51,191 nucleotides of DNA, from assembly GCA_011053095.1 (NCBI GenBank), contig DRHS01000257.1:1-51191 (forward strand). The letters are read 5' to 3'. The position numbers were made by a program, and so were the translations under genes. Source of the DNA: Bacteroides sp. (GTDB lineage: Bacteria; Bacteroidota; Bacteroidia; Bacteroidales; SM23-62). How positions within the stretch are numbered: position 1 is the stretch's first letter; every line of letters starts with the position of its first letter. The notes beneath the pieces were generated by a model. That model ran no database searches. It saw only the letters and a list, made by a program, of their open reading frames with translations, and was not told where the DNA came from. Positions 1-51,191 of the stretch are shown piece by piece.

Positions 1-24
1 TGGCTCTATTCTAAAAAAGGATAG
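1..24. repeat. IS left terminal inverted repeat
   Basis: It pairs with 1151-1174, with mismatches at only 4 of 24 positions. It lies 5 bp beyond the transposase stop codon. Confidence 0.85.
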
Positions 25-29
25 GTATT

Positions 30-1106
30 TTACATATATCCCACATTAACAATACTTTTGGTGTCCTTTAATGCCGTTTTCCAATTTCTTTTTGTTGGAC
101 ACCGATAAGTTCTTACGGAATATTTTTTTATGAAATTAGCGTACTGTTTTTCAATACTTGTAAAGGTGTTCCATTGCTGCTTGTTGGTTAAACCAATGTC
201 CTTGTCTTTCAACAAGTTCACTTTGTTTTTATGACTTTCAACAAATTGAAACCAATTAGCATAGCTCTGCAAGTATTTTGTTGATACACCTCGTAATTTG
301 TGATTCAACTCCCCTTTAAGCCTTGATGCTAAACCGTTTACGGTTTGCACGTGATGGACATCATCCTTTATATGCTTTGATGATTTGAAACTCACATGAT
401 TTATTTTGTTTTTCTTGGCAAAAGACTTAATACTGGGGTGCTTGTCCGAAACCAAGGTCACATCATCCCCAATTCTATCGCCGATTTTCCTTTCAATATC
501 TTTTGCCTTTAGCCGTCCTATTCGGACAACCGACATATCATTGGTGTTGTTCCTGTCTGATGTAACCAAGAGCTTAACTTGGAAATCATTATCGCCCCTA
601 CGCTTGCTACCTCCCCGTTTTCGTGAATATTTCAAGCCTTGCCTTCCTTTTTGACTGTACAAGAACCAAATATCGTCAACCTCGGTAATGTTTTCAAAAT
701 CACCAATGTTTGACCTTAAGCCGCATAGTATTTTATGACGCCAGTCAAAAGCTGTTTGTACACTTATATCCAATCTGCGGCTCATGGTTTTCAGTGGTAC
801 AATTCCCTCGTTGAGCATAATGGACCTATACTCCTCAAATTGACCCCTTTTCTTGATTCCCTGAAGGGCGGTGCCAGTAGAGTATATGAAATTACGGTTA
901 CAGGCTTTACAAAGGTATCGCTGGTTTCCTTTGTGCTTGCCGTTTTTAACAGTATGATTGCTTTGACAATAGGGGCAATTGCCAATATTATCAACCTTTA
1001 TCTGTTCTTTGTTGCTCTTCAAATCGCCTAATTCATTTAATAATATACTTTTATCTTTTCCATTCAATTCTTTAAACAATTCTATTATCTGTTCTTTTGT
1101 TGACAT
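30..1106 (-). CDS. IS1595-family transposase (ISXO2-like)
   Basis: Transposase of 358 residues that would cut and rejoin the IS ends. An N-terminal zinc ribbon is visible as CPYC (Cys44/Cys47) and CKAC (Cys66/Cys69), followed by a helix-turn-helix-like stretch around residues 100-125. The RNase H-fold catalytic domain follows: Asp144 in EVDDIW, Asp221 in VSDKHPS, and Asn257 with Lys264 in a VNGLASRLKGE segment. The third acidic residue is therefore Asn, giving a DDN(K) pattern that I recall for part of the IS1595 family. The gene has no frameshift or internal stop and sits correctly between the terminal repeats, so the element may still be active. Its composition is more AT-rich than the flanking genes. 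Confidence 0.9.
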   Translation of the reverse strand: MSTKEQIIELFKELNGKDKSILLNELGDLKSNKEQIKVDNIGNCPYCQSNHTVKNGKHKGNQRYLCKACNRNFIYSTGTALQGIKKRGQFEEYRSIMLNEGIVPLKTMSRRLDISVQTAFDWRHKILCGLRSNIGDFENITEVDDIWFLYSQKGRQGLKYSRKRGGSKRRGDNDFQVKLLVTSDRNNTNDMSVVRIGRLKAKDIERKIGDRIGDDVTLVSDKHPSIKSFAKKNKINHVSFKSSKHIKDDVHHVQTVNGLASRLKGELNHKLRGVSTKYLQSYANWFQFVESHKNKVNLLKDKDIGLTNKQQWNTFTSIEKQYANFIKKYSVRTYRCPTKRNWKTALKDTKSIVNVGYM

Positions 1107-1150
1107 TCCAGTGTGTGTCAGTATACTGGCAACAAAGGTACAAATTATAT

Positions 1151-1174
1151 CTATCCAGTCTTAGATTAGAGCCA
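1151..1174. repeat. IS right terminal inverted repeat
   Basis: Inverted copy of bases 1-24, located 44 bp upstream of the transposase start. HipA-coding sequence resumes directly after it. Confidence 0.85.
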
Positions 1175-1841
1175 GGATAATCATTTGTGGATTGCAAAAT
1201 TTCCATCCAGATCTGACGTTGTAGATAAGGGTCTATGGGAGTTCATAGCTTTCAAGCTCTCTGGATTGGCAGGCATAAATATGTCGGAATCAATGGTTCA
1301 GCAAATTGCTGGCAGGCACCATACTTTTATTACCAAAAGATTTGACAGGATCCTTGACAAAAGGCTCCATTATTCCTCGGCCATGACGATGACAGGAAAC
1401 TCAGAGGAAGCCATTAGGGATAATCCCCCAAGTTATCTTGAAATAGCTGAGTTCATTCAATTCTCAGGATCTGATGTTGAAAAGGATCTGCATCAGTTAT
1501 GGAGACGAATCGTGTTTAATATTGCTATTTCAAACACCGATGATCACCTCAGGAATCACGGATTCATTTTGGACAAGGCTGGATGGCATTTGTCTCCGGC
1601 CTTCGATGTGAATCCATCCATTGATAAAGATGGACTGGCTCTGAATATCGATATGGAAAACAATGCACTTGATTTTGAACTTGCAAGAAGTGTTGGGGAA
1701 TTATTCAAGTTAAAAATCTCCGGGATGGATGAAATAATGGCCGAGGTTATGAGTGCGGTAAACAACTGGAAATCCGTCGCCGGCTCGGCAGGAATACTGA
1801 GTTCTGAAATCCAGATTATGGAGCCTGCATTCAGAGTTTAA
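1175..1841 (+). pseudogene. hipA: HipA-like serine/threonine kinase, C-terminal part cut off by the IS
   Basis: This is the C-terminal ~220 residues of a HipA-family kinase, the toxin half of HipAB modules that phosphorylates translation factors such as glutamyl-tRNA synthetase. The frame is open from the IS edge and reads DNHLWIAKFPS, the usual start of the HipA kinase core. Later come the catalytic-loop motif SNTDDHLRNHGF and the metal-binding AFDVNPS motif. The N-terminal domain and P-loop region lie on the other side of the IS, outside the window, so no functional kinase can be made. A TTG at 1185 could start a short product but would lack the ATP-binding lobe. The stop codon overlaps the stop of the convergent permease gene by 4 bp. 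The matching HipB antitoxin, if any, would also be outside the window. Confidence 0.85.
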
Positions 1842-3253
1842 TCCTTTCCAAAGAACTTGTATCCCAGGCTTTCAATTTTTTCCTTCACTTTCTCCAGGTC
1901 CACATTTTCTCCCCGGATCGAGACTTTTTCAGTAGACAGATCTACCTGGGCCGAATCAATTCCGTCCATGGCTGCCACATTGTTTTCAACGGTTGCTTTA
2001 CAGTGATTGCAGGTCATGCCTTTTACAGTTACTTCAATATTATTCATGTCTGTTTCAGTTTGATTTGTCTGCGTTGTATCGCGGGATTTAAAATATCCCG
2101 ATATGTATTTATTATAAAGAGCATAGAGGATGAGTCCACCAAGTAAAACTCCCGATCCGAGATTCAGCCACATGGGAAGAAATCCATGTTCGTGTGGACC
2201 GGCATGAAAATCTGCCAGTGGATTTAAAAACCATTCCCTGGGCAAAAATTCATTGACTATAACTCCGAAAAAATATGCGCCGGCGATAATGGATATCAGG
2301 TAAAGTACCAGTGTGCGTCGACCAAAGACATTCCCAATAACGGTCATGGTAGCTGCGTTTGTAGCGGGACCGGCCATCAGGAATACAATTGCCGCGCCTG
2401 GCGATAATCCCTTGAGCATCAGGATTGCTGCAATGGGGACAGATCCGGTGGCGCAAACGTAGAGTGGTACTGCAGCTGCAAGTACCAGAAGCATTCCCAG
2501 GTATTCATTCCCCAGGTAGGAAGTGAAGAAGGATTCGGGCACCAGGATTTCTATCAGTGCTGCCAGCGCAAGCCCAATTACGAGCCATTTAGCTATGTCT
2601 TCAAGGAATTCCACGAAAGCATAACGTAACATCCCCCGGAGTGAGCGGTCTAAAGCGCCATTTTCGGTCTCAGCCGAATTGCCATTTCCATTGTCATTCG
2701 GGACTCCATTTCCAGCCTTAGCTGAATTGCTGCCATCCGCCAATACCAGGTTGCCAGCTATAACAGGTTTGTTCAGGTTCATAGCAGGCCCGGCGATGAG
2801 GGACTTGTCTGCCATGATTGGTTCTTTCCGCCTGTTCTCGTTCCTGTCAAGTTTATTGGTCATGAATCCGCCTAAAACCCCTGTGAACAGTGCTATGATG
2901 GGTTTAATAATGGCCATTGGCAGTCCGAGCATCGAATAGGTTACCATGAGACTATCTGCGCCGGTCTGGGGGGTGGAGATCAGGAAGGAAACCGATGAAC
3001 CTTTTGATGCGCCACTGTTGTAGAATGAGATCCCGGTGGGGATGACCCCGCAGGAACAGAGCGGTAGCGGAATGCCGATCAGGGCAGCGTTAATGACCGA
3101 GGCCGTATTGGGTTTCCCAAGGTATTTGTAGACCTTCTTTTTCGGGAACCAGACATAGAGTATGCCCGCGAAAAGGAAGCCAAGGAGCAGGTATGGAGCC
3201 ATTTCCATGGTCAGGTCTGCAAAAGCACTCAGGTATTGTAGTATGTGGGTCAT
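1838..3253 (-). CDS. SO_0444-type Cu/Zn efflux permease with C-terminal HMA domain
   Basis: Membrane permease of 471 residues, of the DUF318/ArsP-like type annotated as SO_0444-family Cu/Zn efflux transporter. It has several hydrophobic segments, a PLCSCGV motif near residues 64-70 (Cys66, Cys68), and a second family motif PLYVCATGSVP in the second half. An acidic, Asn/Gly-rich cytoplasmic linker around residues 150-205 joins the two membrane halves. Residues 403-471 form a heavy-metal-associated domain with MTCNHC (Cys415, Cys418), which would deliver or sense Cu(I) or Zn(II). It lies 116 bp downstream of the CDF gene in the same direction, so it may belong to that metal cluster or use its own promoter. 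The metal is inferred from the family and is not proven here. Confidence 0.85.
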   Translation of the reverse strand: MTHILQYLSAFADLTMEMAPYLLLGFLFAGILYVWFPKKKVYKYLGKPNTASVINAALIGIPLPLCSCGVIPTGISFYNSGASKGSSVSFLISTPQTGADSLMVTYSMLGLPMAIIKPIIALFTGVLGGFMTNKLDRNENRRKEPIMADKSLIAGPAMNLNKPVIAGNLVLADGSNSAKAGNGVPNDNGNGNSAETENGALDRSLRGMLRYAFVEFLEDIAKWLVIGLALAALIEILVPESFFTSYLGNEYLGMLLVLAAAVPLYVCATGSVPIAAILMLKGLSPGAAIVFLMAGPATNAATMTVIGNVFGRRTLVLYLISIIAGAYFFGVIVNEFLPREWFLNPLADFHAGPHEHGFLPMWLNLGSGVLLGGLILYALYNKYISGYFKSRDTTQTNQTETDMNNIEVTVKGMTCNHCKATVENNVAAMDGIDSAQVDLSTEKVSIRGENVDLEKVKEKIESLGYKFFGKD

Positions 3254-3299
3254 AATTGAATGGACTGTTAATGCAAATAAAAATAATTTAATACATCTA

Positions 3300-3320
3300 T
3301 ATTCATATAATTAATGAATA
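3300..3320. promoter_or_regulatory. Inverted repeat upstream of the metal permease, possible metalloregulator site
   Basis: A perfect 7-bp inverted repeat, TATTCAT at 3300-3306 and ATGAATA at 3314-3320, separated by 7 bp. It lies about 50-65 bp upstream of the permease start, in the only sizeable gap of the metal cluster. Its form resembles ArsR/SmtB-type or Fur-type operators, but no regulator gene lies next to it. In an AT-rich gap, chance cannot be excluded. Confidence 0.3.
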
Positions 3321-3369
3321 ATCGTACATAATTTTGGGTGTGAATAATCGGGCCATCCCCAATCGTGGT

Positions 3370-4281
3370 TCAGGCTTCGTTGATCAGATGGTTTTCCTCA
3401 CAGCAACCAAATTCCATCTGGAGGGTGGTATGTTCTATATCGAAACGGTCGTGAAGCAGGCGGCTAATCTGCTTGTTTAGAGTGCTGGCCTGGCTTACGG
3501 ACATATCCTGCACCAGGTCCACATGTCCCTCGAAATGCACCTGCCGGTCGTTCAGGCTCCAGAGATGAACATGATGGATGTTTTTGACACCTTCAACTTT
3601 TTCTACTTCGGATTTTACTTTTTCCAGGTCAATGTCTTTCGGGGCAGATTGCATAAGGATATTGAAGCTGTCGCGCAGCAGCAGAAAAGTTTCTTTAAGT
3701 ATGTACAGGCTGATAAGCAATGTGATCAGAGGATCGATCCAGTAGATCCCGAATTTCCATATCAGAAGACCGCCAATGATAACCACGATACTGGAAAGGG
3801 TGTCACCCATAAGGTGAAGGTAGGCTGCCCGGATGTTAATGTTTTTTTTGGAATCTGCCTTTAGCAGGATGACTGCTACAAGGTTTGCTACCAGTCCGAC
3901 AGTAGCAACCGAGAACATGATGGCGCCCTTTATGGGGGCTGGATTCTGGAAACGTTCAATTGCCTCGAATATCAGGAATATGCAAATGGCAACAAGGATG
4001 ATGGCGTTGATAAAAGCGGCAAGAATCTCCACCCGCTTATATCCGAAAGTTTTACGATTGTTTGATTCCCGTTTGCTGACCCTGTGTGCGATATAGGCCA
4101 GCAGTACGGCAAATCCATCTCCGAGGTTATGCAATGCATCGGAAAGAAGGGCGAGGCTGTTTGAGAGGATCCCTCCTACTATTTCAGCCGCAGCAATGGC
4201 GAAATTCAGGACAACAGCGGCCAGGAGATTTTTCTCGCTGATCCCGGCTGAAGAATGATGATGTGCATGATGTTCCGACAT
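3370..4281 (-). CDS. czcD: CDF-family zinc exporter (CzcD/ZitB type)
   Basis: Cation diffusion facilitator of 303 residues that exports Zn(II), and perhaps Cd or Co, from the cytoplasm in exchange for protons. It has a His-rich N-terminus, six hydrophobic helices and a cytoplasmic C-terminal domain (about 205-303). The membrane metal site can be read as His51/Asp55 in SDALHNLGD and His156/Asp160 in YLHLMGD. The HDHD set is typical of zinc-selective CDF proteins, whereas YiiP has DDHD. The start lies 7 bp downstream of the ZIP gene's stop, so the two are very probably co-transcribed. An importer and an exporter in one transcript is odd and suggests compartment or flux balancing, or that one of them handles another metal. 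Confidence 0.92.
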   Translation of the reverse strand: MSEHHAHHHSSAGISEKNLLAAVVLNFAIAAAEIVGGILSNSLALLSDALHNLGDGFAVLLAYIAHRVSKRESNNRKTFGYKRVEILAAFINAIILVAICIFLIFEAIERFQNPAPIKGAIMFSVATVGLVANLVAVILLKADSKKNINIRAAYLHLMGDTLSSIVVIIGGLLIWKFGIYWIDPLITLLISLYILKETFLLLRDSFNILMQSAPKDIDLEKVKSEVEKVEGVKNIHHVHLWSLNDRQVHFEGHVDLVQDMSVSQASTLNKQISRLLHDRFDIEHTTLQMEFGCCEENHLINEA

Positions 4282-4288
4282 TTTTTTA

Positions 4289-5128
4289 TCAAATAAACAA
4301 CAGAAGGCTAACGGCCATTACAGCCATACCTGCGATCAATCCATAAATGGCAAGGTGATGATGCCCATACTCACGTGCAGTTGGCAGCAATTCGTCAACA
4401 GATATAAAAACCATAATCCCGGCAATCCCACCGAAAAGAACTCCAAGTACAGAATCATTCAATATCGAAGCAAGAAACAGATATCCTATCAGTCCCCCAA
4501 TAGGCTCAGCCAGACCCGAGGCAAAAGAAAGGAGAAAGGCTTTTCGTTTATTCCCTGTAGCATAATAAATGGGTACAGAAACCGCAATTCCTTCCGGGAT
4601 GTTGTGTATGGCAATGGCTACAGCTATAGGCACGGCAAGGGTGGGATCTACCATGGCGGCTGCAAAAGTTGCAAGTCCCTCAGGAAAATTATGCATGGCA
4701 ATTGCGAGAGCCATGAAAAGTCCCATTCTCATCAACCCGTTCTTCTGTCCATTTTGCGTGCTCAGTCCAATGTCTTCCACTTTTCGGATTTCATGTGGAT
4801 TTTCAAAGGATGGTACCAGGGAGTCAATGATTGCTATTATGGCAATTCCCCCGAAGAAAGAAAGAGCGGCGTACCAGCTTCCGGTTGAAATCCCATAGCT
4901 TGCCTGTAAAAGTTGATTGGCCTTTCCAAGGATCTCGGTAAAGGATATATAAATCATTACCCCGGCTGAAAATCCGAGAGAGGTGCTCAGAAATTTAGTA
5001 TTGGTTGTTTTGGTAAAAAATGCCATGGCAGATCCGATCCCGGTTGAGAGTCCCGCGAACAGTGTAAGGCCCAGTGCGAATAAAACATTCCCTTCCATTG
5101 AAAATTGTATTGGTTTAAGGATTGTCAA
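4289..5128 (-). CDS. zupT: ZIP-family metal transporter (ZupT-like)
   Basis: ZIP-family transporter of 279 residues, normally an importer of zinc and other divalent metals. About eight hydrophobic segments are visible. The paired metal-site motifs are HNFPEG (His146, Asn147, Glu150) and HNIPEG (His175, Asn176, Glu179), as in ZupT. A variable hydrophilic loop lies around residues 105-130. Met11 (MEGNVLF) is an alternative start. It is the first gene of a tight pair with the CDF exporter. A 101-bp gap separates it from the flavodoxin gene upstream in the same direction. Confidence 0.9.
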
Positions 5129-5229
5129 TAAGGGTACAAAATAAACAGATTCGGCTGGTTAAACCAAACAGAATCAACAAGTAAAGAATCTTCATCCAAC
5201 AAATCCGGATTATAGCCCTGAAAAATCAA

Positions 5230-5760
5230 TCAAATATGAGAAGGTTGACCTTCGGATTTGCCATTTGGTATGATTGTTTTAAGCCAGTCATTTATGCGCA
5301 GATCCGTAAGTTGCTGCTGGTTTTCTTCATCAAGTACCAGTCCCGCGAACATCCCGTCACGCAATGCGCCGGATTCCACAAATTCATATCCCAGGGTAGA
5401 CCAGCTGCCAATTATCTCGCAACCTGTTTCGCTGAGAGAATCATAAAGTGTACCCAGTGCATCCGAAAATGTATCGGGGTATGATTCCTGATCACCAAGT
5501 CCAAAAATGGCAACTTTTTTACCTGTCAGATCCATATCCTCAAGTCCCGCGAGAAAAACAGCCCAGTCATCCTGCATCTCTCCAATTCCCCAGGTTGGAA
5601 TGCCGAGAATCAGCAGATCGAAATAAAGCAAATCCCCAGCTCTGGAGTCGGCGACATCCTTCACAGAAGACTTATCTTTCCCAATCCACTCAAAGATCTT
5701 CATGGCAACGGTTTCGGTATTACCCGAACTGCTGCCGTAAAATATTCCTGTCTCTTTCAA
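5230..5760 (-). CDS. fldA: Flavodoxin (long-chain type)
   Basis: FMN-binding electron carrier of 176 residues, the usual length of long-chain flavodoxins. The FMN phosphate loop GSSSGNTETVA is at residues 9-19. The first aromatic FMN-stacking region is GIPTWGIGEMQDDW around residues 54-67, and the second is near GLGDQESYPDTF. It lies 45 bp downstream of the large FAD/Fe-S oxidase gene in the same direction, so co-transcription is possible. In Bacteroidota, flavodoxin is often an iron-sparing substitute for ferredoxin, but no Fur site was identified here. Confidence 0.93.
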   Translation of the reverse strand: MKETGIFYGSSSGNTETVAMKIFEWIGKDKSSVKDVADSRAGDLLYFDLLILGIPTWGIGEMQDDWAVFLAGLEDMDLTGKKVAIFGLGDQESYPDTFSDALGTLYDSLSETGCEIIGSWSTLGYEFVESGALRDGMFAGLVLDEENQQQLTDLRINDWLKTIIPNGKSEGQPSHI

Positions 5761-5805
5761 CTCTAATAATAAAGGAGTTAAAGATACTTAATTATTTAAA
5801 TTGGA

Positions 5806-8721
5806 CTAATCCGATTTTACTGATCCCCTGAGAACCTCCACCCAGTGTTTTGCTTTTACACCAGTAGCATCCGAGATCTGGTGGCGGCAACTGAATCCAC
5901 AGGCGACAATTTCTGCATCATTATCTTTATGCCGGACTGCAGGAAACAGCCGATCCTCACCCACTTTCATCGAAAGCTCAAAGTGTTCTTTTTCATATCC
6001 AAAGGATCCCGCCATTCCACAGCATCCCGCATCAAGCACCTCAACGTCCATGCCGGGAATTTGATTAAGGACTCTTTCCATAGCCGTGGTTCCATAAAGT
6101 GATTTCTGGTGGCAGTGACCGTGGACTATCAGTTTTTTAAAGTCAGATGTCAATGGAGTATCAATATTCCCGGCTTTGATCTCATTGTCGAGGAAAATAT
6201 CGATCATCATGACATGTTCCTGAATGCTTTTACCGAGATCCTCATCATCGATCAGGTCCGGAAGATCATCGGTCAGTGCTGATGCACAGCCTGGCTCACA
6301 GACGACAATTTTTAGTCCCTCATCAATATATTTTTTAAGGTTCTGAATTGTTTTTGTACCCTCTGATTTTGCCTTTTTAAGGAATCCGTGAGAAATGCTG
6401 GGTCTCTGGCAGCACCCGGCTTTTGCAAGAATGACCTGATAACCGCAGGATTCCAGCAATTCAACTGCAGAGATACCCACATTTGTTTCGTGGTAGTTCA
6501 TATAGGTGTCATCAAACAGAACCACTCTTTTGGTATGTTGTCCGTTGACCCCTGGTTTATTGTCAAACCACCTGTGAAATGGTTTTCTGGCATACGAGGG
6601 AAGCACTCTTCGGCTGTCAATCCCTGCCATCCATTGAAGTGTCTTTCTGAAAAGCATGGTTTTCTGCACCCCGTTTATGATCGGGGCCTTCCAGCCGGAG
6701 AAATTTTTTGCCATGGATGTTGAGCTGGATACAAATTTATCTCTCAGGGTGGTACCGTTTTTTTCCCTGTACTTTTGCAGGAATTCACCTTTAAGTTTGG
6801 CCACATCCACATTGCTGGGGCATTCTGATTTACATCCTTTGCATGAAAGGCAGAGATCCATTATTTCGAATAACTCGCGACTCCCGAATCCTTCCTTTCC
6901 CATCTGCCCGGTCATGGCAAGGCGGAGGGCGTTGGCCCTTCCCCGTGTGGAATGCTCCTCATCGCGGGTTGCACGGTAGGAGGGGCACATGAGTCCCCCA
7001 AGGTTCTGCCTGCAGTCCCCGACACCAGTACACATTTCAACAGCGGCTGCAAAGCTTCCGTCCTCCCGGTATTTGTATTCTGAGGGGACATCAGGGGTCT
7101 CATACTCTGTACCATAGCGCAGGTTTGCATCCATGGGACCCGGATCTACGATGATCCCCGGATTCATTATCCCGTCCGGGTCGAACAGTTCCTTGACCTT
7201 CCTGAAGGCCCCGTATACCTTTGGACCGAAATATTCTTCCAGGAAAGGACTGCGGGTGCGACCGTCACCGTGTTCCCCGCTAAGGGAACCACCGAATCTT
7301 TTGACCAATTCAAACGAGTGCCTGGCAATGGCTTTCATGTTGTCAATGTCAATCTGCTGCTTCAGATTCAACACAGGCCGCACATGTATGAGTCCCACAC
7401 TGGCATGAGCATACATGGCAACGGGTACATCTCTCTCCCGGCAGAACTTAAGTATATTATTGATGTATTCCGGAAGATGTTCAATAGGGATGGCAGCATC
7501 TTCTATAAATGCAAGAGGTTTTCGGTCTCCCTTTATCCCAAGCATAAGGCCCAGACCGTTTTTTCTTACTGCCCATACCTTACCCTGTTGGCCTGGTTCG
7601 GATAGTATAGGCCAGGCATATCCTTTTTTCTTTTCCTGAAGATCGGAGGCGAGTAGTTCTGCTTTCTTTTTGACTTCTTCGTCTGTGTTGCCAAAAAATT
7701 CAACCACCAGTATGCCTTTCGGATCTCCCTCGACCCAGTCTGTGAGGGGTGCTATACTCAGATTTTTTCTAGCCCTGATAATTACATCCTCGTCCATAAT
7801 CTCAACCGCTGAAGGCTTGTGATCCAGAATTGTTGACACTGTGCCTATACATTCAATAAGGTCTGTAAAGTGAACAGCACATAATATTTTACTTTTTGGC
7901 AAAGGCTCAAGGTTCACCTTGGCATCAAGTATCACTCCAAGTGTCCCTTCTGATCCTGTCATCAGGTTTGACAGGTTCCAGTTATCCGTATTGACAAAAG
8001 AATCGAGGTTGTAGCCCTGTACCCGTCGCATTATGTCGGGAAAAGCCTTGGTGATATCATCATGATTGTCATCAATGATTTTTTTAAATCCGCTGATCAG
8101 CTGATATTCACGGCCACTTGTTTTTTCGAGTTTCTCAAGCTGTTCTCCGATCGGAGAAGCCTTGAAATTAAAAACAGATCCGTCTGAGAGAAGAGTCTTT
8201 GTTTCAATTACATGATCACGGGTGATTCCGTAGATTATACTCTTGGTTCCGGATGAATTATTCCCTATCATACCACCAACGGTTGCCCGGCTGCTGGTGG
8301 CAGGATCGGGTGCAAAATGCAATCCGTATTGTTTGAGAAAGGCATTCAGTTCATCAAGAACAATTCCTGGCTGGACCCTGGCCCATTTTTCCCTGACATT
8401 TACTTCCAGTATCTGGTTCATGTATTTGGAAAAATCGAGGATCAGGGAACTCCCGGCTGCCTGTCCCCCTAAACTTGTTCCTCCTCCACGGGGCACAATG
8501 CTGATATTGTATTTTTGGGCAACCTGAATGGCAGACCTGACATCCTGCTCATCGGCGGGAACTACTACAGCAATGGGCATTATCTGGTAGATGCTGGCAT
8601 CTGTAGCGTAAATCCCAAGAGTGTAATCATCGAATGAAACATCTCCCTTTACGCCATTTCTTAATTCGGCTTCAAATTGATTTCTCTCTGCTTTTTCCAT
8701 GACTGTCTCGTGTTCGTTCAA
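5806..8721 (-). CDS. FAD-linked oxidase / Fe-S oxidoreductase fusion (YdiJ / D-2-hydroxyacid dehydrogenase type)
   Basis: Fusion enzyme of 971 residues that would oxidise a D-2-hydroxyacid (D-lactate, glycolate or D-2-hydroxyglutarate) and pass electrons to the respiratory chain. The order is a vanillyl-alcohol-oxidase-type FAD-binding domain (about 40-220, with PRGGGTSLGGQA and GNNSSGTKSI), an FAD-oxidase C-terminal cap with SGEHGDGRTRSPF, a ferredoxin-like part (CTGVGDCRQ, MCPSYRATRDEEHSTRGRAN, CLSCKGCKSECP), and two CCG domains (AGCCQRPS near 795; CCG at 900-902). The domain order and length match YdiJ/Dld-II-like fusions. The substrate cannot be decided from sequence. Confidence 0.9.
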   Translation of the reverse strand: MNEHETVMEKAERNQFEAELRNGVKGDVSFDDYTLGIYATDASIYQIMPIAVVVPADEQDVRSAIQVAQKYNISIVPRGGGTSLGGQAAGSSLILDFSKYMNQILEVNVREKWARVQPGIVLDELNAFLKQYGLHFAPDPATSSRATVGGMIGNNSSGTKSIIYGITRDHVIETKTLLSDGSVFNFKASPIGEQLEKLEKTSGREYQLISGFKKIIDDNHDDITKAFPDIMRRVQGYNLDSFVNTDNWNLSNLMTGSEGTLGVILDAKVNLEPLPKSKILCAVHFTDLIECIGTVSTILDHKPSAVEIMDEDVIIRARKNLSIAPLTDWVEGDPKGILVVEFFGNTDEEVKKKAELLASDLQEKKKGYAWPILSEPGQQGKVWAVRKNGLGLMLGIKGDRKPLAFIEDAAIPIEHLPEYINNILKFCRERDVPVAMYAHASVGLIHVRPVLNLKQQIDIDNMKAIARHSFELVKRFGGSLSGEHGDGRTRSPFLEEYFGPKVYGAFRKVKELFDPDGIMNPGIIVDPGPMDANLRYGTEYETPDVPSEYKYREDGSFAAAVEMCTGVGDCRQNLGGLMCPSYRATRDEEHSTRGRANALRLAMTGQMGKEGFGSRELFEIMDLCLSCKGCKSECPSNVDVAKLKGEFLQKYREKNGTTLRDKFVSSSTSMAKNFSGWKAPIINGVQKTMLFRKTLQWMAGIDSRRVLPSYARKPFHRWFDNKPGVNGQHTKRVVLFDDTYMNYHETNVGISAVELLESCGYQVILAKAGCCQRPSISHGFLKKAKSEGTKTIQNLKKYIDEGLKIVVCEPGCASALTDDLPDLIDDEDLGKSIQEHVMMIDIFLDNEIKAGNIDTPLTSDFKKLIVHGHCHQKSLYGTTAMERVLNQIPGMDVEVLDAGCCGMAGSFGYEKEHFELSMKVGEDRLFPAVRHKDNDAEIVACGFSCRHQISDATGVKAKHWVEVLRGSVKSD

Positions 8722-8809
8722 ACCGGAGGGAAATATACGGAATTTTACAAAACAGAAAGATCAGCAGGGGTACTCCGGAAACTATGAATTAGGGGACGAT
8801 AAAGAGTGA

Positions 8810-9604
8810 TCAGACTTTTGGGGCTTTTCTGAGAGACCAGACCAGGAGTCCCACACCAAAAATGACAAACGGAATACTGAGCCATTGTCCCATATTAAGC
8901 GCCATGCCTGATTCGAAGTCGACCTGGTCTTCCTTAATAAACTCTATGAGAAAACGCATTCCGAAAACAAGTATCAGGAAAATACTGAATAGCATTCCGG
9001 GACGGGTTTTTCCGTCCTTTTTAAAATAAAGCCAGACTAATAACACGAAGGTTAACAGATACGCCAGAGCCTCATAAATCTGAGTGGGGTGTTTAGGAAC
9101 CACTTCCAGGTTCCGGATAAATACAAATCCCCATGGAAGAGTCGTTTCAATCCCATAAATCTCTGAATTCATCAGGTTTCCAAGTCGAATACATGCTCCG
9201 GCCAGTGCTACCACAACCACTATTCGATCGATGGTCCAAATGAATTTCCTCTTATGTTTTCTTTCAAATAGCCAGAGAGCAATCAGTATCCCGATTGCTG
9301 CACCATGGCTTGCCAGTCCCCCCCGCCAAATCTTCAGGATCTCAATGGGATTGCTGAGGTAATATTCTGGTTCATAGAACAGGCAGTGTCCAATTCGTGC
9401 TCCGATAACTGTTCCGAGGGCCATATAAATGGTGAGTTTGTCAAGCAGTTCTACTGACAGACCCTCTTTTTTGAAAAACTTCATGAAAATTAGGTAGCCG
9501 AAAAAAAATCCGGAGGCGAACAGCAAGCCGTACCAGCGCACTGCAAAATTGCCAATCCGGAATATCTCGGGATTCATATCCCAGTTAATTGCACCAAAAA
9601 TCAT
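8810..9604 (-). CDS. lgt: Prolipoprotein diacylglyceryl transferase
   Basis: Inner-membrane enzyme of 264 residues that transfers diacylglycerol from phosphatidylglycerol to the lipobox cysteine of prolipoproteins, the first step of lipoprotein maturation. Seven hydrophobic segments are visible. Family motifs include RWYGLLFASGF, a GARIGHCLFYEPEYY region, the signature GNLMNSEIYG (canonical GNFINGE) and HPTQIYEA. It is transcribed divergently from the Ig-like lipoprotein gene, itself a likely substrate. Downstream, an 88-bp gap leads to the FAD oxidase gene. Confidence 0.95.
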   Translation of the reverse strand: MIFGAINWDMNPEIFRIGNFAVRWYGLLFASGFFFGYLIFMKFFKKEGLSVELLDKLTIYMALGTVIGARIGHCLFYEPEYYLSNPIEILKIWRGGLASHGAAIGILIALWLFERKHKRKFIWTIDRIVVVVALAGACIRLGNLMNSEIYGIETTLPWGFVFIRNLEVVPKHPTQIYEALAYLLTFVLLVWLYFKKDGKTRPGMLFSIFLILVFGMRFLIEFIKEDQVDFESGMALNMGQWLSIPFVIFGVGLLVWSLRKAPKV

Positions 9605-9634
9605 GATCGTTCGTTTATTACGTAGTAAAAAGTA

Positions 9635-9642
9635 TAATTTTG
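9635..9642 (+). promoter_or_regulatory. Bacteroidota -7 promoter element for the Ig-like lipoprotein gene
   Basis: TAATTTTG matches the Bacteroidota -7 consensus TAnnTTTG exactly and lies 39 bp upstream of the TTG start at 9681. No clear -33 TTTG is seen at the expected distance. Confidence 0.4.
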
Positions 9643-9680
9643 TTCCGGGATTTAACCCAAGGCGCTAAAGATAATCAAAG

Positions 9681-11726
9681 TTGAACAGAATTTTTCATAT
9701 CCTCCTTTCGTTTTTTCTGCTTCTTATTCTGGCTGATTGTGCAAAAATCGGAGCACCGGTAGGCGGTCCGAGAGATAAGTCCCCCCCTGTGATTGAAAAG
9801 TCAAAGCCGCTGAACTATTCTGTCAATTATGATGACAATAAGTTTGAAATCACCTTTGACGAGTATATTAAAACCGCTGCCATCGGCCAGGAAATGGTGG
9901 TATCACCGCCACTCGAGGAGAGGCCCGAGGTAAGGTTAAGAGGAAAAACCCTGGTTATTGAATGGTTTGAAGAGCTTCGCGACAGTACCACCTATACATT
10001 CAGCTTCGGGGAATCCATCCAGGATCTTAACGAGGGGAATGTCCTGTTGAATTTCGAATTCGTGTTCTCCACAGGAGGACACCTTGATTCACTTGCCGTA
10101 CTGGGAAGTGTTTTGAAGGCATTTGATCTCCAGCCCCTTGAAGAAAAGGTTTTCCTTTTGCTTTATTCAGACATGGCAGATTCTGCACCGCTAAAGGATT
10201 TACCTGATTATGTGGGACTCGCGGATGAAAAAGGAAATTTCCTGATCAATAATCTCAGGGCTGATACCTACAAGCTTTTTGCACTGCAGGACCTGAACCG
10301 CAATTATAAATACGATGTCCCCGAAGAATTCATCGGATTTGTGGATTCAGCATTCCTTCTCTTATCCTCTATGTTTGATTCAATACCGGGGGATGAAACC
10401 GGTTCTTCTGAGGAAAATGTGGAAATGGGACTAAGGCCTGATTCTGCATGGCTTGCAATGGAATATATGATGGCCCTGGCTCATGGTGACAGTATCACTT
10501 TATCGGCAGATGATTCCCTGGTTCTTGGGCTCTTTGATACGCTCGACATGATCCTCGTAGATTCAACCCTGCTTGAGGAAGACGATTCCATCACCCTGGC
10601 AGACCTTGCTCCATGGAGCATTTTCGTTGATGTGTCCATTTTTCAGGAAGACAATAGCCAGCAATACCTTGTAGAAAATACCCGCAAGGACCGTCGATGG
10701 TTTACAATGCGTTTTAATAAAAGGGTTGAAGACACGGTACTGCTTGAGCCATTTGATTTTGAACCTGAAGGGGACTGGTATATTTTCGAGAAACATGTAA
10801 TGAACGATACTTTCGTATACTGGATCACCGATTCACTTATTTATAAAAGGGACAGCCTTACAATGCTAGCCACATACCTTGCCTCAGATTCGCTCCTGAA
10901 CATGGTACCCTTTTACGATACACTGAAGTTTAACTACCGTGAACCAGCAAAGAAGGAGGTCAGGACCAGGAGACGGGACAAAGATGCAGTGGGGGATGAT
11001 ACCGAATGGTTGACTATTACTGCCGGCCCGGAAGGTGGCCGGGAGCAGGACATTTACAGGCCGATGCCTATCATTTCACAGCATCCTGTATTAGAGATTG
11101 ACACTTCACGGATCAACCTTGTTAAAATTGAAGACACCCTTGAAATTGCTGTGCCGTATTCCCTGGATCATGACAAAGTTAAACTCAGGAGGTATTTACT
11201 GAATGTTGACTGGGAGGGGATTACAACTTATAAGTTGGATATATACCCCGGAGCCTTTACTGATATTTACGGATTAACCAATGATACAATTAATCTGCGA
11301 TTCCGTACCAAGGATCCGGAATATTACAGCAGGATTCTGCTGAATCTTTCAGGGGTCAGGGGACAAAAGATCATACAGGTACTTGATAAAGGCCAAAAAG
11401 TAATTCGCAGCAAGATTGTGAGAGAGGACGGAATTGTGGAATTCGATTACATGGAGCCGGCCGGTTTTATCCTGAAACTTATCCACGACAGTAACGAGGA
11501 CGGGGAATGGAATACGGGAGACTATCTGGAACACATTCAGCCCGAAACTGTGGAATATAGTGAGGGTACGCTTACACTTCGCTCCAATTTTGATTTGGAA
11601 GTAAACTGGGAGATCGAGAACCCGGTGTCCGAGACGGAGGAGGGTGCGTCCGGGGATGAAAATGAGGGCGTATCGGAGGAGGAGCCCGTTCCGGAAGGTA
11701 CTGAGATCATTGAAGGAGGGCTCTAA
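9681..11726 (+). CDS. Ig-like (SbsA/Big_5) domain lipoprotein of Bacteroidota
   Basis: Predicted outer-membrane or periplasmic lipoprotein of 681 residues. The signal peptide ends in a lipobox (LADC), and the mature protein begins CAKIGAPVGGPRDKSPPVI, a block I recognise from a widespread Bacteroidota family with a Big_5/SbsA-type Ig-like domain (about residues 35-130). The middle carries a carboxypeptidase-regulatory-like segment (FLINNLRADTYKLFALQD) and the end is acidic and Glu-rich. The start is TTG, fixed by the signal peptide; no ATG lies nearby in frame. A -7 box lies 39 bp upstream. The stop overlaps the stop of the convergent ROK gene by 4 bp. The function is unknown. Confidence 0.8.
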   Translation: MNRIFHILLSFFLLLILADCAKIGAPVGGPRDKSPPVIEKSKPLNYSVNYDDNKFEITFDEYIKTAAIGQEMVVSPPLEERPEVRLRGKTLVIEWFEELRDSTTYTFSFGESIQDLNEGNVLLNFEFVFSTGGHLDSLAVLGSVLKAFDLQPLEEKVFLLLYSDMADSAPLKDLPDYVGLADEKGNFLINNLRADTYKLFALQDLNRNYKYDVPEEFIGFVDSAFLLLSSMFDSIPGDETGSSEENVEMGLRPDSAWLAMEYMMALAHGDSITLSADDSLVLGLFDTLDMILVDSTLLEEDDSITLADLAPWSIFVDVSIFQEDNSQQYLVENTRKDRRWFTMRFNKRVEDTVLLEPFDFEPEGDWYIFEKHVMNDTFVYWITDSLIYKRDSLTMLATYLASDSLLNMVPFYDTLKFNYREPAKKEVRTRRRDKDAVGDDTEWLTITAGPEGGREQDIYRPMPIISQHPVLEIDTSRINLVKIEDTLEIAVPYSLDHDKVKLRRYLLNVDWEGITTYKLDIYPGAFTDIYGLTNDTINLRFRTKDPEYYSRILLNLSGVRGQKIIQVLDKGQKVIRSKIVREDGIVEFDYMEPAGFILKLIHDSNEDGEWNTGDYLEHIQPETVEYSEGTLTLRSNFDLEVNWEIENPVSETEEGASGDENEGVSEEEPVPEGTEIIEGGL

Positions 11727-12682
11727 CCAAGAACTTCCTTCCAGGCCAAACCGGCAGCACCAAGTACGGCCGTATTTCCTTTGCTGAGGCCTGATGGCAA
11801 AATTTCCACTTTACCCTTGTAGTTGTAAAGAAGATTTATTTCCAGGTTTTCCTGAACCGGCTTGAAAAGCAGGTCCCCTGCATTTGCCAGTCCCCCCAGC
11901 AGAAAAATTGCTTTGGGGCCTAAAAGGGCCACCACGTTGGCAAGGCTTCTTCCGAGTGTCCTGCCGGTTCTGCCAAAAGCCTTACTTGCAATAAGGTCTC
12001 CCCGTTCAGCAGCCTCTGATATGTTTTTTGCTGTTAATTCCCCGAAAGGAATATCTCTCAATTCAGAAGGATCATTTCTCCGGGCAAGCAGTTCGAAAAC
12101 CGTCCGTTTAATCCCGGTGGCAGATACATATGTTTCGAGGCAGCCTCTTAATCCACAGTTGCAATGCCGTCCGTCCGGTTGAACATTTACATGACCGAGT
12201 TCTCCGGCCAGTCCATCGTGTCCGTAGACTACGTTTCCGTTTACCACAATACCAGATCCGAGTCCGGTGCCAAGTGTGATCACTATAAAATCTTTCATGT
12301 CAACTGCTGACCCGTACATCATTTCACCAAGGGCTGCTGCATTTGCGTCGTTTGTTATGGCAGTGGGAACTGAAAAGCGGTCTTCTATCATGTTTACCAT
12401 TGGAATAACTTCTCCCCAGTTGAGATTGGGCGCGTGTTCAATGGTGCCGCTGTAATAATTGCCCATGGGCGCCCCGATACCAATCCCCGCGAATTCCATA
12501 TTTTCACCGGACTCATCAAAAAGTCTCCTCACGGAAGCTTCAAGATCCTTAAGGTATTTTTCTATAGACGATTGGGCATCCAGAGCTATCGAATCATCTG
12601 CATATACTTTCCCGGCCTGATCAACGATACCTATTTTAGTAAAGGTTCCGCCTATATCAATTCCTGCAACAACTTTTGTCAT
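11723..12682 (-). CDS. ROK-family sugar kinase (glucokinase-like)
   Basis: ROK-family ATP-dependent sugar kinase of 319 residues, most likely a glucokinase or N-acetylhexosamine kinase. The phosphate-1 loop is GIDIGGTFTKIGIVD at the N-terminus. Other motifs are the substrate/catalytic region TNDANAAALGE, ITLGTGLGSGIV, and the ROK zinc signature from GHVNVQPDGRHCNCG through RGCLETYVS, which has the His and three Cys ligands. There is no N-terminal HTH, so it is an enzyme rather than a ROK repressor. It is monocistronic as far as can be seen, with a divergent UspA gene 126 bp away. Confidence 0.88.
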   Translation of the reverse strand: MTKVVAGIDIGGTFTKIGIVDQAGKVYADDSIALDAQSSIEKYLKDLEASVRRLFDESGENMEFAGIGIGAPMGNYYSGTIEHAPNLNWGEVIPMVNMIEDRFSVPTAITNDANAAALGEMMYGSAVDMKDFIVITLGTGLGSGIVVNGNVVYGHDGLAGELGHVNVQPDGRHCNCGLRGCLETYVSATGIKRTVFELLARRNDPSELRDIPFGELTAKNISEAAERGDLIASKAFGRTGRTLGRSLANVVALLGPKAIFLLGGLANAGDLLFKPVQENLEINLLYNYKGKVEILPSGLSKGNTAVLGAAGLAWKEVLG

Positions 12683-12808
12683 TTTTCTGCTAAAAGTAAC
12701 AATTTAACAATAATGCCTGCTTTAGCGGTATCGTTAATAACACATGTTCAGCTGATCGCAGGTAAGCAAATAATTTCTTAAATTAGCTAAATCATCAAAA
12801 GCACAGCC

Positions 12809-13663
12809 ATGAATAACATTATCATTCCTGTAGATTTTTCGAAGGATTCTTTAAAGGGAATAGATCTTGCCTTGCTTTTCGCCTCCAAAGCTGATACAAA
12901 CATCCGCCTGGTTTATGTCCAGAAGAAAAGTTCTGACTACAACAGTCCGGGACATTTTGAGGAAGAAAAACAATGGGCCACGAAGAAATTCAAGGAAATC
13001 CTGGACAAATACGAGCCAAAAATTAAAAACAATTCTACCTTAAAATATATTATAAAATCAGGTAAGATTTACAAGGAAATTGTCGGACAGGTCGAATCGC
13101 ATACCGAAGGATTTGTTGTGACTTCTACGCATGGAGGTTCGGGATTTGAAGAATTTTTCATGGGGAGTAATGCATTCAAGATAATCTCAGCCACTGAAAA
13201 ACCGGTTATTACAACAAGTACCGGACATGTCCCCAAGGATATAAAAAAGATCGTTTTGCCGATCGATGTTACCATTGATACAAGGCAGAAGGTGCCGTTT
13301 ACCGCTACATTGGCCAAGCTTTTCGATGCCCAGGTCCATATCATTACAGTAAGCACTTCCAAAGGAAAAAGGATCACAGATAGGCTGGCAGCCTATTCAA
13401 AACAGGCCGCAGGATATTTAAAGTCCCAGGGAATCTCTTATAAAACCAAATCTCTCTATGGCGATAATATTATCGACCTTATTGTGGTTTATTCAGATTC
13501 TGTTGAAGCAGATCTCATAACAATCATGAAAGAACAGTCAAAAACCCTGAATTTCATGAGCAACCTTACCCATCAGCTTCTGAACCGGGCAAAGATGCCG
13601 GTAATAACACTGTCAAACAGGGAAACACATATTAAGACCGGGTTCAGAACATTCGGGGATTAA
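12809..13663 (+). CDS. Tandem universal stress protein (UspA domain x2)
   Basis: Universal stress protein of 284 residues with two UspA domains (about 1-137 and 145-284). Domain 1 keeps the ATP-binding pattern HGGSGFEEFFMGSNA. Domain 2 lacks the glycine loop (KEQSKTLNFMSN instead), so it probably does not bind nucleotide in the same way. Such tandem UspA proteins are common in Bacteroidota and act in the cytoplasm under stress or growth arrest. The gene converges on the PPTase gene with 30 bp between the stops. Confidence 0.88.
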   Translation: MNNIIIPVDFSKDSLKGIDLALLFASKADTNIRLVYVQKKSSDYNSPGHFEEEKQWATKKFKEILDKYEPKIKNNSTLKYIIKSGKIYKEIVGQVESHTEGFVVTSTHGGSGFEEFFMGSNAFKIISATEKPVITTSTGHVPKDIKKIVLPIDVTIDTRQKVPFTATLAKLFDAQVHIITVSTSKGKRITDRLAAYSKQAAGYLKSQGISYKTKSLYGDNIIDLIVVYSDSVEADLITIMKEQSKTLNFMSNLTHQLLNRAKMPVITLSNRETHIKTGFRTFGD

Positions 13664-13693
13664 GGTAATCCGGTATTCAGGCAGTTTCGGGAT

Positions 13694-14428
13694 TCAGGGA
13701 TCTAAAGCTAAACTCATTTCTTTGATGATAGTTTCCTTTCCTGTATAGGTAAGTGTACCGGTGTAATTATCTTCAAACGAAAAGCCCTTAAACTGCCAGA
13801 CAGCATCATCAAATCCGCTGTTTGCAGATTGCAGCCTTATGGTTCCGTTGTCAATTGAAAAATCAAGATTTTCCTGCGTGAGGCGCAGTCCTTCTCCGAT
13901 GGCCTTTAGATAAGACTCCTTGAAGGTCCAGAACTGGAAAAATCTTTTGAGTTTACTATCCGGATCTTTCTGTAAATATTTTCTTTCCCTGGGAGTTAAA
14001 TTTTTCTCAATAAGCAGGTCGAGATCAGGGAGTTCCCGTATTCTTTCGATATCAATTCCCACTTCAGCATCTCTTGAAAAGGCATACGCACAGAGATTAT
14101 GCGAATTGGAAATATTAAAAAAAAGAGAGCCATCATTGAGCAGGTAGGGTTTGCCTTTTTTGTGGGCTCCCAATTTAATATCCGGGGGACTTATTTCCAG
14201 ATAATGCGATAACAGCATCTTTAGAACAGCCTGGGTAACAATATAATTATGCTGTAAGAGTTCAAATTTGTAATAAGATGCTTTCTCTATTTCCCCGGGT
14301 GATAAAACAGTCGTTATACGCTCAATCTGGTTTTTTGATGCATCAAGTGAGATTGTCCACAGATGGATTTCTCCCTTCACAAGACGAGGGAAAGGTTCTG
14401 TTTCAGCTTGATTCAGGATATAAAACAT
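13694..14428 (-). CDS. 4'-phosphopantetheinyl transferase, Sfp type
   Basis: Enzyme of 244 residues that transfers 4'-phosphopantetheine from CoA to a carrier-protein serine. Sfp-family motifs are present: KGKPYL (about 91-96), FFNISNSHN (103-111), VGIDIERI with Asp126/Glu128 for Mg, and FWTFKESYLKAIGEGL with Trp167, Lys170, Glu171 and Lys175. Its start overlaps the PKS stop codon (TGATG), so translation is coupled. The length matches Sfp rather than the ~120-residue AcpS. The natural target is very probably the ACP of the adjacent PKS (Ser2490). Confidence 0.95.
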   Translation of the reverse strand: MFYILNQAETEPFPRLVKGEIHLWTISLDASKNQIERITTVLSPGEIEKASYYKFELLQHNYIVTQAVLKMLLSHYLEISPPDIKLGAHKKGKPYLLNDGSLFFNISNSHNLCAYAFSRDAEVGIDIERIRELPDLDLLIEKNLTPRERKYLQKDPDSKLKRFFQFWTFKESYLKAIGEGLRLTQENLDFSIDNGTIRLQSANSGFDDAVWQFKGFSFEDNYTGTLTYTGKETIIKEMSLALDP

Positions 14429-17400
14429 CAGACAATAACAAACTCGCTTAATTCTTCAGTGAGTATTTCCAGCAGCTCTTCTTTGTTATCCCGGCAGAAA
14501 AGGTGACTTCCATTCACCATTCTAAAATTGAATTCGCCCGATGTGTGTTTCTTCCAGGCTTTGATCTGTCCCCCCTGGAAAACTGTATCATCTTTTCCCG
14601 CTAAGGCGGTAAGGGGACAACTCATGGGTTCATCTTCATAGTATTTGTATCGTTTGCCCAGAAGTATATCGGCACGAAGAGCAGGTAGCATCTCTTCAAT
14701 TAGTTCCTTATTCTGAAGTACCGACTCAGAAATTTCCAGCGATCTAAGGTGATTGACAATATTGGGAATATTTTTATCCATATAAACCTCATCATCCTGA
14801 ATGGCATCAAGGAATTTAAAAGGACTCACCATGTGGGGTGAGCGCCATCCGCCAACGATAAATTTAACAGGTTGAATGCCTTTTTCCCGTCTCAGATACC
14901 TTGTCAGTTCGAGTCCGATGCCCGCCCCTGCACTATGACAATAAAATGCTATGGGACAGTTTAGCAGTGGATCGATAACATCTGAGATTGCTTTAACAAG
15001 GTCGAGATAGTTGTCAATTGGATCTTCCCCCATACGCTCCTCACGTCCGGGATATTGAATGGCACAAACCTCAATTCCATCCTGCAGGGACTCCTGCCAG
15101 GAGCTGTACACAGAGGCACCACCGGCAAAATAGGGAAGACAGAAGAGTCGCATTCTCGGGTTATCAATCCTGTTGGTCCGAAGCACCCATTTATCCAATT
15201 CCGTTTTCTCCTCTCCATGGCCATCCCCTCCGCTCAACTGACCATTCAACTGGTCCAGGACCTGTTCAGCAAGTTCTTCAAGAGTCGGACCCTTCATGAT
15301 TTGCATCATGGAGTAATCAACAGATAAACTGCTCTGTATCCAATTCCTGATCTGGTTAGCCATAAGAGAATCCAGTCCATATTTGGTGACCGGTTCGTTA
15401 GTATCTATCTTATCTGCTGTAGACCCAAGCACCCTGGCAAATGTATCCAGCAGGTGGGTTAATAATACATCAAATTTTTCTTCTTTGTCTAATTCCTTAA
15501 GAGCGGTCTTCAATCCACCATCTCCTGCACCTGCAGCGGATCCTGCTGATAATTCCTTCTCTTTGATGAGATGGCCGAAACGGCTTGTTTCGCATGAGTG
15601 GGGATAAAAATTACCAACCATTTCCCAGTCAGAATCAGTAGCTACCCGCTGAACCGGGTTCGTCAACAGCATCTGTTCCAGGATATCGGTCGATTGTTTA
15701 AGGGTGAAGGTTTTCCAGCCCTGCTTGTACAGTAATCCACCTACATTCCCCTGTCTCGCCACAAATCCCACATCTCCAAGTACCCCCCAGTTGATTGTAC
15801 TGGCAGTCATGCCCTGTGATCTCCTGTACTGGGCGAAGTTTTCAAGGAAACTGTTTCCTGCAACATAACTTACCTGTCCAGGATTACCATATATTGATGA
15901 TATGGAAGAATACAATACAAAATGATCCATGTCCATATCCAGAGTAGCTTCATGCAGCAGCCAGCATCCAATACCCTTTGGTTTAAATACCTTAAGATAG
16001 CGTTCGTGATCAATCTCAGGGATGCCGCCATCATCAAGCACCATAGCCGCATGCTGGATTCCTTTAAGAGGAGGCATCTTTGACCTAACCTCCTGCATTA
16101 TCCGGTTAACATCTTCCCGTACCGAAACATCCCCTTTGGCGATCATCACATTTACGCCCCGTTCACGCATTTTGTCAACAAGCAATTTTTCATCATCTGT
16201 CTTGGGACCGGTTCTACTCATCAGGACAAGGTTTTTTGCCCCTTTTGTAGTCATCCAGTCGGCAACGTAGAGTCCAAATCCGGAACAACCCCCGGTTATT
16301 AGATAAGAAGCATTATCCACAAACTGAATTTCCTTTGGTGGAGCAACCTGGACTTCACCTTCCATGCTTATTATGATTTTACCAATATGCCTGGCAGCGG
16401 CCATAAACTGGAAAGCATCTTTGATTTCCGAGATTGGGAACATATGCGTAGGATGCGCCGGAAATTTATTCTCTACAAAGAAATCTATGGATTCCTGAAA
16501 CAATTCCCCGCTGAATTCTTCTTTTTGCTTGAAGAGCCTGTCTATATCAACTCCAAAATAGGAAAGGTTGTTACCAAAGGGTTGGAGTCCCAGCTTACTG
16601 TTGCGGTAAATATCCGTTTTGCCAATCTCGACAAACCGACCGTAAGGAGCTAAACACCTGATACTTTTAAAGATGGCTTCACCAGAGAGTGAATTAAGAA
16701 CAATATCCACACCCTCCCCATTGGTAAGTTCCATCAACTGGTCGGCAAATTCAAGCGTTCTTGAATTCATTATATTTTCAGGCCTGACACCAAGGCTTTC
16801 GATGTAGGCTTTCTTTTCATTGTTTCCGACCGTGGCATAGATCTTTGCACCTACAGCATTGGCAATATGTATGGCGGCAATACCTACGCCTCCTGCAGCT
16901 GCATGAATAAGAATCTTTTCCCCTTTGCGGATACGGCAAAGATGCACCAGGGAATAATATGCAGTTGTGTAAACAACTGGCAGTGTGGCCGCTTCATAAA
17001 AGCTGATGCCTGCCGGTTTCTGTACAACATGAAAGGCTTTTGGATAGGCATATCCGCTGATACAACGTGGTGCAGTAGCCATGACCTCATCGCCGACCTT
17101 AACATTCTTTACTTCCTCTCCGATCGCAGTTACGATACCGGCACATTCAAGTCCCATAGTCCTCCCGAACAATCCACCCATTATGGCATCATCGGTCAGG
17201 AGTCCCATAGAAAGCATGATATCACGGAAGTTCAGCGCTGATGTTTTGACCTGCACCTCAACTTCATCTTCGGCTGGTTCCTTGCGGGATGTTTCCCTTA
17301 TAACCAGGTTGTCAAGGACACCATACTCATCTATACTTAAGGTGTGGGCCGAGCCCTCTGCAGGGAATGTCCGCTCTGCAGAATGTGCAATACTATCAGT

Positions 17401-20400
17401 GGAAATCCTTTCCAGCCTGTTAATAAATCGTTTTCTTCCCCTGAAGGCGATCTCATCTTCCTTATCTCCTGCAAGTATTTCTTCGATGAATGCATCTATC
17501 TCTTCTGGGTGAACCGGATTGCTGAAATCAACCATGGTGGAATTGAAAATGGGAAATTCATTTACAATCACCCTGTTTACACCCCTTAGTCCTGCCTGGG
17601 AAAGCTCAACGGTTTCTGGATTTCCTCCAACGGATTGTGCACCGGAGGTAGCCATCCAGATTTCAGGTTTCTTCTCGTAGTTGGTGGAGTTCAGTTTTTT
17701 CATCACGTTCATCATGGTACGAGATGAATCGTCTTCTGCCTGAAGGATGGTCTCTGTTGTAAGTTGATCATTGGGAACAGAATCGAGTCCCCATAAATAA
17801 ATAATCCCCTCAAAACGACCCTTGCCGGCAAGCATGTCTATAAGTTTATCTGTGTCTTCCTGGTTTGCCGGATCGATTTCAAACTCCGTCTCACTGATCT
17901 GCTTGTATTTTTCAGCACGATTAATTTTGTAAGATTGCTTCTCGATGGCGGAAAGCCTTGAATCTATGAGATCTGCAACTCCCTTGCCATCAGCAAATAC
18001 GAGCCAGTCCCCTACACCAAGTTTCGCTGATTCCTCTATGGCCTTATTGGTCAGATCAAGCCTGGTATTTCGTGCAAGGATCACACTCTGGCAGGAAAAA
18101 TCATTTTTCTCAAAATCACTGTAAACCGCGATATCCGAAAATCCTTCTCTTTCCAGGACTTCTTTCCATTTCGATGGAGCCATGGTGGCATGCTCAGGGC
18201 GTATATCGGTATCCTCAAATAACCACCAGCCTTCGGTCATACCGAAGATAAAGTCCAGGTATACCGGTGAATTGGTCACTTCCAGCATGAGTAGTATTCC
18301 TTCCGAGGCAAGCAATTGCTTAATATTTCCGAAAGTAGTTTTCAGGTTCCGGGTAGCATGTATCACATCGGAGGCAATGACAAGGTCAAATGAATTTATA
18401 TCAAATCCCTGCTCTGCCGGTTCCTTCTCAATATCCAGTAATTTATACTGTACGAAGGGATACCTGGCGAATCGCTGCTGTGCCTTAAGCATAAACATAT
18501 GAGAGAGATCCGTGTAGTAGTATTCGGTCTTTCCGGCTGGCAGCAGGGGCAGGATTGCCTGGGTCATACCACCTGTTCCTGCACCGATTTCAAGGATTCT
18601 CAGGGTTTGATCATCAGGGATATTATTCAGTAATTCAGTTACCGCGGATCCGGCGAGATCGTTGTATTTCTTAAAGGCAAATCCTTCAACATAGTACTTT
18701 ACGATCAGATCCCACTGATCCTCAGGGAATATCAGTTGAATCGGATCAACCGTTCCTGTCAGAACACCGGCTATCTCCGGTCCACACCGGGCCAGGAGGG
18801 TTGTCTCATGTTGAAACTGGGGATATTCCGAATTGATTTCATGAAGCCATGCCGAGAGATCCCTGAAATCGGGTGTTTTGATAACCCTGAAATCATCCCC
18901 TTCACCCTCCACTATTCCTGCATTTCCAAGCAACTTGAAAATATGGTAAAACAGGCGGTGGTGATCGCTTATCACACTAAATTCTTTAATCAGTTGTGGA
19001 ACATTGATCTTTGTTCCCGTTTCGAATGACAATCCCAGCTCTTTCAGTGAGTTGCAGATGTATCCTATAGTCAGCAGGTACTGCCGTGGCTCATAATTCT
19101 TGTAGTAATCAGACTGTTCCGGCAGGGCATGTATCTGCTTGATGGTCTCATCAACCTTAGGCCTTATTGAGTTTGGAGAAGGAAGGTAATTTCCGGGATT
19201 TCGGACAAGTTCCTGGTCTGCCCTGGACTTCATATTCCAGTTATACTCATAAAACCATTTCTCCTGTTCAGCGGCGTTCTCGCCCCTGGAACCCTTCAGG
19301 TATTGGGAGCGAAAGCCCTGAAATTCGGCAAGGATTTCCCCTTCTTCATTGAAAATCCATAATTCTCCAAGTGCGTATTCATCCGTCCATTCTCTAAGAC
19401 TGCCATAAACAAAGAGTTTAAAGGAATTGGGCTTTTTGTGGAATTTAATCCGGTCAATGTGAACCGGGATGTAGACACCCATTTTTTTGCTCAGGTCCTC
19501 CCGGGTATTAAATATTCCAAAGACAGTCTGGAAACAGCTGTCCAGTACCCCGGGATGCAGATTAAAATGAAAGAACTCTGAGCGTATGCTTTCATGTACT
19601 TCGATCTCACTTAAGGATTCCCAGTTTGTTTCATGCCTCCATAAATTTTTAATCGCTCTGAATGTTGGTCCCAGGTACAGTTCGCTTTCAAGGAGTTCCT
19701 CGTGCATGGCCTTGACCGGAACAGGTATGGTGACCCGTTCGCGGATGGCTGGCAGATCTACTGGTATGGATTTAAATGAATCCCTGATATGGTTCATTTT
19801 ACCATTGGAACACATGGTCCAGGAAGCATTATCACCTCTGGGCCTGGAGTATATGAAATAATCTCCCCCATCATGGGAAATGTCCATTTGAATATGGATG
19901 GGTTCACCTGAATCGGGAAGGAAAAGTGCGGATTCAAAGTTCAGGTCCTCCAAAAATTCAAATTTCTCACCAAATGATGCCAGAGCAGCCGAGATGGACA
20001 GTTCTACGTGTCCGGCTCCGGGATAGACAATCGGTCCCTGTACTTTATGGTCATCAATATAGGGATAGGTTCTTTTATCCAGCTTGATGTCCCATATTAT
20101 ATTGTGACTTTCCCTGGCTGAAGTGGTTTTTCGTTCCAGATGAGGATGAATAAAGCTGCCAAGGCGTGTTTTTCTTCCTTCTTCAGTCTCCAGCCAGTGC
20201 CTTTCTTTTTGCCATGGGTAGGTAGGCAGGCGGACAAACTGGTTCTCTCCAAAATAGCCTTGCCAATGAACCTTGCATCCCCAGGTGTGAAGCGTCCCCA
20301 GAGAAGAAAGGAATGTGCGTTTTTCTTCATCCTGTCTTCGGATTGAGGGGACTACAACACCATTTTTCTGCCTGGCATCCAACAGGTCATTAATTCCCAT

Positions 20401-22836
20401 GGCATGAATGGGATGAGGGCCTAATTCAACAAATGTGTTGAAGCCGTCTTTAATTAACTCTTCAATGGCCGGGGCAAAACTAACCGTTTCCCTCACATTT
20501 CGGTACCAGTATTTGTTATCCAGTTTCCTGCCATCCATAACCATTCCTGTTACGGTGGAATAAAACGGGATTTTTGTAGGAGAAGGCTTCAGGGAGTCCA
20601 GGGCACCAAGCAACTCTTCCTTCAGGGGTTCCATGTGATGACAGTGGAAAGGTACGTTGATCTGAAGCAACCTGTTGAAAACATCCTGTTTTTCCAGCTC
20701 CTCTGAAATTTGCTCAATGACATCTGTATCTCCTGCCAGGGTTACCATTGCCGGCCCGTTAACAGCTGCCAGGGAAACCTTGTCCTCTCTTCCCTGAACC
20801 AGTCGGGTCGCTTCTTCTGTTGTCAATCCTGCGGCCAGCATTTTTCCTTTATCTGTGGCCTTAAACTGCACCCTGCTTCTGTGGAATATCAGCAAAACAG
20901 CCTGCTCTAAAGTCAGGGCACCTGAGGCATAGGCAGCAGGAACCTCCCCGATACTATGTCCGACGACAGCTGAGGGACTTATTCCCAATGCTTTCCACAT
21001 TTCAAAAAGAGCAATCTGAATGGCAAAAATGCATGGTTGAGCAATATTTGTCTCAGAGATCCTGGATGATTCCTCTTCTTTCAAAAGTTCTTCAAGTAGT
21101 GACCAGTCGGCGTGTTTGCTGAGAAGCTTATCCAGTGAATGGATGGTTTTCTTGAAGATCGGTTCGTTCTCCAATAACTGCCTTCCCATGGCCCACCATT
21201 GCGGTCCCTGCCCTGAGAAAACAAAAACGATCTTATCTCTTGTTTCATTAGCCCTTCCTTCAGAGATTTCACTTAAGTTTTCCCCATCCAGGTACTTTTG
21301 CAGATTATCTGCCATTTCCTGTTTTGATCCTGCTACTACGGACAGGCGAATATAGTGATGTGGTCTTCGTACGGCTGATGAATAACAGATAGCGTTTAAA
21401 TCAGCTTTGTTATTCTTATCCTTGAAAAAATCAATATAGGATTCCGTCAGATCTTTCAGAGCCTCAGAATCCCTTGCTGAAATCGTACAGATCTGAAGTT
21501 TTTCATTACCTGGTTTCAGGGTCTTCTTTTCCTCTGGCAATCCTTCAAGCACCACATGTACATTGGAGCCTCCAAAACCAAAATTATTGACTCCTCCATA
21601 GACACTGCCATTTTTCTCGTTTTTCCATTTCATTGGTTCAACCGGCACCTCAAGATTCAATTCATCAAAAGAAATATTTGGATTCGGTTTTTTGAAATGA
21701 ATATTCGGAGGAATTATCCTGTTATTCATAGAAAGTGCCAGCTTAATAATACCTGCAATGCCAGATGCAGGTTCCAGGTGACCAATGTTTGTTTTTACAG
21801 AACCTATATAAAATTTATCCTCACGGTTATTTCCTATTACTTTCCCTATAGAATTGGCCTCAATCGGGTCTCCCACAAAGGTTCCTGTTCCATGAGCCTC
21901 AATGTATTTGACCATTTGGGTTTCGACACCGGCATCTTTATAGGCCATCCTGATCATTTCCTGCTGGGCGATGGGGTTGGGAACTGATATTCCGTTGGTG
22001 GTTCCGTCCTGGTTAATCCCTGATCCCCTTATCACAGCATAGATAATGTCATTATCTTTTTGTGCACGGGAAAGTGGCTTGATGATTATCACACCGGCTC
22101 CCTCACTTCTTATATAACCGTTTGCACGGGAATCAAATGCATAACATTTACCGTCGGGTGACAGAAATCCTCCCTTGGAAAATCCCATCTGTGGTTCTGG
22201 CTTCAGAATGGCATTGACACCACCTGCAAATGAAAGATCAGCGTCCTTTTCCCAGATACTCCGGCATGCCATGTGAACTGCATTCAGGGAGGAGGAACAT
22301 GCCGTATCAAGGGCAAAACTTGGTCCCTTTAAATTATAGAAATAGGATATTCTGTTGGCTGTAATACAGAGAGCGGAGCCCAGGTTCGTATGTGCTCCGA
22401 TATTCACCTTCTCCACAGGGGTATTTTGAAGGTCGCCATAATCGTGAGATGATATACCAATAAATACAGATGTCCGGCTGCCATCCAGCTCATCGATGGT
22501 TAGTCCCCCATTCTCCACAGCCTCATATGAAAGTTCAAGAAGCATTCTCTGCTGAGGATCCATCCGTTGTGCTTCGAGAGGAGAAATTCCAAAGAAGGCT
22601 GCATCAAATTTATCGATGTCTTTTATGAATCCCCCCCTGTTGACACTAATTTTACCAGCTTGCTTAAAATCCGGAGCAAATAACGCATTTGAATCCCAGC
22701 GATCGACAGGTATGTCTGAAAGGGCATCGCTCTTTTCAACTATTAATTTCCAAAATTCTTCCGGATTGGTAACATCACCGGGAAATCTGCATCCAATGCC
22801 TACTATTGCTAAAGGCTCTCTCTTATTCCTATCCAT
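14428..22836 (-). CDS. Iterative highly reducing type I polyketide synthase, KS-AT-DH-MT-ER-KR-ACP-TE
   Basis: One reducing PKS module of 2802 residues. KS 1-430: Cys180 in DTACSSS, His315 in EAHGTGT, His353 in NIGHLEP. AT 535-840: Ser628 in GHSIGE and VPFH at 728-731, so Phe-His as in malonyl-specific ATs. DH 895-1180: His930 with Gly934/Pro939 (HxxxGxxxxP) and Asp1099 in HPGVLDS. C-methyltransferase 1240-1590: EIGAGTGG at 1416-1423. Structural KR-like region 1600-1810. ER 1835-2155: HAAAGGVG at 1978-1985. KR 2175-2400: GGCSGFG, Tyr2324, Asn2328 and an LDD motif at 2267-2269, which predicts a B-type hydroxyl. ACP: Ser2490 in GLDSL. TE 2560-2802, type II-like: Ser2635 in CHSAGA, acid near Asp2749, His2778. 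All active-site residues are present, so a fully reduced and possibly alpha-methylated chain released by hydrolysis is expected. The order resembles fungal HR-PKSs plus a TE. Confidence 0.95.
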   Translation of the reverse strand: MDRNKREPLAIVGIGCRFPGDVTNPEEFWKLIVEKSDALSDIPVDRWDSNALFAPDFKQAGKISVNRGGFIKDIDKFDAAFFGISPLEAQRMDPQQRMLLELSYEAVENGGLTIDELDGSRTSVFIGISSHDYGDLQNTPVEKVNIGAHTNLGSALCITANRISYFYNLKGPSFALDTACSSSLNAVHMACRSIWEKDADLSFAGGVNAILKPEPQMGFSKGGFLSPDGKCYAFDSRANGYIRSEGAGVIIIKPLSRAQKDNDIIYAVIRGSGINQDGTTNGISVPNPIAQQEMIRMAYKDAGVETQMVKYIEAHGTGTFVGDPIEANSIGKVIGNNREDKFYIGSVKTNIGHLEPASGIAGIIKLALSMNNRIIPPNIHFKKPNPNISFDELNLEVPVEPMKWKNEKNGSVYGGVNNFGFGGSNVHVVLEGLPEEKKTLKPGNEKLQICTISARDSEALKDLTESYIDFFKDKNNKADLNAICYSSAVRRPHHYIRLSVVAGSKQEMADNLQKYLDGENLSEISEGRANETRDKIVFVFSGQGPQWWAMGRQLLENEPIFKKTIHSLDKLLSKHADWSLLEELLKEEESSRISETNIAQPCIFAIQIALFEMWKALGISPSAVVGHSIGEVPAAYASGALTLEQAVLLIFHRSRVQFKATDKGKMLAAGLTTEEATRLVQGREDKVSLAAVNGPAMVTLAGDTDVIEQISEELEKQDVFNRLLQINVPFHCHHMEPLKEELLGALDSLKPSPTKIPFYSTVTGMVMDGRKLDNKYWYRNVRETVSFAPAIEELIKDGFNTFVELGPHPIHAMGINDLLDARQKNGVVVPSIRRQDEEKRTFLSSLGTLHTWGCKVHWQGYFGENQFVRLPTYPWQKERHWLETEEGRKTRLGSFIHPHLERKTTSARESHNIIWDIKLDKRTYPYIDDHKVQGPIVYPGAGHVELSISAALASFGEKFEFLEDLNFESALFLPDSGEPIHIQMDISHDGGDYFIYSRPRGDNASWTMCSNGKMNHIRDSFKSIPVDLPAIRERVTIPVPVKAMHEELLESELYLGPTFRAIKNLWRHETNWESLSEIEVHESIRSEFFHFNLHPGVLDSCFQTVFGIFNTREDLSKKMGVYIPVHIDRIKFHKKPNSFKLFVYGSLREWTDEYALGELWIFNEEGEILAEFQGFRSQYLKGSRGENAAEQEKWFYEYNWNMKSRADQELVRNPGNYLPSPNSIRPKVDETIKQIHALPEQSDYYKNYEPRQYLLTIGYICNSLKELGLSFETGTKINVPQLIKEFSVISDHHRLFYHIFKLLGNAGIVEGEGDDFRVIKTPDFRDLSAWLHEINSEYPQFQHETTLLARCGPEIAGVLTGTVDPIQLIFPEDQWDLIVKYYVEGFAFKKYNDLAGSAVTELLNNIPDDQTLRILEIGAGTGGMTQAILPLLPAGKTEYYYTDLSHMFMLKAQQRFARYPFVQYKLLDIEKEPAEQGFDINSFDLVIASDVIHATRNLKTTFGNIKQLLASEGILLMLEVTNSPVYLDFIFGMTEGWWLFEDTDIRPEHATMAPSKWKEVLEREGFSDIAVYSDFEKNDFSCQSVILARNTRLDLTNKAIEESAKLGVGDWLVFADGKGVADLIDSRLSAIEKQSYKINRAEKYKQISETEFEIDPANQEDTDKLIDMLAGKGRFEGIIYLWGLDSVPNDQLTTETILQAEDDSSRTMMNVMKKLNSTNYEKKPEIWMATSGAQSVGGNPETVELSQAGLRGVNRVIVNEFPIFNSTMVDFSNPVHPEEIDAFIEEILAGDKEDEIAFRGRKRFINRLERISTDSIAHSAERTFPAEGSAHTLSIDEYGVLDNLVIRETSRKEPAEDEVEVQVKTSALNFRDIMLSMGLLTDDAIMGGLFGRTMGLECAGIVTAIGEEVKNVKVGDEVMATAPRCISGYAYPKAFHVVQKPAGISFYEAATLPVVYTTAYYSLVHLCRIRKGEKILIHAAAGGVGIAAIHIANAVGAKIYATVGNNEKKAYIESLGVRPENIMNSRTLEFADQLMELTNGEGVDIVLNSLSGEAIFKSIRCLAPYGRFVEIGKTDIYRNSKLGLQPFGNNLSYFGVDIDRLFKQKEEFSGELFQESIDFFVENKFPAHPTHMFPISEIKDAFQFMAAARHIGKIIISMEGEVQVAPPKEIQFVDNASYLITGGCSGFGLYVADWMTTKGAKNLVLMSRTGPKTDDEKLLVDKMRERGVNVMIAKGDVSVREDVNRIMQEVRSKMPPLKGIQHAAMVLDDGGIPEIDHERYLKVFKPKGIGCWLLHEATLDMDMDHFVLYSSISSIYGNPGQVSYVAGNSFLENFAQYRRSQGMTASTINWGVLGDVGFVARQGNVGGLLYKQGWKTFTLKQSTDILEQMLLTNPVQRVATDSDWEMVGNFYPHSCETSRFGHLIKEKELSAGSAAGAGDGGLKTALKELDKEEKFDVLLTHLLDTFARVLGSTADKIDTNEPVTKYGLDSLMANQIRNWIQSSLSVDYSMMQIMKGPTLEELAEQVLDQLNGQLSGGDGHGEEKTELDKWVLRTNRIDNPRMRLFCLPYFAGGASVYSSWQESLQDGIEVCAIQYPGREERMGEDPIDNYLDLVKAISDVIDPLLNCPIAFYCHSAGAGIGLELTRYLRREKGIQPVKFIVGGWRSPHMVSPFKFLDAIQDDEVYMDKNIPNIVNHLRSLEISESVLQNKELIEEMLPALRADILLGKRYKYYEDEPMSCPLTALAGKDDTVFQGGQIKAWKKHTSGEFNFRMVNGSHLFCRDNKEELLEILTEELSEFVIV

Positions 22837-22950
22837 ATTCTACCTACAAATTCAAAGTATGATCAAAAAGAACTTTTCTGTAATAAATTGTTACAATCTA
22901 ATAAGATATGTCGACAAACATAAAGATAATCAATTAAAAAAAGGCATGGT

Positions 22951-23766
22951 TCATTCCCGGGGGATAATCTCCCCAAGTTCTTTGCGAAACATATTCGCCA
23001 GTCGTCTCTCCCGGAATGCTGCAGGTAACAACCGGGTAATAATGATCAGCATCCGGTTGGCAACCCCCGGTACCACAATGGATTTGTGCTTCAGCATTCC
23101 ATTAACAGCTATCCTGGAAATTTCATCCAATTCAAGCACAAAAAGCTTTTTCGTAATTCCTGAATGAGAATCTATTCTTTTAAATGTTCCTTCATTTGTC
23201 CGTACACCATTAGGATGGATAACCGTTATGTTGATATTGCTTCCTTTTAATTCCTGACGGAGAGCCCGGCTAAAATAATGAACGAAAGCCTTCGATGCCG
23301 AGTAAACACTCTTATAGGCAATGGGGTAATAGGCTGAAAGACTTCCCATGTTCAGGATGTGGGATTGTGGATGTGTTTTGAGCTCAGTCAGGAAATACCG
23401 GGTCAGCAGGACCAGTGCCCTGATATTTACCAGGATCCTATCGTCACTGTATGCCGGATCAGAGCTCTCGAAGGGAGTAGATCCTGCCACTCCGGCATTA
23501 TTGATAAGAATATCTACTCTGTATGATTCCTTCCGGCACCATTCCCATACTCGAAGGGGTCCATCCGAATCCCTCAGGTCCACCGCCAGTCCATGCACTT
23601 TTACCGGGAACTCTTTACTTATTTCTGACACAACTTCCTCGAGGGTATCCTGCTGCCTTGCCACCAGCAGCAGGTTCATCCCACGTCCGGCACATTCCCT
23701 GGCCAGGCCATATCCTATTCCCCGGCTTCCACCAGTAATAAGAGTATATTTCATGTTGGTATTCAT
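22951..23766 (-). CDS. Short-chain dehydrogenase/reductase
   Basis: NAD(P)-dependent classical SDR of 271 residues. The cofactor loop is TGGSRGIG (11-18), NNAG is at 89-92, Asn114 is in place, and the catalytic set is Ser142 or Ser144 with Tyr155 and Lys159 (YSASK). The C-terminal third is hydrophobic and basic, suggesting membrane association, as in SDRs acting on lipids or steroids. The start lies 3 bp after the epimerase stop; MKYT at 23754 is an alternative start. The PKS begins 114 bp downstream in the same direction. A tailoring role on the polyketide chain, such as keto/hydroxy conversion, is inferred from context only. Confidence 0.9.
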   Translation of the reverse strand: MNTNMKYTLITGGSRGIGYGLARECAGRGMNLLLVARQQDTLEEVVSEISKEFPVKVHGLAVDLRDSDGPLRVWEWCRKESYRVDILINNAGVAGSTPFESSDPAYSDDRILVNIRALVLLTRYFLTELKTHPQSHILNMGSLSAYYPIAYKSVYSASKAFVHYFSRALRQELKGSNINITVIHPNGVRTNEGTFKRIDSHSGITKKLFVLELDEISRIAVNGMLKHKSIVVPGVANRMLIIITRLLPAAFRERRLANMFRKELGEIIPRE

Positions 23767-23769
23767 TTT

Positions 23770-24753
23770 TCAGGTATTTTCAAACCATTTTATCGTTCTG
23801 GCAAGTCCCTCTTCTATGCTTATGGGACTGTAACCCAATTCACTAATAGCCTTATTACTTGATGTTAACCAGTCGTGATTATATCTGCGTACAAAGTCGG
23901 GTACGATAGGGGGAGTCCTGCCGGTTATTCTTGCAGTGACCAGCATTCCTGCTGCTGCCAATGTCATCAGTCGCACAGGTATCCTGAAAAGCCGGTATTC
24001 TTTTCCGCTTACCATTGCCAGCCTGCTAAAAAACTCGCTAAAAGAAAGATTTTCTGACCCGGCCAGGTAGCGCTCTCCTGAGCGTCCTTTTTCCATGGCC
24101 AGCAAATGACAGTCCACAACATCCTCTACAAAAACAAAATTCCCAATACTGCTGCCGTCTCCCGGAATATACCTCCACTTCCCCTGCAGATATCGCACAA
24201 TCATCATGGTTACCGCATTGCTTTTACCTATATAGCCCGGTCCGTAGATACGTGTTGGATTCACAATTACAGCAGATCTGCCAGCATTTGCATATTCAAT
24301 AACCTTTTCCTCGGCCATAGCTTTTGACCTGTCATAATGGGTAAAGTGCCGGCCTTTAAAAATCGTTTCCTCAGTCTTTGGTTCTCCGGATGATGGACCC
24401 AGGACTCCGGCTGAGGATGTGAAGACAAGTTTTTCTACTCCCAATTTCTTTGCTGCAAGAAGTACATGCTCAGTTCCCCCGACATTTTCATCGTAGAATA
24501 ATTGGGAATTTTTTGCCCATGGCAATGCAAAAGCGGCCACATGATACACCTGATTGCATCCTTCCATGGCACGGACTATGCTATCTGAATCACCCAGGTT
24601 TCCCCCGAAAGGGTGTATATTCTCATGCTCCAGTCCTTTCAGCTTCGCCTCCGACCGGTACAGAATATGAACGCGATGACCATCCAGAGCCAGACGCAGA
24701 GCCAGCTGCCTTCCAAGAAAGCCGGTAGCACCGGTAACAAGGACAGTATTCAT
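23770..24753 (-). CDS. NAD-dependent epimerase/dehydratase (3-beta-HSD / dihydroflavonol-reductase-like)
   Basis: Extended SDR enzyme of 327 residues with the Rossmann motif TGATGFLGRQLA at the N-terminus, the active-site motif YDRSK, and a C-terminal substrate-binding lobe. The nearest recognisable groups are 3-beta-hydroxysteroid dehydrogenases and hopanoid-associated or dihydroflavonol-type reductases. The start at 24753 (MNTVLVTG) is chosen because its ATG overlaps the upstream stop codon (ATGA) and it sits right before the Rossmann strand; a longer frame exists to 24810 but adds a Lys-rich tail. It is the second gene of the PKS operon. The substrate is unknown. Confidence 0.9.
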   Translation of the reverse strand: MNTVLVTGATGFLGRQLALRLALDGHRVHILYRSEAKLKGLEHENIHPFGGNLGDSDSIVRAMEGCNQVYHVAAFALPWAKNSQLFYDENVGGTEHVLLAAKKLGVEKLVFTSSAGVLGPSSGEPKTEETIFKGRHFTHYDRSKAMAEEKVIEYANAGRSAVIVNPTRIYGPGYIGKSNAVTMMIVRYLQGKWRYIPGDGSSIGNFVFVEDVVDCHLLAMEKGRSGERYLAGSENLSFSEFFSRLAMVSGKEYRLFRIPVRLMTLAAAGMLVTARITGRTPPIVPDFVRRYNHDWLTSSNKAISELGYSPISIEEGLARTIKWFENT

Positions 24754-25487
24754 TTTTTTCTTGCGTTTTTTATGAGATTCATTTCCGGCTGGAAACCCAG
24801 TGAAAACCACTCGTTAGACAGGGCCATTGTCACATGGATAAAAATGGCAAACCAGAAGGACCCCAGATGAAGGGTAATGTAGCAAAGTAAAAATCCGAAG
24901 AAAATGGAGCCGATGGCTTCTCTGGACCCCTTGTGTATGTGGAAGAGCGAGTACAGGCTTATGTTAATTATAATGGCAGGCCAGTAGCCAAATGATTCAA
25001 GGCAGGAGAACAGCAGGTATCCGCGAAAAAGAAATTCGTACCCAATCAGGTAAGTAACCCAGCTCAGCGCAGAAACGACCAGGAGTCCCACATTCCAGTC
25101 ACTTACCCTGATCTGTGGATACATGGCAAGGTTTTTTTCGGAACGTGCTCCAATATAGCTGAGAATAATTACTACTCCAGCAATGGGCATCCACCAGAGA
25201 AAACTTTTCATCAGGTTATCGCCCGAGAACCCGTATTGTGCCATAGGTCTCCGGAACACAAAAATCATAATCAGAAATGGTATGAGTCCAAATACAACGG
25301 CCCCCAGGACCCGCTGGAAAAGAATCCTTCTTACAGCCGCAGCCCTGTCGGAGTACTTCCGCCTGATACCCCGGCCAAACCGCTCGGATCCGGTGGTGAA
25401 TAAATATACCAGGAAGGCAAGGGTGGCCGTTGCAATTGCAATGGTTCCGCTAAGAAGACTGGGGTCTGGCCCAGGATAGTCAATCAT
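24750..25487 (-). CDS. CPBP-family intramembrane protease-like membrane protein
   Basis: Membrane protein of 245 residues with about seven hydrophobic segments and the ABI/CPBP (Rce1-like) motifs. Motif 1 is reduced to YEFLFR where the family usually has EExxxR, so only one Glu is left. Motif 2 is YSLFHIHKG (FxxxH type). Motif 3 is FIHVTMA, with His but no following Asn. Whether it still cleaves peptides is therefore uncertain. Its stop overlaps the epimerase start (ATGA), placing it first in the PKS operon. CPBP proteins beside biosynthetic genes can act in processing, self-protection or transport, but none of these roles can be read from the sequence. Confidence 0.8.
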   Translation of the reverse strand: MIDYPGPDPSLLSGTIAIATATLAFLVYLFTTGSERFGRGIRRKYSDRAAAVRRILFQRVLGAVVFGLIPFLIMIFVFRRPMAQYGFSGDNLMKSFLWWMPIAGVVIILSYIGARSEKNLAMYPQIRVSDWNVGLLVVSALSWVTYLIGYEFLFRGYLLFSCLESFGYWPAIIINISLYSLFHIHKGSREAIGSIFFGFLLCYITLHLGSFWFAIFIHVTMALSNEWFSLGFQPEMNLIKNARKK

Positions 25488-25547
25488 TGGTAAGGAATAA
25501 TCGCCCCAAAAATATTAATTTCTTCCGATTAATGGATATCAATTGAC

Positions 25548-26234
25548 CTATTCAAGTCCGAAATTGATAAATCGGATCAGTGGATGCATCAGACGGAATG
25601 CTTCCAGGGTTTCTTTGATAAGTTCATCACCGCTTAGCATTTTTTCATCGAGGGATTTTGATACGATATAACTTTTATATTTAATCAGGTCCATGTGTTC
25701 AAAGTCCTTCGGGAATCCCTTGGGCCCGGTTTTCAGCTGGTCATCGTACATTTCCCCGAAAGAATCCCTGAACTTCTTGTTGCTGATAATCTCTCTGAAT
25801 TCTTCAGGATTCTCATAGATCTCCTGCCTGACTTTTTTGAGGATCTCTGCTTCGGGGTGGTAAACACCTCCACCAATAAAGGTCCCGGCCGGATCAAGGT
25901 GAAAATAGTACCCCGCATTACCGGTTTTTTTTCCCCCTTTGATAATAAAAGATCCGAAATTGGTTTTGTATGGAGATTTGTCCTTTGAAAAGCGTATGTC
26001 GCGGTTTATGCGAAACAGTGTGCTCTTCGCACTTACGGGTCCCAGATCCGGATCAAACAACCCGATCTCTGAGACCAGGATTTCTATGAATGCCAGGAAT
26101 TCCACCTTTGCTTCATCGTAGCGTGGGCGGTTTGCATGGAACCATTGGGTATTGTTATTGTTTTTCAGGTCCCGTATAAATGAAAGACTTTTTTTCATGG
26201 TGTGGTCTGCTAATTTATTGTATCTTTTTGGCAT
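25548..26234 (-). CDS. DUF2461 (TIGR02453) family protein
   Basis: Protein of about 228 residues of the DUF2461 family, widespread in Bacteroidota and of unknown biochemical role. Visible blocks are SLSFIRDLKNNNNTQWFHANRPRYDEAK near the N-terminus, FRINRDIRFSKDKSPYKTNFG in the middle and a GYYFHLDP segment. The start at 26234 (MPKRYNK) is preferred over the upstream frame, which would run into the divergent ispD; Met at 26198 (MKKSLSF) is also possible and would leave more room for promoters. The CPBP gene lies 60 bp downstream in the same direction, so read-through into the PKS operon is possible. Confidence 0.85.
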   Translation of the reverse strand: MPKRYNKLADHTMKKSLSFIRDLKNNNNTQWFHANRPRYDEAKVEFLAFIEILVSEIGLFDPDLGPVSAKSTLFRINRDIRFSKDKSPYKTNFGSFIIKGGKKTGNAGYYFHLDPAGTFIGGGVYHPEAEILKKVRQEIYENPEEFREIISNKKFRDSFGEMYDDQLKTGPKGFPKDFEHMDLIKYKSYIVSKSLDEKMLSGDELIKETLEAFRLMHPLIRFINFGLE

Positions 26235-26240
26235 AATATA

Positions 26241-26930
26241 ATGGAAAAAACGGTAATTATTGTAGCAGGGGGTCAGGGAATGAGGTTTGGACAGGAGCTC
26301 CCCAAACAATTTTTCTACATCAGGGAAAGACCGCTGCTGATGCATACTGTTGACCTTTTCCATGTCTACGACCCGGAGATGCAGATTATTATTGGGTTGC
26401 AGGAGAACTTCTTCTCGCACTGGGAAAGCGTCTGCGAACAGTTCCATTTTGATGTTCCCCATCTCCTCTCCCCCGGGGGCGAGACCCGTTTTCAAACCGT
26501 AAAAAACGCATTGTCACTGGTCACACCAGGGAACCTGGTCGGGATCCATGATGCTGTTCGGCCGCTGATTTACAGGCGTACCATTGATAATTGCTTTGAG
26601 GCAGCCCAAAAACACGGAGCTGCTCTTCCAGTTCTTGAACTCAATGATTCTATCCGCCAGCTCACTCCGGACGGAAGCCGATGGGCAGACCGTGAAACTT
26701 TTCGACTTGTTCAGACACCACAGGTCTTTCAGTACAACATACTTATGAAGGGGTATGAGGCGGACTATTCAGAAGAATTTACAGACGATGCCTCAGTGGT
26801 GGAAAAGGCGGGTTTCAAGGTTGCCGTGGTTGAAGGAAACCGGGAAAATTTCAAAATCACCACCCCTGATGACCTTGTTTTTGCGGAGGCAATATTTGAG
26901 TCATACAGGAAACGCTGTGGTTTTTATTAG
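26241..26930 (+). CDS. ispD: 2-C-methyl-D-erythritol 4-phosphate cytidylyltransferase
   Basis: Enzyme of 229 residues that makes CDP-methylerythritol from MEP and CTP in the non-mevalonate isoprenoid pathway. The nucleotide-binding start is VIIVAGGQGMRFGQELPKQF. Later motifs are HDAVRPLI, a substrate-binding region around PVLELNDSIRQL, and the family segment RLVQTPQVFQ. The end TDDASVVEKAG...ENFKITTPDDL is typical. The length is normal for a stand-alone IspD. It is divergent from the DUF2461 gene with only a few bases between possible starts. Confidence 0.95.
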   Translation: MEKTVIIVAGGQGMRFGQELPKQFFYIRERPLLMHTVDLFHVYDPEMQIIIGLQENFFSHWESVCEQFHFDVPHLLSPGGETRFQTVKNALSLVTPGNLVGIHDAVRPLIYRRTIDNCFEAAQKHGAALPVLELNDSIRQLTPDGSRWADRETFRLVQTPQVFQYNILMKGYEADYSEEFTDDASVVEKAGFKVAVVEGNRENFKITTPDDLVFAEAIFESYRKRCGFY

Positions 26931-26997
26931 GATTTCCGACTCTTCTCCTGCCAGCCTTTTCACCTTAAGGAAGCTGACAGGTATTCCTACAGGCAGT

Positions 26998-27711
26998 TTA
27001 TTCGTCAATAAAGGTTTTAAGAATTTCCCCGCCCAGGCTTGTTTTCTCGTCCACTTTATCCGGTTCACCGACATACCCTATAAAACCTTTCGTAGTAGCA
27101 TTTGCGTTCAGGTATTCACTGACTGAAACCTTAACCTTCCCGGTTCCGCTCGCTACCGCATGAGTCGTTGTGGTTTCAAAATTATACCCGGAAAATGTGG
27201 CATTGGTGGATGCCTTTACCCTAAGGGCGCGCGCCTTGCCTTTGAGGGATATTACAGATCCCTGTGAAAGACTTGCACTCAGGGAATCGCAGACCAGCAT
27301 GAATCGAATCTCACCACCATTGTTTAGTTTGACCGTCAGGTCATTATCAAAATACAGGTCTTCTTCAGACCAGATCCGGGCTCTTGAGCTGGCTTCCATC
27401 CTTTTCAGGTCTCTCGTATAATATATTTTAAGCTTCAGGTCTGCATCCTTATACTTTCCGGTTTTCATTCTGAGTTTAAGGACTGAATCAACGACTTCAG
27501 CGATAAGATTATTATTGTCTGCTCCTACAAAATCGGGTTCAATGGATTCCTTCTTTGAGAGAACAAGTTCAGCAATAATCTCGCTCGATATAACTATGGA
27601 GTGAAAGGGGTCAAGCTCTTTCGGTTCTTCAGCTTTCGGTTCTTCAGCTTTCAGTTGAGTTGAAATACCTGTAATCATAAGGGCAAGCAGCAGGAAAATT
27701 GATTTTTTCAT
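26998..27711 (-). CDS. Secreted DUF2807 (head GIN domain-like) protein
   Basis: Exported protein of about 237 residues with a signal peptide starting MKKSIFLLLALMITG and ending near QLKA. The start at 27711 is set by this signal peptide rather than the longer frame upstream. The body has the repeating beta-strand pattern of DUF2807 auto-transporter-adhesin-like proteins, with strands such as DLKLKIYYTRDLKRME and VISLKGKARALRVKAS. The N-terminus of the mature part contains a duplicated EEPKA made by a 15-bp tandem repeat. The function of the family is unknown. Confidence 0.75.
   Translation of the reverse strand: MKKSIFLLLALMITGISTQLKAEEPKAEEPKELDPFHSIVISSEIIAELVLSKKESIEPDFVGADNNNLIAEVVDSVLKLRMKTGKYKDADLKLKIYYTRDLKRMEASSRARIWSEEDLYFDNDLTVKLNNGGEIRFMLVCDSLSASLSQGSVISLKGKARALRVKASTNATFSGYNFETTTTHAVASGTGKVKVSVSEYLNANATTKGFIGYVGEPDKVDEKTSLGGEILKTFIDE
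27618..27647. repeat. 15-bp tandem duplication within the DUF2807 gene
   Basis: Two exact head-to-tail copies of CTTTCGGTTCTTCAG on the plus strand, encoding a repeated EEPKA just after the signal peptide. It is in frame and so harmless to the reading frame. Confidence 0.8.
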
Positions 27712-27920
27712 AATTCTGAATGTTATTGTTATTGTGGAAATGCGGCAGGACAAAATTAGCGATTCTTCTAGATAATTTACCTTTTTCCGGCTAAGGTTTA
27801 CCGTATAAAATCATGAATTCACCGATTTAACCACTGTATTAATCCGGAATAGTCTGAATTTAATGATTGGAATGGCAAACTATGGGCCTGTCAGCCCAAT
27901 CATATTCTCAAAATAAATAA

Positions 27921-27975
27921 ACTAAGAAAACTTTGGTTACACTAATAGTTTCCTAAGTTTTTTTATTTATATTTG
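27921..27975 (+). promoter_or_regulatory. Promoter and probable operator of the TetR-RND efflux operon
   Basis: An imperfect inverted repeat (ACTAAGAAAACT at 27921-27932, AGTTTCCTAAGT at 27947-27958, 10 of 12 positions paired) lies directly before a perfect Bacteroidota -7 box TATATTTG at 27968-27975. The TetR start is 75 bp further on. The right arm covers the expected -33 region, so binding there would block transcription. Autorepression by the adjacent TetR protein is the natural inference. The rest of the 297-bp gap holds nothing else I can identify. Confidence 0.5.
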
Positions 27976-28050
27976 CCGGCCCGGACATAAAATTGACCAC
28001 TGCCATAAGATTCAGGCTAATGTTATCTGTTCGGTTAAAAAGGTATAAAA

Positions 28051-28677
28051 ATGCAAAATGAATTTGACAAAATCCTCGAGAAGGTTTCGTCCCTGTATCG
28101 CAGGTACGGGATCAAGAGTGTAACGATGGACGATGTGGCCCACGAATTAGGCATGTCAAAAAAGACACTCTACCAGTATGTGAATGACAAGACGGAACTG
28201 GTAGAAAAAGTAGTTGAGCATACACGGCTGTGTAATTTTTCCTCGATGAATGAGATGAAAGATTTTTCCGGAAATGCTATCGAGATGCTTGTTGAAGTAA
28301 GCCAGCGAGTAAACGCCCTGCTGAAAGATCATAGTCCCGCGTACGAATACGATCTTAAAAAATATTATCCTGACATCTTCGAGGGTCTGAAGTCGGCGCA
28401 TAGAAAGATGATGTATGAATCCATGATTGCAAACATCAGGCAGGGTAAAAAAGAAGGTGTTTACAGAAAGGAACTTGATGAAGAGATTATTGCAAAGCTT
28501 CATCTTCTCCGAATTGAAGGTATACAGTCAGGTGATATTTTTAACGAAGATGAGATGCGTTCCTCAAAATTTTTTCTGGAGGTATTCATCTACCATATAC
28601 ATGGAATGGCAACGGCCAGGGGACTGGAAATACTTGAAAAAAATATGGAAAAACTCAAACAGCTTGAAGCGCATTAA
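28051..28677 (+). CDS. TetR-family transcriptional regulator
   Basis: Regulator of 208 residues with an N-terminal TetR helix-turn-helix (about 10-55: YGIKSVTMDDVAHELGMSKKTLYQYV) and an all-helical ligand-binding C-terminal part. It is the first gene of the operon with tolC, MFP and RND genes, 30 bp upstream of the next start, so it most likely represses its own efflux operon until an inducer binds. The promoter/operator at 27921-27975 is a candidate target. The inducer is unknown. Confidence 0.92.
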   Translation: MQNEFDKILEKVSSLYRRYGIKSVTMDDVAHELGMSKKTLYQYVNDKTELVEKVVEHTRLCNFSSMNEMKDFSGNAIEMLVEVSQRVNALLKDHSPAYEYDLKKYYPDIFEGLKSAHRKMMYESMIANIRQGKKEGVYRKELDEEIIAKLHLLRIEGIQSGDIFNEDEMRSSKFFLEVFIYHIHGMATARGLEILEKNMEKLKQLEAH

Positions 28678-28707
28678 TGGCTTGAAAATGAACAAACAGG
28701 AAAAAGA

Positions 28708-30087
28708 ATGGTTATGAAAAGTAATATGAGATCAAAAATTAGGAAATACACCCTGCTGGTATCTGCCGTATGGCTGCTATTGGCGGTTCAGGGCCAGGCC
28801 CAGTATAATGAGGAAAAGAAAAGAAACTTTACCCTTGCGGAGGCACAGGCCTTCGCCGTTAAAAACAACCTTAATGTTGCAAATGCCCGGCTTGATATAG
28901 AGTCGGCCCGTCAAAGGATATGGGAGAATACTGCAATGGGACTCCCCCAGATTTCAGCCGGTGCATCCTATACCAACAACCTTCAGTTGATGACCACACT
29001 GATACCCGGTGAATTTTTCGGGGGTGAGGCAGGTTCATACATACCGGTAAAATTTGGTACTCAGCATAATGCCTCCGCAAATATCATTGCCAACCAGTTG
29101 CTTTTCAGCGGACCCTTTATCGTGGGACTGCAGGCTGCTTCCACATATAAAGACCTGACTCAGAAAAACTTTGATAAGCAGGAAGCTGATATAAAAGAGG
29201 CCGTGGCACAGAGCTACTATTCAATTCTCCTTGCCGAAGCCGGAAGGGATGCTTTTGCCAAAAATCTTCAAACCATGGAAAAAAGGCTGGAAGAAACCAG
29301 GGCCATGTATGAAACAGGCTTTTTGGAGGAAACCGATGTTGACCAGATACAAATCGCTGTATCCACTCTTAAAAATGAGCACATATCCGCAAGCCAGCTT
29401 GTAGAGATGTCCTACCGCTTTCTAATCTACAGGATGGGCTACGGGATTGATTCAAATATTGTCATTACAGAGACACTTGAAGGCATAATTGCCGGATTAA
29501 CCGATGAGCTTCTTAGGCAGGAATTTAACGTTACTGAACATTATGATTACAGAATCGTTAATGAACAGGAAAAACTGGCGTACCTGCAGGTCAAGATGAA
29601 TAAGTATGAATACATGCCTACACTCTCGGCCTATCTTAACCATCAGCAGATGGCGATGCGAAACAGTTTTGATTTCGCCAGTACCGGTGGTGACTGGTTC
29701 CCGGCTACTATGCTGGGATTTAATCTCGAGGTACCCATATTTGCTTCAGGTATGCGCAAGGCCAAGATTGGTCAATCCAAGATCGAGCTTGAGAAAACAA
29801 AAAACATGAAACAGGACCTGTCCAACGCCCTGGAACTTCAGGTTCAGCAGGCAAGAATTGATTTCAGGACATCCTACCAGAGGTTTCTGAATGAGCGAAG
29901 CAACATGGACCTGGCACAGAAGATATTTGACCGGACATCCATTAAATACAAAAACGGAATGGTCAGCAGTCTTGAAATGACCATTGCAACCGAACAGCTT
30001 ACCGGTGCACAGACTGGCATAATATCAGCCATGGTTGAATTGTTGAATTCAAAACTGGCCCTTGATAAATCATTGGGAAACATTTAA
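28708..30087 (+). CDS. TolC-family outer-membrane efflux protein
   Basis: Outer-membrane channel of 459 residues for the tripartite efflux pump. The N-terminus is a signal peptide (KYTLLVSAVWLLLAVQGQAQ). Two repeated OEP halves follow, each with long coiled helices such as TLAEAQAFAVKNNLNVANARLD and YQRFLNERSNMDLAQKIFDR. The first codon at 28708 is chosen as the longest start; Met at 28726 (MRSKIRK) also fits the signal peptide. It lies 30 bp after tetR and 27 bp before the adaptor gene. Confidence 0.93.
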   Translation: MVMKSNMRSKIRKYTLLVSAVWLLLAVQGQAQYNEEKKRNFTLAEAQAFAVKNNLNVANARLDIESARQRIWENTAMGLPQISAGASYTNNLQLMTTLIPGEFFGGEAGSYIPVKFGTQHNASANIIANQLLFSGPFIVGLQAASTYKDLTQKNFDKQEADIKEAVAQSYYSILLAEAGRDAFAKNLQTMEKRLEETRAMYETGFLEETDVDQIQIAVSTLKNEHISASQLVEMSYRFLIYRMGYGIDSNIVITETLEGIIAGLTDELLRQEFNVTEHYDYRIVNEQEKLAYLQVKMNKYEYMPTLSAYLNHQQMAMRNSFDFASTGGDWFPATMLGFNLEVPIFASGMRKAKIGQSKIELEKTKNMKQDLSNALELQVQQARIDFRTSYQRFLNERSNMDLAQKIFDRTSIKYKNGMVSSLEMTIATEQLTGAQTGIISAMVELLNSKLALDKSLGNI

Positions 30088-30114
30088 GGAATAAATCTAT
30101 AACACCAGAATAAA

Positions 30115-31236
30115 ATGACAACAAAAGTAGTAACACTCTTAGGCCTGGTTCTTATTGCTGGGGCCTGTAATATGAGCAGTCCCGAGATGATCGAACAGCA
30201 GATCAAAAAGAAAAATGAGCAGGTTAAAAAAATTAATGATGAGATTGCCCAGCTCGAGTCAAGCCTTCAGCCGGATTCTACCTCTGACATGAAATACCGC
30301 GTGCCGGTTTCCACAAAGGAATTGCAAACTGAAGCCTTTAAGCATTTCATTGAAGTGACAGGTAAGCTTGAGGCTGAAGAGGATGCATATATTTCACCTG
30401 AAATGAATGGACAGATTGAGATCATCCATGTGAAAGAGGGACAGACAGTCAAAAAAGGTCATATAATGGTTTCTCTGAATACCAGCCTGATTGAAAGCAG
30501 TATCGGGGAGGTCAAAGCCGGCCTTGAACTTGCCAATAAATTCTATGACAAGCAGAAGGAGCTGTGGGACCAGAGTATAGGTTCTGAAATGCAGTACCTT
30601 GAAGCCAAGAATGCCAAGGAACAGGCTGAGGCCAGGCTGGCCACTCTGAATGTTCAGCTGGATATGGCAAATGTAAAAGCCCCTTTCAGCGGTATTGTTG
30701 AAACCATCCTCGTGAAAGAGGGAGAACTGGCGATGCCAGGCAGGCAACTCGTCCAGCTAATCAGCTTGGAAAAACTGAAATTATACGGCAATATCTCGGA
30801 GCGGTATATGACCAGTGTTTCCAAAGGTGATAATGTAATCATTAATTTTCCTGATGTTGGCGATATGTCTCTCGATGCACCCATTTTCAGGGTAGGTAAT
30901 GTTATCGACAATGCCTCACGTACCTTCCGCATTGAGGTTAAGATTGATAACAAAAATCAATCATTGAAGCCAAATATGTATTCTATCATCCGCATTAATG
31001 ATTTCAGTGCTTCCGCCGCTTTTGTTGTGCCCTCCTTTGTTATCAAGCAAGACATCAAGGGAAATTACATATACATAGCAGACACTGAAGAAAATAAAGC
31101 AAGGAAACGATATGTCAGCACGGGTCTTACCTATGAAGATCAAACCATGATACAGGAGGGTGTTGAAAAGGGAGAAAAAGTAATAATTCTGGGATTTTCG
31201 CAGGTTTCGGATGGGGTTGATATTGACTTAAGATAG
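30115..31236 (+). CDS. RND efflux periplasmic adaptor lipoprotein (MFP/HlyD type)
   Basis: Membrane-fusion protein of 373 residues linking the RND pump to the outer-membrane channel. The signal peptide ends in a lipobox (IAGAC), so it is anchored in the inner membrane. A short coiled coil (about 23-48: MIEQQIKKKNEQVKKINDEIAQLESS) precedes the biotinyl/lipoyl-like half-motifs (IEIIHVKEGQTVKKGHIM; VKAPFSGIVETILVKEGELA), an alpha-hairpin and the beta-barrel. It begins 27 bp after tolC and ends 7 bp before the pump gene. Confidence 0.93.
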   Translation: MTTKVVTLLGLVLIAGACNMSSPEMIEQQIKKKNEQVKKINDEIAQLESSLQPDSTSDMKYRVPVSTKELQTEAFKHFIEVTGKLEAEEDAYISPEMNGQIEIIHVKEGQTVKKGHIMVSLNTSLIESSIGEVKAGLELANKFYDKQKELWDQSIGSEMQYLEAKNAKEQAEARLATLNVQLDMANVKAPFSGIVETILVKEGELAMPGRQLVQLISLEKLKLYGNISERYMTSVSKGDNVIINFPDVGDMSLDAPIFRVGNVIDNASRTFRIEVKIDNKNQSLKPNMYSIIRINDFSASAAFVVPSFVIKQDIKGNYIYIADTEENKARKRYVSTGLTYEDQTMIQEGVEKGEKVIILGFSQVSDGVDIDLR

Positions 31237-31243
31237 TACTCAA

Positions 31244-34200
31244 ATGACAGCAAAAGAAATAAAAGACACCGTTATAAGGGAGTTTAAAATAACCACCCTT
31301 GCGCTGAAGAACAAGAATACTGTATTTCTGCTCGCTTTCGTCATATTACTTTTTGGCGGAATATCCTACAATAATCTTCCCAAGGAATTGTTCCCGGATA
31401 TTGTGATACCAACCATATTGGTCCAGACCACATACCCTGGAAATGCTCCCATTGATATTGAAAACCTGATCACCCGGCCGATTGAAAAAGAAATTGAAGG
31501 CATTAACGGGATCAAAACACTTTCTTCCACATCTGCCCAGGATGCATCAATGGTCTTTGTGGAATTCAACACTAACGTAAATATTGAAGATGCCCTTTCG
31601 GATGTTAAGGATGCGGTAGATAATGCCAAGAGAGAACTTCCCAATGACCTTATGTTCGATCCCCTGGTTATGGATATTGACCTTTCGGAATTCCCCATCC
31701 TCAATATAAACCTCTCAGGAGATTTCAGCCTGGAAGAATTGAGGGATTACGCCGAGTATCTTGAAGATGAAATTGAGAGCATCTCTGAAATTTCAAAAGT
31801 AGAACTACAGGGACTCAATGAAAAGGAAATCCGCATCGATGTAGACCTTCTTAAAATGGAGGCTCTTGAATTGACTTTCTTTGATATCGAGATGGCCGTT
31901 GCCGCTGAAAATATTTCAATCTCAGGAGGAGAGATAAAATTGGGTTCAGCAAGAAGATCTATCCGGACAATAGGTGAATTTCAATCTATTGAAGAAATTG
32001 GAGATATTATCATTAAAAGGGAGATGGGAAACACAGTTCAGCTTAAAGACATAGCTGATGTATTTGATGGGTATGCCGATCCGGAATCCTACGCACGCTT
32101 AAACAAGCAGCCGGTCGTTTCGGTTCAGGTAATTAAAAAAGGTGGAGAAAACCTACTTGCCGCTACCGATAAAATCTTTGAAACCCTTGACCAGGCTCGT
32201 CAATCCGGAAGAATTCCAGCGGATCTGAATATGACTCTTACCAACGATCAATCCGATATGGTTCGTCTCCAGATTAACAACCTGGAAAACAGTATGATAA
32301 TGGGTGTGATTTTTGTGGTGCTGGTCTTGTTCTATTTTCTCGGGACCAGAAATGCACTTTTCGTAGGGATTGCAATTCCGATGTCTATGTTCACTTCTTT
32401 CATTATCCTTAATATGATCGGGTACAAGCTGAACATGATCGTCCTGTTTTCGTTAATACTGGCATTGGGAATGCTGGTTGACAATGGAATCGTGGTCGTG
32501 GAAAATATATATCGTTTTGTATCAAAAGGGTATAAACCCTTCGAGGCAGCCAGGCAGGCTGTGGGTGAAATTGCCGTCCCGATTATCGCATCCACAGCAA
32601 CAACACTCGCTGCCTTTATACCCCTTGCATTCTGGGGTGGAATGACCGGTGAATTTATGAAGGCCTTGCCAATTACCCTGATGATAGTACTAAGCTCCTC
32701 CTTATTTGTAGCCCTGATCATCATACCCGTTATTTCAGCCACATTCATACGCGTTGGGGGAACGGAATTTGACAGCAAGCCGGACAAGAAAAAGGGATAC
32801 CGGACTATTCTTATACTGGCAGGAGCTGCCGTTTTGCTTCACATCATTAAATGGCCAATGCTGGCAAACCTGATGGTATTGTTTGCAATAATCGGTTTTC
32901 TGAACATCGTTTTCTTCCATAAGGCAGAGCTCTGGTTCCAGAATGTATTTCTTGTATGGCTTGAAAAGATTTACACGAAGTCACTTCAGTATGCACTTCG
33001 TGGCAGGAATCCGCTCTGGTTTTTCATTGGGACCATTGGATTGATGTTTTTTACAATGATTCTGTTTGGGATTCGCCAACCTCAGGTAACCTTTTTCCCG
33101 ATTAATTCTCCGAATTATATAAACGTAATCGCCGAATTTCCCATTGGGACTGACATTGAAGAAACAGACAGGTTCATGAAAGAAGAATTGGAAGAAGACG
33201 TATTCAGGCTCTTAGAACCTCACAGGGATATAGTAAAGTCAGTTCTGACAACAGTTGGAAAAGGAGGGGAAGAGGACCTCAGCAATATGAGTATTGGAGG
33301 CACACCTCATAAGGCCCTTACAACAGTAACTTTTGTAGATTATGAATTCCGGAAAGGTATTGATACCAGGGCTATAATGAGGGTGATTTCAGATGAACTG
33401 ATAGGAAAATATCCGGGAGTCCAGCTTTCCGTTGAAAAGGACAATATGGGTCCCCCGGCAGGAAAGGCCATTAACATAGAAATTAGCGGACAGGATTTCG
33501 AGGAACTGCTTTATCTGTCTGATTCAATGATGACTTTTATTGATATGGCGAATATCGAAGGGGTTGAGGGACTCAAAAGCAATCTTACCGTGGGAAAACC
33601 TGAGTTGCTTGTAACCATAGATCGTGAAAAAGCCCGCAGGTATGGACTATCAACCATGCAAATTGCGAGTACCATCCGGACTTCACTTTTCGGAAAGGAG
33701 ATATCTGACTTTAAAGTGGGTGAAGATGAATACCCCATACAGCTCAGACTTCAGGAAAAATACCGGTACAATGTCCCGGCACTTATGAACCAGAAGATAA
33801 TCTTCAATGAAGATGGCAAAAACATCGGTGTACCTATCTCTGCCGTCGCTGATTTTACCTACAGCAGTACTTATGGATCTGTTCGTCGAAAAAACATGGA
33901 CCGGGTAATCACTGTATTCTCAAATGTAATTGAGGGTTATAATTCAACGGAGATAAACAATCTGATAGCGGAAAGATTGAGTAATTTTGAACTTCCCGAG
34001 GGCTACACCTACTCATTCACCGGAGAGCAGCAGGAACAACAGGAATCAATGGCCTTCCTGGGCCGGGCAATGCTTATCGCTCTGGCTCTGATCCTCCTGA
34101 TCCTTGTAACCCAGTTTAATTCAGTAATACGGCCTGCAATTATCCTGGCGAGTATACTGTTCAGTACAATCGGGGTTTTCGGCGGAATTGCCACCTTTAA

Positions 34201-34708
34201 AATGGATTTTGTTGTAGTAATGACAGGAATAGGGATCATTTCCCTTGCCGGGATCGTTGTTAACAATGCTATTGTCCTTGTTGACTACATAGAATTGTTG
34301 AAGGCTCGAAAAAGGAAGGAACTGGGACTGGAGGAGGGATCTTTCCTTCCCCTTAAGTTAGCTACTGAATGTATTGTACAGGGGGGTAAAACCAGGCTTA
34401 GGCCGGTTCTTCTGACAGCCATTACAACAATCCTTGGATTGCTGCCACTTGCGGTTGGACTTAACATTGATTTCAGGGGACTATTCGCTGAACTTGCGCC
34501 AAATCTATATTTCGGCGGTCCACAGGCAATTTTCTGGGGGGCTATGGCATGGACGGTTATTTTCGGACTGACCTTTTCAACCTTCCTTACCCTTATAATT
34601 GTACCTGTCATGTACAGGCTGACAACCCTGATTCAAAAACGTATGATTAACCTGTTAGCCCTTAGAAAAAACAACAACGGCCAGAAAGCGGTGGCCCCTG
34701 TTGAATAG
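31244..34708 (+). CDS. RND-family efflux pump permease (AcrB/MexB superfamily)
   Basis: Inner-membrane proton-driven pump of 1154 residues. There is a first transmembrane helix (about 24-43), a large periplasmic loop starting with LPKELFPDIVIPTI and VQTTYPGNAP, a helix bundle with LALGMLVDNGIVVVEN in TM4, a second periplasmic loop, and a final bundle with GIVVNNAIVLVDY in TM10. The TM4 motif has Asp-Asn where AcrB has Asp407-Asp408, a variant common in Bacteroidota RND pumps. A hydrophobic insertion around residues 515-560 lengthens the middle. The substrate is unknown; TetR control suggests drugs, bile-like compounds or lipids rather than metals. Confidence 0.93.
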   Translation: MTAKEIKDTVIREFKITTLALKNKNTVFLLAFVILLFGGISYNNLPKELFPDIVIPTILVQTTYPGNAPIDIENLITRPIEKEIEGINGIKTLSSTSAQDASMVFVEFNTNVNIEDALSDVKDAVDNAKRELPNDLMFDPLVMDIDLSEFPILNINLSGDFSLEELRDYAEYLEDEIESISEISKVELQGLNEKEIRIDVDLLKMEALELTFFDIEMAVAAENISISGGEIKLGSARRSIRTIGEFQSIEEIGDIIIKREMGNTVQLKDIADVFDGYADPESYARLNKQPVVSVQVIKKGGENLLAATDKIFETLDQARQSGRIPADLNMTLTNDQSDMVRLQINNLENSMIMGVIFVVLVLFYFLGTRNALFVGIAIPMSMFTSFIILNMIGYKLNMIVLFSLILALGMLVDNGIVVVENIYRFVSKGYKPFEAARQAVGEIAVPIIASTATTLAAFIPLAFWGGMTGEFMKALPITLMIVLSSSLFVALIIIPVISATFIRVGGTEFDSKPDKKKGYRTILILAGAAVLLHIIKWPMLANLMVLFAIIGFLNIVFFHKAELWFQNVFLVWLEKIYTKSLQYALRGRNPLWFFIGTIGLMFFTMILFGIRQPQVTFFPINSPNYINVIAEFPIGTDIEETDRFMKEELEEDVFRLLEPHRDIVKSVLTTVGKGGEEDLSNMSIGGTPHKALTTVTFVDYEFRKGIDTRAIMRVISDELIGKYPGVQLSVEKDNMGPPAGKAINIEISGQDFEELLYLSDSMMTFIDMANIEGVEGLKSNLTVGKPELLVTIDREKARRYGLSTMQIASTIRTSLFGKEISDFKVGEDEYPIQLRLQEKYRYNVPALMNQKIIFNEDGKNIGVPISAVADFTYSSTYGSVRRKNMDRVITVFSNVIEGYNSTEINNLIAERLSNFELPEGYTYSFTGEQQEQQESMAFLGRAMLIALALILLILVTQFNSVIRPAIILASILFSTIGVFGGIATFKMDFVVVMTGIGIISLAGIVVNNAIVLVDYIELLKARKRKELGLEEGSFLPLKLATECIVQGGKTRLRPVLLTAITTILGLLPLAVGLNIDFRGLFAELAPNLYFGGPQAIFWGAMAWTVIFGLTFSTFLTLIIVPVMYRLTTLIQKRMINLLALRKNNNGQKAVAPVE

Positions 34709-34733
34709 CCAGATTAATTAAGTCTTCAATATT

Positions 34734-34776
34734 AAACTGTCCCCTTTCGTAAGCTTCGGAAGGGGACAGTTTTTTT
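34734..34776 (+). terminator. Rho-independent terminator of the efflux operon
   Basis: A perfect 13-bp stem (AAACTGTCCCCTT at 34734-34746 and its complement at 34760-34772) with a 13-nt loop, followed by more T residues to 34776. It begins 26 bp after the RND stop codon. Confidence 0.9.
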
Positions 34777-34814
34777 CCATATATTTAAGCTTTGAACCCT
34801 ACAAACCGCTTTCC

Positions 34815-35099
34815 ATGCAGAAAAAACTGATTTTCCTGATCGCTTTCATGGTCCTTATAGCTGTTTTCGCACTTCAGAATAGCATGGAAGTGGAGATTAA
34901 ATTATGGTTCTGGAGTGTGCGCACCTCCATGGTACTTATCCTGATCCTCACATTTGCTGCCGGTGCAATTGCAGGCATCCTGTTCTCCCTTCCAGGGCGT
35001 CCTAAGGAAACGCCAGTATCTCACGCACCCGGAGATGAGGTTGCCCTTGAGGTTAAAAATCCAAAAGATTTAGATGAATTTGAGGATGTAGGGAATTAG
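34815..35099 (+). CDS. LapA-domain (DUF1049) small membrane protein
   Basis: Protein of 94 residues with two hydrophobic helices (about 4-20 and 35-57) and a short charged cytoplasmic tail, the standard layout of LapA/YciS-type proteins. The segment VFALQNSMEVEIKLWFWSV between the helices is the family hallmark. In Proteobacteria the relative LapA acts with LapB in lipopolysaccharide assembly control; the role in Bacteroidota is not established. The stop overlaps that of the convergent rhodanese gene by 4 bp. Confidence 0.85.
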   Translation: MQKKLIFLIAFMVLIAVFALQNSMEVEIKLWFWSVRTSMVLILILTFAAGAIAGILFSLPGRPKETPVSHAPGDEVALEVKNPKDLDEFEDVGN

Positions 35100-35521
35100 G
35101 GCGCTTTTCGCTTTTTTTTGATCCTCTTCCTGTCCGTCTCATACTCCAACGCCCTCCACTGTATCAGTCCCCCTTCAAGATTGTAAACATTACTGAACCC
35201 CTTTTCTATCAGAAGGCTGCAGGCCGCCGGGCTTCTTTGATTGTATTCGCAATAAAGAAAAAGCGGGGTTTCCCTGTCTAAAGTATCTGTAAATGAAATC
35301 AGGTCGGCTTTGCTCTCTGCGAGGATAGCACCGTGGATCCTTTCCTTTGAAAAATCATCCACGGTCCTTGAATCAATCAAAACCGGGTTGTTTTCAGAAT
35401 GCAGTTTCAGGTAAAATTCCTCTGGATTAAGATTCCGTATTGAATCCACATCCTGCCTCTGGGCCAACAACAGGAATGGAAGGATCAATAAAACTACTAT
35501 GGCGCTTATCCGAGATTTCAT
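35096..35521 (-). CDS. Secreted single-domain rhodanese-like protein
   Basis: Protein of 141 residues with a signal peptide (MKSRISAIVVLLILPFLLLAQ) followed by one rhodanese domain. The family start is NPVLIDSRTVDDFSKERIHGAI. The active-site loop is CEYNQRS, with the Cys present, so sulfur transfer or persulfide chemistry in the periplasm is possible. The end GFSNVYNLEGGLIQW is typical. The start at 35521 is chosen for the signal peptide; the frame extends upstream to 35599 without family similarity. The C-terminal tail is very basic. Confidence 0.85.
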   Translation of the reverse strand: MKSRISAIVVLLILPFLLLAQRQDVDSIRNLNPEEFYLKLHSENNPVLIDSRTVDDFSKERIHGAILAESKADLISFTDTLDRETPLFLYCEYNQRSPAACSLLIEKGFSNVYNLEGGLIQWRALEYETDRKRIKKKRKAP

Positions 35522-35599
35522 TGAATGAATCTGTGGAAATAAAAATACCTGTTTCCTTCGATAAATATACCCTGCCGGCATTAAACAAAAAAACCACAT

Positions 35600-36292
35600 T
35601 TGAGCCTTGCGTCCGATTTTATTGATCTTCTGCTGCCGAAACTTTGCGTAGCCTGTGAAACCCCTCTTGTCAGGAGCGAAAAGGTGATCTGCCTGAAATG
35701 CAGATATGATTTGCCCCGGACCCGGTTTGATTCATATTACGACAACCCTGTTGCCCGTCTTTTCTGGGGAAGGGTAACCATCGAGTATGCAAGTTCCTAT
35801 TTCAAATACCAGAATGGCAGCCGGTTTCAGAGTCTGATCCACAATCTTAAATACAGAGACCGGAAGGATATCGGATTGGAGCTGGGAAGGCTTATGGGAA
35901 TTGAAATTAAAGACACCGTATTTTCCTGTGCGGACATTATCATGCCTGTTCCTCTGCACCGTAAAAAAGAAATCCAAAGAGGGTATAACCAGTGTGATCC
36001 GATTTGTGAGGGACTTTCAGGAGTTCTCGATATCCCCTTTTCAACACAACTGCTGGAACGGTCTGCCGGATCAAGTTCTCAAACCAGCAAGTCCCGTTTC
36101 AAACGCTGGGAAAATGTTGAAGGCATTTTCAGGGTAAAGAATCCGGATGCCTTGGTTGGAAAACATATACTCCTGGCCGATGATGTTGTTACAACCGGTT
36201 CCACCCTTGAGGCCTGTGCCGGAAAAATCCTGGAAGTTGATGGCACCAGGGTCAGTATCGTAACGCTGGCGGTTGCTTTGAAGTCATTTTAA
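35600..36292 (+). CDS. comF: ComF-family phosphoribosyltransferase-like protein
   Basis: Protein of 230 residues of the ComF/GntX family, linked to DNA uptake in competent bacteria although its reaction is unknown. An N-terminal zinc-ribbon-like part has CVAC (near 16-19) and CLKC (near 31-34). The C-terminal phosphoribosyltransferase domain has the PRPP loop LLADDVVTTGST. The conserved ComF segments SLIHNLKYRDRKDIG and PVPLHRKKEIQRGYNQ are present. The start is TTG at 35600; no ATG is available before the zinc ribbon. Confidence 0.92.
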   Translation: MSLASDFIDLLLPKLCVACETPLVRSEKVICLKCRYDLPRTRFDSYYDNPVARLFWGRVTIEYASSYFKYQNGSRFQSLIHNLKYRDRKDIGLELGRLMGIEIKDTVFSCADIIMPVPLHRKKEIQRGYNQCDPICEGLSGVLDIPFSTQLLERSAGSSSQTSKSRFKRWENVEGIFRVKNPDALVGKHILLADDVVTTGSTLEACAGKILEVDGTRVSIVTLAVALKSF

Positions 36293-36333
36293 GACAAAAT
36301 ATAGATCAAAATAAATATGAAAAAAGAAACCAA

Positions 36334-36495
36334 TTGGTTACATTTGCATCAGAGTTCTTTAAACATGTTGAAAATGGGATTTATGAAATTCGAATAGAGG
36401 TTGGAGGGAATATTTACAGGATTTTTTCCTTTTTTGAGGCGAACAATATCCTGATTTTACTTCATGCTTTCCAAAAGAAAACGCAAAAAAACTAA
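36334..36495 (+). pseudogene. Truncated RelE/HigB-type toxin (phage Gp49-like family)
   Basis: An open frame without ATG encodes FFKHVENGIYEIRIEVGG and, after it, NIYRIFSFFEANN and HAFQKKTQKN before a TAA. This is the core of the RelE/ParE-like HigB (Gp49) family: GIYEIR, YRI and the FQKKTQK block. A full family member has about 100-110 residues, with a longer N-terminus and an EIxxA tail after KKTQK; both are missing here. The frame is open upstream to the end of comF without a start, and the only candidate codon is TTG at 36334. The intact antitoxin-like gene follows 3 bp later, as expected for a higBA-type pair. The toxin is therefore either broken or unusually short. Confidence 0.65.
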
Positions 36496-36498
36496 GAA

Positions 36499-36807
36499 AT
36501 GAGTATTATGCTGAAAATGAATCCAGAGACCATAAATGAGCTTTTTGATCAAAAGTATGGTGCAAATGGAACAAAAACCCGGAGAGGTTTCGAACAAAAG
36601 GCTGAAGCCTATATGATTGCAGAATTAATAAGGGAATCACGCAAAAAAGCTCAGCTTACTCAGGAACAATTAGCCCAAAAGCTAAATGTAAAGCGGACAT
36701 ATATCTCAAAAATTGAAAGGGCTTCGAGTGATATTCGAATCTCTACATTAAGAAAAATCATAGAAACCGGCCTCGGTGGGAAACTGCATATTTCTGTAGA
36801 ACTATAG
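36499..36807 (+). CDS. XRE-family HTH antitoxin-like regulator (HigA type)
   Basis: DNA-binding protein of 102 residues with a Cro/C1-type helix-turn-helix (about 50-85: KKAQLTQEQLAQKLNVKRTYISKIER), preceded by a helical region that may bind the toxin. In toxin-first pairs of this family the second gene is the antitoxin and represses the operon. The neighbouring toxin frame is truncated, so this gene may be an orphan antitoxin. It ends 5 bp from the stop of convergent dnaG. Confidence 0.85.
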   Translation: MSIMLKMNPETINELFDQKYGANGTKTRRGFEQKAEAYMIAELIRESRKKAQLTQEQLAQKLNVKRTYISKIERASSDIRISTLRKIIETGLGGKLHISVEL

Positions 36808-36812
36808 GCTTT

Positions 36813-38756
36813 TCATTTTAAAACAACCCAGCCCCTGGCCTTGGAAATGGAGTTGATCAGGGTGGTGATGGTGATGTACTGTTGCATCAGGGGATTAACA
36901 GCTTCTATTTCCTTGTCTTTTTGCTGGACTTCACGGATCTGTTCTTCCTTCTCACGTTGGGCTATTTCCAAAATTTTCCGCTTGTATTCAATCAGCGCCT
37001 TGGGTACATTTTTTTTCAGCAGCATGTCTTCAGTCTCAACAGATAACCCTTTTCTTGAATGTACCTTGCTCAGACTGTAGGGAGAACTCAGCAGATCGAC
37101 AGCCAGCTGACTCACATTGGGATCTTCGTGGTTTACAAAATGCTTGATCTCAATTACTTCTCCGGTTTGCATAAGATTGTCAACTTCCTCGAACACCTTG
37201 CGATACAGCAGGTTTCGGAATTCAAGCTCGTCGTTCATAATCTCATTGATAATATACTCAGCCACCGATATGTATTCAACTCCGGCATGTTCGTCCTGTA
37301 TTTCAAACAGGCGCTCATTTCCATATTGAAGGAGAAAACGGATCAGTATTTTTTCCTGCTCTTCACTGTATACCTCATTTATGAAAGAGGGCAGCGGGGT
37401 TGACTGAATTTTAACTTCTTCCTGCCTGGTTTCTCTTTTGTATCTGTCCTCCGCCCTCTTTTTACGCAGTTTGTATACCTGGGAATACAATATCCGCTCC
37501 TCGGTATCAAGCATGCGGGAACATTCCTTGATAAAGACTGAACGGGTGATGGTGTCAGGTATCAGGGAGATGGACCCGATAATGTCATTAATCAGTCCGG
37601 CCTTCTTAACCGGGTCCTTCTCGGCCTCTTTAAGTAAGAGTTTTGTCTTGAAAGAGATGAAATCCGCTTCATTCTCTTTGATGTATTCTGTGAATTCAGT
37701 TGAACTGAGCTTTTTTGAGAAGGAGTCCGGATCCTCCCCTTCCGGGAGGGGAACCACACGAATGTTCAATCCTTCTTCAAGGATCATATCAATTCCCCTG
37801 AGAGAGGCCTTTATTCCGGCCTCATCGCCGTCATAGATTACGGTGATATTATTGGTAAAGCGTTTTATAAGCCGGATCTGATCGGAGCTCAGGGCTGTGC
37901 CCGATGAAGACACCACATTCTCTATTCCCGCCTGATGCAGTCCCATAACATCCGTATACCCTTCCACCAGGTAACACTTTTCCTTCTTTACGATCGCCTG
38001 CTTCGCCTGGAACAGTCCATAAAGAATCCTGCTTTTCTGATAGATTTCTGATTCAGGGGAATTCAGGTACTTGGCCATTTTGTCGGCCGACTTCAGTATC
38101 CTTCCTCCGAAACCGACCGGATTACCGCTCATCCCGTGGATTGGAAAAATGATCCGCTCGCGGAATCTGTCTGCACGGTAATTCTCCTTCTCGATTGTGA
38201 GTCCGCTCTTAACAAGGTATTCCAGCCTGTATCCTTCCTTAATAGCAGTCTGGGTGAGGGCATCCTTTTGCTCGGGACTATAGCCAAGCTCGAATTTGCG
38301 AATAATCTCTTCGGTAAATCCCCTTTCACGGAAATAAGCCATTCCCACGGATTGACCCTCAGGAGTATTCTGAAGAATGTTGCTGAAATACTTCTGCGCC
38401 CACTGTGTGAGGATAAGCAGGCTTTCCCGTTCATTGCGTTGCTGGACTTCCTCTGCGCTGGGCTCCTTTTCAAAAATCTCAATGTTGTACTTCTTGGCGA
38501 GGTAGCGCAGCGCCTCAGGATAAGTCAACCGCTCGTGCTCCATTAGAAATCCTACAGCAGAACCGCCCTTCCCCGAAGAAAAATCCTTATAAATACCCTT
38601 TGCCGGAGAGACGAAAAAGGAAGGAGTTTTCTCATTGGTAAAAGGACTCAGACCTTTATAGTTCTGCCCGGATTTTTTCAGGGTGACAAAATCTGAAATA
38701 ACCTCGACGATGTCAGCCGTATTGAAAATCCGGTCTATGGTCTCGCGATCGATCAT
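36813..38756 (-). CDS. dnaG: DNA primase, lacking the zinc-binding residues
   Basis: Replicative primase of 647 residues. The order is an N-terminal CHC2-type domain (1-100), the catalytic core (about 125-240), the TOPRIM domain (about 255-340: LVEGYTDVMGLHQAG and TVIYDGDEAGIKA) and a C-terminal DnaB-binding region. In the N-terminal domain the fold sequence is kept (GLSPFTNEKTPSFFVSPAKG), but the four zinc ligands of the normal Cys-His-Cys-Cys set are Ser37, Thr40, Asp58 and Ser61. The domain must therefore fold without zinc. The core and TOPRIM motifs are intact and there is no frameshift, so the gene should be functional. Confidence 0.93.
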   Translation of the reverse strand: MIDRETIDRIFNTADIVEVISDFVTLKKSGQNYKGLSPFTNEKTPSFFVSPAKGIYKDFSSGKGGSAVGFLMEHERLTYPEALRYLAKKYNIEIFEKEPSAEEVQQRNERESLLILTQWAQKYFSNILQNTPEGQSVGMAYFRERGFTEEIIRKFELGYSPEQKDALTQTAIKEGYRLEYLVKSGLTIEKENYRADRFRERIIFPIHGMSGNPVGFGGRILKSADKMAKYLNSPESEIYQKSRILYGLFQAKQAIVKKEKCYLVEGYTDVMGLHQAGIENVVSSSGTALSSDQIRLIKRFTNNITVIYDGDEAGIKASLRGIDMILEEGLNIRVVPLPEGEDPDSFSKKLSSTEFTEYIKENEADFISFKTKLLLKEAEKDPVKKAGLINDIIGSISLIPDTITRSVFIKECSRMLDTEERILYSQVYKLRKKRAEDRYKRETRQEEVKIQSTPLPSFINEVYSEEQEKILIRFLLQYGNERLFEIQDEHAGVEYISVAEYIINEIMNDELEFRNLLYRKVFEEVDNLMQTGEVIEIKHFVNHEDPNVSQLAVDLLSSPYSLSKVHSRKGLSVETEDMLLKKNVPKALIEYKRKILEIAQREKEEQIREVQQKDKEIEAVNPLMQQYITITTLINSISKARGWVVLK

Positions 38757-38790
38757 GATGCTAAATTACTAAAAGTCCCCGGTAAAAGAT

Positions 38791-38798
38791 TAAATTTG
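38791..38798 (+). promoter_or_regulatory. Bacteroidota -7 element upstream of the sirtuin gene
   Basis: TAAATTTG fits TAnnTTTG exactly and lies 28 bp before the sirtuin start, in the 70-bp divergent gap with dnaG. No convincing -33 box was seen. Confidence 0.35.
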
Positions 38799-38826
38799 TC
38801 TAAACCACTTTGCTTAAAATTCCATT

Positions 38827-39516
38827 ATGAAAAAACTGGTTGTACTAACCGGCTCCGGCATAAGCGCTGAAAGCGGGATCCGTACCTTCCGGGAAATGGG
38901 TGGGCTCTGGGAAGAATACGATGTGCACGAAGTCGCCAGTCCCCAGGGTTGGAACTCAGACATGGACCTTGTTCTTCGTTTCTACAATGAACGACGAAAA
39001 CAATTGCATGCATGTGAGCCGAACGATGGTCATCATACACTCGCCGAGCTTGAAAAGTATTTCGATGTCGAAATCATTACCCAGAACGTTGATAACCTGC
39101 ATGAAAGAGCAGGAAGCACAAAGATTCTCCACCTGCATGGCGAGTTGATCAAGGTAAGAAGTACCGGGAATCCAAACACTGTATTTGAACTTGATGGCTG
39201 GGAACTGAAACGGGGAGACACCTGTGATGAGGGTCATCAGCTTCGACCGCATATAGTCTGGTTCGGGGAGGCTGTCCCCCTGATTGAAGATGCCGCCCGG
39301 ATTGCAAGCCAGGCAGATGCTTTTGCTGTTATCGGTACATCGCTGGCGGTTTATCCTGCTGCGGGACTTGTAGATTATGCACCCTCAGATGTTCCAATCT
39401 ATCTTATCGACCCAAATGAAATTCCGGTTCCGATGCACCGGAATGTTGAACTTATTAAAGAGCCGGCAAGCAAGGGGGTTCCCATCCTGAAAGAGAAATT
39501 GCTGGAGCGATTTTGA
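38827..39516 (+). CDS. cobB: NAD-dependent protein deacylase (sirtuin, CobB/SIRT5-like)
   Basis: Sirtuin of 229 residues that removes acyl groups from protein lysines using NAD. The motifs are TGSGISAESGIRTFR (8-22), TQNVDNLH (85-92), catalytic His104 in LHLHGE, and IVWFGE. Tyr53 and Arg56 in FYNERR match the succinyl-lysine-binding pair of class III sirtuins, so it may prefer acidic acyl groups. The zinc module between 105 and 145 has only Cys133 where four Cys are usual, so the structural zinc seems to be absent. The gene is divergent from dnaG and ends just before the outer-membrane protein gene. Confidence 0.92.
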   Translation: MKKLVVLTGSGISAESGIRTFREMGGLWEEYDVHEVASPQGWNSDMDLVLRFYNERRKQLHACEPNDGHHTLAELEKYFDVEIITQNVDNLHERAGSTKILHLHGELIKVRSTGNPNTVFELDGWELKRGDTCDEGHQLRPHIVWFGEAVPLIEDAARIASQADAFAVIGTSLAVYPAAGLVDYAPSDVPIYLIDPNEIPVPMHRNVELIKEPASKGVPILKEKLLERF

Positions 39517-39533
39517 AAAACTATATTTACGAC

Positions 39534-40139
39534 ATGAAGCATTTATTTTTCATTATCCTTTTTACCGGGATTGCCACCTGCGCAAATTCACAAGACTTCG
39601 AAGGTGGTGCTTTTGTGGGTTTAACCGCCAACCAGATCGATGGTGATGCATACAGCGGATTCAAAAAAGTTGGATTACAGGGAGGTGGATGGATACGTCG
39701 TATGTTCACCTATACTATCGGGGGACAAATGGAGCTCAGATACATTCAGAAAGGTGCCCTTCACACCCCAACAGCTAATGATCCCGTCTACCATAAAACT
39801 ACACTCCACTTTATTGATATCCCCCTGATGGCACAATATCATTATAATCAGGAGGTGATACTGGAACTCGGAATTAGTCCCGATATCCTTATCAATGCAA
39901 AGCAGGAAGATGAAAACGGTGCCATTCCCATTCAGGATCCTCCGTATAACCGCCTGTCAATGAGTGCCATTGTAGGTGTGGGTTACCGCTTCTTTGAGGT
40001 TATGCAGGTCCACTTCCGGTTCAATTATTCCATCGTCCCAATACGGCCCCATCCCAGTGGACAAACCTATCAGTTGAACAAGGGACACTACAGCAACAGC
40101 CTGACAATAGCTCTTTATTACGAGATTGGTAACAACTAA
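39534..40139 (+). CDS. Small outer-membrane beta-barrel protein (PorT-like)
   Basis: Exported protein of 201 residues. The start at 39534 gives a clean signal peptide (MKHLFFIILFTGIATCANSQ); the frame runs upstream to overlap the sirtuin stop. Alternating hydrophobic strands such as GGQMELRYIQKGA, HYNQEVILELGISPDILI and VMQVHFRFNYSIVPI indicate an eight- to ten-strand barrel of the Bacteroidota OMP_b-brl_2/PorT-like type. The function is unknown. A bidirectional terminator follows 20 bp after the stop. Confidence 0.8.
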   Translation: MKHLFFIILFTGIATCANSQDFEGGAFVGLTANQIDGDAYSGFKKVGLQGGGWIRRMFTYTIGGQMELRYIQKGALHTPTANDPVYHKTTLHFIDIPLMAQYHYNQEVILELGISPDILINAKQEDENGAIPIQDPPYNRLSMSAIVGVGYRFFEVMQVHFRFNYSIVPIRPHPSGQTYQLNKGHYSNSLTIALYYEIGNN

Positions 40140-40158
40140 CCTGAGTCTTCCTGACAAC

Positions 40159-40189
40159 AAAAAAAAGCGCCCTTCCGAGCGCATTTTTT
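40159..40189. terminator. Bidirectional rho-independent terminator
   Basis: The stem-loop GCGCCCTTCCGAGCGC (40167-40182) is flanked by an A-run on the left and a T-run on the right, so it can end both the OMP transcript (plus) and the tRNA transcript (minus). The stem has 6 pairs, one of them G-T in the minus reading. Confidence 0.75.
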
Positions 40190-40219
40190 AAAAATCAACT
40201 GTTCTATAAAACCTTTTAG

Positions 40220-40327
40220 CTGTAGGGGAAGGATTCGAACCTTCACGGAGTGGTTAGTCTTTGAGATTTTTCCCTTTCTCTCCGCCCCCGAGACAGGAGG
40301 GTGTGTCTGCCGTTTCACCACCCTACA
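40220..40327 (-). tRNA. tRNA with anticodon GUC and a long (40-nt) variable arm
   Basis: The 108-nt sequence folds as a tRNA. Acceptor TGTAGGG pairs with CCCTACA over 7 bp, followed by discriminator G. The D-arm is GTG/CAC with a GG-containing loop; T8 and A14 are in place. The anticodon stem CCCTC/GGGGG (one T-G pair) closes the loop CTGTCTC with U33 and anticodon GTC at 40292-40294. The T-arm GAAGG-TTCGAAT-CCTTC is canonical. The variable region has 40 nt with an outer CGGAG/CTCCG stem. GUC would read Asp codons, yet tRNA-Asp has a short variable loop, and the D-arm looks Leu-like. Identity is therefore unclear. CCA is not encoded. A -7 box lies just upstream and a terminator downstream. 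Confidence 0.8.
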
Positions 40328-40350
40328 GTATTTGTGCCTTGATGACATTA

Positions 40351-40358
40351 CAAATATA
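40351..40358 (-). promoter_or_regulatory. Bacteroidota -7 promoter element for the tRNA gene
   Basis: TATATTTG on the minus strand is a perfect TAnnTTTG match, with its 3' end 23 bp before the first tRNA base. It is the same octamer as at the TetR promoter. It suggests that the tRNA gene is expressed. Confidence 0.45.
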
Positions 40359-40437
40359 AGCAGAATGCTGTTTTCTTATCATATTCGCAATATTATTTGA
40401 ATATTATTGTTATTTTCGTAATGTATTACACTATTCT

Positions 40438-40452
40438 TTGAATTTAATTCAA
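40438..40452. promoter_or_regulatory. Perfect palindrome before the Lrp/AsnC gene, possible autoregulatory site
   Basis: TTGAATTTAATTCAA is a perfect 15-bp palindrome ending 15 bp upstream of the chosen ATG. Lrp/AsnC proteins usually bind AT-rich palindromes of about this size near their own promoters. The surrounding 60 bp are very AT-rich, with repeated AATATTA, so chance is possible. Confidence 0.35.
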
Positions 40453-40467
40453 TATTATCTTGAATAT

Positions 40468-40935
40468 ATGGCGAAAATTTACGATATCGATAAACTGGAC
40501 AGGGAGATACTCGGAATCCTTATGAAAGATGCTAAGGTTCCCTATACGGATATTGCAAAAAGACTTGTTGTATCCGCCGGAACCATACATGTCAGAATGA
40601 AACGACTGGAGCGCCTGGGGATTGTAAAGGGGGCTACCCTGATACTCGATCCTGCACGTATCGGATACGACATGACGGCATTTGTGGGGATATACCTGGT
40701 CAAGGGATCCGCCTATAGCGAGGTCGTCAAGGAGATGGAAGCAATCCCCCAGATCATTGAGGCTTATTTTACAACCGGTGAGTACAGCATCTTCGCAAAA
40801 GTGGTTTGTAAAAACACCGAACACCTCAGGGAGGTAATTAACGACAAGCTGCAACCCATAAACGGTATATCCCGCACAGAAACCATTATTTCCCTTGGAG
40901 AAAGCATCAAAAAGCAGGTGCCTATAGAGCTTTGA
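40468..40935 (+). CDS. Lrp/AsnC-family transcriptional regulator
   Basis: Regulator of 155 residues with an N-terminal helix-turn-helix (about 8-55: LDREILGILMKDAKVPYTDIAKRL and VSAGTIHVRMKRLE) and a C-terminal RAM ligand-binding domain (about 70-150: VGIYLVKGSAYSEVVKEM, AYFTTGEYSIFAKV). The start at 40468 (MAKIYDIDKLD) fits the family length; a TTG at 40438 is further upstream but lies inside a palindrome that may be the operator. No amino-acid metabolism gene lies next to it, so it may be a global or self-controlled regulator. Confidence 0.92.
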   Translation: MAKIYDIDKLDREILGILMKDAKVPYTDIAKRLVVSAGTIHVRMKRLERLGIVKGATLILDPARIGYDMTAFVGIYLVKGSAYSEVVKEMEAIPQIIEAYFTTGEYSIFAKVVCKNTEHLREVINDKLQPINGISRTETIISLGESIKKQVPIEL

Positions 40936-40971
40936 TTTTTGTATTTTAGCAATAGAGTAGAATCACACATT

Positions 40972-41200
40972 ATGCTATTAAATTATCTGAAGGTCTTTCT
41001 TCGCCTGTTTGCCAGAAACCGGGTTTTTACGCTTATTAATTTTACTGGGACTCTCGACCGGTATAGTATGTTTTGTGATGATCCGGCTTTATGTGTTAAT
41101 TTCATTAGTTTTGGTTTTGATTATCTGTATTGGTACAATCCTGATTCAGACACTAAGAACAGCAAGGACGAACCCGGTAAATGCATTGAGATATGAATAA
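40972..41200 (+). pseudogene. Remnant of a MacB/FtsX-like ABC transporter permease
   Basis: The start encodes MLLNYLKVFLRLFARNRVFTLIN, the typical first helix of large FtsX/MacB-type permeases of Bacteroidota (about 800 residues). The reading then shifts frame into LGLSTGIVCFVMIRLYVL, which is the rest of the first helix, and runs straight into LVLVLIICIGTIL and then TARTNPVNALRYE before the stop; NPVNALRYE is the usual C-terminus. All of the middle is missing and at least one frameshift is present. It is thus a deleted and shifted gene, not a small functional protein. Its end overlaps the start of the next gene by a few bases. Confidence 0.8.
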
Positions 41201-41678
41201 ATGGTTCAAAGAAATTGAGGATCTGCTTCGCAACGGGGTGAGCGAAGAAACCCATCTGTTTGCTAACAAATACGCCATCAGGGCAAGGGGATTTATTGAC
41301 AAAGCCATGAAAGGCATTGACAAGGAGGCAGGGGAAACCCGCGAGATGGCAAGCTCATTTTTCCGTCTTCTGGAACACAAACTTGACCTGAATGAGCGAT
41401 CGGATCCACCAACCAAAGAAGAAGTAAAAGCAGCCGTCGAGCAACTGAAGGATGTGGGACGATATTCCGTTTTTATTACGGCAGTGGTACTGCCCGGTGG
41501 AGTAGTCTCCCTGGTCGGACTCGAGATGCTTGCACGTAATTACGGCATTAAATTTAGTTTCATACCCTCTGCATTCCGGAAAGAAAACAAGACGGAAGAG
41601 AAAGATCCGAAGATTACTTCAATAGAGCTTCCCGAAGACAGATTCCGGGAAAAAGATAATGAAGGTTACAGAGAATAA
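41193..41678 (+). CDS. Hypothetical protein with one hydrophobic segment
   Basis: Protein of 161 residues I do not recognise with certainty. The N-terminal 85 residues are charged and probably helical. One hydrophobic stretch follows (about 90-115, YSVFITAVVLPGGVVSLVGL), then a very acidic/basic hydrophilic tail. The segment LKDVGRYSVFITAVVLPGG weakly recalls LETM1-like membrane proteins of Bacteroidota, but this is not secure. The ATG overlaps the stop of the ABC-permease remnant. Confidence 0.6.
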   Translation: MNKWFKEIEDLLRNGVSEETHLFANKYAIRARGFIDKAMKGIDKEAGETREMASSFFRLLEHKLDLNERSDPPTKEEVKAAVEQLKDVGRYSVFITAVVLPGGVVSLVGLEMLARNYGIKFSFIPSAFRKENKTEEKDPKITSIELPEDRFREKDNEGYRE

Positions 41679-41747
41679 TACAATCACAATGATAAATATG
41701 TAACTTGTTGCAGATATTTACGTTTAAAGGATTAACTTCTTGTAATC

Positions 41748-42677
41748 ATGAAACAATGCATTTATATTCTGCTGCTTCTCCCTTTAATATTCTCATCCTG
41801 TGAAGATAAGAACGAGGAGCCCCTTCCCAAAGATCCGAATACTGCTGAGGCAGTTACAGTCGACCGATTCAGTGATGAGGCTGCAGTACTGATGAAACGG
41901 AGCGCCAACACTTCTCTTCCCGGGGCCAATGAACCGGTAAATTTTGACACTGAAGGTTTTCTTACAACATCCTTTGGTCCCGAAGGCCAGGTAGTGCAAT
42001 ACTACAATTTTGATGTTCAGCCGACCACTCCGGCACCAATATATGTTCTTTTCAAAGAAGGTGAGGATACTCCGGTCGGGGGACAGTTAAATATCATTGA
42101 TGTCATTCCCGGCGATGAAGGCTATAATGATTTCTGGCAGGTATATAAGGTTACGGTTCCAGCAGATTATCAGGCCAATGTAATAACCAGTTATTCGGAT
42201 GTGTATGATTCGGGCTATGGTATTGAAAAAACAATGACCCTTGTGAACTGCCCTGTGGTCTCCGAAGGAAGCACTGCCAGTAAGAGGCTGGGAGATGAAT
42301 CAAATGCCATTCAGCGTGGATGGTACAAGGATAAGATTGCATATTATTTTGCCTTCGAGGAGAAAGCCCTTACTGTTACCCCGGCAGGAACTGTACCATT
42401 ATCACCCATCTATGTCACTTTTAATAAAAATCCAGATCCGATGGACCCGACCAGCGGTCCACCTTCAGGTTTTGTAACCGAACCCGAATCAGAACAAACC
42501 CATAATGTAATTGAGACCATCCCTTCAGACGATGATTATTCTCCTCTGTGGGTTGTCTATGTGTATGATAATGCTGATTTTGATAATGTCAGTGATCTTG
42601 TTTCCGCCAAGGCTGCAACCATTCTGATACAGGCTGCTATGAATGTAAACTGTCCTACGGTATACGTAGAACAATAA
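41748..42677 (+). CDS. Lipoprotein with two copies of an unrecognised domain
   Basis: Exported lipoprotein of 309 residues: the signal peptide ends in lipobox IFSSC with Cys18, followed by an acidic linker (CEDKNEEPLPKDPN). Two related units are visible, about 83-171 and 198-306. Both have a YY-F strand, PIYV-F, then IDVIPGDEGYNDFWQVYKV (first) or IETIPSDDDYSPLWVVYVY (second), and end in VNCPVV or VNCPTV with Cys168 and Cys302. The second unit has a Pro-rich insertion. I know no function for this domain. It stands alone between a hypothetical gene and purF. Confidence 0.75.
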   Translation: MKQCIYILLLLPLIFSSCEDKNEEPLPKDPNTAEAVTVDRFSDEAAVLMKRSANTSLPGANEPVNFDTEGFLTTSFGPEGQVVQYYNFDVQPTTPAPIYVLFKEGEDTPVGGQLNIIDVIPGDEGYNDFWQVYKVTVPADYQANVITSYSDVYDSGYGIEKTMTLVNCPVVSEGSTASKRLGDESNAIQRGWYKDKIAYYFAFEEKALTVTPAGTVPLSPIYVTFNKNPDPMDPTSGPPSGFVTEPESEQTHNVIETIPSDDDYSPLWVVYVYDNADFDNVSDLVSAKAATILIQAAMNVNCPTVYVEQ

Positions 42678-42842
42678 ATCCTTATTTCTGTCACCTGAAA
42701 TATAATCCAGGCACCTGAATCCCGACCTAAATTTTCGTTCGGTATATAGAATATCTCTAAATATTGTCCCCCCAGTATCTGGAGAAATAATATTTCCTAC
42801 TTTGGGATTGATTTCCAGCCCTAACCTAATACACCTTCCCAG

Positions 42843-44246
42843 ATGAGCGGATTTTTCGGTGTAGTCTCCAAGAAAAGGTGCGTTTCTGATGTATTCTTTG
42901 GAACCGACTACAACTCCCACCTTGGTACAAAACGTGCCGGTATGGTATTTTACAGTACACGTGAAGGATTCCGGAGGAGCATTCACAATATTGAAAGTTC
43001 CTATTTCAGGTCCAAATTTGAAGCGGAATTGCCTGGTTTTCGTGGCAGAATGGGACTCGGGGTAATCTCCGATACCGATCCCCAACCAATCTTGTTTAAT
43101 TCCCATATGGGACGGTTTGCTATCACTACCGTGAGCAGACTGGTTAACATTGACGAGCTTGAAAAGCACTTTCTAGGCAACAAAAATCATTTTACCGAGA
43201 ATTTCGAGGGAAATGTGAATCCCACTGAAGTAGTTGCCAATCTTATCTGTGAGGAAGATGATTTTGTCTCAGGAATAAAAAATGTCTTTCAGAAAGTAAA
43301 AGGTTCCTGTTCAATGATGATTCTCACCCCAAACGGAATTCTTGCAGCACGTGATAAACTCGGACGTACCACCATAATGCTGGGTAAAAAAGACGGGGCC
43401 TATGCAGTTGCATCCGAAACCTCGTCGTTTCCCAACTGTGGGTATGAGATTGAGCATTACCTGGGTCCCGGAGAGATCGTCAAGGTAACTGCCGACGGAT
43501 ATGAGATATTAAAGCCCCAGGAAGAAAAAATGCAGGTCTGCTCATTTCTCTGGGTTTATTACGGATATCCCACCTCCTATTATGAAGGCATTAATGTAGA
43601 TGAAACCAGATATCGCTGTGGAGCCTGTCTTGCCAGAAGAGACAATGTGGATGTTGATTTTGTATCCGGCATACCTGATTCGGGTGTCGGACATGCCTAT
43701 GGTTATGGAAACGAAAAAGGCATCCCGTATAAAAGGCCATATACCAAATATACCCCTACATGGCCAAGAAGCTTCATGCCCCAGAACCAGGAGACCAGAG
43801 ACCTGGTGGCTAAAATGAAACTGATCCCGAACAGGGCAGTTATTGAAGGACAGAAGATGGTGTTGTTAGATGATTCAATTGTTCGGGGCACTCAACTAAG
43901 AGACAATACGGTAGATCTTCGGAATGCCGGTGCAAAGGAGATACATATGCGCATCGCCTGTCCCCCACTCACCTACTCCTGCGACTTTCTGAATTTTTCT
44001 CAGTCCCGTTCCACCCTCGAGCTGGCCAGCCGTAAGGCCATAAAACAGATTGAGGGAGATGAAAAGGACCTGGTGGAATATGCTGATCAGACATCGGATA
44101 AATACAGGGCCATGGTCGAGCAGATTGCAAAAGATCTTGGGATTGATTCACTGATGTACCAGAACCTTGGTGATCTTGTAGAAGCCATTGGATTGCCTAA
44201 GGAAAGGCTTTGCACACACTGCTGGGACGGATCCAGCTATTTTTAA
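42843..44246 (+). CDS. purF: Amidophosphoribosyltransferase (PurF) homologue without the glutaminase cysteine
   Basis: PurF-family protein of 467 residues. The N-terminal Ntn-type glutaminase half starts MSGFFGVVS, so residue 2, normally the catalytic Cys exposed after Met removal, is Ser. The phosphoribosyltransferase half is normal, with VLLDDSIVRGTQLRD at about residues 340-354, PDSGVGHAYGYGNEKGIP and YTPTWPRSFMP. The C-terminus has CTHCWDG. From memory, other Bacteroidota have a PurF homologue starting M-G/S-G-F-F-G, so this may be a lineage-wide form. It might use free ammonia, a separate glutaminase, or another amine donor. Its role in purine synthesis is therefore inferred. No other purine gene is nearby. 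Confidence 0.85.
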   Translation: MSGFFGVVSKKRCVSDVFFGTDYNSHLGTKRAGMVFYSTREGFRRSIHNIESSYFRSKFEAELPGFRGRMGLGVISDTDPQPILFNSHMGRFAITTVSRLVNIDELEKHFLGNKNHFTENFEGNVNPTEVVANLICEEDDFVSGIKNVFQKVKGSCSMMILTPNGILAARDKLGRTTIMLGKKDGAYAVASETSSFPNCGYEIEHYLGPGEIVKVTADGYEILKPQEEKMQVCSFLWVYYGYPTSYYEGINVDETRYRCGACLARRDNVDVDFVSGIPDSGVGHAYGYGNEKGIPYKRPYTKYTPTWPRSFMPQNQETRDLVAKMKLIPNRAVIEGQKMVLLDDSIVRGTQLRDNTVDLRNAGAKEIHMRIACPPLTYSCDFLNFSQSRSTLELASRKAIKQIEGDEKDLVEYADQTSDKYRAMVEQIAKDLGIDSLMYQNLGDLVEAIGLPKERLCTHCWDGSSYF

Positions 44247-44397
44247 TATTCCTGAGCTGAATTCCTGGTCTGGTTCGAGTTTGGACATTAGGCCGACTCT
44301 GTTTCAGAATAAAGCGGAGGAGGGGGTTGCTCCCAGAGAGGACCTGTATTTGTCTTTGTTAGACTGAATTAGTATTTTCACAAGGTCTGAAGAAACC

Positions 44398-45084
44398 ATG
44401 TACCGTATTGCAACCCGTCTTATATTGTTCATCTTGCTGGCTGCAACATTTGCACCATCGCATTCCCAGTTAGCCCTGGGTGTAAATGCCGGCATCAACC
44501 GAATGAAGTTTACGGGTGACCCTCCGAAAGGATTTGGTATTTTTGTTCCCCAGGCTGGTTTTTCAACAAGCTTGCAGCTGGATTACCGGTTTAATGATGC
44601 ATTTTCAATAAGCATTCAACCCGGTATTGGCATACTCAGGTCTAAATATGTTGTTCTCAATGATTCCGGAACGTCTGTGATTGACAGCTCCTATTTCACC
44701 ATGAAATCATTTTCATTACCGATACATGCAGTGGTCTGGTCAGAAAATGGCCGTTTTTATGTTACTGCCGGATTTGAATTTACATATACCCTGGATTTTA
44801 AGGGAAAAATCGCTTTAGGACCTGCGATCCAAAGTTCTCCTGAATATCAGGTTACTGACTACAATATTTATGCTCAGTTCGGAGCAGGATTTATTGTCCC
44901 CCTGGGGAGACCATATCTTAGTTTTGAATTCAGATATTCCCAGGGGCTGAATGACCTGACAGAACCCATTATCCACCAGGATTCCTTCCTGCCCAGAACA
45001 AAAATGACTAATACCTTCTTCCTTATTGGAATACATGTCCCGATAGGCGATTATGATAATTATAAGTTGAGAAAACACAGATGA
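44398..45084 (+). CDS. Outer-membrane beta-barrel protein
   Basis: Exported barrel protein of 228 residues. The signal peptide is MYRIATRLILFILLAATFAPSHSQ. Strands such as GVNAGINRMKF, SFSLPIHAVVWSENGRFYVTAGFEFTYTLD and YLSFEFRYSQGLNDL are typical of the Bacteroidota OMP_b-brl_2 group. Its stop overlaps the start of the next gene (ATGA), so the two outer-membrane genes are translated together. The preceding 151 bp hold no recognisable feature. The function is unknown. Confidence 0.75.
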   Translation: MYRIATRLILFILLAATFAPSHSQLALGVNAGINRMKFTGDPPKGFGIFVPQAGFSTSLQLDYRFNDAFSISIQPGIGILRSKYVVLNDSGTSVIDSSYFTMKSFSLPIHAVVWSENGRFYVTAGFEFTYTLDFKGKIALGPAIQSSPEYQVTDYNIYAQFGAGFIVPLGRPYLSFEFRYSQGLNDLTEPIIHQDSFLPRTKMTNTFFLIGIHVPIGDYDNYKLRKHR

Positions 45085-46010
45085 AAAGGAAATTACTCCA
45101 TATTGCAGCACTGTTCTTGTGTATTGGGGTTAATGCTCAATCCGATTCAATCAAAAGGCCGGTAGTCGGCGATCATACATTTACCCCCGTAACCCAGTCA
45201 AACCTTCCATTTACAAATACCTATTTCTATATGTTGACCGGGATCGGTCAGACCACCGACCTGGTTCACCAACTCGAACTGTTAGATGGTTCAAAGCTAA
45301 TTGGATTGCAGGGTGAGGTTAGTTTTATTGACGTTAAATTCGCGTACCAGCAGAGAGTGAGAGACTGGCTTGCAGTATATATTGTATTCGATTTATCGGC
45401 AAGGTTGGGAACAGAACTTCAAAGCATGCTGACCCAGGGGGCTAATACCCTGACCGCATTTGAGCTGGGATGGCATTTTAAATTACTTGACAGAGATAAG
45501 GTTGCACTCTCCACAGTAGCAGAGATCCAGAATCTTGAGGGAAGCTTTATCAATATTCTGGGCTTTGTAAAAGATGTTATCAATGATCATCCCTACCCGA
45601 GTCTCAGCCAAAAGATACCAGTTCTGGTTTTTGCAACGGGACTGCGTTTTGCATGGGGAATGAGCGACCTGGTAGGTTTTAAAGCTTCATCAGACTTTGC
45701 CTATGGTGAATCCTACATCCGGGGAGAAAATGGCTTTACCATGAGCGCAAGCGCGGGTATCGACCTGAATTTTTATAGAAAGTATTCCCTTCCCCTGGGA
45801 TTCGCATTCAGTGCAACTATCACTTCATTGTCAGATGTTGTTTACACCCAGGATTCTTATGCTAAATTGTTGCGTGCCAAAATTGCCTATACCAAGTCAC
45901 CTGATTTCAACCTGGGTATCGAAGTATCCTACATGAAAATCCCTCTTTTCAACCAGGATAAACCTCCCACTGCTTTCTCTATCGCCCTGACCTCAAGATT
46001 CTATTTCTAA
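45081..46010 (+). CDS. Putative outer-membrane protein, unknown function
   Basis: Protein of 309 residues with a signal peptide (MKRKLLHIAALFLCIGVNAQ) and many amphipathic beta-strand segments. It ends in TSRFYF with a terminal Phe, the usual BAM-recognition end of outer-membrane beta-barrels. I do not recognise a family. The ATGA overlap with the preceding barrel gene suggests that the two act together. A 77-bp gap leads to the TonB-type receptor gene. Confidence 0.65.
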   Translation: MKRKLLHIAALFLCIGVNAQSDSIKRPVVGDHTFTPVTQSNLPFTNTYFYMLTGIGQTTDLVHQLELLDGSKLIGLQGEVSFIDVKFAYQQRVRDWLAVYIVFDLSARLGTELQSMLTQGANTLTAFELGWHFKLLDRDKVALSTVAEIQNLEGSFINILGFVKDVINDHPYPSLSQKIPVLVFATGLRFAWGMSDLVGFKASSDFAYGESYIRGENGFTMSASAGIDLNFYRKYSLPLGFAFSATITSLSDVVYTQDSYAKLLRAKIAYTKSPDFNLGIEVSYMKIPLFNQDKPPTAFSIALTSRFYF

Positions 46011-46087
46011 ACTGCAAATGTTAATTATTTGATAATAGGGCCCGGTTTAGCCCACTCGCGTGTGTCATTTTCTACTTTTGTGCCACT

Positions 46088-48640
46088 ATGAGATTATCCC
46101 CGAACCAAATATTCCTAACAACAATATTCCTTTTAATCCAGCTTTCCGGCTTTGCCCAGACGGGATCAATAACTGGAAAAATTGCTGACACTGAAACCGG
46201 GGAGTCGGTACCTTTTGCATCTGTTGCAGTTTTTTCCGGGGAATGGGACTCGCCGGTAAAAGGATCCGTCAGCCAGGATAATGGTGATTTTCTGATCGAT
46301 GGACTCTCTTATGAGACCTATGGCCTGGTAATCTCGTTCATTGGTTTTCAATCAGATACTATCCGGGGAATAGTCCTCAGCCGTCAATCGCCAGATATAA
46401 ATATTGGACAAGTAAACCTTGGTACATCTTCTTTTGCATTGGAAGAAGTGGAAATCTCTGCTATGTCAAAGACGGTAAAATCCAATATTGACCGCAAAAC
46501 TTATCGAACAGATGATTTTGAAACTGCAAAGGGTGGCACAGCAGTGGATGTATTGAATAAGCTGCCATCGATTAGCGTCGGACCAGATGGCATTGTGTCG
46601 GTGCGGGGAACCTCAGATTTTATGGTCTACCTTAACGGGAAGCCAACACTAATGGATCCCTCCGCCCTGCTTGCCCAGATCCCCGGCGATGCCATTGAAA
46701 GTATAGATGTTATTACAATTCCAACTGCCAGGTATGATGCTCAGGGAAAAGGGGGTATTATAAATATAAATACACGAAGAAAAGGAGCTGAAGGTTTGTC
46801 CGTTTCTGCAAGTGGTCTTATTGGGGGAGCACCCTGGGGAAATTTTACGGATCCTCTCAGCGGATATGAAATGAATGACAACAGGATTGGTTCGGGATTA
46901 AATCTTCTTTATATCAAGGATAAGTTTTCTTTGAACGGGGGATTGTATTATAATAACCGCAATATAAACGGTAAGCGGTCGGGCGATGCCAGGTTGCTTC
47001 AGTCCGACGGATCCTATTACCATATGGTAGCCAGCGGAGAAAGGCCGGAGTGGTTTCAGAATTTTTCTGCCAGTGCCGGATTCGAATACGATACTGATGA
47101 AGCCTCATCGTTCTCCGGGTCCTACTATTACGGATATCGAAAGGAGGGGCGCTCTGCGTTTTATGTTTACAATAATTATTACGGTGATATTGATAAAAAT
47201 CCCATACCTGGAGTGCCGGTGGATGAGGACTGGATCTACAATCCCAATACAGACAACAGGTACGGGAGATTCCATGTTGCCAACCTTGATTATTCAAAGA
47301 GATTTGATGAGACATCGGAACTGATCCTGTCTGTGCTGTATGAGCACTCAGGATTAAGCAGGAAACTGGACAACCAGAATTTTGATTTTGATCCGGCCAC
47401 CGGAACCATTGGAAGCCTTGAAGAACATTTCCGGCAGGCGGATGATACCCCGCTTGACGGTATCCGCCTCTCTGTAGAATATGAAAAAGAACTTGATAAC
47501 GGACATCTCCTGGGTCTTGGTTTTCAGCCCCAGTATTTGAAACAGGCAGGGGGCTTCACCTACGATACCCTGGATGTAGGATCCGGTGTATGGGGATCCT
47601 ATACCGAGCTTGAAAATGCCATTGATCTCACCCGGGGCATTTATGCGGGATATGTGGACTACTCCGGAGGATTTGATAAGTTTAATTTTATGGTTGGACT
47701 CCGACTGGAATACACAGACCAGGTGCTGGATATAGAAAACCCGGATTACTTCAATATTTTTGAGAGGGAGACTGAGTCCCGCTACGAAGTAAAACAACTG
47801 GATTGGTTTCCCACCCTTCATCTCAACTATGAGCTCTCTGATAAAAATGAGCTTACCCTGGCTGCCAGCAAACGGATCAACCGTCCCCCTACAAAAAATA
47901 TGGCCCCTTTCCTCTACCGCAGGCATTATGAAGTATACGTAGTAGGAGATCCCACCCTGAAACCGGAATACCTGACAAACCTTGAGCTCTCATACGATCA
48001 AAAGATCGGGAAGCAGGGCATAAACCTTACCGGTTTTTACCGGGGAACCGACAATGCCATTTTCCGCGTGAACACCGTTTACGAAGAAGAAAATGTTCTG
48101 ATCCGTAGTTATACAAATTCCGGTAATACAACAGCGCTGGGCGCAGAACTGAATGCAAACCTGGAGCTTGGTTCCAAAACCAAATTTTTCCTGGGAGGAT
48201 CCCTTTACAACTATCGCATAGGGGCCGATATTTTCGGCTTCCAGGAAGACAACAGCAGCACGAACTGGAGCCTGAAAGGCAATCTCAACACAAGGCTTGC
48301 AAAGTCTCTTAAATGGACCATTGATTTTGACATGCGGTCGGCAACCGTTACTGCCCAGGGAAAAAACGAGATGTTTTACATGGCCAATACAGCTCTGAAT
48401 TATACACCGGCAAAGTTAAAGGGGTGGGATTTCTCACTCAAAGTCCTCGATTTTCTGAATTCGAATGTAACCGGACTCAATACCCGGGCATACGACAGCG
48501 AGGGCATCCAGATCTTTTACCAGGAAACAGAGTACGTACGCTATGGCCCCATCGCAGAACTGGCTATTACATATTCCTTTAATATGAACGGAAAATCCGG
48601 GAAAAAGTCAGATAGTACCTTTGGAAAGGAACAATTCTAA
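46088..48640 (+). CDS. TonB-dependent receptor-like outer-membrane protein with carboxypeptidase-regulatory domain
   Basis: Outer-membrane protein of 850 residues. A signal peptide is followed by a CarboxypepD_reg-like domain (about 25-105: TGSITGKIADTETGESVPFASV), a plug domain (VLNKLPSISVGPDGIVSVRGTSD, VYLNGKPTLM) and a large C-terminal barrel of the outer-membrane beta-barrel family-3 type (LTLAASKRINRPPTKNMAPF and YVVGDPTLKPEYLTNLELSY). No SusD partner is adjacent, so a polysaccharide system is unlikely; iron, peptide or signalling roles are all possible. The C-terminus ends in a charged tail. Confidence 0.9.
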   Translation: MRLSPNQIFLTTIFLLIQLSGFAQTGSITGKIADTETGESVPFASVAVFSGEWDSPVKGSVSQDNGDFLIDGLSYETYGLVISFIGFQSDTIRGIVLSRQSPDINIGQVNLGTSSFALEEVEISAMSKTVKSNIDRKTYRTDDFETAKGGTAVDVLNKLPSISVGPDGIVSVRGTSDFMVYLNGKPTLMDPSALLAQIPGDAIESIDVITIPTARYDAQGKGGIININTRRKGAEGLSVSASGLIGGAPWGNFTDPLSGYEMNDNRIGSGLNLLYIKDKFSLNGGLYYNNRNINGKRSGDARLLQSDGSYYHMVASGERPEWFQNFSASAGFEYDTDEASSFSGSYYYGYRKEGRSAFYVYNNYYGDIDKNPIPGVPVDEDWIYNPNTDNRYGRFHVANLDYSKRFDETSELILSVLYEHSGLSRKLDNQNFDFDPATGTIGSLEEHFRQADDTPLDGIRLSVEYEKELDNGHLLGLGFQPQYLKQAGGFTYDTLDVGSGVWGSYTELENAIDLTRGIYAGYVDYSGGFDKFNFMVGLRLEYTDQVLDIENPDYFNIFERETESRYEVKQLDWFPTLHLNYELSDKNELTLAASKRINRPPTKNMAPFLYRRHYEVYVVGDPTLKPEYLTNLELSYDQKIGKQGINLTGFYRGTDNAIFRVNTVYEEENVLIRSYTNSGNTTALGAELNANLELGSKTKFFLGGSLYNYRIGADIFGFQEDNSSTNWSLKGNLNTRLAKSLKWTIDFDMRSATVTAQGKNEMFYMANTALNYTPAKLKGWDFSLKVLDFLNSNVTGLNTRAYDSEGIQIFYQETEYVRYGPIAELAITYSFNMNGKSGKKSDSTFGKEQF

Positions 48641-48727
48641 AAGCCTGATGTATTAAAAAACATTTCAGGCTTAATACTTATCTTATTCGGACTGTGTATC
48701 TTTATTTGCGGGACTACTTCGCCAACT

Positions 48728-48811
48728 ATGTTAAATCATTATCTGAAGACTGCGATTAGGTATCTCCTTCGGAACCGGGGGGAGTTCCCGGTGCTTTCGA
48801 TCTTCTCTTAA
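48728..48811 (+). pseudogene. Stub of a second FtsX/MacB-like ABC permease
   Basis: A 27-residue frame encodes MLNHYLKTAIRYLLRNRGE and then FPVLSIFS before a stop. This matches the first residues of the large Bacteroidota FtsX/MacB-like permeases (MLKNYLKIALRNLLRNK type) and resembles the remnant at 40972. Nothing of the rest of the gene is visible between here and 48863. The fragment lies in a 223-bp gap that otherwise holds no gene. Confidence 0.6.
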
Positions 48812-48863
48812 TGAGCCCTGGCATATTTGTCAGTTAGTTTGAATTACAAATTCTATTTCAGCC

Positions 48864-49445
48864 TTGTTACTTGGATTGATGGGAAGCTTCCATTGTGCAG
48901 GCATGTGCGGGCCCATCGCAATCGCCCTTCGTCTGCACGGCAATCGTTTGCCACAAAAAATCTACGCAGGAGTTTTATATAACCTGGGAAGAACCTTGAC
49001 CTATGGAGTAATGGGGGCCGTTTTCGGTCTTCTGGGACAGGGAGTAAAAATGATCGGGTTTCAACAGAAAGTTTCTATTATTATGGGAGCCATTATGATT
49101 CTCTCCGTTTTCTTTCCCTCACTGTTTAAAAATCAATACCGTCTTGATAAAAGCTGGACATCATTGGTCGGGAAACTAAAATCTTCAATTGCCAGAATGT
49201 TTGCAGTCCTTGGAACACTTTATATGCTGATGTTTGGATTGGGCACTATTCCAATGATGCTGGCCATCGCCATTGCAGGTAATATTTTGAGCGCAGCCGC
49301 CCGAAGAAAAATAAACAAACTATTGCCTTTCCTCTTTGTTATTGTTGGAGTGTTTTTCATCATGCGGGGATTAAGTCTGGGAATCCCATTTTTGAGTCCG
49401 CCGAGTTTGGAAACAAATATGCTTTTCTTGATAAGGATGATATAA
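48864..49445 (+). CDS. SafE/TauE-like (UreH_2) membrane protein of a cbb3-oxidase type locus, start and end altered
   Basis: Membrane protein of about 193 residues with the family motif GSFHCAGMCGPIAIAL and about six hydrophobic segments. In Bacteroidota such proteins sit with cbb3-type cytochrome oxidase genes and are linked to copper or sulfur handling during oxidase assembly. The expected N-terminus (M-N-x-x-I-S-A-L-L-L-G) is present as ITNSISALLLG, but the first codon is ATT at 48843, right after a TGA. The first usual start codon is TTG at 48864, inside the first helix. The family sequence stops at GIPFLSP; the remaining residues are out-of-frame ccoI sequence. It may be a decaying gene. 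Confidence 0.65.
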   Translation: MLLGLMGSFHCAGMCGPIAIALRLHGNRLPQKIYAGVLYNLGRTLTYGVMGAVFGLLGQGVKMIGFQQKVSIIMGAIMILSVFFPSLFKNQYRLDKSWTSLVGKLKSSIARMFAVLGTLYMLMFGLGTIPMMLAIAIAGNILSAAARRKINKLLPFLFVIVGVFFIMRGLSLGIPFLSPPSLETNMLFLIRMI

Positions 49446-51076
49446 AAGAAAAATTTATCTCTTTCTCAGAGGGAGGGATTTCGAAAGTCAAGTTCTACAT
49501 TCCTGTAATCCATTGTTCCTCCTGCATCTGGCTGCTTGAAAATCTCCACAGAATCAATAAGGCAATAAAGTACTCATATGTAAATTTTACAAAAAAAGAG
49601 GTTGACCTGACATTCGATGAAAAGCAAATCAGTCTACGACAAGTTGTTGAATTGCTTTCATCAATTCATTATATCCCCGACCTTTCAGTTAATCTTTCAG
49701 AAAAAGAGGATAAAGGTCATTCATATAAGAAGCTGCTGTATAAGATTGGAGTTGCAGGATTTGTTTTTATCAATGTAATGACCTATAGTTTGCCTGCATA
49801 TTTTAACGGAAAACCTCTTGAAGATCAGTTGCAATCACTATTAAGTCTATTGAGCTGGATTCTGGTAATTCCGGTTGTATTTTATAGTGGCAATGACTAT
49901 TTCATTTCGACCTACAAGAACATCCGGAAAAAGAATGTAAGTATTGATCTGCCCATAGCGATTGGTATTCTGGTGCTTTTCCTTGTGAGTAGTTATGAAA
50001 TCCTGTTTGCTGGGGGACAAGGTTATTGTGATAGTCTGTCTGGATTGGTTTTCTTTCTCCTTATCGGGAAGTGGTACCAGGGAAAAACCTATGAGGCACT
50101 TTCATTTGACAGAAACTACAAATCCTATTTCCCAATAGCTGTAACTAAAATCAACAAACAAATTGAAGAATCTGTCTTACTGGAAAACATAGATGTAGAG
50201 GACGTACTGATTATAATTGATGGGAAAGGTAGAATTGACTATAGTTTTGTGACTGGAGAATCAACCCCTGTTTTGAAGGCTGAAGGAAATTTAATATATG
50301 CCGGTGGAAGGCAAATGGGTGAGATTATTAAAATTCGGGTCAAAAAACGTGTAAGTCAAAGCCATCTCACAAAACTTTGGAACCAGGACAGAACCTATGA
50401 GAAACCATCCGATTCGCTGAAATCACTTTCTGACAAAATCAGTAAATATTTTACCCTGATTATTATTGCCATTGCTGTTTCAGGATTCACTTTCTGGATG
50501 ATAAGAGGGGAAGTTCATACTGCAATTTTTGTATTCACTGCTGTATTAATTATTGCATGTCCATGTGCCCTGGCCCTTTCAATCCCATTTACTTTTGGAA
50601 GTACCATGCGTATTTTTGGGAAAGCCGGACTCTATATAAAAAATGCGGACGTAATAGAGCGATTATCTCATGTTGATACCATTGTCTTTGACAAAACCGG
50701 AACACTCACCAAGCCTAATGAAAACAAAATAGTATTTACAGGCAAAGAGTTTTCTCAAGATGAAAGGGATGCTATTTATTCCCTCGCGAAACAATCTACC
50801 CATCCCTTGAGTATTGCCATTGTGAACTATTTCAGCGAAGCGAATTATCAAAGTCCGGATCACTTCACTGAAGTGTCCGGCAGGGGTATTTTTGGTAAGG
50901 TAAATAATACAGAGGTGAAACTGGGATCTGAAGAATATGTCACCAATGCAAGGGGAGATACAATACAAAAAGCCTCGGAGGCAAATAACCTGGCAAAATA
51001 TTTAAAAAAGGAAAACCTGCTGTTTAATCAAAATCCCGGTGATAAACGGAAATTCAAGAAGCAAGTGCAACTTTAG
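49394..51076 (+). pseudogene. ccoI: Broken CcoI/FixI copper-exporting P-type ATPase
   Basis: The frame reads FGNKYAFLDKDDIKEKF, then FYIPVIHCSSCIWLLENL with the HMA metal motif (CSSC, 49514-49525), the membrane part with CPCALALS, and DKTGTLTKP, all typical of the CcoI ATPase that supplies copper to cbb3 oxidase. Three defects are visible. The first ~75 residues, with the CxxC zinc-type domain and start codon, are missing, so the first start-like codon is TTG at 49652. A segment of the P-domain with the SGD motif is deleted after GSEEYVTNARGDTIQKASE, because NLLFNQNPGDKRKF follows at once. The protein stops at QVQL before GDGxND and the last two helices. No active ATPase can result. The 115 bp after the stop hold nothing recognisable. 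Confidence 0.85.
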
Positions 51077-51191
51077 AATCAAAACTATTTAAAAAAATGC
51101 ATCCTGGTGAATTAAAGTTTAGATTTTTCCGTGGTCTGCTGTTTAACTTCATTGTTATATCTCTGATTTGTTGATTGTTAACGTTACTAAA

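Follow-up and report, generated by a model that had tools for sequence, protein, structure and literature searches.

The 51,191-nucleotide stretch of DNA that we analysed (the window; Bacteroides sp., contig DRHS01000257.1) encodes a large polyketide synthase (PKS) that is probably a malonyl- and SAM-fed iterative synthase, making a methyl-branched, largely reduced fatty acid that would be hydrolysed free and then activated with CoA for use in lipids. Judged from its sequence, this PKS is fungal-like in layout only and its lineage is bacterial. It is a member of an uncharacterised bacterial family with a scattered occurrence among uncultured Bacteroidota, on which our literature searches found no paper.

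The PKS open reading frame runs without an internal stop along the minus strand. Pfam finds eight domains in sequence, in the order KS-AT-DH-MT-ER-KR-ACP-TE announced by the original prediction, and all the residues and motifs named there lie at the numbers given for them (C180, S628, H930, D1099, EIGAGTGG, HAAAGGVG, Y2324, S2490 and S2635). The gene, its domains and the gene that follows it are:

14428-22836, minus strand: highly reducing (HR) PKS gene, 2802 aa, KS-AT-DH-MT-psiKR-ER-KR-ACP-TE (ORF, Pfam, residues)
21544-22818, minus strand: KS domain, aa 7-431, with C180 in DTACSSS, HGTGT and NIGHLE (Pfam, residues)
20272-21234, minus strand: AT domain, aa 535-855, with GHSIGE and VPFH, malonyl type (Pfam, residues; specificity from established AT motifs)
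19294-20148, minus strand: DH domain, aa 897-1181, with H930 and D1099 (Pfam, residues)
18013-19143, minus strand: C-MT domain, aa 1232-1608, with the SAM motif EIGAGTGG, H1493 in DVIHAT and E1519 in LMLEVT (phmmer, AlphaFold model, conservation across 15 loci)
17347-18024, minus strand: psiKR or linker, roughly aa 1605-1830, one of the regions that evolve fastest (weak Pfam PF21394)
16363-17319, minus strand: ER domain, aa 1840-2158, with HAAAGGVG (Pfam, residues, sequence affinity)
15757-16323, minus strand: KR domain, aa 2172-2360, with the LDD motif, Ser and Y2324 (Pfam, residues)
15247-15468, minus strand: ACP, aa 2457-2530, with S2490 in GLDSL (Pfam, residues)
14437-15168, minus strand: TE domain, aa 2557-2800, type II TE-like, with S2635, D2750 and H2778 (Pfam, residues, homology)
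13694-14428, minus strand: Sfp-type 4'-phosphopantetheinyl transferase (PPTase), whose start codon shares letters with the stop codon of the PKS (..TGATG..) (Pfam)

The Pfam matches themselves, all highly significant, extend over aa 7-381 (KS), 537-855 (AT), 897-1181 (DH), 1238-1315 (helical part of the CMT), 1415-1515 (MT), 1856-2156 (ER), 2176-2353 (KR), 2462-2525 (ACP) and 2563-2793 (TE). VPFH occupies positions 728-731, EIGAGTGG lies at 1416 and HAAAGGVG at 1978, and further catalytic residues are H315 and H353 in the KS, H1493 and E1519 in the MT, and D2750 and H2778 in the TE. Between MT and ER lies the usual pseudo-KR, a region of low conservation; the original prediction was silent on it (about 1605-1830), on the strand and on the PPTase gene overlapping the stop codon. 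In AT domains, GHSIGE combined with a non-YASH motif corresponds to malonyl selection, and the presence of both GHSIGE and VPFH bears out the malonyl-type AT that had been claimed from VPFH. LDD-type KRs are B-type, PF00975 thioesterases with Ser-Asp-His hydrolyse or transfer acyl chains, and Sfp-type PPTases arm ACPs. With KS, AT, DH, ER, KR and ACP all intact by Pfam and residues within a single module, the protein fits the broad class of iterative highly reducing type I PKSs. No second type I KS was found in its genome (4.99 Mb, 83% complete), so that use of the PKS must be iterative or single-step, in line with the iterative use that had been predicted.

These features are consistent with the following route. 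The adjoining PPTase would arm S2490 of the ACP, as suggested by its family and adjacency, and the AT would load malonyl units. The KS, KR, DH and ER would then extend and reduce the chain in repeated rounds of the one module, while the C-MT would, in every round or only in some, transfer methyl groups from SAM to alpha carbons. Once finished, the chain would be hydrolysed by the fused type II-like TE and leave as a free fatty acid, methyl-branched and mostly saturated, which a separate acyl-CoA synthetase, adjoining in a related subclade and encoded elsewhere in the window's genome, may re-activate for incorporation into a lipid. What we observed directly is that the gene and its domains are intact and the catalytic residues conserved, together with the lineage, the affinities of the domains and the neighbouring genes; the activity, and with it the starter, the number of rounds, the pattern of methylation and reduction and the destination lipid, is inferred.

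In each of the 17 catalytically intact copies whose sequence continues beyond the PKS (the window and 16 orthologue loci), the Sfp-type PPTase is the adjacent gene, and its GxDxE and WxxKE(xxxK) motifs do not vary among eight homologues. In at least seven loci of the sister subclade (L008, L010, L012, L013, L015, L017 and L018), a FadD-type AMP-forming acyl-CoA synthetase (identified by Pfam for L010) lies downstream; it is not adjacent to the PKS in the window's own subclade, and two homologues (58% and 53%) are encoded elsewhere in the window's genome. A GNAT-like protein is found among the following genes in L012 and L015. The L012 PPTase (18385-19154) is split into two ORFs and the matching PKS stretch of that genome contains one TGA, which is decay or assembly error. 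Just upstream of the window PKS, on the same strand (22951-25487), are genes for an SDR (mycolate-reductase-like, below cut-off), an HpnA/3beta-HSD-like reductase and a CPBP protease; as they are not conserved beside intact orthologues, we rejected them as pathway members. When we scanned for promoters and terminators, promoter matches did not exceed the number expected by chance.

A scan of GTDB genomes yielded 19 orthologue loci besides that of the window, 57-84% identical, all in MAGs labelled Bacteroidales, Flavobacteriales, Chitinophaga, Cyclobacteriaceae, Salinivirgaceae and Sphingobacteriaceae. The distribution of the family across Bacteroidota is patchy: within the order, the PKS occurs in 3 genomes out of 295 (the window's own, one of the same genus and one from another family) and in 1 of 395 genomes sampled across the phylum (again the window's own), where the other long matches are different PKSs with at most 39% identity. 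Wherever the region is present, the catalytically intact orthologues, whose identity goes down to 63%, all retain the catalytic residues; one TE serine, in L008, is an unread base. Mean pairwise identity reaches 76% in the KS, 74% in the AT, 74% in the MT core and 76% in the ER, and 55% in the psiKR. Against the two nearest usable copies, dN/dS is 0.04-0.15 depending on the domain, values of which only the order of magnitude counts because synonymous sites are near saturation. One orthologue, in a Flavobacteriales MAG (L019:1371-8789; 2472 aa, 57% identity, the sole copy in its genome), has an intact ORF in which the KS Cys is replaced by Gly (DTAGSSAL), HGTGT by HGAGN, the DH His by Tyr and the KR Tyr by Asn. 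It also lacks the ACP serine, the TE and an adjoining PPTase, and is a dead or repurposed pseudo-PKS, open over 7.4 kb; a CPBP homologue precedes it too.

The main rival reading, possible though rather unlikely, is a programmed synthase of a specialised metabolite whose MT, DH and ER act only in certain rounds, as in fungal HR-PKSs, and whose product would be a functionalised polyketide acid or lactone, reduced in part, for signalling or defence. Fungal synthases composed of these same domains employ their MT, ER and KR selectively and yield structured polyketides, not plain branched fatty acids, so that the window PKS, too, may have a programmed product. The patchy spread would suit an accessory function, and 5 kb from the PKS lies a TetR-controlled RND efflux operon (28051-34708: TetR regulator, then outer-membrane efflux protein, membrane-fusion protein and AcrB-type RND pump). 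By contrast, no tailoring genes are conserved beside the orthologues, where we saw no further conserved gene apart from the PPTase and, in one subclade, the acyl-CoA synthetase; moreover, the TE is of a hydrolase family and not a macrocyclase. Its phmmer matches and best Foldseek matches are type II thioesterases, RifR being nearest, followed by BorB and RedJ, whereas TesA and human OLAH rank lower, and its PDB sequence matches include no FAS TE-I chain: it is a fused type II thioesterase. The hydrolytic release predicted originally agrees with this family, on which the preference for hydrolysis over transfer rests, since the TE model has a mean pLDDT of 73 and a poor lid.

It is unlikely that the PKS is instead a multimethyl lipid synthase of the MAS/Pks2 kind, adding a methyl in every round and passing the chain on to an acyltransferase dedicated to making a cell-envelope lipid. 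MAS is indeed iterative and fully reducing, is the best full-length match to the window PKS in the PDB and, among solved structures, is the nearest to its ER-KR part (334 bits), animal FAS being near as well. However, MAS introduces branches via methylmalonyl-CoA and has neither MT nor TE, unlike the window PKS with its MT, TE and VPFH-bearing AT, and an acyltransferase of the PapA kind was not found beside the orthologues. The KS phylogeny points in the same direction. We built KS trees from the loci of this analysis and KS sequences read from PDB alignments; for LovB and FASN, too, the letters in the tree are those of PDB chains. An earlier tree of 53 rows, the product of a short, unfinished search, could not reject grouping with LovB/PsoA (p-AU 0.74) and was therefore rebuilt more carefully with 33 rows. 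In the careful tree, the family (100/100) is joined by the MT-less synthases of Persicobacter and Aureibacter (96/92) and then by a Deinococcus homologue (96/93), and fungal LovB/PsoA, MAS, CurL, Pks13 and animal FAS all fall outside this grouping. AU tests strongly rejected sisterhood with MAS (p 0.0002), on which, together with the domain content, we reject membership of the MAS group. They also rejected sisterhood with fungal HR-PKSs (LovB/PsoA; p 0.029) and did not reject sisterhood with animal FAS (p 0.09), the KS branch of which is long (1.4-1.7 changes per site). In view of the value of 0.74 from the earlier tree, the rejection of LovB/PsoA is only moderate, and it would concern these as sisters, not a deeper fungal position relative to the bacterial clade. 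A KS phylogeny placing the PKS firmly in a characterised bacterial family with a known product would have refuted the original prediction; the family proved bacterial and without a characterised product.

Very unlikely too is the idea of an MT that survives only as a structural remnant, like that of animal FAS, in a synthase of ordinary straight fatty acids. Near relatives do lack the MT (Persicobacter and Aureibacter) or carry a degenerate one without the SAM motif, as in the Deinococcus homologue (EVGALAGG) and in synthases of Paraburkholderia (L048:3010-10668; ELDSPSSD) and Pseudomonas (L051:2989-10482; ELGFSASP), whose MT-sized remnants parallel the pseudo-MT of animal FAS. Yet no catalytically intact orthologue of the window PKS has lost the SAM motif or the His/Glu pair, and the slow evolution of the MT core matches that of the KS and ER. 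The MT is closest to CurJ both by sequence (243 bits with phmmer, versus 110 for LovB) and by its AlphaFold model (TM 0.81; mean pLDDT 78), which also matches the solved C-methyltransferases DszA, PksCT and AprA; the His/Glu pair is aligned in CurJ and PksCT. It is a bacterial cis-AT-type MT, and its intact SAM motif with H1493 and E1519 supports the SAM methylation that had been predicted. Recent transfer of the gene from a fungal HR-PKS, favoured by the domain order up to the ACP and by the unrejected LovB/PsoA grouping of the unfinished tree, is very unlikely, the careful KS tree and an MT and TE of bacterial affinity speaking against a fungal origin.

As far as the ACP, the window PKS has the same domains in the same order as fungal HR-PKSs (LovB, PsoA and strobilurin PKS1), and for this layout the original description as fungal-like stands; it fails for the lineage, as the KS groups within a bacterial clade and the MT, TE and ER-KR are nearer to bacterial or MAS/FAS proteins. 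The strobilurin PKS has a partial hydrolase after its ACP (PMC6158276).

Animal type I FAS shares the layout (KS-MAT-DH-(MT)-(psiKR)-ER-KR-ACP-TE) and likewise releases a free acid by hydrolysis. It differs in that its MT is inactive (PMC10764717), a pseudo-MT without the SAM motif where the window MT has EIGAGTGG, H1493 and E1519, and in that its C-terminal TE is of the TE-I type, the window TE being of type II. The original prediction overlooked that the layout matches an animal type I FAS whose MT is live, and also that bacterial mono-modular type I synthases were already known. We tentatively suggest, as a speculative extension, that the window PKS is a dedicated branched-fatty-acid synthase of animal-FAS layout with a live C-MT, that its products form a methyl-branched lipid class unrecognised in Bacteroidota, and that it preserves to this day an active-MT condition in which the dead MT of FAS-like enzymes could have originated. 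If the proposed function is correct, uncultured Bacteroidota of several orders hold a route to methyl-branched fatty acids of one gene plus a PPTase, running via SAM and not methylmalonyl-CoA, which could explain unassigned branched lipids of environmental samples. The hard problem of how fungal HR-PKSs are programmed could then be approached in a bacterial model that is easy to express, and animal FAS and the RkpA-type enzymes of bacteria, where the MT is a remnant, could be compared with an active-MT counterpart.

Among bacterial synthases, SupA, a mono-modular type I PKS of a sponge symbiont, is the proposed maker of mid-chain methyl-branched fatty acids, its product being unproven (PMC4245539), and SwfA, also mono-modular and type I, is proposed to make an acyl chain (PMC3908369). 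Like the window PKS, both consist of one bacterial module thought to be iterative (PMC4245539, PMC3908369), SupA being likened by description. SwfA differs in its KS-AT-DH-ER-KR-ACP organisation, which lacks MT and TE and is followed by a separate reductase/sulphotransferase protein (PMC3908369); the hosts differ as well, being sponge symbionts for SupA and SwfA and Bacteroidota MAGs for the window family. PfSgaA, which delivers its acyl chain to an alpha-oxoamine synthase for sphingolipids (PMC12134224), and the RkpA/WcbR group are similarly iterative, highly reducing single modules providing an acyl chain for a lipid (PMC12134224). L051 and L048, putative members of the SgaA and RkpA/WcbR groups as read from their gene context, are homologous to the window PKS from KS to ACP (31-32% identity). 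They differ from it by an adjoining alpha-oxoamine-synthase-type aminotransferase, the lack of a TE and an MT region without the SAM motif. Neither an alpha-oxoamine synthase nor capsule genes adjoin the window PKS or its orthologues, on which, together with the live MT, we reject membership of the RkpA/WcbR/SgaA groups. A live MT together with a fused TE is not shown for any of the relatives compared (Persicobacter/Aureibacter, RkpA/WcbR- and SgaA-like, Deinococcus, SupA and SwfA). Among the 40 plasmid records listed, the matches reaching the TE came only from Persicobacter, Aureibacter and Burkholderia glumae, all without an MT. The plasmid-borne synthases of the cultured Persicobacter psychrovividus (L044:7989-15215) and Aureibacter tunicatorum (L045:7968-15233) have the arrangement KS-AT-DH-ER-KR-ACP-TE, which is the animal FAS layout in a bacterium, and that of Aureibacter is adjoined by an annotated PPTase.

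Follow-up and report, generated by a model that had tools for sequence, protein, structure and literature searches.

A class II tRNA-like RNA family of Bacteroidia and their phages: a candidate non-decoding aspartate carrier

Pseudo-tRNAs with non-translational roles are known from Bacillus cereus and, in the form of tRNA-Gly, from staphylococci. They can be likened, by description only, to the RNA presented here, in that a tRNA shape has been withdrawn from decoding; they have no known relation to it in sequence, identity or partners. Allo-tRNAs were reportedly described by Mukai et al. in 2017. They share with the present RNA a long variable arm, G73 and a frequent GUC anticodon, but have an 8/4 or 9/3 acceptor branch and are serine or alanine acceptors active in translation (PMC7609411), whereas our RNA family has a 7/5 branch, aspartate identity nucleotides and impaired decoding features. 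By model score, the closest ordinary tRNA is tRNA-Leu(GAG) (about 42-52 bits), which is similar in its body and D-arm (TGGTGAAANTGGCAGACACACC); the RNA differs from it by G73 in place of A73, an acceptor strand of the type UGURRGR, another anticodon loop, and a variable arm of 37-98 nt against about 15.

In tRNA-dependent asparagine synthesis (Deinococcus, Thermus, Bdellovibrio, Staphylococcus aureus), AspRS loads aspartate onto tRNA-Asn and GatCAB, for which U1-A72 is required, amidates it, the organisms concerned having AsnRS too and, in many cases, GlnRS. The same loading and amidation is proposed here; however, the carrier there is an ordinary tRNA-Asn whose product decodes asparagine codons, whereas here it would be a separate class II RNA with an aspartate anticodon, seemingly unable to decode. 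In a survey of 547 bacterial genera, 67 had AsnRS, GlnRS and GatCAB, and 18 of these, Bacteroidetes among them, had no asparagine synthetase of any kind; the authors could suggest only tRNA-Asn as the GatCAB substrate, or a vestigial GatCAB in some (PMC4206432). Bacteria with these three enzymes are known that make asparagine on tRNA-Asn, a route shown in Bdellovibrio (PMC4206432).

A tRNA-like gene divergent from an AsnC-type regulator

The window (the whole stretch of 51,191 nucleotides that was analysed) carries a class II tRNA-like gene of 108 nt on the minus strand (40327->40220), with its own promoter and terminator (Table 1). Along that strand it reads TGTAGGG TG GTG AAACGGCAGA CAC A CCCTC CTGTCTC GGGGG, the variable region, T GAAGG TTCGAAT CCTTC CCCTACA G. 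The class II gene with a GUC anticodon and long arm that had been recognised in the original prediction is borne out: the gene has the 7-bp acceptor stem (UGUAGGG/CCCUACA), G73, a Leu-like D-arm and a TTCGAAT T-loop, its variable region measures 39 nt, and position 37 is U. Checked against the tRNA model of Rfam (RF00005), the gene matched over its full length above the cut-off of 29 bits, and the predicted expression signals, a -7 box upstream and a hairpin with a T-run downstream, are in place. ARAGORN called zero tRNAs in the window, this gene included. The single-sequence fold was no better than that of shuffled sequences (z -0.21), and the support for the structure is therefore comparative, coming from covariation. 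Since ordinary tRNA-Asp(GUC) and tRNA-Ser genes are present in the same genome, the GUC of the RNA is redundant for decoding. We also considered the long arm as an intron, and rejected this by eye, as no excision yields a Leu-like tRNA.

Table 1. Features of the RNA gene and its divergent neighbour in the window
Feature	Position	Strand	Basis
tRNA-like RNA gene	40220..40327	-	GUC in anticodon loop; Rfam tRNA 37.4 bits; covariance model R1 137.6 bits; conserved in genus and class
Acceptor stem, 5' strand UGUAGGG (7 bp, starts U1-G2)	40321..40327	-	U1-A72 and G2-C71 in 83/83 bacterial and 53/53 phage copies
Anticodon loop CUGUCUC (32-38): G34 U35 C36, U37, C38	40290..40296	-	Position counts over 83 copies
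Variable arm, 39 nt: stem A GGAG/CTCC, stem B GG/CC, internal loop GAAAAA/CUAA, apical UCU/AGA	40246..40284	-	Compensatory changes, 66-80 distinct variable arms; helix 4 of the covariation test
T-arm GAAGG-TTCGAAT-CCTTC	40228..40244	-	Paired cells 100% over 80 sequences
3' acceptor strand CCCUACA and discriminator G73	40220..40227	-	G73 in 83/83
-7 box TATATTTG, Bacteroidota-type promoter	40351..40358	-	Identical position in 4 genus copies; 24-31 nt upstream of gene
Intrinsic terminator, hairpin and T-run	40159..40182	-	Read from sequence, downstream of gene
AsnC-type regulator, divergent from RNA	40468..40935	+	41% identical to E. coli AsnC; best PDB match 2CG4 (AsnC) 122 bits against Lrp 57

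Within the genus, the RNA was found at the syntenic place in three of five genomes (91-93% identity), where it is invariant outside the tip of the variable arm, bar one D-loop indel. The apical stem of that arm is UCU-CAA-AGA in the window, and UCC/GGA and UCA/UGG in two sister species. Synteny holds as far as the contigs extend, and covers the genes for a sirtuin, an outer-membrane barrel and the divergent AsnC/Lrp-family regulator; the fourth genome has a contig that stops within the regulator gene, which was not found in the fifth. The -7 box and leader are kept across the genus and the terminators are unrelated in sequence, different in each species, which indicates a maintained transcription unit.

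The RNA and the regulator of the window are separated by 140 bp, and in E. coli 151 bp lie between asnC and the divergent asnA. The two loci are alike in that an AsnC-type regulator diverges from a gene for asparagine formation, as proposed for the RNA, and unlike in that this gene is asparagine synthetase A in E. coli and an RNA in the window. Among the 61 bacterial loci whose neighbourhoods were counted (see below), 37 have the RNA divergent from an Lrp/AsnC-family gene, with a gap of 92-253 bp (one with an intervening small ORF), one more has such a gene between two tandem RNA copies, and 23 have no regulator neighbour within about 5 kb. Ten other neighbour regulators also match AsnC far better than Lrp. 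In a family test, AsnC was the best family with 150-180 bits, below the NCBI cut-off of 227, with paralogue controls scoring alike; three paralogous regulators likewise score best as AsnC, so that the AsnC match alone neither proves that the neighbour senses asparagine nor sets it apart from other regulators in this respect.

Distribution in Bacteroidia and in phages

BLAST among relatives gave matches in the genus only, and a covariance model, built from four genus copies, was needed to reach the class level. Against 393 genomes of the order it recovered the genus and otherwise just ordinary tRNA-Leu(GAG), and when 395 genomes sampled from the class were searched, 65 further genomes gave matches, all outside the order of the window (107-170 nt, 58-103 bits). 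In the 14 other genomes listed, the matches measure 76-84 nt, as ordinary tRNA-Leu does. Sixty loci were fetched and 83 bacterial copies aligned. Tandem pairs are frequent (L188-L190, L193, L197, L200, L201, L203, L205, L208, L221 and L235), commonly joining one copy with a short variable arm to one with a longer or different arm, which suggests two sub-types. ARAGORN called none of the 83 copies, and no report of the family was found in the literature searched, of which our coverage was partial.

Over 80 distinct sequences, the stems of the model are 97.7% paired and 14 pairs are changed on both sides, a result reached by none of 500 shuffles; in slid controls, pairing fell to 53-65%. The same sequences gave an acceptor branch of 7/5, and the D-stem has 3 bp. 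The plan of the variable arm was absent from the model, yet is common to the copies: a stem A of the type GGAG/CTCC, a 2-bp stem B that exists in G-C, C-G and A-U forms, GAYAAA opposite CUAA in an internal loop, and at the apex a stem whose length varies, the whole region spanning 37-98 nt. Signals of transcription are equally widespread. TAnnTTTG precedes 51 of the 83 copies, against a mean of 4 after shuffling, a boxA-like GTTCTT, as in rRNA operons, occurs in the leader of 24 (shuffled 1.7; seen for instance at L188, L190, L200, L224 and L236), and 36 have terminator-like sites within 80 nt downstream (shuffled 0-1).

Blastn against plasmid and annotated phage records gave no match, but an exact pattern scan of IMG/VR retrieved 55 contigs, 53 of them with the full-length RNA. 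The anticodon loop was part of the search pattern; U1-A72, G2-C71 and G73, which were not, are each present in 53/53 copies. A frequent setting is a jumbo-phage tRNA array: many copies are embedded among up to 24 tRNAs, with ordinary tRNA-Asp and tRNA-Asn in their number, and one array adjoins genes for a family B DNA polymerase and a clamp loader.

The family therefore spans many families of the class Bacteroidia and their phages, and is not lineage-specific as had been supposed. GUC and the long arm are conserved, and the outcome named beforehand as refuting the original prediction, another anticodon or a short arm in relatives, did not come about. That it is a degenerate tRNA pseudogene or an assembly artefact has a vanishingly small probability: ARAGORN does not call the gene and the assembly is a draft metagenome, but conservation already refutes this reading, through a genus-invariant body, stems that covary class-wide, promoters and terminators, and carriage by complete genomes and by phages.

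Some particulars of the viral loci (L253-L307) may be recorded. They belong to large phages, in which the RNA often sits in near-complete tRNA arrays (L258, L270, L301, L303), that of L258 comprising 24 tRNAs and a tmRNA. Copies at L258, L298, L301 and L305 have an extra D-loop hairpin and an altered internal loop in the variable arm (AAUAG facing CUGAA). The T4-like phage of L301 encodes a DruA-like protein and a weakly Acb1-like protein with a 2'-5' RNA ligase fold near its array (L301:3268-4485 and L301:8319-8885).

Identity nucleotides, decoding features and GatCAB

The strong determinants for AspRS are G73, G34, U35, C36 and C38, with G2-C71 a minor one; U1-A72 permits amidation by GatCAB, and G1-C72 and U20a are antideterminants in tRNA-Asp (PMC9976931). 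Among the 83 bacterial copies of the RNA, U1-A72, G2-C71, G73, U35 and C36 are invariant, G34 is found in 79 and C38 in 81, the triplet being GUC in 79 copies, UUC in two and CUC in two. The D-loop is GGCAGA or GGCAGC in nearly all copies, with no U20a. The tRNA-Asp of the window's genome has both GatCAB antideterminants, G1-C72 and a D-loop GGTTA, and the RNA has neither; the tRNA-Asn of the genus also has U1-A72. The features that the ribosome needs behave differently: 68 of the 83 copies have U33, and position 37 carries a pyrimidine in 75 copies and a purine in eight, against U33 and a purine 37 in 140/140 distinct ordinary tRNAs of the fetched loci. Selection has thus retained what AspRS and GatCAB would recognise, but not what the ribosome requires. 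This loss of decoding features alongside kept identity nucleotides disfavours the recoding or missense tRNA of the original prediction.

The RNA has the AspRS determinants of tRNA-Asp, without its G1-C72, its class I short variable loop, or the constancy of U33 and purine 37; it has the long variable arm of tRNA-Leu and tRNA-Ser, with neither A73 (Leu) nor a Leu or Ser anticodon; and its GUC, 7/5 branch and 3-bp D-stem are not those of tRNA-Sec (UCA, 8/5 and 6 bp). The 7/5 branch also excludes membership of the allo-tRNAs, with which a kinship had been suggested. In sequence, it does have what a carrier for asparagine synthesis would present, U1-A72 (83/83 and 53/53 copies) and no U20a.

The RNA co-occurs with GatCAB, whose presence was scored by GatB. 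Among genomes of the class, GatB was found in all 41 with the RNA and in 27 of the 39 without it (P = 6e-5), a genome being counted among the latter when a strictly filtered model search, which weak copies may escape, gave no match. AsnRS, GlnRS and AsnA were sought with a single artificial query joining E. coli AsnS, GlnS and AsnA, matches being assigned by query range. When GlnRS is accompanied by GatB, 27/28 genomes have the RNA (AsnRS was found as well in nearly all), and when GlnRS occurs without GatB, 0/12 do (P = 2e-9; 7e-5 at the family level); these P values are too small because the genomes are related, although the pattern also holds by family. Thus, in family f159 the sole RNA-negative genome tested is the sole one without GatB, and f135 gives the same contrast. 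Where GlnRS is present, GatCAB is left without its glutamine task, and the window's genome has GlnRS, AsnRS, GatB and the RNA. The one genome with GatB, GlnRS and AsnRS in which no RNA was found (G404) may hold a weak copy that was missed. AsnA was found in just 2/41 genomes with the RNA and 2/39 without it, too few for its loss to be informative.

A candidate aspartate carrier and its rivals

The conserved identity nucleotides, the lost decoding features, the gene neighbourhood, the co-occurrence with GatB and the carriage by phages are direct observations. From them we infer, at about an even chance of being right, a dedicated non-decoding carrier RNA derived from a class II (Leu-like) tRNA, charged by AspRS, amidated by GatCAB and tied to asparagine supply or sensing. 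AspRS would recognise G34, U35, C36, C38 and G73 and attach aspartate; GatCAB would read U1-A72 and the D-loop devoid of U20a, and convert Asp-RNA into Asn-RNA; and the unmaintained U33 and purine 37, together with the bulky arm, would exclude Asn-RNA from decoding, so that asparagine would not be inserted at aspartate codons. The asparagine would then be released, or the loading state read, with the divergent AsnC-type regulator possibly in control, as its counterpart in that position is of asnA in E. coli. With a separate non-decoding carrier, an ordinary discriminating AspRS would suffice for making asparagine on RNA. A more specific version, which we hold more tentatively, is that the sole job of the RNA in Bacteroidia and their jumbo phages is to bring aspartate from AspRS to GatCAB, yielding asparagine under AsnC control in replacement of asparagine synthetase, its loop having been disabled against mistranslation.

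Occurring in 27/28 sampled Bacteroidia with AsnRS, GlnRS and GatB, the RNA provides a concrete and directly testable candidate for the GatCAB substrate. If the carrier reading is true, a tRNA has turned into a metabolic cofactor, selection can part aminoacylation identity from decoding, and phages carry the RNA as a metabolic gene; the family is in any case an RNA class absent from ARAGORN calls. Several points count against this reading: the replacement by U1-A72 of G1-C72, which helps E. coli AspRS, the size of the variable arm (37-98 nt) on a proposed AspRS substrate, the four copies with UUC or CUC, the 23/61 loci without the regulator, and G404 without the RNA.

The U1-A72 of the genus tRNA-Asn also weighs here, as GatCAB could serve tRNA-Asn if AspRS were non-discriminating. 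That it does so, in line with the known bacteria having AsnRS, GlnRS and GatCAB (PMC4206432), and that the RNA travels with it for some other reason, or modulates that pathway, as a decoy or regulator for example, appears improbable to us, since a non-discriminating AspRS needs no second carrier, yet the RNA is in 27/28 such genomes. What stood of the earlier interpretation is the class II gene with its conserved GUC and arm, as opposed to its lineage specificity, recoding role and allo-tRNA kinship, and the regulatory tRNA-like RNA that it named is a live rival. This would be an uncharged, tRNA-shaped partner of the AsnC-type regulator, acting by base pairing (GUCUC, CUAA/GAYAAA loops) or protein binding. 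The divergent regulator in 37/61 loci, the conserved unpaired motifs GAYAAA and CUAA and the independent promoter and terminator would suit it; we nevertheless regard it as unlikely, as variation at positions 33, 34 and 37 breaks any fixed seed, and the invariance of the AspRS and GatCAB identity nucleotides and the association with GatB are left unexplained.

Two further possibilities would have the RNA aminoacylated for other ends. An auxiliary tRNA-Asp reading GAU and GAC under special conditions would account for the aspartate identity nucleotides and for placement in phage arrays of two dozen tRNAs, but is poorly compatible with the absence of U33 from 15/83 copies and of purine 37 from 75/83 (both kept in 140/140 ordinary tRNAs), with U1-A72 in place of G1-C72, and with the ordinary tRNA-Asp(GUC) that host and phages already have; we assign it a low probability. 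SerRS ignores the anticodon, which leaves the near-invariant GUC and C38 unexplained if the RNA is a Leu-like class II tRNA made a SerRS substrate by A73G, and employed, much like an allo-tRNA, either for missense at aspartate codons or to donate serine in a non-ribosomal reaction. The main serine determinants are indeed G73 and a long arm, A73G turns Leu identity to Ser (PMC9976931), and GUC is among the commonest allo-tRNA anticodons (PMC7609411); however, decoding is compromised at positions 33 and 37, the association with GatB is again unexplained, and the window's genome has a single ordinary SerRS, with no duplicate found, all of which makes this origin quite unlikely.

The idea that the RNA replaces a missing tRNA-Leu(GAG) was rejected, as GUC cannot read CUC and the drafts are incomplete. 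Searches of the RNA-bearing genomes G000, G001, G002 and G004, which are incomplete drafts, gave no ordinary tRNA-Leu(GAG), and G003 of the same genus has that tRNA but gave no match to the RNA, a difference that may only reflect such incompleteness. Elsewhere in the window, a PurF-like amidophosphoribosyltransferase homologue (42843-44246, plus strand) scores 207.6 bits, well under the curated cut-off of 350, and a phosphopantetheinyl transferase (13694-14428, minus strand) adjoins a type I polyketide synthase of 2802 aa (14428-22836, minus strand) with KS-AT-DH-MT-ER-KR-ACP-TE domains, a notable gene in a Bacteroidales genome.
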